Assembly: GCA_027019335.1 (NCBI GenBank)
Contig: JALUWV010000089.1
Span: forward strand, 1 to 37,059
DNA length: 37,059 nucleotides
Direction of reading: 5' to 3'
DNA from: Sulfurimonas sp.
GTDB lineage: Bacteria > Campylobacterota > Campylobacteria > Campylobacterales > Sulfurimonadaceae
Shown: positions 1 to 37,059 of the stretch, piece after piece
Layout: every line of letters begins with the position of its first letter
Numbering within the stretch: position 1 is the first letter of the stretch
Position numbers and translations under genes: made by a program
Notes under the pieces: generated by a model
What the model was told of the DNA's origin: nothing
Database searches by the model: none
The model's input: only the letters and a program-made list of their open reading frames with translations

Positions 1-193
1 AAATATGTCTGTTATTTTTTTTGATAAAACTGCATTTTCTTGTTTGTTTGTTTGTTTGGATTTGTATCCACTTGTTGAAGGCATAAATTTGTAAGGTGTC
101 ATCAAGAACAATCACACCATTGTTGATTAAATCAACAATGCTATTGTCTAAAAGAGTTGGTCTAAAATCTGATTGAGTTTGCGTTTGAGCCAT
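1..193 (-). CDS. PAS-domain signalling protein (probable diguanylate cyclase), 5' end only, apparently frameshifted
   Basis: A minus-strand reading frame opens with ATG at 193, inside the 3' end of the CheC-like gene, and leaves the window at base 1. An AAAGGTGA ribosome-binding site lies about 10 bases upstream. The first about 45 residues include SIVDLINNGVIVLDDTLQIY and FNKWIQIQTNK, which resemble the start of the PAS domain found at the N-terminus of many Campylobacterota GGDEF proteins. After the CAAA repeat at 43-58 the open frame reads TRKCSFIKKNNRHI, which looks unnatural. The frame reached by removing one four-base unit reads QENAVLSKKITDIF, the expected continuation of such a PAS domain. 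No stop falls inside the window in either frame. The GGDEF assignment is inferred from context because that domain would lie outside. Confidence 0.6.
   Translation of the reverse strand, partial: MAQTQTQSDFRPTLLDNSIVDLINNGVIVLDDTLQIYAFNKWIQIQTNKQTRKCSFIKKNNRHI
43..58. repeat. Tetranucleotide repeat (TTTG)4, CAAA on the coding strand
   Basis: Four perfect TTTG units, with a partial unit (TTG) at 40-42, lie inside the coding part of the left-edge PAS gene. The unit is not a multiple of three, so gain or loss of one copy changes the frame. An eight-base T run (15-22, A8 on the coding strand) lies just downstream in the gene and is a second slippage-prone site. Confidence 0.85.
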
Positions 194-741
194 TGGATAG
201 ATTCACCTTTGGTAAGTATAAAAATTTCACCATTTATCTTTTGATCTTCAAAAATCAGCTGCGTATCTATAACAATAACTTGTGAGTAATTTTTAAAAGT
301 CTCTACATCACTAATTTCTGCTAAAGGAACATGAGAAATACTTGGGAGAGAAAAACTTACTTGTGTTTGCATCTCTTGTGCTAATCGTGTTGTAAGTGTA
401 GATGTAAGGATGTTCGTAAGTTCGAGAATGGCATCATCTAAGTCTTCATCAGATTCTATCTCTAAATGTTTTGCGAGATTTTTTGCACTTGTTGCATCTA
501 TAAAAAAAGCACTCTCTCCACTAAACTCTCCTGAAAAAGCTTGTGTTGAGAAAAAGTAACTTTGACTCTTTAAATGTTTAAATTGTTCTAAAAGCTCATT
601 GACAGGAATAACTGCTATATTTGGGATGCTTAAAGTAGCAAAGGCATCGAGCATTTCAGCGACAACTGCGGTTGCATTTCCATAAGCAATATTCATCAAC
701 TCTTGCAGGACATCTTTTTCATCTTCTGTGAGATTATACAT
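148..741 (-). CDS. CheC/CheX-family CheY-P phosphatase
   Basis: A 197-residue protein with two copies of the CheC-type phosphatase signature D-x3-E-x2-N-x22-P: D10/E14/N17/P40 and D103/E107/N110/P133. Two intact sites are typical of CheC rather than the single-site CheX. In the known family these residues insert into the receiver active site and speed hydrolysis of phospho-aspartate. The gene overlaps the upstream CheY-like gene by 8 bases and contains the start of the downstream PAS gene, so the three are probably translated as a coupled unit. The obvious substrate is the neighbouring receiver, which is an inference from position. No CheD is seen nearby. Confidence 0.85.
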   Translation of the reverse strand: MYNLTEDEKDVLQELMNIAYGNATAVVAEMLDAFATLSIPNIAVIPVNELLEQFKHLKSQSYFFSTQAFSGEFSGESAFFIDATSAKNLAKHLEIESDEDLDDAILELTNILTSTLTTRLAQEMQTQVSFSLPSISHVPLAEISDVETFKNYSQVIVIDTQLIFEDQKINGEIFILTKGESIQWLKRKLNQILDQLF

Positions 742-1096
742 TATTGATAAGTTCCAACAGTTCTTTCATCTTCTCTACATTGATGGGTTTTTGCATATGT
801 AGCTGCGCTCCAAGTGCGATAACTCTTTCCCTTGCTTTTTCTTGTATATCAGCAGAAACAACAATGACTTTTGCATTTTTATTGTGTTCTAAAAGTTTGG
901 GAAGGGCTTCATAGCCATCCATCACTGGCATGGTTAAATCTAAAAAGACGATGTCAACATTCTCTTTTTTCATCGTTTCAACAGCGACTAAACCATTTTC
1001 CGCTTGAAAAATTTCAGCTTCACCAACAGTGACTTTGAGTGATTTTATGAGGCTTAATCGTGCGAGTTTAGAATCATCGGTTACAAGATACTTCAT
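734..1096 (-). CDS. CheY-like single-domain response regulator
   Basis: A 120-residue stand-alone receiver domain. The acidic pair is D7/D8, the phospho-acceptor is D53 in FLDLTMPVMDG, the switch residue is S81 and the conserved lysine is K103. There is no output domain, so it probably signals by protein contact, as CheY does at the flagellar switch, or acts on the coupled PAS protein. The start is well supported by AAGGAAG six bases before the ATG. It is first in a three-gene overlapping unit. Whether it is the main chemotaxis CheY or a dedicated partner of the CheC-like protein cannot be told from sequence alone. Confidence 0.9.
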   Translation of the reverse strand: MKYLVTDDSKLARLSLIKSLKVTVGEAEIFQAENGLVAVETMKKENVDIVFLDLTMPVMDGYEALPKLLEHNKNAKVIVVSADIQEKARERVIALGAQLHMQKPINVEKMKELLELINNV

Positions 1097-1120
1097 GAAA
1101 AACTTCCTTGAGGGTATTTT

Positions 1121-1158
1121 CTATTTGTATTATAATTATACTCTATAATAGCAAATAG
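1121..1158. repeat. AT-rich inverted repeat over the receiver-gene promoter
   Basis: CTATTTG (1121-1127) plus TATTAT pairs with ATAATA plus CAAATAG (1152-1158), giving a 13-bp stem with a one-base bulge and an 11-base loop. It encloses the -10 boxes. Neither strand has a following T run, so it is a poor intrinsic terminator for nrdA; an operator or chance AT-rich symmetry are the alternatives. Confidence 0.4.
1129..1140 (-). promoter_or_regulatory. Tandem -10 boxes for the CheY/CheC/PAS unit
   Basis: On the minus strand two adjacent perfect TATAAT hexamers lie about 32-43 bases upstream of the receiver-gene ATG at 1096. No good -35 is visible, as is usual for housekeeping promoters in Campylobacterota. 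Confidence 0.55.
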
Positions 1159-1181
1159 AAAAAATTTATTTTACTAGCTGT

Positions 1182-3551
1182 CTATTGACAACCAACACAC
1201 TCCATACTTCTATCTTCAACATCATTTTTCACCTCTGGTGATTGTGAACGTAGGTAGTAAGTTGATTTGAGTCCGAGTTTCCATGCAAGCATATAAATCT
1301 CATTGAGGTATCGTCCACTTGCTTTATCAAGGGTAATAAAAATGTTGAGTGATTGCCCTTGGTCTATCCATTTTTGACGGATAGCAGCTGCTTTGATAAG
1401 CAGTGTTTGATTTAATTCATAGGCTGGTGTATAGTAAGCATATGTATCAGGAGAGAGTTTTGGCACGACTACAGGGATAAGTCCTGATAAGTTTTCTTCA
1501 AACCATTTACGTTTAAAGACTGGCTCAATCGCTTGTGTTGTTCCCGTAAGAATAGAGATAGAAGAAGTTGGGGCAACTGCCATTAAGTATCCATTTCTCA
1601 TTCCTTGTTTTTTCACTTTTTCACGGAGTGCTTCCCACTCATAAACAGAAGCAAAAAGTCCCCCTCTATCGACAAGGTTTCTTACCTCTGCATTTGCATG
1701 GTCTTGTGGGAAGATTCCACGGCTCCATTTACTACCATCAAATTCAGGATAGGCACCTTTTTCCGTTGCTAAGTCAGAAGAAGCAGCAATCGTGTTATAG
1801 CATACGGCTTCCATCACTTCATCTATCTTATCAAAGTGTTCTTGTGTTCCCCACATGATGCCTTTCTCAGCTAACATCTGTGCTTCACCCATAACTCCTA
1901 GACCGATTGAACGACTTCTCATGTTTGTGCGTTTTACTTTCTCAATCGGGTAGAAGTTCAAGTCTATAACATTGTCCAAACATCGTACAGCAGTTGGCAC
2001 AATGCGTTCTATATCTTCTCTTGAATTAATGCGAGAAAGATTCACAGATGCTAAGTTACAAACAGCTGTTGCTCCATCCACTTTCTCTTTCTCTACGACA
2101 AAGATTGGCATACCACCGAGTGAGTCTAACGCTGTTACTTTTTTGGCAGGTTTTTCTATGCCACTATCTACTTTGACTAACTCCTCTTCTTCATAACTCA
2201 CACTTTCACCATTTTCAAAAATGAACTTTATTTTGTAATGGTTTGGTGCTGTGTTTTGAAAAATCTCTGTACAAAGGTTTGAACTTCGAATGACTCCATA
2301 ATGGTCATTTGGGTTTGCACGGTTTGCATTATCTTTGAAAGTTAAAAATGGAGAACCTGTCTCAAAGTAAGAAGTTAAGATTTTTTTCCATAGGTCTTTG
2401 GCTTTGATTTTTTCTTTGACGATACTCTCATCTTGTTCAAGTTCAACATAACGTTTGTTAAATGCTTCACCATAAAGCGAAGTAAGTTCACGAGTGTCAT
2501 AGGGGTCAAAAAGAGTCCAAATGGCATCCTCTTGTACTCTTTGCATAAAGATGTCATTGAGCCAAAGTGATGGGAAAAGGTCATGCGCACGACGACGCTC
2601 TTCACCAGAGTTCTTTTTCAAGTCTAAGAAATCATTGATATCTATATGCCATGGTTCCATGTAAACAGCGATGGCACCTTTACGTGTTCCGAGTTGGTCA
2701 ACCGCAATGGCAATATCATTTGTGATTTTAAGAAAAGGAACACTTCCGCCTGCTGCATTTTTGTGTCCATCGATAGAAGAACCCATAGAACGAATCCCCG
2801 TCCAATCCCAACCAATTCCGCCACCAAATTTAGAGAGCATTGCCATCTCTTGATAGGCATCAAAAATACCTTCGATGTTATCAGGAGTTGAACCAATATA
2901 ACATGAGCTGAGTTGGTGTCTTGTTGTTCTTGCATTTGAGAGTGTTGGTGTAGCTAACATTACTTCAAATGTTGAAATCATGTTATAAAATTTAATCGCC
3001 CACTCTTGACGGTTTTCCTCGCGCTGTGCTAAGAACATAGCAATAGCCATAAACATATGTTGTGGAAGTTCTATAGGTTTGGCGTTATTGTCTTTGATAA
3101 GATAGCGGTCATAAAGTGTTTTAATCCCAAGATAATTAAACTGTAAATCTCTTTCTAAAACAAGATGTTTTTCTAATGCTTCAAGGTCATACATCTCTTT
3201 TAAACCGAGTAAAATACGACCTGATTTTTCTCCTTTTTCAAAATACTTTTCTAAAGAACAGTATCCTGTAAATCCATTGACTTCATGGTAGAGATTAAAA
3301 AGAAAAAGGCGAGAAGCAACAAAAGTCCAGTTTGGTGCATCGATGTCTATTTTATCTACGGCAGTTTTTATAAGTGTCTCTTGAATCTCTTTTGAAGTAA
3401 TTCCATCGCGAAAATGAAGATGGGCATCTACTTCAAGTTCACTTTGTGATACATTACTCAAACCTTTGACAGCTGCTGAAGTGTACTTTTGTATCTTAGA
3501 TATATCGAGTGTTTCTGTTCTTCCATTACGTTTTATAACTGTTATCATCAT
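1182..3551 (-). CDS. nrdA: Class I ribonucleoside-diphosphate reductase, alpha (large) subunit
   Basis: A 789-residue protein that reduces ribonucleoside diphosphates to deoxyribonucleotides with a small radical-bearing subunit (NrdB, not in this window). Visible features are an N-terminal ATP-cone (VIKRNGRTETLDISKIQKYT), the motif SSCYIGSTPDNIEGIFDAYQ with the redox cysteine, the active-site segment SSNLCTEIFQ, VCNLASVNLS, and the C-terminal shuttle pair CVGC followed by Q. Length matches family members. Two consecutive ATGs begin the frame; AGGAGG lies four bases before the first and seven before the second (3548), so the second may be preferred. It follows purB by 18 bases and is probably cotranscribed with it. 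Confidence 0.97.
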   Translation of the reverse strand: MMITVIKRNGRTETLDISKIQKYTSAAVKGLSNVSQSELEVDAHLHFRDGITSKEIQETLIKTAVDKIDIDAPNWTFVASRLFLFNLYHEVNGFTGYCSLEKYFEKGEKSGRILLGLKEMYDLEALEKHLVLERDLQFNYLGIKTLYDRYLIKDNNAKPIELPQHMFMAIAMFLAQREENRQEWAIKFYNMISTFEVMLATPTLSNARTTRHQLSSCYIGSTPDNIEGIFDAYQEMAMLSKFGGGIGWDWTGIRSMGSSIDGHKNAAGGSVPFLKITNDIAIAVDQLGTRKGAIAVYMEPWHIDINDFLDLKKNSGEERRRAHDLFPSLWLNDIFMQRVQEDAIWTLFDPYDTRELTSLYGEAFNKRYVELEQDESIVKEKIKAKDLWKKILTSYFETGSPFLTFKDNANRANPNDHYGVIRSSNLCTEIFQNTAPNHYKIKFIFENGESVSYEEEELVKVDSGIEKPAKKVTALDSLGGMPIFVVEKEKVDGATAVCNLASVNLSRINSREDIERIVPTAVRCLDNVIDLNFYPIEKVKRTNMRSRSIGLGVMGEAQMLAEKGIMWGTQEHFDKIDEVMEAVCYNTIAASSDLATEKGAYPEFDGSKWSRGIFPQDHANAEVRNLVDRGGLFASVYEWEALREKVKKQGMRNGYLMAVAPTSSISILTGTTQAIEPVFKRKWFEENLSGLIPVVVPKLSPDTYAYYTPAYELNQTLLIKAAAIRQKWIDQGQSLNIFITLDKASGRYLNEIYMLAWKLGLKSTYYLRSQSPEVKNDVEDRSMECVGCQ

Positions 3552-3569
3552 GACTCCTCCTTTCTATAC

Positions 3570-4898
3570 TTATTGAAAAACTCTAGCAAAAATGTTATCT
3601 ACATTTTTTGTGTAGTAGTCATAGTTAAAACACTCACGAATTTGTTCTTCACTCAGTTTACTTCGGAGTTCTTCATCTGCTAACAAGTGATTGAGGTAAA
3701 GTGACTCTCCTTGCTCGTTTGTTGTTGGACGACCATTTTGAATCTCTTCCCAAACTTTCATAGCATTGCGTTGTACAATTCTATAAGCATCTTCACGACT
3801 TACACCTTGAAGTGGTAACTCAAGTAAAACACGTTGTGAGAAAACAAGTCCACCTGTGAGGTTTAAGTTTTTCATCATGTTTTCAGGATAGACAGTGAGG
3901 TTCGCGATAACATTGTTCATACGGTGTAACATAAAGTCAGTTGTTATAAAACTATCTGGTAACCAAAATCTTTCAGTCGATGAGTGACTAATGTCACGTT
4001 CATGCCAAAGGGCTACATTCTCCATAGCAGGGATTGCATAAGAACGAATCATACGTGCTAAACCTGTAATGTTTTCTGTAAGGATAGGGTTGCGTTTGTG
4101 AGGCATAGCTGAACTTCCCTTCTGTCCTTTTGCAAAATACTCTTCACACTCATACACTTCAGTTCGTTGCCAGTGCCTTACTTGAACAGCAAATTTTTCT
4201 ATGCTTGAAGCCATTAGTGCCATAGCAGTTGCAAGACGTGCATAACGGTCACGTTGAATAACTTGGTTAGAAGCAGGAGCAGATTTGAGTCCTAACTCTT
4301 CACAAGTATACTCTTCAAGTTCTAAAGGAGCATGCGCAAAGTTCCCCATAGCACCACTTACTTGACCAACTGCAATGACATCCATTGTTTGTTCTAAGTT
4401 CTCTAAGTGGCGTTTCATCTCATCATACCAAACTGCAAGTACAAGACCAAAAGTGATAGGTTCGCCATGAATACCATGTGAACGACCAACCATCAAAGTC
4501 ATTTTATGTTCCTGCGCACGTTTTTTGATAGACTCCATAATCATTTTTACGTCTTCTATAATAAGTTCTAAAGAGTCTTTCATCTGAACGGCTACGGCAG
4601 TGTCAATCGTATCTGAAGAAGTCATTCCGTAGTGGAACCATCGACTCTCATCGCCGAGTGTTTCAGAGACAGAAGTTGTAAATGCTATGAGGTCGTGACG
4701 AGTTACTGCTTCTATCTCATCGATACGTTTTATGTCAAAACCTGCATTTTCTACTATCTTGTCTGCATCTTCTTGAGGAATTTTCCCGAGTTTAGCCCAT
4801 GCTTTTACTACTGCTTTTTCTACATCTAACCATGCTTGGTATTTTGCTTGGTAAGTCCATTTGTTTGCCATTTCTGGACGAGAATATCTGTCTATCAT
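3570..4898 (-). CDS. purB: Adenylosuccinate lyase
   Basis: A 442-residue enzyme of the fumarase/aspartase superfamily that acts twice in purine synthesis, cleaving SAICAR to AICAR and adenylosuccinate to AMP. The flexible-loop signature GSSAMPHKRNP is at residues 261-271, the catalytic histidine region RSHGIHGEP is near 139-147 (H141), and TSSDTIDTA is at 93-101. It is first in an apparent purB-nrdA operon, pairing purine nucleotide supply with deoxyribonucleotide formation. An AAAGG about 11 bases upstream supports the ATG at 4898. Confidence 0.97.
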   Translation of the reverse strand: MIDRYSRPEMANKWTYQAKYQAWLDVEKAVVKAWAKLGKIPQEDADKIVENAGFDIKRIDEIEAVTRHDLIAFTTSVSETLGDESRWFHYGMTSSDTIDTAVAVQMKDSLELIIEDVKMIMESIKKRAQEHKMTLMVGRSHGIHGEPITFGLVLAVWYDEMKRHLENLEQTMDVIAVGQVSGAMGNFAHAPLELEEYTCEELGLKSAPASNQVIQRDRYARLATAMALMASSIEKFAVQVRHWQRTEVYECEEYFAKGQKGSSAMPHKRNPILTENITGLARMIRSYAIPAMENVALWHERDISHSSTERFWLPDSFITTDFMLHRMNNVIANLTVYPENMMKNLNLTGGLVFSQRVLLELPLQGVSREDAYRIVQRNAMKVWEEIQNGRPTTNEQGESLYLNHLLADEELRSKLSEEQIRECFNYDYYTKNVDNIFARVFQ

Positions 4899-4995
4899 TT
4901 ATCTATGCCTTTATGATTATTATCTTCTGTTTTATGCTAAAATTCGCATACTTAAAGTAAATTATTTTACAGAAATTTTCGTAAGAAAGTGATTA

Positions 4996-5003
4996 AAAAG
5001 GAG
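4996..5003 (+). promoter_or_regulatory. Ribosome-binding site fixing a TTG start
   Basis: AAAAGGAG lies seven bases before the TTG at 5011. An ATG at 5004 directly follows the site but is out of frame with the long reading frame, so TTG is the best start for the pseudouridine synthase gene. Confidence 0.65.
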
Positions 5004-5010
5004 ATGAATT

Positions 5011-5925
5011 TTGCCATTTGTAAAAAAGAAAATGTTTGTAAAAGAAAAACAAAAAGCCTTTTTGTACTTGATGCATGAACATGGATACACACAAAGAGAA
5101 GCACAAAGATTTATTTCAAAAGGAAGAGTCTTAGTGGGTGGAGAGAAGATGCTCAAAACGGCTGGAGAGATTGAGGGAGAGATTGAGTTTATCTATTTTG
5201 AACCAATTACGAAAGGTTTAGAACCCACCTTTGTTGAAGAGGAGTTTGTTGTTTTTGATAAGCCGAGTGGTGTTCTCATTCACCCACAAACAAAAGCAAC
5301 CCCCTACTCTCTTATAGATGAACTCAAGTTCCAATTTGGACGAGATGCGAATATTGCTCATCGTATAGATATGGAAACTAGTGGTCTTGTTTTGTGTGCG
5401 AGAAACAAAAAGAGTGAAAGAGATATAAAGATGATGTTTCAAGAGCGAGATATGCAGAAAAAATATCTTGCCATGGTGCATGGAGAGTTTAAAGAAGCAC
5501 AAGTTGTCGAAGCACCTCTTTTACGTAAACAAGATGAGAGTGCAGTTGTAAGAATGATTGTAAGTGTGCATGAGAGTGGTAAGGCTTCTAAAACGAGTTT
5601 TACCCCTTTAGAGTATTTTCCTGACTTAGATATGACTCTTGTTGAGTGTTCACCGCATACTGGAAGGCAACACCAAATCAGAGTCCATTTGTTTCACGTG
5701 AAACATCCCATAGTAGGTGACCCAATATATGGACAGAGTAAAGAAGATTTTATTCGCTATCTTGATAGAGAATTAACACCTGCAATGCGAATTGAAAAAA
5801 GTGGGGCAAGAAGACTTCTCCTCCATGCAAATGAATTAGCCTTTGACTTATATGGAAAAACTTATAGTGTGAAAAGTAAGAGTGACTTTCTAAAAACATG
5901 TTTTCAATCTTTGGAATGTGAATAA
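5011..5925 (+). CDS. RluA-family RNA pseudouridine synthase
   Basis: A 304-residue protein that isomerises uridine to pseudouridine in rRNA or tRNA. An S4-like segment (about residues 18-65) precedes the catalytic domain. The RluA signature is HRIDMETSGL with the catalytic aspartate D120, and later motifs are GRQHQIRVHL and HPIVGDPIYG. The exact target site cannot be assigned from sequence. The start is a TTG supported by AAAAGGAG. A perfect 16-bp parS palindrome is embedded in codons 227-232. The gene stands alone on its strand, divergent from purB. Confidence 0.9.
   Translation: MPFVKKKMFVKEKQKAFLYLMHEHGYTQREAQRFISKGRVLVGGEKMLKTAGEIEGEIEFIYFEPITKGLEPTFVEEEFVVFDKPSGVLIHPQTKATPYSLIDELKFQFGRDANIAHRIDMETSGLVLCARNKKSERDIKMMFQERDMQKKYLAMVHGEFKEAQVVEAPLLRKQDESAVVRMIVSVHESGKASKTSFTPLEYFPDLDMTLVECSPHTGRQHQIRVHLFHVKHPIVGDPIYGQSKEDFIRYLDRELTPAMRIEKSGARRLLLHANELAFDLYGKTYSVKSKSDFLKTCFQSLECE
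5690..5705. promoter_or_regulatory. parS centromere site (ParB binding), exact match
   Basis: TGTTTCACGTGAAACA is identical to the bacterial chromosomal parS consensus and is a perfect 16-bp palindrome. It lies within the pseudouridine synthase gene and encodes part of LFHVKH, just before the conserved HPIVGD motif. ParB/Spo0J binds such sites as a dimer and spreads to organise and segregate the origin region. parS sites normally cluster near oriC. Confidence 0.9.
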
Positions 5926-6083
5926 GATTGTACTAAATGTCATTAAAGTGAATAGAATGTGCATAGTTTTTTGATATTTCTCTTCAAACTCCTTGAAATA
6001 GGGATATATAAGCTGTGAACAATATATTTTAAGTTTTAGTTTATATAAAATAAATCTTAAATAAAAGAGAAATTTTAAGATTT
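5926..6083 (+). promoter_or_regulatory. AT-rich leader region with possible promoter and hairpin
   Basis: Non-coding stretch after the pseudouridine synthase gene. Candidate -10 boxes are TATAAG (6007-6012) and TATAAA (6044-6049). A 10-bp stem, AAATCTTAAA (6052-6061) with TTTAAGATTT (6074-6083), ends directly at the ATG of a small ORF; its loop contains AAAGAGAAA, the only purine-rich stretch resembling a ribosome-binding site. No larger gene is visible. Confidence 0.4.
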
Positions 6084-6221
6084 ATGAGTGAAAGTTTTTC
6101 ACATTATTCACAATTTGGAACAATATGTGAAAAAGATAGCTTTGAGAGATTTTTAACTGAGGTTGTTAGGAGTTTGAAAGAAGCTTTTTATAAGAATGCT
6201 AGGGTATTATTACATTTATAA
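6084..6221 (+). CDS. Possible 45-residue small protein, function unknown
   Basis: An ATG-to-TAA frame of 46 codons lies between a hairpin that abuts its start and an intrinsic terminator that begins at its stop. The predicted peptide starts MSESFSHYSQFGTICEKDS, continues as SFERFLTEVVRSLKEAFYK, and ends NARVLLHL. Composition is protein-like and the middle could form an amphipathic helix. There is no transmembrane segment or recognisable domain. Against it: the ribosome-binding site is weak and sits 14 bases away, and the same DNA contains a 10-bp inverted repeat (6095-6104 with 6125-6134). It could instead be a non-coding RNA of roughly 200-230 bases ending at the terminator. Confidence 0.4.
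   Translation: MSESFSHYSQFGTICEKDSFERFLTEVVRSLKEAFYKNARVLLHL
6095..6134. repeat. 10-bp inverted repeat TTTTTCACAT / ATGTGAAAAA
   Basis: Perfect arms at 6095-6104 and 6125-6134 with a 20-base spacer, inside the possible small ORF. The spacer overlaps a single DnaA-box-like TTATTCACA at 6104-6112. It could be an RNA stem or a protein-binding site. Confidence 0.5.
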
Positions 6222-6249
6222 ACGACCTCCCTGGTGTGTTGGTCGTTTT
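6220..6249 (+). terminator. Intrinsic terminator
   Basis: AAACGACC (6220-6227) pairs with GGTCGTTT (6241-6248) around a 13-base loop, and a short T run ends the element. It closes the small ORF/RNA region on the plus strand. The stem could also stop minus-strand transcription from the 78-residue gene that ends at 6271. Confidence 0.7.
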
Positions 6250-6270
6250 GTAAATGTTACTCATAAAGTT

Positions 6271-6507
6271 TTAAACTCTATTGTATCTTTTGATAATCTT
6301 TTTTACACGTGCTCGTAAGTTTCTCAGAGCATCACTACTCGTTTCACCATCTGCAGTTAAATTTTCAAAATCATTCCCAAGTTGTGCTTTTGCAATCCAA
6401 CCAATTTTGTTATGGTACTTGATACCTACAAAACGTACATCACCAAAGTGACCTTTACAGAGTTTATATATTTCTTTTATTCTATCTTCATCTTGTTTTT
6501 CTGCCAT
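6271..6507 (-). CDS. Conserved-looking small cytoplasmic protein, unknown function
   Basis: A 78-residue basic protein with no signal peptide or membrane segment. The order of elements is a charged helix (RIKEIYKLCKG), strand-like stretches (VRFVGIKYHN, GWIAKAQLG), then GETSSDALRNLRARVKKIIKR. That last pattern of a strand, a G-x-T turn and an EALxNL-like helix recalls HicB-like or dsRBD-like small alpha/beta folds. This is only a shape resemblance and I do not recognise the family. AAGGA six bases before the ATG supports the start. It probably has its own promoter. Confidence 0.75.
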   Translation of the reverse strand: MAEKQDEDRIKEIYKLCKGHFGDVRFVGIKYHNKIGWIAKAQLGNDFENLTADGETSSDALRNLRARVKKIIKRYNRV

Positions 6508-6538
6508 ATTAAATCCTTTATTGAGATATGTTTATTTT

Positions 6539-6544
6539 ATCATA
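6539..6544 (-). promoter_or_regulatory. -10 box of the 78-residue gene
   Basis: TATGAT on the minus strand about 31 bases upstream of the ATG at 6507, within TATGATAAAAT. No clear -35. Confidence 0.4.
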
Positions 6545-6569
6545 TTCTTGATTTCAATTTGATTACAAA

Positions 6570-6668
6570 TTAAAATTTATCGTTTTTAAGAGCATAAAAG
6601 AAACCACCCATTGCCCCAATAAATGACACAGCAATAAAAACTACTTCCCCAATATCTACATAACTCAT
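6570..6668 (-). CDS. 32-residue single-pass membrane peptide, translationally coupled to rlmN
   Basis: The ATG at 6668 overlaps the rlmN stop as ATGA, and GAGGAAG inside the end of rlmN gives a good ribosome-binding site. The peptide has a short polar start (MSYVDIGE), one hydrophobic segment VVFIAVSFIGAMGGFFYAL with small-residue GxxG packing, and a positive tail (KNDK). This is the layout of small bacterial membrane proteins that attach to larger complexes, such as CydX-like or CcoS-like peptides, but no family is recognised. The overlap, ribosome-binding site and composition all argue that it is translated. Confidence 0.7.
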   Translation of the reverse strand: MSYVDIGEVVFIAVSFIGAMGGFFYALKNDKF

Positions 6669-7750
6669 ACTTCTTCCTCATCTTGTTTTGTTTTTTCTTT
6701 CAACTGCCCACAGGCCGCACTAATATCTATACCCTTAGAATCTCGGATGGTACATAAAAGACCATGCTGTATGAGATACTCTTGAAAGGCAACCATATCT
6801 CCCCTACTCGGTCTATCATAAGGTGTTCCAGGGTAAGGGTTAAAGTAGATAAGATTGACTTTTGCTTTAATGTCTGTAAGGAGTTTTACCAGTTTTTTGG
6901 CACTCCCTATATCATCATTTTTGTTTTTTATAACAAGATACTCAAACATAACACGTTTACGTGTGTCGATTGGAAAGCGTTTGACTGCTTCTATGATGGA
7001 GTGAATGTTATGTGCTTTGTTCATAGGGATGAGTTCTGTTCGTAAGTCATCATCTACCGCATGTAAAGAGATGGCGATATGCACACCCAAATCTAGTTTG
7101 CCAAGTTGGTCAATCTTGTTACTGAGTCCACTTGTGGAAACTGTTTGTCGTTTTCCACTGATACAAAGCCCTTCATCTTCTTGAAAGATTTCTATCGCTT
7201 TTGTGAGGTTAGTGAGGTTGTCGAGTGGTTCACCCATACCCATATAGACGATATTTATCATACGGTTATGTTTGTGATTGTTATCTTTTTTGAGTGTGAC
7301 AACTTGTGCGACTATCTCCCCTGCACTCAAATCTCGTGTAAAACCACCCTTGGCTGTGAGGCAAAATGTGCATCCTACCTTACAACCCACTTGTGTGGAA
7401 ACACAGATAGTATATCTTGCTTCTTGTGTGATTTCACCATTGCAATCGACTTGCTCTTCTTTCATCTTGAGCCAGACAGCTTCCATCGTTTTACCATCTT
7501 GGAGTTCTAAAAGGTATTTAATAGTGCCATCACTCGACTCTTCTTTGCGAACGATTTTGAGTGGATTGACACAGTACTTTTCTTCGAGTTCTGCTTTAAG
7601 TGATTGGGGGATGTTTTTCATTGCCTCGTAATTGTCTGCATACTGATGATACATCCAGCCATAAATCTGTTTTGCACGGAAGGCTGGTTTGACAAGAGCG
7701 GTTAGCTCTTTTTGGGTGAAGTCCATGAGAGATGGTTTTAAAATACTCAT
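6665..7750 (-). CDS. rlmN: Dual-specificity rRNA/tRNA adenine-C2 methyltransferase (radical SAM)
   Basis: A 361-residue radical-SAM enzyme that methylates C2 of A2503 in 23S rRNA and of A37 in some tRNAs. The 4Fe-4S cluster motif is C123-x3-C127-x2-C130 (CKVGCTFC), preceded by ICVSTQVG. The GEPLDN motif binds SAM, and the mechanism-essential C-terminal cysteine is C347 in ISAACGQLKEK. The start overlaps the stop of the upstream nucleosidase-like gene by four bases (ATGA), and its own stop overlaps the next small gene in the same way, so hisF, nucleosidase, rlmN and the small membrane peptide form one tight operon. Confidence 0.97.
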   Translation of the reverse strand: MSILKPSLMDFTQKELTALVKPAFRAKQIYGWMYHQYADNYEAMKNIPQSLKAELEEKYCVNPLKIVRKEESSDGTIKYLLELQDGKTMEAVWLKMKEEQVDCNGEITQEARYTICVSTQVGCKVGCTFCLTAKGGFTRDLSAGEIVAQVVTLKKDNNHKHNRMINIVYMGMGEPLDNLTNLTKAIEIFQEDEGLCISGKRQTVSTSGLSNKIDQLGKLDLGVHIAISLHAVDDDLRTELIPMNKAHNIHSIIEAVKRFPIDTRKRVMFEYLVIKNKNDDIGSAKKLVKLLTDIKAKVNLIYFNPYPGTPYDRPSRGDMVAFQEYLIQHGLLCTIRDSKGIDISAACGQLKEKTKQDEEEV

Positions 7751-8289
7751 CGTTTTGTAAGCTCCTTGATGCGTTTTTGTACATAATCGCTTAGCAAATC
7801 TTTTGCTTTTGCATGATTTTTTAAAAAATCCTCATGTGCATTTTTGTTAGTAAAGTTTGTGATACAAAAGACACCCCCTGCTGGGATGTCAAACTCTTGT
7901 GCGATTTTAAGTACAGAGAAAAATTCCATACTTTCTATACCTACACCAAACTTAAGAAAGTTTTTTGCGAGGGTTTCATTGGTCGAAATGTAGTTTGAAG
8001 AGTTTACCACTACTTCTTTTTTTTCAGTTGTATTTGTTGTTATAACATTATCAAGTGGAGTATAGGCATCATTACTTAAAAACGCTAACTCTATGTTTGC
8101 CGCTGTTTTACTCTCAACAATGTCAAAGATGTTTGCCTCTCCATAGCTTCCAGCACTTCCTATAAAGAGTAAAAATTCAGGTTTGTCAAACATACACAAA
8201 CGTGTTAAATTCATAGCACTTTCAATAAGCCCTACACCAATGGGTTGGGCAAAATCAAAAGTTTCGTTATTACCAGCACATAGTATCAT
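7747..8289 (-). CDS. Nucleoside phosphorylase superfamily protein (purine nucleosidase-like)
   Basis: A 180-residue protein resembling the PNP/UDP phosphorylase fold. FLLFIGSAGSYG matches the glycine-rich strand-turn that binds the ribose or phosphate side, and GIESMEFFSVLKIAQEF matches the substrate-binding E-x-M-E region followed by a helix. It is clearly shorter than the usual about 230-residue MTA/SAH nucleosidase, mainly at the N-terminus, so substrate and even activity are uncertain. AAGGAAG precedes the ATG. It lies 8 bases after hisF and overlaps rlmN by four bases. Salvage of methylthioadenosine or SAH beside a SAM-using enzyme is plausible but inferred. Confidence 0.7.
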   Translation of the reverse strand: MILCAGNNETFDFAQPIGVGLIESAMNLTRLCMFDKPEFLLFIGSAGSYGEANIFDIVESKTAANIELAFLSNDAYTPLDNVITTNTTEKKEVVVNSSNYISTNETLAKNFLKFGVGIESMEFFSVLKIAQEFDIPAGGVFCITNFTNKNAHEDFLKNHAKAKDLLSDYVQKRIKELTKR

Positions 8290-8297
8290 GGTCTTCC

Positions 8298-9059
8298 TTA
8301 GAGTCTTACTGGGATTTTTTCATCATGAAGATAACGTTTTAAATCCATAATATCAATCTCTTTATAGTGAAAGATACTCGCAGCAAGTGCTGCATCCGCT
8401 CCATGCTCAAATGCTTCTTTGATGTGTTGCATCGTTCCTGCACCACCACTTGCGATGACGGGGACATTGACTGCTTTACTAATCTGCTCTGTAATGTTGA
8501 GTTCAAACCCTGCTTTTGTGCCATCAGCATCCATAGAAGTGAGGAGGATTTCACCTGCTCCTCGTTCTACGACCTCTTTTGCCCAAGCCACTGCATCTAA
8601 GCCTGTGTCCACACGACCACCATTTAAAAAGACATGGTATTTGCCATTGTTTGCTTTTTTGACATCGATTGCAGTAACAATACACTGAGAACCAAAACGC
8701 TTTGCACCTTCATCTATAAGCTCAGGTCGTTTAATAGCTGCTGAGTTTACACTGACTTTATCACAACCGACATTGAGGAGTTTGTAAATATCATCGAGTT
8801 TACGAATCCCGCCACCAACTGTAAGTGGTATAAATATTTCTCGTGCGACTTGTGCGACGATATCGACTATGGTGTCTCGGTTGTCTGATGAAGCAGTTAT
8901 GTCTAAAAAAGTGAGTTCATCTGCACCCTCTTCATTGTATCTTTTGGCAACTTCAACAGGGTCTCCCGCATCTTTAAGACCTACAAAGTTTACACCTTTT
9001 ACAACTCTTCCATCTTTTACATCAAGACAAGGAATGATTCGTTTTGCAAAATAATTCAT
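8298..9059 (-). CDS. hisF: Imidazole glycerol phosphate synthase, cyclase subunit
   Basis: A 253-residue (beta/alpha)8 enzyme that joins ammonia from HisH to PRFAR to give imidazole glycerol phosphate and AICAR in histidine synthesis. It begins with [20 protein letters not shown]; the catalytic aspartates are D13 and D132 (TAIDVKK), with phosphate-binding VGGGIR and ASGGAG. Length is typical. hisH is not in the window, so the histidine genes are dispersed. It heads the four-gene minus-strand operon ending near 6570. AICAR, its by-product, is also made by the PurB reaction. Confidence 0.97.
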
Positions 9060-9088
9060 GATTTTACTATCCTATATAATATATGCAA

Positions 9089-9094
9089 TTATAT
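9089..9094 (-). promoter_or_regulatory. -10 box of the hisF operon
   Basis: TATAAT on the minus strand 29 bases upstream of the hisF ATG. The parS site at 9123-9138 covers the area where a -35 would be. Confidence 0.5.
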
Positions 9095-9122
9095 CGTGTT
9101 TGGCTTAGATGGATATACAAAA

Positions 9123-9138
9123 TGTTTCACATGAAACA
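9123..9138. promoter_or_regulatory. parS-like site (ParB binding), one mismatch
   Basis: TGTTTCACATGAAACA differs from the parS consensus only at one of the two central bases. It lies between the divergent hisF and CZB-gene promoters, 3.4 kb from the exact copy at 5690-5705. Two such sites this close are very unlikely by chance. Confidence 0.8.
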
Positions 9139-9197
9139 TATAGAGAAATCTTAAGAGTATTTTTTAATGGTTTAGAATTTTTTAATGTATAACATAC

Positions 9198-9203
9198 TAT
9201 AAT
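9198..9203 (+). promoter_or_regulatory. -10 box of the CZB-protein gene
   Basis: Perfect TATAAT 30 bases upstream of the ATG at 9234; a GGAG ribosome-binding site follows at about 9222-9225. Confidence 0.6.
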
Positions 9204-9233
9204 GAATTTTAAGATATGAATGGAGTGTAATAA

Positions 9234-9701
9234 ATGGAAAAAGAAGAAGTTGTTAGCCATTTAAGAGCCGCAAAAGCAGCACACATTAAGTGGGTGCAAA
9301 AGGCTAAGTTACTTATTAGTGGCTTAGAAGTAGAAGAAGATGCAATTCCTGTAAACTCAACAGACTGTAAGTTTGGAAAGTGGTTTTATGGCGATGGTCA
9401 GATGCTTAATTCTTTAGCAAACAATCCTATGGAAGCAATGGCAAATATAGAAAGTTTACATTTTAAACTTCATGATGCTTATCTACAGATTTTCAATATT
9501 TATTTCAATAAATCAAAGGGTGGTTTTTTTACAAAGCTCCTTGGACTTAAAAGACGTAATGTAAGTGAAGTAGAAGCAAATGTTGCTGCTGAGCATTATG
9601 TAGCAATGGAAAATATTTCTAAAGAGTTACTTGAAGAGATAAATAGACTTGAAAGAAGGCTTATCGCTGTAACAGAAGAAAAAATTAGAACTTTAGTATA
9701 A
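9234..9701 (+). CDS. Stand-alone CZB (chemoreceptor zinc-binding) domain protein
   Basis: A 155-residue soluble helical protein. The CZB zinc ligands are present in order: H17 with W20 (AHIKW), C45 in CKFGKW with W50, and H76/H80 (LHFKLH). In known proteins this 3-His/1-Cys domain binds zinc tightly and controls chemoreceptors or diguanylate cyclases such as DgcZ; some family members sense hypochlorite through the zinc-bound cysteine. Here no receptor or GGDEF output is attached, so it would have to act in trans. The C-terminal 40 residues form a charged, coiled-coil-like helix that could be the contact surface. It has its own promoter next to a parS site. Confidence 0.88.
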   Translation: MEKEEVVSHLRAAKAAHIKWVQKAKLLISGLEVEEDAIPVNSTDCKFGKWFYGDGQMLNSLANNPMEAMANIESLHFKLHDAYLQIFNIYFNKSKGGFFTKLLGLKRRNVSEVEANVAAEHYVAMENISKELLEEINRLERRLIAVTEEKIRTLV

Positions 9702-9744
9702 GTTTCTAATTAGTCTTCTATTAGGTATATGTAAGCATAATTAT

Positions 9745-9750
9745 TATAAA
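9745..9750 (+). promoter_or_regulatory. -10 box of rsmA, very close to the start codon
   Basis: TATAAA ends nine bases before the rsmA ATG (9760). With the usual 6-8 base spacing, transcription would begin about three bases before the ATG. No ribosome-binding site is present. Confidence 0.5.
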
Positions 9751-9759
9751 CTCTGCACC

Positions 9760-10533
9760 ATGAAAAAAGAAAACGTTATAGCAAAGAAAAAGTTTGGACA
9801 GAACTTTCTAAAAGATGAGAGCGTTTTAAGAAAAATCGTCGAATCGATGCCCAAAAATGACAATAAGATTGTTGAAATTGGACCTGGCTTAGGTGATTTA
9901 ACTAAATTTTTAGTTGATGTCAAAAGTGTCGAAGCTTTTGAGGTAGATACCGATTTATGTAAACTTTTACAAGATACCTTCGAAAAAGAGATCGATACCA
10001 AGCGACTCCGCTTACATTGCGGGGATGTTTTACAAGCTTGGCAGAATTCTTTGATAGATGAGCCGTATGACTTGGTGGCGAATTTGCCATACTATATAGC
10101 TACGAACATTATACTCAAAGCACTCGCAGATCCAATGTGTAAGAATATCTTAGTAATGGTACAGCTTGAAGTAGCAGAGAAATTTTGTGCGAACAATGGT
10201 GAAAAAGTATTTGGTTCTTTGAGTATTATTACTCAAAGTATAGGAAATGCAGCAATAGTTGTAAAAGTTCCTCCGACTGCATTTGACCCCCAGCCAAAAA
10301 TTGATTCTGCTGTTTTTTTGATACAAAAGAGTAGAGATAGAAGCGATAAAGATTTTGAGAATATGCTAAGAATTGCATTTACTCAGCCTCGAAAGACTTT
10401 GATGAAAAATCTCTCTTCTGAGTATGAAAAGGCAAAGCTTTTAGAAGCTTTTAACGTACTTGAACTTACATCGACCATTCGCCCTCATCAAGTTAGCACT
10501 AAGGACTATCACCAACTCTATAAAATACTATAA
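9760..10533 (+). CDS. rsmA: 16S rRNA N6-dimethyladenosine transferase (A1518/A1519)
   Basis: A 257-residue SAM-dependent methyltransferase (KsgA/RsmA) that dimethylates two adjacent adenines near the 3' end of 16S rRNA during small-subunit maturation. It starts KKKFGQNFLKDESVLRKI, then has SAM motif I EIGPGLGDLT and the target-adenine motif NLPYYIATNI; the C-terminal helical domain includes FTQPRKTLMKNL. Length is standard. No Shine-Dalgarno sequence precedes the ATG and a -10 box sits only nine bases away. It is followed 15 bases later by the RNase J gene, a likely RNA-metabolism operon. Confidence 0.97.
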   Translation: MKKENVIAKKKFGQNFLKDESVLRKIVESMPKNDNKIVEIGPGLGDLTKFLVDVKSVEAFEVDTDLCKLLQDTFEKEIDTKRLRLHCGDVLQAWQNSLIDEPYDLVANLPYYIATNIILKALADPMCKNILVMVQLEVAEKFCANNGEKVFGSLSIITQSIGNAAIVVKVPPTAFDPQPKIDSAVFLIQKSRDRSDKDFENMLRIAFTQPRKTLMKNLSSEYEKAKLLEAFNVLELTSTIRPHQVSTKDYHQLYKIL

Positions 10534-10548
10534 ATAACAGGAGTTTGG

Positions 10549-12504
10549 ATGTCAGAAGAGAACAAAGAGGTTACGCAAGAAGCGAAACCACAAACAGACA
10601 GAAAACCAAATAATAGAAGACCAAATAACAGAAACCGTAAACCTAATCCAAATGCAAACCCAAATGCAAAAGAGGGTGAAAAACCAGCAGGAAAAAAACC
10701 TGCAAATGCGAATCGTAATAAAAATCGTAACAATCGTTATAAACGTCAATCTGCACCAACAGATGAAAATTTGAAAAAGTTTGTTGTAAAAAATCAAGAA
10801 GCCCATAAACAGAGACAAAATCCTCACTTTAAAATTGATTTAAACACAAAAGCAAAAATTCGTGTAACACCACTTGGTGGTTTGGGTGAAATTGGTGGGA
10901 ACATTGCTGTTTTTGAAACAGAAAAAGAGGCAATTTTAGTTGATGTTGGGATGAGTTTTCCTGATGAAACAATGCATGGTGTAGATATACTTATCCCTGA
11001 TTTTTCTTACCTTCGTGAGATAAAACATAAGATTGTGGGTGTTATCATTACCCATGCACATGAAGACCACATTGGTGCGATGCCATACCTTTATAAAGAG
11101 ATGCAGTTTCCTATCTATGGAACACCACTTCCACTTGCTATGATTGGCAACAAATTTGATGAACATCATATCAAAGAACACCGCAAATATTTTAACCCTA
11201 TCGTCAAACGCGAAGTCTATAAAATAGGGAATGATTTTGAAGTGGAGTGGATGCATATGACACACTCTATCATTGATTCTTCTTCGATAGCGATTACTAC
11301 TGAAGCGGGAACTGTTATTCATACGGGTGACTTTAAGATTGATTATACCCCTGTGGATGGCTATGCGGCAGATTTACATAGACTGGCACATTATGGTGAA
11401 AAAGGTGTTTTATGTCTTTTAAGTGATTCTACTAACTCACATAATCCAGTTGCGACAGGTTCGGAGATGAGTGTTGGACCTGCTTTAGATAGAGTTTTTG
11501 CAAAGGCGGAAGGAAGAATTATCTTATCTACTTTTAGCTCAAACATTCACCGTGTCCAGCAAGCGATAGAACAAGCAATGAAATACAAGCGTAAAGTATG
11601 TGTCATCGGTCGTTCTATGGAACGTAACCTTGAACTTGCGATGCAGTATGATTATCTCCGTTTTCCAAAAGGGCTTTTTGTAGATGCGGATGAAGTGGCA
11701 CGCATGGAAGATAAAGAGGTACTGATTGTAACTACTGGTTCACAAGGTGAAGCAAACTCTGCTCTTTTTAGAATGAGTATTGGGGAGCATAGACATATCA
11801 AGATTAAACCAAATGACTTGATTGTCCTCTCTTCTCGTGCTATTCCAGGAAATGAAGGCAGTATCTCAGGAATGCTCAACCACTTGCAACGTGCAGGTGC
11901 AAGTGTTGCCATGAGTAAAGACATTCATGTCTCCGGACATGCTTCTATGGAAGAGCAAAAATTGATGTTGCGTTTAGTCAATCCAAAATTCTTCTTACCG
12001 ATTCATGGTGAGTATAACCATGTAATGCGTCATAGAGAAACAGGTATGGCATGTGGTGTTCCTGAGCGAAATATTTTACTTATGACAGATGGTGAACAGA
12101 TAGAAATCGCACCAAAATACATGAGAAAAGTAAAAAGTGTTAAAACAGGAAAAACATATATCGATAACCAAAACAATAACAAGATTGAAGATGATATTAT
12201 CTTAGATAGACAAAAATTGGCTTCTGATGGTGTTGTTATGATGGTTGTAGAGATAAGTGAACAAACATCAAAAATGTTATCCCATCCAAAAGTGACTACT
12301 TTTGGAATTGTTCCAGATAGACAAGATAAGTTTTTTGCAAAAGAGATGCAAGAGATAGTGGAACACTTTTTACTCAACATGAAACCAGGACTTATGGATA
12401 ATGGAAGAGCTTTAGAAAATGATTTACGTCAAGTGGTACGAAAACATATTTTCCGTAAGATGAAGAAATATCCTCTTATCGTACCACATATCTTAGTACA
12501 CTAG
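10549..12504 (+). CDS. rnj: Ribonuclease J
   Basis: A 651-residue metallo-beta-lactamase/beta-CASP nuclease with 5'-to-3' exo- and endonuclease activity in mRNA decay and rRNA maturation. The zinc motif HAHEDH is at 169-174, further ligand regions are MTHSI and HTGDFKID, and beta-CASP motifs include GRSMERN and VSGHAS. The first about 90 residues are a low-complexity, Asn/Lys/Arg-rich, probably disordered extension, which matches the extended N-terminus known for Helicobacter pylori RNase J. In that organism RNase J forms the minimal degradosome with the helicase RhpA. The start is supported by AGGAG. folE follows after nine bases. Confidence 0.96.
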   Translation: MSEENKEVTQEAKPQTDRKPNNRRPNNRNRKPNPNANPNAKEGEKPAGKKPANANRNKNRNNRYKRQSAPTDENLKKFVVKNQEAHKQRQNPHFKIDLNTKAKIRVTPLGGLGEIGGNIAVFETEKEAILVDVGMSFPDETMHGVDILIPDFSYLREIKHKIVGVIITHAHEDHIGAMPYLYKEMQFPIYGTPLPLAMIGNKFDEHHIKEHRKYFNPIVKREVYKIGNDFEVEWMHMTHSIIDSSSIAITTEAGTVIHTGDFKIDYTPVDGYAADLHRLAHYGEKGVLCLLSDSTNSHNPVATGSEMSVGPALDRVFAKAEGRIILSTFSSNIHRVQQAIEQAMKYKRKVCVIGRSMERNLELAMQYDYLRFPKGLFVDADEVARMEDKEVLIVTTGSQGEANSALFRMSIGEHRHIKIKPNDLIVLSSRAIPGNEGSISGMLNHLQRAGASVAMSKDIHVSGHASMEEQKLMLRLVNPKFFLPIHGEYNHVMRHRETGMACGVPERNILLMTDGEQIEIAPKYMRKVKSVKTGKTYIDNQNNNKIEDDIILDRQKLASDGVVMMVVEISEQTSKMLSHPKVTTFGIVPDRQDKFFAKEMQEIVEHFLLNMKPGLMDNGRALENDLRQVVRKHIFRKMKKYPLIVPHILVH

Positions 12505-12513
12505 AGGCTTCGC

Positions 12514-13098
12514 GTGTCAGATACACAAAATAGCAAGTTTGAAAACGCCGTTACCATTATGATGGAGCATGTGGGTGAAGACTCACAAAGAGAAGGTTTA
12601 CTTGACACACCACAACGAGTTCGTAAAGCTTACGAATTTATGTATGGTGGGTATAAAGAAAATCCAAAAGAGATACTCTCTAAAGCACTCTTTAGTAGCT
12701 CAAATGATGAGATGGTTTTAGTCAAAGATATAGAATTTTACTCTACCTGTGAACACCATCTTTTACCGATTATTGGTCGTGTGCATGTAGCTTACATTCC
12801 TGATGGGAAGGTTGTGGGACTCTCAAAAATTCCGCGTGTTGTCAATGTTTTTGCACGTCGTATGCAGATTCAAGAGCAACTTACAGAACAGATTGCTGAT
12901 GCTATAATGGATGCTATCGCCCCAAAAGGGGTCGCAGTTGTGATTCAAGCACGGCATATGTGTATGGAGATGCGTGGTGTAGAAAAAATCAATTCTACAA
13001 CCACCTCCTCTGCTCTACGAGGTTTGTTTAAAAAGGATGAAAAAACACGGAGTGAATTTTTCTCTTTGATTAATTCTCCTTCAAACACACACTTCTAA
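12514..13098 (+). CDS. folE: GTP cyclohydrolase I (type IA)
   Basis: A 194-residue zinc enzyme converting GTP to 7,8-dihydroneopterin triphosphate, the entry to folate and queuosine precursors. The zinc ligands C79 and H82 (TCEHHLLP) and C150 ([10 protein letters not shown]) are present. It begins with a GTG codon nine bases after the RNase J stop and runs, with a five-base gap, into fliI. The folE-fliI pair also occurs in Campylobacter jejuni, which supports a Campylobacterota assignment. The enzyme forms a decamer in known cases. Confidence 0.96.
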
Positions 13099-13103
13099 AC
13101 TCA

Positions 13104-14411
13104 ATGCCTTTCTCCTCTCTCAAAGAAAAACTCTCTTCTTCAAATTACTCGATTTCTTTTGGAGAAGTGGTAAAGATCAATGCTACTATTATCACTGCTA
13201 CAGGACTGAAGGTTAGTATCTCTGATATGGTGCGCATCGTCTCAAACACGACAGAACAAGAGACAGTGGGGATGGTTACAGAGATAGATGGGGGTACATT
13301 TTTTATCACTCCTTTTAGTTTTGTAGAAGGATTTTGCTCTGGCGATAGAGTCTTTTTAGACTCTACTGGATTAAATATTGCCATAGGCGATGCACTCCTT
13401 GGTCGTGTTGTTGATCCTTTTATGAAACCTATTGATGGGAAAGGAAATATGCAAAATACGCAGCTTTCCCCTATCATCAAAGCACCGATACCTGCTATGA
13501 AACGTGGGATGATTGATGAAGTTTTTAGTGTCGGGGTGAAGTCCATTGATGGTTTGCTGACTTGTGGTAAGGGGCAAAAACTTGGGATATTTGCAGGGAG
13601 TGGTGTTGGTAAATCAACCCTGATGGGAATGATTGTCCGTGGAGCAGATGCCCCCATCAAAGTAGTCGCACTCATTGGAGAGCGTGGTCGTGAGGTACCT
13701 GAGTTTATAGAAAAAAATCTTGGAGGCGACTTGACGAATACAGTTATCATCGTTGCTACCTCAGATGATAGCCCTCTTATGCGAAAATACGGTGCATTTG
13801 CTGCGATGAGTGTGGCAGAACACTTTAAAGATCAGGGTTTAGATGTTTTGTTTATTATGGATTCTGTGACCCGTTTTGCTATGGCGCAGCGCGAGATTGG
13901 GCTAGCTCTGGGTGAACCCCCTACTTCTAAAGGGTACCCACCCTCTTCTTTAACGCTCTTGCCACAGCTTATGGAGCGAGCAGGAAAAGAGGAAGGAAAA
14001 GGGAGTATTACGGCATTTTTTACGGTACTCATTGAGGGTGATGATATGAGTGACCCTATCGCCGATCAGTCGCGTTCAATCTTAGATGGGCATATTGTCC
14101 TCTCTCGTGAGATGACCGATTTTGGAATTTACCCTCCTGTACATATTTTAAACTCTGCGTCACGGGTGATGAATGACATCATTAGTGAAGACCACTTTAA
14201 AGCAGTCCTCAAATTTCGCCGTTACTATACTCTACTCAAAGAAAATGAGGTACTTATTCGGATTGGGGCATATACAAAGGGAAATGATGAGGAACTCGAT
14301 ACCGCGATACTGAAAAAAGAGCAAATGGACAAATTTATCTCCCAAGGTGCTACCTATCAAAACCCATTTGAAGAGACAAAAAACAGTTTGATAGCTATTA
14401 TGGGCGAATAA
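13104..14411 (+). CDS. fliI: Flagellar export ATPase
   Basis: A 435-residue F1-beta-like ATPase that energises the flagellar type III export apparatus at the base of the motor, with FliH and FliJ. The Walker A motif GSGVGKST is at 165-172, Walker B is LFIMDS with D253, and the family signature region GEPPTSKGYPPS follows. fliH and fliJ are not adjacent, as is common in Campylobacterota where flagellar genes are scattered. It ends the rsmA-RNase J-folE-fliI gene string and its 3' end overlaps the convergent 704-residue gene by 14 bases. Confidence 0.96.
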   Translation: MPFSSLKEKLSSSNYSISFGEVVKINATIITATGLKVSISDMVRIVSNTTEQETVGMVTEIDGGTFFITPFSFVEGFCSGDRVFLDSTGLNIAIGDALLGRVVDPFMKPIDGKGNMQNTQLSPIIKAPIPAMKRGMIDEVFSVGVKSIDGLLTCGKGQKLGIFAGSGVGKSTLMGMIVRGADAPIKVVALIGERGREVPEFIEKNLGGDLTNTVIIVATSDDSPLMRKYGAFAAMSVAEHFKDQGLDVLFIMDSVTRFAMAQREIGLALGEPPTSKGYPPSSLTLLPQLMERAGKEEGKGSITAFFTVLIEGDDMSDPIADQSRSILDGHIVLSREMTDFGIYPPVHILNSASRVMNDIISEDHFKAVLKFRRYYTLLKENEVLIRIGAYTKGNDEELDTAILKKEQMDKFISQGATYQNPFEETKNSLIAIMGE

Positions 14412-16512
14412 TCATATCGGAGTTTACCCACTTATCTCTATCTATAACATTGTTGCCATCTTGGGTAATCGCGAGTTTCTTTTTAGAAAGCCCCTCATAC
14501 ATATTCATCAGAGATTGTATCTCACAATCACTTCCAAAAATATCTATATAGGAGTAGATAATATTTTGCGCTCCAGCAAAACTACGTTTTGCTAAATAGG
14601 CTTTGATTTTTGAATGGAAACTTACTCTGAGTAAATCCCCTATTCTACTTTTGCGTGTGTTTACAAGGATGAGTGTACTCAATGTTTTTTTAATAGCACT
14701 TGGATTTGCTTTAAGTGCATACTCTTCACAGGTGTTCATGAGTTCAATCCAGTGCTTGTTGAGAAGCACCCCTAGCTCTGTAATATTAAGATGGTAGTAG
14801 GTATCTAAAAGTTCATAGCAAGCTTTAAAATCATTATTTTTATAAGCATTTTTGAGTTGTGCCATCTCTTGGAGTCGATAGTGTAATTTTTTGAGGTCAT
14901 GTTTGAGTGATGGTGTTGTTCTGAGTTGTTGTAACAGCTCTTTTGCTTGTAAAAGTTTCCCTTCATGGATGAGACGCTCTATTTTTCGAAGACTTTTATC
15001 AGTACTATTGTTGAGAACAATATAGGTTGGTGTTGCTTGAAAGTTTGGATACTTTACGAGAAGTTCTTCAAGTGTTTGAAAATCTTTTGTATCGATGGCT
15101 TTGAGAAACTGTATATAATCTTTATCTTCACGTAGAAGTAAGGAGATGATTTCTCTTTTGGAAGTAATCGTGATGTACTCATCAAGAAGTACTTGTGCAT
15201 TGCCTACATTTCCCATGAGAACATGACGTTGTGCATTGCTAAAGTTCTCTACCCAAACAGCTTCAATTTTGACAAAGAGAGGCGAGAGTTTGAGTGGTGG
15301 ATGTTTTTCAGCCATAGCATAGGCAAGGGCATATTTCTTTCCTAAGTATATCATCTTAAAACGACTATACTCTTCAAAAGCAGTGAAGAGTGCAGAAATC
15401 TGCCGTTTTTTGGAAGGAATATCTTTTACCGTTGTGAGAGTTTTCATCGCAAGCGGTTTGTTTTGGCTGACTAAAGCTGCTGCTGCTTCTTCATACAGAC
15501 TATTAAAGCGTTTTTCAAGGAGTTTGTACTCTCGTGAATATCGTAATGTAAATTCATTTTCCACGAGTTCATAAGCTTGAGGGATTTCATTGTAGATGAG
15601 AGCATTACGGAGTTTTTTTGTACTTGTGAGCTTTACTTCCTTCACCGTTTGGTTGTTAAGAGCAACCAGCATCATATCCTCATTGACTAAGAGCATTTGT
15701 GTTGTTTTTGCTGGAAATTGCACATATTTTACTTGTGCGACTTTTGCATCTTCAATATCTATGAGACTGATATAATTTTCGTTGCCAAGCAGTGCAACAA
15801 ATCGGGGGTTTGGCATACTTATGATTTGTTGTATATTATGAAATGGGGCATCTATCTTTACATTTTTTTTAGAGTCGAGTAAATCATGAATGATAATATT
15901 GCCCATAACATCTCCACTAATAACTTGAGTGGTATCAAGAAAATGCAGAGCATTGATTCGGTTACCACCTTCGAGTAATGTTTTTCTTGTTGCATGGGCA
16001 AAAACATCAAAAAGATAGAGTGCACCCCCGTGACCACTAGAGACCAAATAATTTTCATAAACAGCAAAGGCACTCACATAACTGTTAGTTTCTCGTTTGT
16101 TTGCAGGGATAAAGGAACAAATACGGGCGAGTTGTGCAGAGTTATTGTAGCGGTATTGGAGGACTCTTCCTCTGTCTGTACCTGCAATAATATACTTATC
16201 ACAAAAGATAAGTTTCTGCACGATAGCCTTAGCAACTTTAATGGTTTTGATAATTTTTTTCGTATGTAAACTCACGATATAAATAGCATTTTTTGTAGCA
16301 AAAGCCATTAGTGTGGAGTCATGATTAAAACAAAATGCCGTAGAGTCTGCTGAGATTTCCTCAAATTTAATCCGTTGTTTTGTCTTAAACTCAGGTAACT
16401 CAAGCAGACGAATCCCATGATAAACACTCGAATAAGCAATAGTATCTTTATTTAAAAGTGCTAAGGAAGTAATGTCTGAACGTTCTTTAAATGCTTCTGT
16501 AGCTATTGGCAT
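14398..16512 (-). CDS. Beta-propeller plus alpha-solenoid protein of unknown function
   Basis: A 704-residue protein without signal peptide or membrane segments, so probably cytoplasmic. Residues about 1-300 show repeated WD40/propeller-like blades of about 40 residues, for example IYIVSLHTKKIIKTIK, IIAGTDRGRVLQY, LVSSGHGGALYLFDVF and VISGDVMGNIIIHDLL. Residues about 310-660 are almost wholly helical and charged, with TPR/solenoid-like pairs such as HEGKLLQAKELLQQL and NDFKACYELLDTYYHL. This order resembles the propeller-solenoid design of eukaryotic coat and intraflagellar transport proteins, but that is an architectural likeness and not evidence of homology. It lies 45 bases downstream of the metal permease gene, possibly in the same transcript, and its 3' end overlaps fliI. 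I cannot name a function. Confidence 0.8.
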   Translation of the reverse strand: MPIATEAFKERSDITSLALLNKDTIAYSSVYHGIRLLELPEFKTKQRIKFEEISADSTAFCFNHDSTLMAFATKNAIYIVSLHTKKIIKTIKVAKAIVQKLIFCDKYIIAGTDRGRVLQYRYNNSAQLARICSFIPANKRETNSYVSAFAVYENYLVSSGHGGALYLFDVFAHATRKTLLEGGNRINALHFLDTTQVISGDVMGNIIIHDLLDSKKNVKIDAPFHNIQQIISMPNPRFVALLGNENYISLIDIEDAKVAQVKYVQFPAKTTQMLLVNEDMMLVALNNQTVKEVKLTSTKKLRNALIYNEIPQAYELVENEFTLRYSREYKLLEKRFNSLYEEAAAALVSQNKPLAMKTLTTVKDIPSKKRQISALFTAFEEYSRFKMIYLGKKYALAYAMAEKHPPLKLSPLFVKIEAVWVENFSNAQRHVLMGNVGNAQVLLDEYITITSKREIISLLLREDKDYIQFLKAIDTKDFQTLEELLVKYPNFQATPTYIVLNNSTDKSLRKIERLIHEGKLLQAKELLQQLRTTPSLKHDLKKLHYRLQEMAQLKNAYKNNDFKACYELLDTYYHLNITELGVLLNKHWIELMNTCEEYALKANPSAIKKTLSTLILVNTRKSRIGDLLRVSFHSKIKAYLAKRSFAGAQNIIYSYIDIFGSDCEIQSLMNMYEGLSKKKLAITQDGNNVIDRDKWVNSDMIIRP

Positions 16513-16557
16513 GATTTTCCATAAGTATTAAGTGGCATTATTTTACCCCTCTTTAGC

Positions 16558-17292
16558 TTAATAAAAAATAGTACTCAACAAAGCCGCTAAAATAGTGACA
16601 AAAATAATGGTGTACCCTGTCGGTAAATCAAAATTATAGGAAACCAAAAGTGCTACGATAATGCTGAGTGTTCCAAAGACCCAAGCAAAGGTTAAGATTG
16701 GAAATCTTTTTTGTATGATGGCCACATAGGCAGGTGCAATGAGCAGAGCAAAAACAACTAAGACACCTGCAGATTGTACAGAAGAGGTCACAGTAAATGC
16801 AAGCATGATAAAAAATATCAACTCTTTAAGAAGCCCCTTTGTCCGTGGATAAATAAAAAACATAACTAGAGATATAGGAATGTAGATGCTTGCATCGAGG
16901 AGTAAATCTTGCTCGGAGGTGAAGAGTATATCGGCTGCACTCAGTTTTGAAAAAAGCTCCATGCCTTCAGAACTTTTTGCCAAGATTAACATAATAGAGG
17001 AGATACCAAGCGCATAGAGTAAACCGATAAATGCTTCTACATTTTGCACCCGTTTTGTTGCCCAAGTGATAAGTAGAGCAGCGAAAGTAGCAAATAGAAG
17101 AGTGAGTGGCGTTTGGTATGCCCCACCTAAAAAAGCAACACTCAAAGCCATCCCAATGGCTGCGATTTGCCCTATGGCTAAGTCGGTAAAGATGACACCG
17201 CGTTTGATAATCTCCACACCAAAAATGGCATGGATATAAACGAGTAAAATCGCTAGAACAAACGCAGGCCAAAGCAAGGTAATTAGTTGCAT
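16558..17292 (-). CDS. Metal (zinc/manganese) ABC transporter permease, ZnuB-like, without its own ATPase gene
   Basis: A 244-residue integral membrane protein with about seven hydrophobic segments, of the ABC-3 (ZnuB/TroC) type. The cytoplasmic loop GVEIIKRGVIFTDLAIGQIAA corresponds to the family segment that docks the ATPase, though its wording differs from the ZnuB at 34246. The late conserved helix VQSAGVLVVFALLIAPAY matches the family. It overlaps the upstream ZnuA-like gene by 10 bases. No ABC ATPase gene occurs in this cluster. It may share the ZnuC at 33464, which is an inference. Confidence 0.85.
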   Translation of the reverse strand: MQLITLLWPAFVLAILLVYIHAIFGVEIIKRGVIFTDLAIGQIAAIGMALSVAFLGGAYQTPLTLLFATFAALLITWATKRVQNVEAFIGLLYALGISSIMLILAKSSEGMELFSKLSAADILFTSEQDLLLDASIYIPISLVMFFIYPRTKGLLKELIFFIMLAFTVTSSVQSAGVLVVFALLIAPAYVAIIQKRFPILTFAWVFGTLSIIVALLVSYNFDLPTGYTIIFVTILAALLSTIFY

Positions 17293-18164
17293 ATTCTTTT
17301 GCCGATGATGTTGTAAAAATTTTCTAAAGTATCGCTTCCTTTGACTGCACGAATGTCATGAGGAATGATTTGTACTTTTGCTCCTGTCTTGCTTGCGATA
17401 AACGCAGCTGTTTTTTGCTCATGGTAGACATCTTGTAAAATTGTTTTCACATGGTTTTGTCGCATACTCATAATGAGGGCTAAAGTATGTTTTGAACTCG
17501 GTGAAATCCCTGGAAGAGGTTCAATGTTACCAATACTTTGTATGTCGTAGCGTTTGAGAAAATAGTTATAGAGTTCATGGTACTGCACAACTTTTTTCCC
17601 TTGACACATCTGCATTTTTGTATCAAAATTTTGTAGATATCTTTGCCATTTTTTTTGAAAAACATTGAAATTTTCTTGATATATTTTTTCATTTTCAGGG
17701 TCAAGTTGTATGAGCTTTTTTTTGATGGCTTCTGCCATAACGAGGACTTGATTGGGGTCTGTTGAGAAGTGCGGATTTCCTTGTGCATGGACATCGCCAA
17801 AGGCACGAGAGACAGAACTAGGGACATCTATCATGCTGATGTAGTGAGACATATCTAAAAGACCTTTCGCTCCATTTTGAATTTTTGCATTATTTGCGGC
17901 TCTTAGAAGCGGTGGCAACCAACCAAGTTCTAAACCTCCTCCATTCATGATGAGCAAATCAGCACGGCGGAGTTTTGCGATAAGTGAGGGTTTTGGTACG
18001 ATAAAGTGCGGGTCATATTTGGAACTTCCAAGTACTGTGACATTGACTAAATCGCCACCAATCTTTTGTGTAATCAAACCCATAGTTGAGTATGTTGTAT
18101 CGACTCGTAGTGAGGCAAAAAGGAAACCTTGTAACAAAATCGTAAGTAGTAGTAGTTTTTTCAT
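17283..18164 (-). CDS. Metal ABC transporter substrate-binding protein (ZnuA/TroA family)
   Basis: A 293-residue periplasmic protein with an N-terminal signal peptide (MKKLLLLTILLQGFLFAS). The cluster A-I metal ligands are visible: H53 in KYDPHF, H132 in GNPHFSTDP, H196 in QYHELYNYF, and an acidic residue near QDVYHE. The His-rich loop common in high-affinity ZnuA proteins is absent, so zinc versus manganese cannot be settled. It lies eight bases after an outer-membrane protein gene and overlaps the permease gene, suggesting an envelope-spanning metal uptake unit. Confidence 0.88.
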   Translation of the reverse strand: MKKLLLLTILLQGFLFASLRVDTTYSTMGLITQKIGGDLVNVTVLGSSKYDPHFIVPKPSLIAKLRRADLLIMNGGGLELGWLPPLLRAANNAKIQNGAKGLLDMSHYISMIDVPSSVSRAFGDVHAQGNPHFSTDPNQVLVMAEAIKKKLIQLDPENEKIYQENFNVFQKKWQRYLQNFDTKMQMCQGKKVVQYHELYNYFLKRYDIQSIGNIEPLPGISPSSKHTLALIMSMRQNHVKTILQDVYHEQKTAAFIASKTGAKVQIIPHDIRAVKGSDTLENFYNIIGKRICN

Positions 18165-18173
18165 AATCTTCTC

Positions 18174-19448
18174 CTAATAGTTGTGTGCGCCATGCGCACC
18201 AGCTGCAATGTTTAAACTTAATGAAATCTCATTTATATCTTTTCTCTCTCCTTCGATAACTTTTGTTCTGTCATAACTGTATTGGAGTCTTAAACGTGAC
18301 ATAGGAAATGGATGATAGTCAATTTTCGCAGTGTATCTATCTAGGTTACTTGTATCAACACCACTATAAGCTGAGAGGTCTGTGTCATTTTTCAAAATAG
18401 TATCATAACGAACACCTGCATACCAGTTGTTGTTGTATTGGTAGATAAGTTCTGAGTAGAGTCCTGACTGTTTATCTGTTCTTGTGCTTAATTTTTTGTC
18501 TCTTTGTAAAAATTCACTTTGCCAAACTAAAGAGGAGTAACTCCCAAGCTGATTACGAAGTGTTAAGTCAAGACCATATATGTTTGTAGGGTTTGTAACA
18601 TTGTTATCATAGTTATCCCCATGAGCTATGCTTACTCCTCCTAAAACAGATAAATCATCACGAATATCTACACTACTTTTAAGATAGCCGACATAGAGAT
18701 GTCTGTTCTGTGTATCCGCTCCAAAACTTCTACTGTTTGTTCCAGCAAAGGCTTCAACTCCTGCCATGATGTAAGTATCGGTTGGTGCGACCCATTGGGC
18801 TTGGATACCAGCATCACTGATTCCATCAGGACCAAAGAGAGATTTGTAAATGATAGGTTGTGTGTCAAACTGCCAAACATGTTGGTGTTTAGAGTTGATA
18901 CGACCAAAATCACTTTTAAATGTTCCTACTTTTATTTGTATGCCATAGGGAATAGCACGAGTTTTAACAAAAGCCTCTTCTATCGCAAAGGCAGCAGGAC
19001 TTAGATGAAAGATAGCAAAAGCATCAAAATAGGGGTCAACAGTAGAGCGAAGGGCTACTTCTGCATAGTTGAAGTTAAAACCATCATTTTTGTTAAATGG
19101 CAATTCACCAGTAGCCCCAATATTGTTGATAAATCCAGGGATGTCATAAGTTGTATAGTTACTATTTTTTACATTTCTGTCTAACGCTGACATATTGAGT
19201 ATAAATGCCATATCTGGCAAGTAAGCATTTTGTGAAAAACTTGCACTTGTATTGACATTTTTTATGGCTGCTTGTTGTTGTACTGTATGGACTACTTTTT
19301 TTTGTTTGACTTCAAGTGCCTCAATACGAGTGAGTAACTTTTGGGTAATTTTTTGTTGTTGGAGGAGTTGTTGTTTGAGCATCTCCACTTCACTATCTGC
19401 AAGTAAACTTGTAAAAGCAAAAAGTGATAATAGCAATTTTTTTTGCAT
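18174..19448 (-). CDS. Outer-membrane beta-barrel protein with N-terminal coiled coil, probably a metal-uptake porin
   Basis: A 424-residue protein: signal peptide (about 1-17, ending SLLAD), a Gln/Lys-rich coiled-coil segment (about 19-60), then alternating amphipathic strands rich in Tyr, Trp and Asn that suggest a barrel. Examples are YVGYLKSSVDIRDDLSVLGG and NNWYAGVRYDTIL. It ends GAHGAHNY with a terminal aromatic, as outer-membrane proteins often do. The N-terminal coiled coil followed by a barrel is similar to porins of the OprP/DcaP type. No TonB box or plug is evident. Its place between a His-rich small protein and a ZnuA-like protein suggests metal passage, which is inferred. Confidence 0.75.
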   Translation of the reverse strand: MQKKLLLSLFAFTSLLADSEVEMLKQQLLQQQKITQKLLTRIEALEVKQKKVVHTVQQQAAIKNVNTSASFSQNAYLPDMAFILNMSALDRNVKNSNYTTYDIPGFINNIGATGELPFNKNDGFNFNYAEVALRSTVDPYFDAFAIFHLSPAAFAIEEAFVKTRAIPYGIQIKVGTFKSDFGRINSKHQHVWQFDTQPIIYKSLFGPDGISDAGIQAQWVAPTDTYIMAGVEAFAGTNSRSFGADTQNRHLYVGYLKSSVDIRDDLSVLGGVSIAHGDNYDNNVTNPTNIYGLDLTLRNQLGSYSSLVWQSEFLQRDKKLSTRTDKQSGLYSELIYQYNNNWYAGVRYDTILKNDTDLSAYSGVDTSNLDRYTAKIDYHPFPMSRLRLQYSYDRTKVIEGERKDINEISLSLNIAAGAHGAHNY

Positions 19449-19492
19449 TATTATTCCTTTGGTAAATGATATTTGTATGGTTTTTTGGTGAA

Positions 19493-19771
19493 TTAAAGGA
19501 GTATGTGCGGAGGCGCTCTTGATTTGTAGTGGTTTTGAACAAAAGAGACGATAGAAGTCTGTAGCGGTGCAAGTGTTGCTTCGCTTTGCAAGGAGAGTTT
19601 TGTAAGGTAATGTACTTCTACAGGAGTATCAGCATTGGCGATACTCGCAGCAATAGTACAAATCTGACAATCACTATGCTGGAGTCCATCATGATGGTGG
19701 TGAAAACTCCCCATAAATGAGGCAAGCAGGAGAACAATACTAAAATACTTGCGGACAAATTGGTGTTTCAT
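19493..19771 (-). CDS. Small exported His/Cys-rich protein, DUF2946-like
   Basis: A 92-residue protein with an N-terminal hydrophobic segment (FSIVLLLASFMGS) followed at once by HHHHDGLQHSDCQIC, a likely periplasmic metal-binding motif with five His and two Cys. The C-terminus YKSRAPPHILL matches the R-(A/G)-P-P ending of DUF2946-type proteins, which are often found by copper or zinc systems. It lies 15 bases after recJ and 44 bases before the outer-membrane protein gene. A role in periplasmic metal buffering or sensing is an inference. Confidence 0.75.
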   Translation of the reverse strand: MKHQFVRKYFSIVLLLASFMGSFHHHHDGLQHSDCQICTIAASIANADTPVEVHYLTKLSLQSEATLAPLQTSIVSFVQNHYKSRAPPHILL

Positions 19772-19786
19772 AATCGAAATTATAGC

Positions 19787-21373
19787 CTAATAAATTTTAT
19801 CCACTAAGAGTTGTGGTGTGATTCTCCCGTTAAATTCATTTTTGGCAATTTTATAACTTGCAGTGATTTTTTTGTCCGCAGGCATTTCGTAGACTGTGCG
19901 AAACGCAATGAGTTCGACTGTTTTTCTTTGGTGGGGGTGTTGGCGTACTTCGATGCGCGAGTGTGATTTGTCGGCTCCCATGAGTTTGATGCTCACAACC
20001 TCTGCACTTTGAAGTAAAAAGCTTGGACGGTTATTTGCTTCTCCGTAGGGTTCAAACTCTTCGAGTAAGTCAAGGATCTTGAGGTCAATGTCTTCGGTGT
20101 TTAAGATACCTAAAACACTCTCTTTTGGGATAAAATCTTGCGGGTTTATGGCTTTAGCACTTGCATTAATCGCTGTGATAAATGCAGGGATATTTTCTTC
20201 TAACAGTCCTAACCCAGCTGCCATGGTATGCCCACCAAACTTCGTTAAGAGGTGTTCACATGATTGGATAAGCTTAAAGATACTGACTTCACCTATACTT
20301 CTTGCACTCCCTTTGGCTACACCGTTTTCTATACTCAAGACAATGGCAGGTTTGGCAAAGGTATCGACCAAACGCGAGGCGACAATACCGACAACTCCCT
20401 CATGCCAACCTTCACCTGCCACGACAGTGATAAGTGCATTCTCATCAACTGCATGTGTTGCTTCTTGGGTTGTTTGTGCTTCGGTTTCTTTGCGCAGGGT
20501 GTTGAGTTGTCCTAGAAGTTCAAACTGTTGAAATGCTCTGTTTGTATCAGGGGCGGTATAAAAATCAAGAGCAATGGAAGCATCTTCAAGGCGACCTGCA
20601 GAGTTAATGCGTGGGGCAATAGCAAATGCAATGTCTTCACTTGTAATTTTCTTTTTATTTAAAAAATCTCGAATGATAATAGATGAGGGACGAGAAGAGG
20701 TCTCTATAAGCTTTAAACCCTCTTTGACTAAGGTGCGGTTGATGTTGATAAGAGGCATAATATCTGCGATGATAGCAATGGCTAAGATGTCCAAAAACTG
20801 TTTCATGTTGATGGAGAGTCCCAGTTCTTTTTTAAGCAAACCGAGTAAAAGCCAAGCCACTTGCGCCCCACAAATCTCCTTAAAAGGGTAGTCACATTCT
20901 TCGAGTTTTGGGTCTACGATATAGAGTGCTTCTGGAAGATTTTTTGTAGGAGTATGGTGATCGGTAATGATAAGGTCAATGCCTCGTTCTTTACAGATAC
21001 TTGCAGCTGCATTGGCTGCTATGCCGTTATCGACTGTGATGACTAAATCGGCATCAATTCTCTGGAGTATACTCGGTGAAACCCCATAGCCATCCTTAAA
21101 GCGATTTGGAATGATGGCTTCGAGTGGGTAGGGAATTTGCCTAAAAAAATCAACCATAATCGCAGTGGAACTTACTCCATCCACATCATAGTCTCCAACT
21201 AACGTTATTTTTTTGTTATCTCTGATAGCTTGTGCAATCTTTTTTGCTGCATTGGGTGCATCATGAAGCAGTGCAGGATTTGGAATGTCTGAGAGTTTTT
21301 TCTCTTGAGTTTCAAATCTTTGAGAAAGAGTTTTATAGAGTTCTTGTTTTGTGATATTTTTAATTGTATGCAT
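19787..21373 (-). CDS. recJ: Single-stranded-DNA-specific 5'-3' exonuclease
   Basis: A 528-residue DHH/DHHA1 phosphoesterase used in recombinational and mismatch repair. Motif I is GDYDVDGVSS at 60-69, motif II is VDNGIA, and the DHH motif TDHHTP begins at 137 (D138/H139/H140). DHHA1-domain features are GEGWHEGVVGIVASRL and FGGHTMAAGL. The length is toward the short end of the family. A TATAAT ends five bases before the ATG with no ribosome-binding site, so the mRNA may start at or by the ATG. The metal-uptake genes follow closely on the same strand. Confidence 0.96.
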   Translation of the reverse strand: MHTIKNITKQELYKTLSQRFETQEKKLSDIPNPALLHDAPNAAKKIAQAIRDNKKITLVGDYDVDGVSSTAIMVDFFRQIPYPLEAIIPNRFKDGYGVSPSILQRIDADLVITVDNGIAANAAASICKERGIDLIITDHHTPTKNLPEALYIVDPKLEECDYPFKEICGAQVAWLLLGLLKKELGLSINMKQFLDILAIAIIADIMPLININRTLVKEGLKLIETSSRPSSIIIRDFLNKKKITSEDIAFAIAPRINSAGRLEDASIALDFYTAPDTNRAFQQFELLGQLNTLRKETEAQTTQEATHAVDENALITVVAGEGWHEGVVGIVASRLVDTFAKPAIVLSIENGVAKGSARSIGEVSIFKLIQSCEHLLTKFGGHTMAAGLGLLEENIPAFITAINASAKAINPQDFIPKESVLGILNTEDIDLKILDLLEEFEPYGEANNRPSFLLQSAEVVSIKLMGADKSHSRIEVRQHPHQRKTVELIAFRTVYEMPADKKITASYKIAKNEFNGRITPQLLVDKIY

Positions 21374-21378
21374 TTTTT

Positions 21379-21384
21379 ATTATA
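21379..21384 (-). promoter_or_regulatory. -10 box of recJ, five bases from the ATG
   Basis: TATAAT on the minus strand, followed by AAAAA and then ATG. Expected transcription start is on or beside the A of the start codon. Confidence 0.55.
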
Positions 21385-21402
21385 GCATAAGATTAAAAGG
21401 TG

Positions 21403-21408
21403 TATACT
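21403..21408 (+). promoter_or_regulatory. -10 box of the receiver/kinase operon
   Basis: TATACT 28 bases before the ATG at 21437. An AAGGA ribosome-binding site follows at 21426-21430. Confidence 0.45.
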
Positions 21409-21436
21409 TTTCTTTAGACCTATATAAGGATATTTT

Positions 21437-22441
21437 ATGTTAAGTGCAAAAGATTTAAAAGAACAGAGTTCATCTTTAAATATTTTATATGTTGAAGATG
21501 AAGAGATTTTGCGTGAAGGGATGCAAGCAACTCTTGGAAAACTATTTCAAAATCTTTATATTGCAAAAAATGGACAGGAGGCTTTTGAACTCTATAAAAA
21601 AGAACACATAGACATTGTTTTAACAGATATCAATATGCCTATTATGAATGGGATAGAACTTATTCAAAGTATTGAGACCTATGGACAATACAATAGTGCT
21701 ATTGTTGTTCTTTCTGCACATAACGAATCAAGACTTTTAACAACTTTGATTGATTTAGGGGTAGATGGCTTTTTAAATAAGCCTGTAGACAAACAAAAAT
21801 TGATTAATGTTTTGCATAAAGTATCCTTACATATCAACGAGAAACACCAGCTAGCAATGTACGAAAAGCAGATGCAGATAGATTTAGAGAGTTATATTCG
21901 CAAAAATAAAATTCTTGAACAAAAAATTAATCAGCTCGCAGCAAGTACAAATACACAAATCAAAGCAAAAACTTTAAAAAAACCAAAGAAGAAAGAGGAG
22001 TTTGAAAGTTATTATACGACACTTTTAAATGATGATATAGATGAACTCAGAGACCTCTCAGAAGAGTTAGATAATTTTATTGCGATGATGTTTCAAGGAG
22101 AAGTCCTGAATGAATCCTATTTGAATAGACTCTCTGAGGTGTATAAAAAGTATGCTGCAGTGCTGAGTGGATATACAGAATTTACAGAGATTGGAATGGC
22201 ATTGCGAAATTTTAGTATAAGTATCTTGCTCCTTGGAAGTAAGTTTTTGGAAAATATTGAACAAACAGGAATCTATTTTGAGTCTTTACAGTTGACACTT
22301 GAAAATTTCAGAACAAATGTTTGGGATAAGGAAGCAAAAGACCCTCGCTTTTATAATGCCTCTTTGTTAAACGATATTCAGCTTGTGATTGATTTTTTAG
22401 AAGAGAAAGAGATTCAAGAAAATGAAATTGAGTTTTTTTAA
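21437..22441 (+). CDS. Response regulator with C-terminal helical domain
   Basis: A 334-residue protein. Residues 1-130 form a receiver: acidic pair E20/D21, phospho-acceptor D64 in VLTDINMPIMNG, switch S93 and K115. A coiled-coil linker (about 140-180) with a basic patch follows, then a helical domain (about 180-334) without DNA-binding, GGDEF or phosphodiesterase motifs. This type of helical tail is seen in Campylobacterota regulators, but its role is unknown to me. The gene overlaps the PAS histidine kinase by 20 bases, so the kinase is its probable partner. Confidence 0.9.
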   Translation: MLSAKDLKEQSSSLNILYVEDEEILREGMQATLGKLFQNLYIAKNGQEAFELYKKEHIDIVLTDINMPIMNGIELIQSIETYGQYNSAIVVLSAHNESRLLTTLIDLGVDGFLNKPVDKQKLINVLHKVSLHINEKHQLAMYEKQMQIDLESYIRKNKILEQKINQLAASTNTQIKAKTLKKPKKKEEFESYYTTLLNDDIDELRDLSEELDNFIAMMFQGEVLNESYLNRLSEVYKKYAAVLSGYTEFTEIGMALRNFSISILLLGSKFLENIEQTGIYFESLQLTLENFRTNVWDKEAKDPRFYNASLLNDIQLVIDFLEEKEIQENEIEFF

Positions 22442-24152
22442 AAACTATCTTGAAAACCCTTATAAAAGGATTGAAGCGACACATTTTTTAGTCATAGCAA
22501 TCCTTTTAGTCAACATTGTTTTCTTAACAAATGATTTTTTTTCCATTCTTTTACAATCACTTTTAATCATAGCTGTTTTCTTACATAATAGAGATGATAT
22601 GACACTCAAACATACCCTTCAAGATAAAGAGAGGGAAATCAGTGAAGATAGAGATATTTTTTATAAAAATATCATTGTTTCGGAGTCAGATTTACAAGGA
22701 AATATTACCTATGCAAATGAGAAGTTTTGTGAAATTTCTGGTTATACAGAAGAAGAACTCATAGGAAAACCTCACAGTATAGTAAGACATCCAGAAACAC
22801 CAAAAACATTTTTTGAAACGATGTGGAACACTCTCAAGGCAGAAGAAAAATTTCATGGTGTCATAAAAAATAGAAAAAAAGATGGCTCTGCCTATTGGGT
22901 AGATGTCTCTATCATACCTATCAAGAAAAAAAACAGACTGATGGGGTATCGGGCTATTCGTTTTGATATTACAAATCAAGTTTTAATGGAAGAACAACTC
23001 CAGCATGAGTCGGATGTAAAAGAGGTACTCATTCAAAAACAGAGTAATCGTTTTAATTTTGCCATTAACTCTTCTCGGGATGGTTTTTGGGACTATGATA
23101 TTGCATCAAAAGAGTTTTATTTGAGTAGTGGCTGGAAAGAGCGTCTTGGCTTTAAAAATGAAGAAAAAGTAAGCTATCTTGATTATCTTGACCTTATTCC
23201 AGAGAAGAATAGATTTGAACACCATATACAGATGCATGATATTATAGAAAATTCTTCAAGTGAAGTAAAATATGTCCATTTCTGTGTGAAATATCCTTTG
23301 ATTACTAAGTCTGGAGAACAGTTGCTGATAGAAGATGTAGGGGACGCTTTTTGTAATGAGCATAAAGATGTAACTCACTTAACTGGTTTTCATAGAGATA
23401 TAACCGACCAAGAGCGCCAAAGAAAAATTATAGAATCACAAAACCGTGTTTCAGCGATGGGGGAAGTGATGGGAAATATTGCCCATCAATGGAGACAACC
23501 TATAGGTGCGATAAACAACACACTCAACGACTTAGAATTTGATATAGAACTTGAAGAACTTGAAGTAATCGATACACAAAAAGTGTTAGCAGTTACAAAA
23601 AAGGTAAAAGAGTATACTTCACATTTAAGTCAGACGATAGATGATTTTAGAGATTTGACAAGTCATAAAAAAGAAAAATCTCTCTTTTTAGTGAAGGAAG
23701 TACTGGCAGAAGCCTTTAAAATTACGACCCATGAATATGAGAAATATAGTATAAAGATTACTATTTTAGAAATAGATAAATGTGTTTGTAAGATTTATGG
23801 ATATTCGCGAGAGTTATTACAGGTATTACTCAACATCTTAAACAATGCCAAAGATGTTTTAGTAGAAAAAGAGATAAAATCTCCTGAGGTTGTTGTGAGT
23901 ATGCAAAGAGATGAAGAGACTCTTTCTATCTGTATTCGTGATAATGCAGGGGGTGTGCCATTGAGTGTTATAGATAAAATATTTGACCCCTACTTTACGA
24001 CAAAACATGAGAGTATTGGAACAGGGATTGGACTCTATATGAGTAAAAAAATCATAGATAATGATTTTGAGGGGCATTTAGAAGTGATTAATGAAGATGG
24101 TGGGGCAAATTTTGTCATCAGCTTGCCTCGTGTAGAAAAAACTTTAAGTTAG
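22422..24152 (+). CDS. Membrane-anchored PAS-PAS sensor histidine kinase
   Basis: A 576-residue kinase. Two hydrophobic segments (about 20-55) lack a sizeable periplasmic loop, which suggests sensing of an internal signal. PAS1 is at about 78-190, PAS2 at about 205-330. The dimerisation motif GNIAHQWRQPIGAI holds phospho-acceptor H355, and the ATPase domain has N box LLNILNNAKD, G1 DNAGGVP and G2 GTGIGLYMSKKI. The PAS1 motif GYTEEELIGKPHSIVRHPE resembles Aer-type redox PAS domains, which bind FAD in Aer. It overlaps the receiver gene upstream, and a shorter paralogue without a kinase follows 24 bases later. Confidence 0.93.
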   Translation: MKLSFFKNYLENPYKRIEATHFLVIAILLVNIVFLTNDFFSILLQSLLIIAVFLHNRDDMTLKHTLQDKEREISEDRDIFYKNIIVSESDLQGNITYANEKFCEISGYTEEELIGKPHSIVRHPETPKTFFETMWNTLKAEEKFHGVIKNRKKDGSAYWVDVSIIPIKKKNRLMGYRAIRFDITNQVLMEEQLQHESDVKEVLIQKQSNRFNFAINSSRDGFWDYDIASKEFYLSSGWKERLGFKNEEKVSYLDYLDLIPEKNRFEHHIQMHDIIENSSSEVKYVHFCVKYPLITKSGEQLLIEDVGDAFCNEHKDVTHLTGFHRDITDQERQRKIIESQNRVSAMGEVMGNIAHQWRQPIGAINNTLNDLEFDIELEELEVIDTQKVLAVTKKVKEYTSHLSQTIDDFRDLTSHKKEKSLFLVKEVLAEAFKITTHEYEKYSIKITILEIDKCVCKIYGYSRELLQVLLNILNNAKDVLVEKEIKSPEVVVSMQRDEETLSICIRDNAGGVPLSVIDKIFDPYFTTKHESIGTGIGLYMSKKIIDNDFEGHLEVINEDGGANFVISLPRVEKTLS

Positions 24153-24176
24153 AAATTTGACCAAAGGAGTGAAGAT

Positions 24177-24773
24177 ATGAAATTGAAAGTATTTATTATT
24201 ATCGGTTTTTTGCTTTTTGCAAATATTGTATTTTTTACTGAGAACTTGTTTTCGGTTGGATTGCAGGTAGTAGCACTCGGAAGTTTGACAGTTTTGGTTT
24301 ATAAAAAAGAGGAAGAATTACCTCAAGAACCTCAAGAAGATATAGAAGAGGATGTCGTGAAAAACTTGCATACGTTACTGGAAGAAAAAGAGGCAATGGT
24401 AAAAAAACTGAACAATCGTTTTGAATTAGCTATCAATGCATCAAGAGATGGATTTTGGGACTATAATCTTGAAACAAAAGAGTTTTATTTGAGTAAAGCA
24501 TGGCGTAAACGGCTCGGATTTCGCGAGGAAGAAGTAGTGACTTATCTCAATTATATTACATTAATCCCATTGAAAGAGAGAGCAATTTATCAAGAGCAAA
24601 TACAACAGTTAATCGAAGAATTTTCTGAGTATGTTGAGTATGTGAACTTTTCTTTCACCTATCCTCTTGTAACGAGGTCTGGTGAAAAATTACTTGTCGA
24701 AGATAACGGAAATGCATTTTGTAATGAAAATAAAGAAGTATTTCGTTTTGTAGGTTTTCAAAGAGTAGTGTAA
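24177..24773 (+). CDS. Membrane-anchored PAS protein, kinase-less paralogue of the upstream sensor
   Basis: A 198-residue protein with an N-terminal hydrophobic hairpin (about 5-42), an acidic linker, a helix and one PAS domain (about 80-198). The PAS domain parallels PAS2 of the upstream kinase: FELAINASRDGFWDYNLETK against FNFAINSSRDGFWDYDIASK, and VEDNGNAFCNENKEV against IEDVGDAFCNEHKDV. The membrane segments also match (LLFANIVFFTENLF against ILLVNIVFLTNDFF). PAS1, HisKA and ATPase parts are missing, and the reading frame ends cleanly. AAAGGAG precedes the ATG. It could be a decoy or heterodimer partner, or a decaying duplicate; the clean ORF with its own ribosome-binding site favours function. 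Confidence 0.88.
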   Translation: MKLKVFIIIGFLLFANIVFFTENLFSVGLQVVALGSLTVLVYKKEEELPQEPQEDIEEDVVKNLHTLLEEKEAMVKKLNNRFELAINASRDGFWDYNLETKEFYLSKAWRKRLGFREEEVVTYLNYITLIPLKERAIYQEQIQQLIEEFSEYVEYVNFSFTYPLVTRSGEKLLVEDNGNAFCNENKEVFRFVGFQRVV

Positions 24774-24776
24774 AAA

Positions 24777-26396
24777 CTACTCCGCGTTTAAACTCGCTTT
24801 AACAAATGCAAGGATTGCTGCATTTGGTGTTTGTAAGCGAGATGTAAATTCTGGGTGAAATTGTACCCCTAAGAACCATGGATGTCCTGCTATTTCAACA
24901 GTTTCAATCAGTCCATTAGACTCTCCTGTAACTACCATACCCGCTTTTTCTAACTCTTCTCTATAAGCAGGGTTTGCTTCATAACGGTGGCGATGGCGTT
25001 CATGAATCACTTTTGCTCCACTGTAGGCTTCTTGGATGAGTGAACCATCTTTTGTTTCACATGGGTACTCGCCTAAACGTAAGGTACCGCCCATAGGTGA
25101 TTGGTGGGTTCTAAGTTGTGCATCACCGCTTTGGTCTAAAAAGTTATCTATAAGATAGACCATAGGATGTGGTGTACTTTCATCAAATTCTACTGAGTTT
25201 GCCCCTTCGAGACCAAGAACATTACGAGCATATTCAACAAGTGTGAGTTGCATTCCAAGGCATATGCCGAGGTATGGTACTTTGTTTACACGTGCATACT
25301 CTATGGCTTGAATTTTCCCTTCGACTCCCCTACTTCCAAAGCCTCCAGCTACTAAGACAGAATCACAGTCGCTAAGGAGTGCTTCTGCACCGCGTTCTTC
25401 AATCTCTTCTGCATCTACCCAGTTGATTTCAACACGAGCATCGAGATGTGCACCACAGTGAATGAGCGACTCTGTGAGTGATTTATAAGCCTCTTTGAGT
25501 TCGAGGTACTTTCCAACAAAGCCAACAATAGTTTTCTCTTTTGGTTGAACAATCTTTTTCACCAGTATATCCCACTCTTCCATATCAGGGTTCAATTCAC
25601 CAAGGTCGAGCTCTTTAGAAAGCGGTTTGAGAATGTTTTGACGTAAAAAAGTAAGTGGAATATCATAAATCGTTTTTGCATCAAGTGCCTCAACAACACT
25701 ATCAGTAGAAACATCACAACTCATTGCAAGTTTTTTCTTAAATGTTTTTGGCAGACCATTTTCACTTCGAGCAATAATCATTTGAGGAGTAATCCCAATC
25801 CGACGGAGTTCTTGCACTGAGTGCTGTGTTGGTTTTGATTTGAGTTCGCCTGCTGCCTTGATGTAAGGGATGAGTGTTACATGGACAAAAAATGTTCCTG
25901 CAACTTCATCATCATGTTTCATTTGACGAATTGCTTCCATAAAAGGTAAACCTTCGATGTCGCCAACTGTTCCACCAAGCTCAACAACTAAAATGTCATG
26001 CCCTTCACCTGCTTGTTTAATTCGTGAAACAATCTCACCAACAATGTGAGGCACAACTTGAATCGTTTGTCCAAGGTAGCCACCAGAACGCTCTCTCTCA
26101 ATTACAGAAGAGTAGACTTGTCCTGTGGTAAAGTTTGCCGTCTTTAAAAATGATGCATCTAAAAAGCGCTCATAATTCCCAATATCAAGGTCTGTCTCTG
26201 CCCCATCTTTTGTTACAAAAACTTCACCATGCTCAAGAGGAGACATTGTTCCTGGGTCTACATTGATGTATGGGTCGATTTTTAACATACCTACATTTAA
26301 ACCAGAGTGTTTTAAAAGTGTACCGACACTTGCCGCAGTAATCCCTTTTCCAAGAGAGCTTAAAACTCCACCAGTCACGAAAATGTATTTTGTCAT
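24777..26396 (-). CDS. pyrG: CTP synthase
   Basis: A 539-residue enzyme that makes CTP from UTP, ATP and glutamine. The N-terminal synthetase P-loop is [16 protein letters not shown] (8-23). The C-terminal class I glutaminase domain has the nucleophile loop GICLGMQL and the His/Glu pair in QFHPEFTS. Length and domain order are standard. It converges on the PAS-protein gene with only a three-base gap and diverges from the Kef-type antiporter gene. Confidence 0.98.
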
Positions 26397-26411
26397 TTGT
26401 ATGCTCCATCT

Positions 26412-26417
26412 ATTATA
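26412..26417 (-). promoter_or_regulatory. -10 box of pyrG
   Basis: TATAAT on the minus strand 15 bases from the pyrG ATG, within a short divergent promoter region shared with the antiporter gene. The expected leader is under 15 bases. Confidence 0.45.
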
Positions 26418-26434
26418 TATTCGCGATTATAGTA

Positions 26435-26440
26435 TATAAT
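26435..26440 (+). promoter_or_regulatory. -10 box of the Kef-type antiporter gene
   Basis: Perfect TATAAT 27 bases upstream of the preferred ATG at 26468, after which AGTAGGAAT provides a ribosome-binding site. This placement argues against a start upstream at 26390. Confidence 0.6.
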
Positions 26441-26467
26441 GTCTTATTAGCTTATAAAAGTAGGAAT

Positions 26468-28090
26468 ATGGAACACTCACTCATTTTTGTCGTTGTCGCA
26501 CTTGGAATCTCAATTGTTTTAAATATCTTTCTTAAAAAGTTCGGAATTTCTCAAATCATAGGGTATATATTTACTGGTACACTGATGGTGTATGCTTTTC
26601 ATTTGAGAGAGCTAAGCCAGTCACATGGATTGGCGATGGTAGGGGAATTTGGGATTGTTTTTCTGATGTTTACCATAGGGCTTGAAATCTCTTTAGAGAG
26701 AATGAACACTATGAAAAAAGAGATATTTGGCAATGGTCTTATGCAGGTTCTTTTTACAGCACTTATTGTTTATTTCGCTTCTCATTATGGTTTTGGGCTT
26801 GAGAGTAAGTCTTCTATTATTATTGCCCTTGCCTTTTCTCTCTCTTCTACAGCTGTTGTTTTGAGTTACCTCAAAAGTTCTAAAGAGATTTATGCCCCGT
26901 ATGGACAAAATGCAACGGGGATACTCATTTTACAAGATATTGCTGTGATTCCTATCTTGATTTTGATTGGATTTTTAACAAGTGAGGGTAATGAAAGTGT
27001 AGGGACGATTGTGCTACACACACTTCTGAGTGCCATAATAGTTGTCGGTATTTTACTTATTGTCGGCAAAAAGATTGTAGCTTGGCTCTTACACTTTTCT
27101 GCTTCTAGTCAACTTGAAGAGCTTTTTATGGGTTCTGTTTTGTTTATCGTGATGGGTGCGGCTTTGTTTGCTTCTTCTATGGGCTTTACTTACTCTTTAG
27201 GCGCTTTTGTTGCAGGTATGGTTATCGCAGAGACAAAGTATCATCATAAAGTAGAAGCAGATATTGCTCCTTTTAAAGATATATTACTCGGTACTTTTTT
27301 TGTTGTGGTGGGGATGAAAGTGGATGTTGCTCTTTTTGTTGATAATATTTTTCTCATTGGTGCTATCTTTGTGCTGATTGTCTTGCTCAAAACCTTTGTA
27401 ATGTTTGTAACTTTGCGTTTAACTTCCACAAGTGCAACCGCACTTAAAACGGCACTTTCTTTATCGCAAGTGGGAGAGTTCTCATTTGTAATCTTTGCTG
27501 TGGCAGCATCTGGAGGGATACTTACACAAGAGATGGCTTCGCTTTTAGTACTTATTGTTATATTTTCTATGGTTGTGACCCCTTTTGTCATTCCACATAT
27601 TAGTGAATGGGTAGATAAGCTCATCAAAGAAAAAGATATTACAACAGATATGTCAAAACTTTCGACTCGTAGAGACCATGTGATAGTGTGTGGGTATAGC
27701 TTTGTAGGAAAGTATGTTTCAAAACATCTTGAAGAGTTAGATGCTCCCTATATTGTTGTAGATAATTCCAACAAACATGTGCGAGAAGCTTTGAAAGATG
27801 AGCAAGAAGTCTATATGGGAGATGCTTCAAAACTTTCTATTTTAAGTGCTTTACATGTAGAAAATGCGGCAGCTATTATAGTTACTTTAGATAATGTGGA
27901 GAAAAAACGACTCATTTGTGAGGCTGTTTTAAAACAGTCTAAAAATGCCAATGTCATTGTCAAAGTAGCTTCTCTTGAGGAAAAAGAAAAATTGAGTGAT
28001 TTACCAATCACAACAATCGTAGATATAAAAGTAGAAGTGGCACGGGTTTTAGTCGAGCGGATGCTAACTTGCCAGTTACATTATAAATAA
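26468..28090 (+). CDS. Kef-type (CPA2) monovalent cation/proton antiporter with C-terminal RCK domain
   Basis: A 540-residue membrane protein. Residues about 1-385 have some 12 hydrophobic segments of the Na+/H+ exchanger fold, with IGYIFTGTLM, GEFGIVFLMFTIGLEIS and SLSSTAVVLSYL typical of KefB/C relatives. The C-terminal RCK/TrkA-N domain starts at HVIVCGYSFVGKYVSKHLEE and ends with TLDNVEKKRLICEA, a likely NAD(H)-type Rossmann module that gates transport. The frame is open upstream to 26390, but that part would overlap the pyrG start and its promoter, so ATG 26468 with AGTAGGAAT before it is chosen. The exact ion is not determined. Confidence 0.92.
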   Translation: MEHSLIFVVVALGISIVLNIFLKKFGISQIIGYIFTGTLMVYAFHLRELSQSHGLAMVGEFGIVFLMFTIGLEISLERMNTMKKEIFGNGLMQVLFTALIVYFASHYGFGLESKSSIIIALAFSLSSTAVVLSYLKSSKEIYAPYGQNATGILILQDIAVIPILILIGFLTSEGNESVGTIVLHTLLSAIIVVGILLIVGKKIVAWLLHFSASSQLEELFMGSVLFIVMGAALFASSMGFTYSLGAFVAGMVIAETKYHHKVEADIAPFKDILLGTFFVVVGMKVDVALFVDNIFLIGAIFVLIVLLKTFVMFVTLRLTSTSATALKTALSLSQVGEFSFVIFAVAASGGILTQEMASLLVLIVIFSMVVTPFVIPHISEWVDKLIKEKDITTDMSKLSTRRDHVIVCGYSFVGKYVSKHLEELDAPYIVVDNSNKHVREALKDEQEVYMGDASKLSILSALHVENAAAIIVTLDNVEKKRLICEAVLKQSKNANVIVKVASLEEKEKLSDLPITTIVDIKVEVARVLVERMLTCQLHYK

Positions 28091-28109
28091 ACTTTAATCT
28101 TATTCTCTG

Positions 28110-28115
28110 TATACT
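28110..28115 (+). promoter_or_regulatory. -10 box six bases from the EAL-protein ATG
   Basis: TATACT followed by TGTGAC and then ATG at 28122. No ribosome-binding site lies in between, so the transcript may be leaderless. Read-through from the antiporter gene 31 bases upstream is an alternative. Confidence 0.4.
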
Positions 28116-28121
28116 TGTGAC

Positions 28122-30089
28122 ATGAAAGATTTAAAGCAAATAACTTCTACGACAAAAATGTTAAAACTCCTTTATGTAGAGGATAATCAAGAAGTAAGAG
28201 AAGCTACCTTAGAAATATTATCTGATTTTTTTGATGATATTATAGTCGCAGTAGATGGTACAGATGGTTTAGAAAAGTTTTATGCTCATAAGATTGATAT
28301 CGTTATGACGGACATATTGATGCCAAATATGAATGGCTTAGATATGTTGGAAAAAATGCAAGAAACAGATGAAGATGTAACAGCCCTCATATTTTCTGCT
28401 TATAATGAAGAGAGATACTTTATCAAAGGTATTCAACTTGGAGTAGAAGCATATCTAACAAAACCTCTTAAGATTGACCAATTTTTACAAGTATTAGGCA
28501 ACACTGTAAAGAAGATAGAAGCTTTAAAAGGGTATCAAAAACTCCAACAATATAAAGAGATTATAGATTTTAGCTCCATCGTCTCTGTCTTAACTCCTGA
28601 TGGAAAGGTAAAATTTGTCAATGATGCCTTTTGTAAGATATCGGGGTATAGAAGAGAAGAGTTGGTGGGCAATAATTATATCGCTGTAACAAAAAACAAG
28701 CAAGAAACAGCGCTCAACACTAGTATTTGGAAAAAGATTAAAGAAGAAAAAGAGATTTGGAGAGGGATTACAAAAAATGTTTCTAAACAGGGGAATATTT
28801 ACTACTTAGATAGTACGATTAAACCTATCTTAGATAAAAATAACACCATCACAGAATATATAGCGATTCGCCATGATATTACGGATGTGATGAATCCTTT
28901 ACGACAGTTGAATGATTTTATCAAGAGTGTAAAAGTTCCTATGATTGTCTTGATTAAAATCGAAAACTTTCAAAATATAGAAAATTTTTATGGACAAGAT
29001 ATTTTACAAGATATAGAAGATAACTTTGCAAAACAGCTTCGTAATTTTATTCCCCAAAGTCTCCATTTCAAAAATGTTTTTACTCTTAATGATGGAGAAT
29101 ATGCTATCGCTTTAGATAAGGGTGACTGTTCACTCGATGATGATGCAATTTTTTCCTTACTACAAGAACTACAAGCCACAGTAGAAGAGGCAAAGATAAC
29201 GATAGGTGAACTTGACTATGATGTCTCTATTGGCATGAGCTATGCCTATGGAAAAAATGTTTTTGAAAATGTGAAGTATGGGATTAAACTCCTTGAGAGT
29301 TCCAAGAAACACATCGTTTTTTCCAATAACCTAGCAGATAAAGAGCAGTTAAAAGCATCAGAAAATATACGCACGCTCACAATGGTAAAGACGGCAATAG
29401 AAGGGGATAACATCATCTCCTATTTTCAACCTATCATAGATAACAAAACACAAAAGGTTGTGAAGTATGAATCACTTGTGCGTTTGATTGATGAAAATGG
29501 CAAAGTTTTAGCACCTTTTTTCTTTTTAGATGTTTCTAAACAAGGAAAATACTACACACAAATTACTTCAATGGTACTTGATAATGCTTTTAAAGCACTC
29601 CAAATTACAGATAAAGATATATCTATCAACTTATCGGCTTTAGACATTGAAAAAGAGATGATACGAGAAAAATTTTTTAGTTTATTACAAAACCATAAAG
29701 ATTCTGCAAAACGTATTGTAATAGAACTTTTAGAAGATGAAGCCTTTAAAGATTTTGAAGTTATTAAAGCTTTTATTACAAAAGTAAAAGCACTCGGTGT
29801 GAAGATAGCCATCGATGACTTTGGTTCAGGCTACTCAAATTTTGAGAGATTACTTGACTATCAACCTGATATATTAAAAATTGATGCAACTTTAGTTAAA
29901 AATATTGCAACAAGTAGTTTTTCCCTCTCAACAGTAAAAACAATGGTGCTTTTTGCAAAAGAACAGCAAATGGAAGTGATTGCCGAGTATGTTGAAAATG
30001 AGGAAATTTACAATATTTTATGCTCTTTAGATGTTGATTATTCGCAAGGCTACTACTTCGGAAAACCAGATATTTTGCAAAAACAATAA
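28122..30089 (+). CDS. Receiver-PAS-degenerate GGDEF-EAL protein, probable c-di-GMP phosphodiesterase
   Basis: A 655-residue cytoplasmic protein. The receiver (1-130) has E20/D21, D64 and K114. The PAS domain spans about 145-255 (FVNDAFCKISGYRREELVG). The GGDEF-like domain spans about 262-400, but the signature is replaced by NDGEY (323-327), so cyclase activity is unlikely. The EAL domain spans about 420-650 with all main catalytic residues: E450 (ESL), N503, E535, D565/D566 (DDFGSG), K586, E622 and Q642. It should therefore hydrolyse c-di-GMP, perhaps under control of receiver phosphorylation and of the PAS signal. The neighbouring flagellin gene 42 bases downstream fits a role in motility choice, which is an inference. 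Confidence 0.93.
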   Translation: MKDLKQITSTTKMLKLLYVEDNQEVREATLEILSDFFDDIIVAVDGTDGLEKFYAHKIDIVMTDILMPNMNGLDMLEKMQETDEDVTALIFSAYNEERYFIKGIQLGVEAYLTKPLKIDQFLQVLGNTVKKIEALKGYQKLQQYKEIIDFSSIVSVLTPDGKVKFVNDAFCKISGYRREELVGNNYIAVTKNKQETALNTSIWKKIKEEKEIWRGITKNVSKQGNIYYLDSTIKPILDKNNTITEYIAIRHDITDVMNPLRQLNDFIKSVKVPMIVLIKIENFQNIENFYGQDILQDIEDNFAKQLRNFIPQSLHFKNVFTLNDGEYAIALDKGDCSLDDDAIFSLLQELQATVEEAKITIGELDYDVSIGMSYAYGKNVFENVKYGIKLLESSKKHIVFSNNLADKEQLKASENIRTLTMVKTAIEGDNIISYFQPIIDNKTQKVVKYESLVRLIDENGKVLAPFFFLDVSKQGKYYTQITSMVLDNAFKALQITDKDISINLSALDIEKEMIREKFFSLLQNHKDSAKRIVIELLEDEAFKDFEVIKAFITKVKALGVKIAIDDFGSGYSNFERLLDYQPDILKIDATLVKNIATSSFSLSTVKTMVLFAKEQQMEVIAEYVENEEIYNILCSLDVDYSQGYYFGKPDILQKQ

Positions 30090-30097
30090 AATAAGAG

Positions 30098-30103
30098 TAT
30101 AAT
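30098..30103 (+). promoter_or_regulatory. Sigma70-type -10 box of flagellin
   Basis: TATAAT 28 bases before the flagellin ATG, and an AAAGGAG ribosome-binding site at about 30119-30125. I see neither a sigma28 GCCGATAA-like box nor a sigma54 GG-N10-GC pair in the gap of 42 bases. Confidence 0.5.
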
Positions 30104-30131
30104 TATTGTAAATACTTATAAAGGAGATATT

Positions 30132-30947
30132 ATGTCTTTTTCAATAAATACAAATACATCATCTCAGTTTGCAGGTATTAATGCAAACAAACAGAACAAT
30201 GCACTTGATAAAAGCTTAAATGCACTCTCCTCAGGGGATAAAATCATAAAAGCTGCTTTGGATGCTGCAGGATTGAGTATTGCCGATAAACTCTCTGCAC
30301 AAGTTTCAGGACTTGGGCAAGCGATGATGAATTCAAATGATTCTATTGGTATGCTGCAAGTTGCAGAAGGTGGATTGCAAGGTATCAACGATAATTTTGA
30401 TAGAATTCGAGTCCTTACACTTCAAGCTTCTAATGATACATTAAATGCTGGCGATAGAGCAAACATTCAAAAAGAGATAGATGGACTTTTGGGTTCTTCT
30501 AATGATATAGCAAATCAGACAAGCTTCAATGGTAAAAAACTGCTTGATGGGAGTCTTGGTGCTTTTACAACACAAGCAGGTGCAAACAGTGGAGAGACAC
30601 AAACAGCGACTATAAGTAGTGCAACTGTTGGATCATTGATAGGTTCTGTGGATGTAACGACTGCCGATGGAAGAAATAGTGCTTTAGACAATATTGATAA
30701 TGCTTTAAAGAGTATTGGTGAAAATCGTTCTAATATTGGAGCGGCACAAAATCAACTAATGTCAAATATACGTAATCTCTCTGTTACTCAGGTAAACAGT
30801 GCATCGGCTGCATCACAAATACAAGATGTTGATTTTGCAAAAGAGAGTGCTAATTTTTCTCAAGCAAATGTAATGTCACAGATTGGTTCATTTGCACAAG
30901 CACAATCGAATGCAGTTGCGGGGAATGTGACACGACTTTTTCAGTAG
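30132..30947 (+). CDS. Flagellin, short form
   Basis: A 271-residue filament protein made almost only of the D0/D1 core. The N-terminal part (about 1-140) begins MSFSINTNTSSQFAGINANK; the C-terminal part (about 185-271) ends SNAVAGNVTRLFQ, and the variable centre is under 50 residues. The D1 segment DRIRVLTLQASN keeps the arginine-containing pattern of flagellins recognised by TLR5 (compare QRIRELAVQ). Helicobacter and Campylobacter FlaA instead carry a changed segment there. The AAAGGAG ribosome-binding site is strong. It is the only flagellin in the window and is not next to other filament or chaperone genes. Confidence 0.95.
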   Translation: MSFSINTNTSSQFAGINANKQNNALDKSLNALSSGDKIIKAALDAAGLSIADKLSAQVSGLGQAMMNSNDSIGMLQVAEGGLQGINDNFDRIRVLTLQASNDTLNAGDRANIQKEIDGLLGSSNDIANQTSFNGKKLLDGSLGAFTTQAGANSGETQTATISSATVGSLIGSVDVTTADGRNSALDNIDNALKSIGENRSNIGAAQNQLMSNIRNLSVTQVNSASAASQIQDVDFAKESANFSQANVMSQIGSFAQAQSNAVAGNVTRLFQ

Positions 30948-30958
30948 TGTCTCATTTT

Positions 30959-31567
30959 CTAGTTTCCGCGTGAACCTGGTTTGATAGCTTCACTTCCATC
31001 TTTACAGAGGGGACAAGCTTCAGGTGCATACATTTCAAATGTAAAGTCGGCAAGTGCAAAAAATGGTATATCTTGTGGAAGCTTGCAGTTAGGCTTCGTT
31101 TGAATGTCGCTATTTTCGCGTTTACAAAAACCACGATTTGCAAGTGCAGCAACACCTACGATTTCACCACCGAGTTCTCTAACTACAGCAGCAGCTTCCA
31201 TCGCAGAACCACCAGTGGTAATAATGTCTTCACACATCAGTACTTTTTCACCCTCTTTGACTTCAAAACCACGGCGAATATTCATTGCTCCATTGACTCT
31301 CTCTGCAAAGATAAAACGCACATCAAGTGCAGTTGCAAGTGCAAAACCAGCGATAAGCCCACCAAGTGCAGGTGAACAAACAGTGTCTATCTCTAAACCA
31401 CTCTCTTTGATCTGTTTTGCGAGTGCTTGAGCTAATACTTTGGCAGTTTTTGGGTCTTCTAAAACTTTTGCTGATTGGAGATAAAACTGTGAGTGATTAC
31501 CACTACTCAGTTTAAAATGCCCTTCTAAAAGAGCATCCGCATCCATATAGATTTTTTTTACATCCAT
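30959..31567 (-). CDS. pyrE: Orotate phosphoribosyltransferase
   Basis: A 202-residue type I phosphoribosyltransferase joining orotate and PRPP to form OMP in pyrimidine synthesis. The PRPP motif is [20 protein letters not shown], and [15 protein letters not shown] is near the N-terminus. The C-terminal region has cysteines in KRENS and [13 protein letters not shown] contexts, seen in the longer Campylobacterota-type PyrE. It is last in the secG-frr-pyrE string, five bases after frr, and converges on flagellin with an 11-base gap. Confidence 0.96.
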
Positions 31568-31572
31568 AACAA

Positions 31573-32130
31573 TTATACCTTTAAGATTTCAGCTTCTTTT
31601 ACTTTTAAGATGCTGTCAATGTTTGAGATAAATTTATCTGTTATCTTTTGGATATTGTCTTGTGCAGATTTAGACTCATCTGCAGTAATTTCTTTCTCTT
31701 TTTCAATTTTTTTGATTTTATCATTTGCATCACGTCTGTCATTTCTGATAGAAACTTTTGCATTTTCACCCATACCTTTCATCTGTTTTGCAGATTCTTG
31801 ACGTTGTTCTACTGTCATTGGAGGGAAAAAGAGTTTGATTTGGTCTCCATCGTTGTTTGGATTTACCCCAATATTGGCAGCTTGAATCGCAGTTTCAATA
31901 TCTGAAAGAAGATTTTTCTCCCATGGGTTTACAACGATTGTTGTTGCATCTGCAGCAAGTACAGAACCTACTTGGTCAAGTGGAGTTGCCGTACCATAAT
32001 AGTCAATTTTTACATTGTCTAAAACACTTGTTGTCACTTTTCCCGTGCGAAGTGTTTTAAAATCTCTTTGCATATGTTCAATGCTTCCTTGCATTTTTTT
32101 TTCGCAGTGCGTATAGATTTCGTTTAACAT
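31573..32130 (-). CDS. frr: Ribosome recycling factor
   Basis: A 185-residue factor that, with EF-G, splits the post-termination ribosome. It has the standard length and the motifs [29 protein letters not shown] and [10 protein letters not shown] in the three-helix bundle. The ATG shares one base with the secG stop (TAATG), so the two are translationally coupled. Confidence 0.98.
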
Positions 32131-32465
32131 TATTTTTCCTTTTTACTTGGAGTTGCTACGGGTGCTGTAGCTGGCATAGCAGCAGGTGCTGTAACATTAT
32201 TTCTTTCCACGAGTTTATCAACAACAGAAGCTTGTTTGTTTTGTGAATACATATACCCTAAAGCGATGGTATTCGCAACAAATAAAAAGCCGATAGTAAA
32301 AGTAGTTTTTGCTAAAAAGCTTGCTGGACCTTTTGCTCCAAAAACAGACTCGTTTGAGCCACTATATGCACCAAGACCAATGCTTGAGCTTTTTTGGAGA
32401 AGTACTGCGATTACTAAGATAATAACGAGTACGATTTGGATGATAAGAAGAAGACTTGTTGTCAT
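32130..32465 (-). CDS. secG: Protein translocase subunit SecG
   Basis: A 111-residue inner-membrane protein of the SecYEG channel. Two transmembrane segments (about 4-20 and 52-70) flank the conserved loop [20 protein letters not shown]. The tail is Ala/Pro/Thr-rich and ends in lysines, which is common in SecG. It heads the secG-frr-pyrE operon. GGGAAAT precedes the ATG. Confidence 0.94.
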
Positions 32466-32527
32466 TATATTTCCCTAAGTTTAATTGGGCAAATTATATC
32501 TAAAAAAGCTTATATACTAAATTAAGG

Positions 32528-32533
32528 TATAAT
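32528..32533 (+). promoter_or_regulatory. -10 box of the znuA-znuC-znuB-bioC operon
   Basis: Perfect TATAAT 25 bases before the ATG at 32559. A short inverted repeat, TATAC-N9-GTATA, overlaps it and could be a metal-regulator operator; this is weak because the arms are only five bases. Confidence 0.55.
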
Positions 32534-32558
32534 GGCAAATAAATTTTTTTGAGGTTTT

Positions 32559-33473
32559 ATGATGACAGGAACGAAAAAAACAGCCCTTATTATTATACTT
32601 TTTGTAGTTGCAGGATTTGTATTCTTTGGTATGAATACTTCTAAAACAAAAGTTACAATGCAAGAAACAGATAAACCGCTTGTCGGAGTTACAACTTTTG
32701 CTTTAGGTGATATTGTACAACATATTGCACAAGGGAGTGTACAAATCGTCCATATCTTACCCTTTGGAGTGGAACCACATGATTTTGAGCCTACACCAAA
32801 ATTGATGGGGCAGATAGAAAAAAGTGCTTTAGTTATCTACAATGGTGCGGGACTAGAACCTTGGATTCATACTGCTTCTTTTAAAAATAGTGTTGTCAAT
32901 ATGAGTCAGTATGTCACTTTAAGAAAAGTTGCCTCTACAGAGAACTTGACAGACCCGCATTACTGGCTAGATTTTGCAAATATGAAAAAGGCAACAGATG
33001 TCATCACAAAAAGATTGATTGCCCTCCTTCCTCAACATGAAAAATTGTACAGAAAAAATGAAAAACTTTATCTTCAAATGCTTGATAATTTAGATAAAAA
33101 GTATAGAAATACTTTAGGAAGTTGTCAAAAAGATACGATTATTGTCAATCATAATGCTTTTTCTTATTTGGCAAATAAATATAATTTTCATGTAGCTTAT
33201 CTCAGTGGTTTATCGCCAGATGCCGAGCCGAATGCAAAAAAGATTATTGAACTGATTGAGATGATTAAAGAGCATAATGTATCGACACTCTTTTTTGAAG
33301 ATTTTGCAAGTGATAAAGCGATTAAAAGTATTGCACATACAGCAAAAGTACAAGTAGATGTTTTAAAGCCACTTGGAAATATTACAGCAGATGAAGCTAA
33401 TGCAAACCTAAGTTATGAGGCAATGATGTTGATAAATTTGCAAAAACTCTCTAAGGCTCTTTCTTGCCATTAA
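32559..33473 (+). CDS. znuA: Zinc ABC transporter substrate-binding protein
   Basis: A 304-residue protein with an N-terminal hydrophobic anchor or signal (about 8-24). The metal ligands are H74 (GVEPHDFEP), H134 (TDPHYWLDFAN), H198 (VNHNAFSYLA) and an acidic residue in LFFEDFASDK near 247. It lacks the long His-rich loop of Escherichia coli ZnuA, so zinc as substrate is the most likely but not the only choice. Its start has two ATGs in a row. It overlaps znuC by 10 bases. It is distinct from the ZnuA-like protein at 17283, with low identity outside the ligand motifs. Confidence 0.9.
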   Translation: MMTGTKKTALIIILFVVAGFVFFGMNTSKTKVTMQETDKPLVGVTTFALGDIVQHIAQGSVQIVHILPFGVEPHDFEPTPKLMGQIEKSALVIYNGAGLEPWIHTASFKNSVVNMSQYVTLRKVASTENLTDPHYWLDFANMKKATDVITKRLIALLPQHEKLYRKNEKLYLQMLDNLDKKYRNTLGSCQKDTIIVNHNAFSYLANKYNFHVAYLSGLSPDAEPNAKKIIELIEMIKEHNVSTLFFEDFASDKAIKSIAHTAKVQVDVLKPLGNITADEANANLSYEAMMLINLQKLSKALSCH

Positions 33474-34237
33474 GTTTTAAAGTACCTATCTTTGATGTTA
33501 AAAATATCAATTTTAGTGTACATTCTCAGCATATTTTGTCCAATATTTCATTGGAGATTTTCAATGGTGAATACATTGCTATCATAGGACCAAATGGTGG
33601 TGGAAAAACAACTCTTGCGAGGATGTTGCTAGGACTCGATAAACCTACAAGTGGTGAAATAAAACTTTATGGGAAAAAGATTACAGCATTTAAGTCATGG
33701 GATAAGATAGGCTATGTGCCACAACGTGCTTCTCATGTTGATGAAAATTTCCCTGCAACTGTGCAAGATATTGTTAAAATGGGAAGAACATCTAAGCGAA
33801 GTCTCTTTTCGCGTTTTTCTCAAGCAGACAAAGAAGCGATAGAAGAGAGTATGCGGAAGATGGATGTGCTTGATTTGAGAGATAAAATGGTAGGAAAACT
33901 CTCAGGAGGGCAGCGCCAGCGTGTTATGATTGCTCGTGCATTGGCTTCAAATCCAGAGATTTTGATTTTGGATGAACCAAATACTGGGGTAGATATGGTG
34001 TCCCAAAAACGTTTTTATGCACTCTTAAAAAAACTCAATCAAGAGGAAAATATTACTATTCTTTTTATTACTCATGATGTTGGTGTGATTGCCGATGACA
34101 TTAGCAGACTTTTTACAATCAACCAAAAAATCACTATCTGTAACTCTCCTAAAGAGACACTAAGTTGCGATGAAATGTCCGCACTTTATGGTATAGAAAC
34201 ACACTCTATTCACCAGCATAAACAGCATGAACATTAG
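33464..34237 (+). CDS. znuC: Zinc ABC transporter ATP-binding protein
   Basis: A 257-residue ABC ATPase. Walker A GPNGGGKT is at 42-49, the signature LSGGQ at 146-150, Walker B ILILDE at 166-171 and the switch histidine H204 in FITHD. The C-terminus is His-rich (THSIHQHKQHEH), fitting a zinc-linked function. The start is a TTG inside the end of znuA, with AAGG just upstream; no in-frame ATG lies close by. It is the only ABC ATPase in the window and could serve both permeases. Confidence 0.94.
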   Translation: MPLSFKVPIFDVKNINFSVHSQHILSNISLEIFNGEYIAIIGPNGGGKTTLARMLLGLDKPTSGEIKLYGKKITAFKSWDKIGYVPQRASHVDENFPATVQDIVKMGRTSKRSLFSRFSQADKEAIEESMRKMDVLDLRDKMVGKLSGGQRQRVMIARALASNPEILILDEPNTGVDMVSQKRFYALLKKLNQEENITILFITHDVGVIADDISRLFTINQKITICNSPKETLSCDEMSALYGIETHSIHQHKQHEH

Positions 34238-34245
34238 GAGAGCAG

Positions 34246-35043
34246 ATGTTTGAGATTTTTCAGTATGATTTTATGCAAAGAGCATTTTTAGCAGGGATTC
34301 TTATTGCTACACTTGCTTCGATTAGCGGGACATTTATTGTTTTGAAGCGCTACTCTATGATGAGTGAAACATTGGCTCACTCTGCGCTTGTTGGGGTTGC
34401 TGTTGGTTTGGTTGCAGGGTATAATCCTCTTTGGATGGCAGTTGTTGTCGCTGTACTCTCTGCTTGGATTATAGAGTATTTACGGAGTGCCTTTTCTCTC
34501 TACTCTGATGCCATTTTGTCTATTATCCTCTCAGGCTCACTTGCTATGGCTATTATTATTGTCTCTCTTGGAGGGGCATTTAACAACTCACTCTTCTCTT
34601 ATCTCTTTGGGTCAATCCTCTCTGTGAGTAGTGAAGACATTACTACTATACTCATTTTTGGGACAATTTCACTTGTTTTACTCCTTCTTTTTTCAAAGGA
34701 ACTCTATTTTATAGCGTATGATGAAGAGGTTGCGAAGGTAAGTGGGGTGAAAGTAAAATTTTTAAACTTCTTACTTGTGAGTATTGTAGCTATCATTATT
34801 GCCCTCTCAATTCGTGTTGTAGGCTCTTTACTGATAGGGGCTTTGATGGTCATTCCTACTATCTCCGCGCTTCAGTATAGAGTAGGATTCTTAAAAACCG
34901 TACTACTTTCTTGGTTCATAGCACTTGTGAGTGTTATTGCAGGGATGCTCCTCTCTTACTCCTTTTCACTTCCTTCAGGTGCAACGATTGTTCTTTGTGT
35001 CATTTTTATCTTTGCACTCTCCTTAATTGTGAATAAAAAATGA
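34246..35043 (+). CDS. znuB: Zinc ABC transporter permease
   Basis: A 265-residue ABC-3 family membrane protein with about eight hydrophobic segments. The family motif LKRYSMMSETLAHSALVGVA is at about 28-47, and VVGSLLIGALMVIPTISAL is near the C-terminus. AGGAGAG precedes the ATG, eight bases after znuC. Its stop overlaps the start of the methyltransferase gene as ATGA. Confidence 0.95.
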   Translation: MFEIFQYDFMQRAFLAGILIATLASISGTFIVLKRYSMMSETLAHSALVGVAVGLVAGYNPLWMAVVVAVLSAWIIEYLRSAFSLYSDAILSIILSGSLAMAIIIVSLGGAFNNSLFSYLFGSILSVSSEDITTILIFGTISLVLLLLFSKELYFIAYDEEVAKVSGVKVKFLNFLLVSIVAIIIALSIRVVGSLLIGALMVIPTISALQYRVGFLKTVLLSWFIALVSVIAGMLLSYSFSLPSGATIVLCVIFIFALSLIVNKK

Positions 35044-35723
35044 AGATAAGCACAGAGTTTTCTAAATACGCGAAAGAGTATGCAGTATTAAATCAAATTC
35101 AGAATCAAGTTGTGCAAAAACTACTCTCTCTTTATAAAAAAGAAGGAAAAAATATTTTAGATTTAGGATGTGGTAGTGGTGCTTTGTGTAAAAACATAGA
35201 GTGGGACTATGAACATTTTACTGGTGTTGACTTTGCACCAGGAATGTTAGAGTTACATCCAAAAGCGGACAATATAGAATCTATCTATGGAAACTTCAAC
35301 GATAAAACTTTGTTTGAACATCTATTGGCAAATCATTACGATGTCATTTTCTCTGCTTCTGCTTTGCAGTGGTCTGAAAATCTTGAAAGAACATTTACAT
35401 ATATTAAATCCCTTCAAACACCTGTCGCTTTAGCTATCTTTACTGCGAATACTTTTAAAACACTCAATGAAACAGCAGGACTACAGTCTCTCCTTCAAAG
35501 TGCAGAGCAGATAGAACGATTGCAAAAAAAGTATTTTGATGCACATTTTGAAGTAGTACACTATAAGCTAGAGTTTGAAAGTGTACGGGATATGTTTTCT
35601 TATATCAAACGCAGTGGAGTAAGTGGTTCACGTCAAGTACTGAGTTTTAAAGAAACAAAAAAGCTCATGTATACATACCCTTTAAACTATTTAGAGTTTG
35701 AAGTGGCGTTTATTGTAGAATAA
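35040..35723 (+). CDS. SAM-dependent methyltransferase, probable malonyl-ACP O-methyltransferase (BioC-like)
   Basis: A 227-residue class I methyltransferase. SAM motif I is ILDLGCGSG (39-47) and GVDFAPGML follows. The segment SASALQWSENL corresponds to the ALQW signature of BioC, which methylates malonyl-ACP to begin pimelate synthesis for biotin. Length is a little shorter than E. coli BioC. It is coupled to znuB by an ATGA overlap, although no functional tie to zinc uptake is obvious. A general methyltransferase role cannot be excluded. Confidence 0.8.
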   Translation: MKISTEFSKYAKEYAVLNQIQNQVVQKLLSLYKKEGKNILDLGCGSGALCKNIEWDYEHFTGVDFAPGMLELHPKADNIESIYGNFNDKTLFEHLLANHYDVIFSASALQWSENLERTFTYIKSLQTPVALAIFTANTFKTLNETAGLQSLLQSAEQIERLQKKYFDAHFEVVHYKLEFESVRDMFSYIKRSGVSGSRQVLSFKETKKLMYTYPLNYLEFEVAFIVE

Positions 35724-36114
35724 CTTTCTTTTCTATATTATACAGTTCGTAACGGATTGATTTGAAGTTTTCACTATAGTGTATGTTGGAGAGTTTAAAA
35801 AGCTCTTCTAAAACACGTGAAGACTCTTGCGCTCGTTTACAGTTGGCTGCGATGATAGCCTTGAGGTCTGTACGAGTTTGCTCACTCTTTGTAGAAGATT
35901 TGAGTACATCATTGATACTATCTCTATACTCGAGGAGTTCTTCATACTCGTCTATTGTTGCTTTATGTCTGAGAGTTTTGAGTTGAGAAGCGAGTGCTTT
36001 GTTGTTGTCTTTGTAGCGAAGAATATCTTCTACAACACGAATCCCTTCTTTAAGACGATTGAGATTAGCATCAATCACCCGAAAAAGTTCGGGCGAGAGT
36101 GAATTAGTCATCAT
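35710..36114 (-). CDS. Stand-alone ThiD2-type HMP-phosphate kinase domain (thiamine synthesis)
   Basis: About 134 residues. The sequence LFRVIDANLNRLKEGIRVVE, then LKTLRHKA, ANCKRAQESSRVLEELFKL and FKSIRYELYNIE, matches the ThiD2 domain that in Aquifex, cyanobacteria and others is fused to the N-terminus of thiamine phosphate synthase (ThiE). ThiD2 is reported to act as an HMP-phosphate kinase. Here it stands alone with no ThiE part. The ATG pair at 36114/36111 lies inside the end of the Bax-inhibitor gene with GGAA before it; the frame is open further to a TTG at 36129, which is less likely. Coordinates use ATG 36114. The 3' end overlaps the bioC-like gene by 14 bases. Confidence 0.8.
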   Translation of the reverse strand: MMTNSLSPELFRVIDANLNRLKEGIRVVEDILRYKDNNKALASQLKTLRHKATIDEYEELLEYRDSINDVLKSSTKSEQTRTDLKAIIAANCKRAQESSRVLEELFKLSNIHYSENFKSIRYELYNIEKKVILQ

Positions 36115-36802
36115 TTCCAAAGATACCAAAAAGTTGTAGTAAGGCAGTGAAAATATTTAAAAAGTCTAAATAGAGTGCAATAGCACCATCAATAGGTGTT
36201 TCATATGCCCCTCTGATAATATTTTGTGTATCAAAGATAACCATAATACTAAAGAGAACAACAACAGCTCCAGAGATAATGACTTGAAACATTGGATTTC
36301 CAAGAAAGATGTTAATAATTGAAAAACCGATAATCACAAACATTGCAATCATAAGTGGTTTCCCATAACTTGTGAAATCTTTAGTTGTTTTAATAGCATA
36401 AAAACTCATAGCCCCAAATACTACGGATGTCATAGCAAATGCATTCCCTATAATAGTACCCCCACCATTCATACCAAGAGTAGATGCAAGGAGTGGTGCT
36501 AAAGTAATACCCGTCATGAAAACAAAAGCAAACATGACTAAAAGGTTGATACCTGGTTTATTTTTTACAAACTGTAAACCAATAAGAAGACCTATCTCTA
36601 AAAAGAAAAGAGGCCAAATCATAGTTTGAATAGTTCCTGCTAAAGGAACACCTACATAAGCTCCAACGGCACCAGCCATCATAGAAGCAGCAAATAATTT
36701 ATAAGTCTCTTTTACAAAAGAGATAATCTGTGAATCATCACGACTCTGTGTTTGGTATGCAGCAGAGTTTCCTCTTGCATAATCGCGGTCATATAGTCCC
36801 AT
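36104..36802 (-). CDS. Bax inhibitor-1 / YccA family membrane protein
   Basis: A 232-residue inner-membrane protein with a polar N-terminus (about 1-38) and seven hydrophobic segments. Family features include MTGITLAPLL, the AFAMTSVVFGAMSFYAIKTTKDFT region, VIFDTQNIIRGAY and the C-terminal LYLDFLNIFTALLQLFG with the conserved aspartates of the TMBIM calcium-leak/pH-sensing site. YccA in E. coli binds and modulates the FtsH protease; the role here is not known. AAGGA precedes the ATG. It is followed by the ThiD2 gene with overlapping ends. Confidence 0.94.
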   Translation of the reverse strand: MGLYDRDYARGNSAAYQTQSRDDSQIISFVKETYKLFAASMMAGAVGAYVGVPLAGTIQTMIWPLFFLEIGLLIGLQFVKNKPGINLLVMFAFVFMTGITLAPLLASTLGMNGGGTIIGNAFAMTSVVFGAMSFYAIKTTKDFTSYGKPLMIAMFVIIGFSIINIFLGNPMFQVIISGAVVVLFSIMVIFDTQNIIRGAYETPIDGAIALYLDFLNIFTALLQLFGIFGNDD

Positions 36803-36966
36803 TATTTTTCCTTTGTCTATCTATATATAGATAATTAATGTATTTGGTATGATATAAAGAAAGAGTTAATAGAAAGCAACTTCCCATAAATCAGCCCAAA
36901 AACGCGAAAAAGCAAACTTTCCGAACAATCCCCCACCACTTAAGCGAACTTTAAGCAACACTTCCC

Positions 36967-36972
36967 TATAAT
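36967..36972 (+). promoter_or_regulatory. -10 box of the putative rRNA operon
   Basis: TATAAT within CCCTATAATTCCC. A hexamer 17 bases upstream is GCGAAC, not a consensus -35. Confidence 0.5.
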
Positions 36973-37014
36973 TCCCATCCACAAACAGAGAGACCTTGTT
37001 TAAAACGGGTTACG

Positions 37015-37033
37015 AATCTTCGAGTTGAAGATT
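37015..37033 (+). repeat. Leader hairpin
   Basis: AATCTTC (37015-37021) pairs with GAAGATT (37027-37033) around a five-base loop GAGTT. No T run follows, so it is not a terminator; it may be part of an antitermination or processing leader. Confidence 0.5.
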
Positions 37034-37059
37034 AAGAGAGATGTTTGAGATCATTGAAA

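Follow-up and report, generated by a model that had tools for sequence, protein, structure and literature searches.

The sensor histidine kinase gene at the left end of the window (the whole 37,059-nucleotide stretch of Sulfurimonas DNA analysed here) has probably been interrupted in two ways at one spot, by a recent slippage frameshift and by the hit of an insertion sequence (IS), whether as an accident or as a polymorphism, within an operon that also encodes a CheY-like regulator and a CheC-type phosphatase. The most likely interpretation is that these cells just have a defective kinase gene. The window corresponds to contig C89 of G000, a metagenome-derived bin assembled from environmental DNA, which comprises 116 contigs and 1.84 Mb and is rated 84% complete with 4.9% contamination. 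The features on which the argument is based are the following:

1..193, minus strand: 5' part of the PAS-histidine kinase gene, with its ATG at 193; out of frame past the tract, it leaves the contig and resumes at base 112 of contig C8
40..58 (58..40), minus strand: CAAA tract, perfect period-4, 19 bp, 4.75 units; one unit shorter in the nearest relatives
Between 42 and 41, no strand: point corresponding to the IS junction on C8, where an ISAs1-family element joins the kinase gene; the window contig is uninterrupted there
33..41, minus strand: presumed 9-bp target duplication AAGAAAATG, its length borrowed from another copy of the element and a single junction being seen
148..741, minus strand: CheC/CheX-type phosphatase gene, intact; shares 46 bp with the start of the kinase gene
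734..1096, minus strand: CheY-like single-domain response regulator gene, intact

The phosphatase was assigned to the CheC/CheX family by domain search (Pfam CheX, E 2e-10; CheC, E 1e-7), and its sequence contains ELMN and ELTN, which we take to be the ExxN active-site motifs of CheC/CheX phosphatases. When intact, the CheY-like regulator, the CheC-type phosphatase and the PAS sensor kinase would be encoded together as a small Sulfurimonas operon, and gene order together with knowledge of the families suggests that the three proteins act in one pathway. Upstream of the operon, only 85 bp (1097–1181) separate cheY from a ribonucleotide reductase gene. In more distant relatives this interval holds FliW and a 121-aa gene without a known family; S012_93 (L057) retains the latter alone. 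A phage origin of the window was checked without a match.

The kinase gene continues on contig C8 of the same bin, where bases 112–152 are identical to window positions 41..1 in an exact 41-base overlap. A CAAA repeat of four whole units had been noted at 43–58 in the original prediction, and we find that the perfect tract spans 40–58. The number of units determines the reading frame of the gene, and the argument made in that prediction, that one unit fewer restores the true frame, proved right on leftward extension: the frame of the window itself, with 4.75 units, closes after 68 aa, while removal of one unit gives ...IQTNKQENAVLSKKITDIF in a frame that stays open on C8 for 354 residues and is shared by all relatives. 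The expected continuation into PAS-GGDEF was borne out only as far as the open PAS gene is concerned. Domain search of the C8 frame returned HisKA (E 2e-8) and HATPase_c (E 2e-17) and no GGDEF domain, so that the c-di-GMP output proposed for this gene has to be abandoned. The PAS match is weak and under the cut-off (E 6.6e-4, in ortholog L013). The gene is thus a PAS-HisKA-HATPase sensor histidine kinase. It is not FlgS, as judged from an NCBIfam FlgS score of 39.7 against a cut-off of 600. A thioredoxin gene directly follows the kinase on C8, in agreement with the gene order in relatives.

The tract, which encodes the peptide I-Q-T-N-K-Q, stands out against its surroundings. The expected number of CAAACAAACAAACAAAC occurrences in the window is 0.00, and in a 15-bp search CAAACAAACAAACAA occurred nowhere else in the entire 1.84-Mb assembly. 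The background of simple repeats was taken from 439 kb of genome stretches, in which the CAAA tract is the only tetranucleotide tract of at least 15 bp and other simple-repeat tracts are almost absent; 12 Markov simulations of the same size produced no tetranucleotide tract of at least 16 bp. CAAA tracts of 19 bases are found in four other Sulfurimonas genomes as well, at unrelated sites. At L120 (G041) and L123 (G132), tracts of 19 bp lie within open frames, one close to the beginning of a helicase-like ORF and the other towards the end of a 597-aa ORF. Elsewhere in the bin, a C9 run at bases 11022–11030 of contig C64 (L115) precedes a PAS-domain-like ORF by about 64 bp, and one further run of eight is present in C2; such runs are rare in the genome.

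The nearest relatives are two Sulfurimonas lineages represented by three contigs (L056, L057 and L077). The CheC protein is 92% identical in L056 and L057, and L077 overlaps one of the two close metagenome-assembled genomes over 211 bases with one mismatch. All three contigs carry ATCCAAACAAACAAACAAGAA, corresponding to 3.75 units, one fewer than in the window, with the kinase in frame, and no other ortholog aligned across the site shows a length change there. Of all sequences read, only the window's contig therefore has the extra unit. Of the copy-number comparison that had been proposed, agreement among the nearest relatives and an intact gene were found, at a value one unit below that of the window. 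Compared with the two nearest relatives, the C8 part of the kinase has a dN/dS of about 0.19–0.20 and no stop codon, which indicates that it was under constraint until recently and that any inactivation is recent. By a rough estimate from about two synonymous sites in the tract codons and the synonymous distances, which is not a test, it is not surprising that the relatives share an unchanged tract. In another Sulfurimonas genome (L015/L079, G013:C101) this kinase gene has a frameshift near residue 129 of the ortholog, through a true mutation or an assembly error, possibly a case of recurrent loss. The orthologs occur in two forms, of about 515 aa (L012, L014 and L017) and about 400 aa (C8, L013, L016 and L057); L012 shows a second PAS domain, and the shorter form is devoid of the extra stretch.

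Bases 1–111 of C8 are unlike the PAS gene and constitute the left end of a mobile element, which joins the kinase gene within the last partial unit of the CAAA tract. The element is present at eight places in the assembly, each time on a contig that ends inside it; the bin contains element ends only. These are 86% identical over 231 bp to a full copy in a related genome, which encodes an ISAs1-family transposase (NCBIfam transpos_ISAs1, NF033564, 150 bits; cut-off, 70) and is bounded by 16-bp terminal inverted repeats, its ends matching those in the bin. The element is an ISAs1-family insertion sequence. Contigs C106 and C78 are the two flanks of another copy and have the 9-bp duplication TATTCTTTA in common; base 1 of C106 and the end of C78 are probably neighbours across the element. 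The window contig passes the junction point for 41 bases without the element, reaching 32 bases beyond the presumed duplication, and hence represents the empty site. Searches of the bin with the other IS end and with the site pattern did not recover the PAS-side junction of the insertion, and the IS allele is consequently seen from one side only. The bin thus holds two alleles, an empty site with an extra unit and an IS insertion, each of which interrupts the kinase. Imprecise excision of the element was considered as the origin of the extra unit, but would need two additional bases (AC) that are present at neither IS end, which makes plain slippage the simpler explanation.

In the simplest history, some cells would have gained a unit by slippage and others acquired the IS. 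On the window's contig, slippage would have lengthened a short tract by one CAAA unit, with a predicted truncation at 68 aa, ahead of most of the PAS domain and the entire kinase, while in the C8 allele the ISAs1-family element would have entered the last partial unit of the tract. Both alleles appear to be real and recent and to belong to different cells within a mixed population, and the expected outcome is loss of the kinase input to the CheY-like regulator. It could instead be argued that the sequence exists in no cell, a faulty read or assembler branching between the alleles having produced the extra unit or the read-through at the tip of the contig. The extra unit is confined to the last 58 bases of one contig, which makes an artefact of assembly or reads conceivable; the tract adjoins an assembly join to a multi-copy IS, and the bin is incomplete and somewhat contaminated. 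Against this, the 41 bases beyond the junction are identical to C8, and a tract of 15–19 bp is far below common read lengths, a clean gain of four bases not being the usual short-read error. We consider such an artefact unlikely. A very improbable alternative is that no mutation is needed to restore the product, because RNA polymerase drops one A in some transcripts at an A8 run about 17 bases past the tract, which the window and C8 both contain. Loss of one A would return the longer allele to the kinase frame, so that some protein could be made from it. However, the run is A8 in L056 and L077 but only A6 in L057 and is therefore not conserved, eight A residues are at the low end of the run length for transcript slippage, and the IS allele would gain nothing from it.

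The original prediction regarded the tract as a possible phase-variable switch. In such a case, slipped-strand mispairing would reversibly move cells of the population between 3.75 units, with the kinase on, and 4.75 units, with the kinase off. The tract is located in the coding region and its copy number sets the frame, the relatives retain a perfect tract together with an open frame, and phase-variable kinase genes are known in the phylum, for example flgS of C. jejuni (PMC3930126). A dedicated switch would, however, require a mutable tract and variation among relatives. Both tract lengths are under the five units used as cut-off for calling phase-variable tetranucleotides in Campylobacter, and the survey that applied it found no such longer-unit tracts in that genus (PMC6321876). 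Furthermore, the nearest relatives have one copy number, the genome is poor in simple repeats, and chance may suffice to preserve a perfect tract that covers a few codons in an A-rich gene. The other allele in the bin carries an IS, which favours gene loss over a dedicated switch, and such a switch we regard as clearly unlikely; no report of this kind of phase variation in Sulfurimonas was found in the literature searched. Very doubtful, too, is the notion that the tract acts as a contingency site of low copy number and slow switching, silencing the kinase of a CheY/CheC module in a free-living sulfur-oxidising member of the Campylobacterota, and that it serves also as a preferred landing place for an ISAs1-family element; if true, the same signal could be lost heritably in two ways at a single spot. 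As a claim of phase variation, the locus would bring tetranucleotide switching to a free-living representative of the phylum, for which the evidence is insufficient. Should both alleles be real, one particular sensor kinase is being lost, or its loss selected for, in a natural Sulfurimonas population in which the adjacent genes for the CheY-like regulator and the CheC-type phosphatase remain intact; this would be a small natural case of two independent hits on one signalling gene.

The insertion agrees in all respects seen with known ISAs1-family elements, as regards the transpos_ISAs1 transposase of the related full copy, the 16-bp terminal inverted repeats and the 9-bp target duplication, which falls in the 8–10-bp range expected for the family, only the element ends being assembled in the bin. 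The tract resembles tetranucleotide contingency loci such as mod of Haemophilus influenzae in having a four-base unit within the coding region whose copy number sets the frame, but those loci have many more units and vary from isolate to isolate, whereas here 3.75–4.75 units are found and the number is constant among the relatives read. A further parallel is the phase variation of FlgS/FlgR in C. jejuni (PMC3930126), where, as in the present case, a short repeat changes in length and thereby disrupts a histidine kinase or response regulator gene of campylobacterotal signalling. The repeats in C. jejuni are homopolymeric and their reversion has been observed, unlike the short tetranucleotide tract described here, the longer form of which is seen once.
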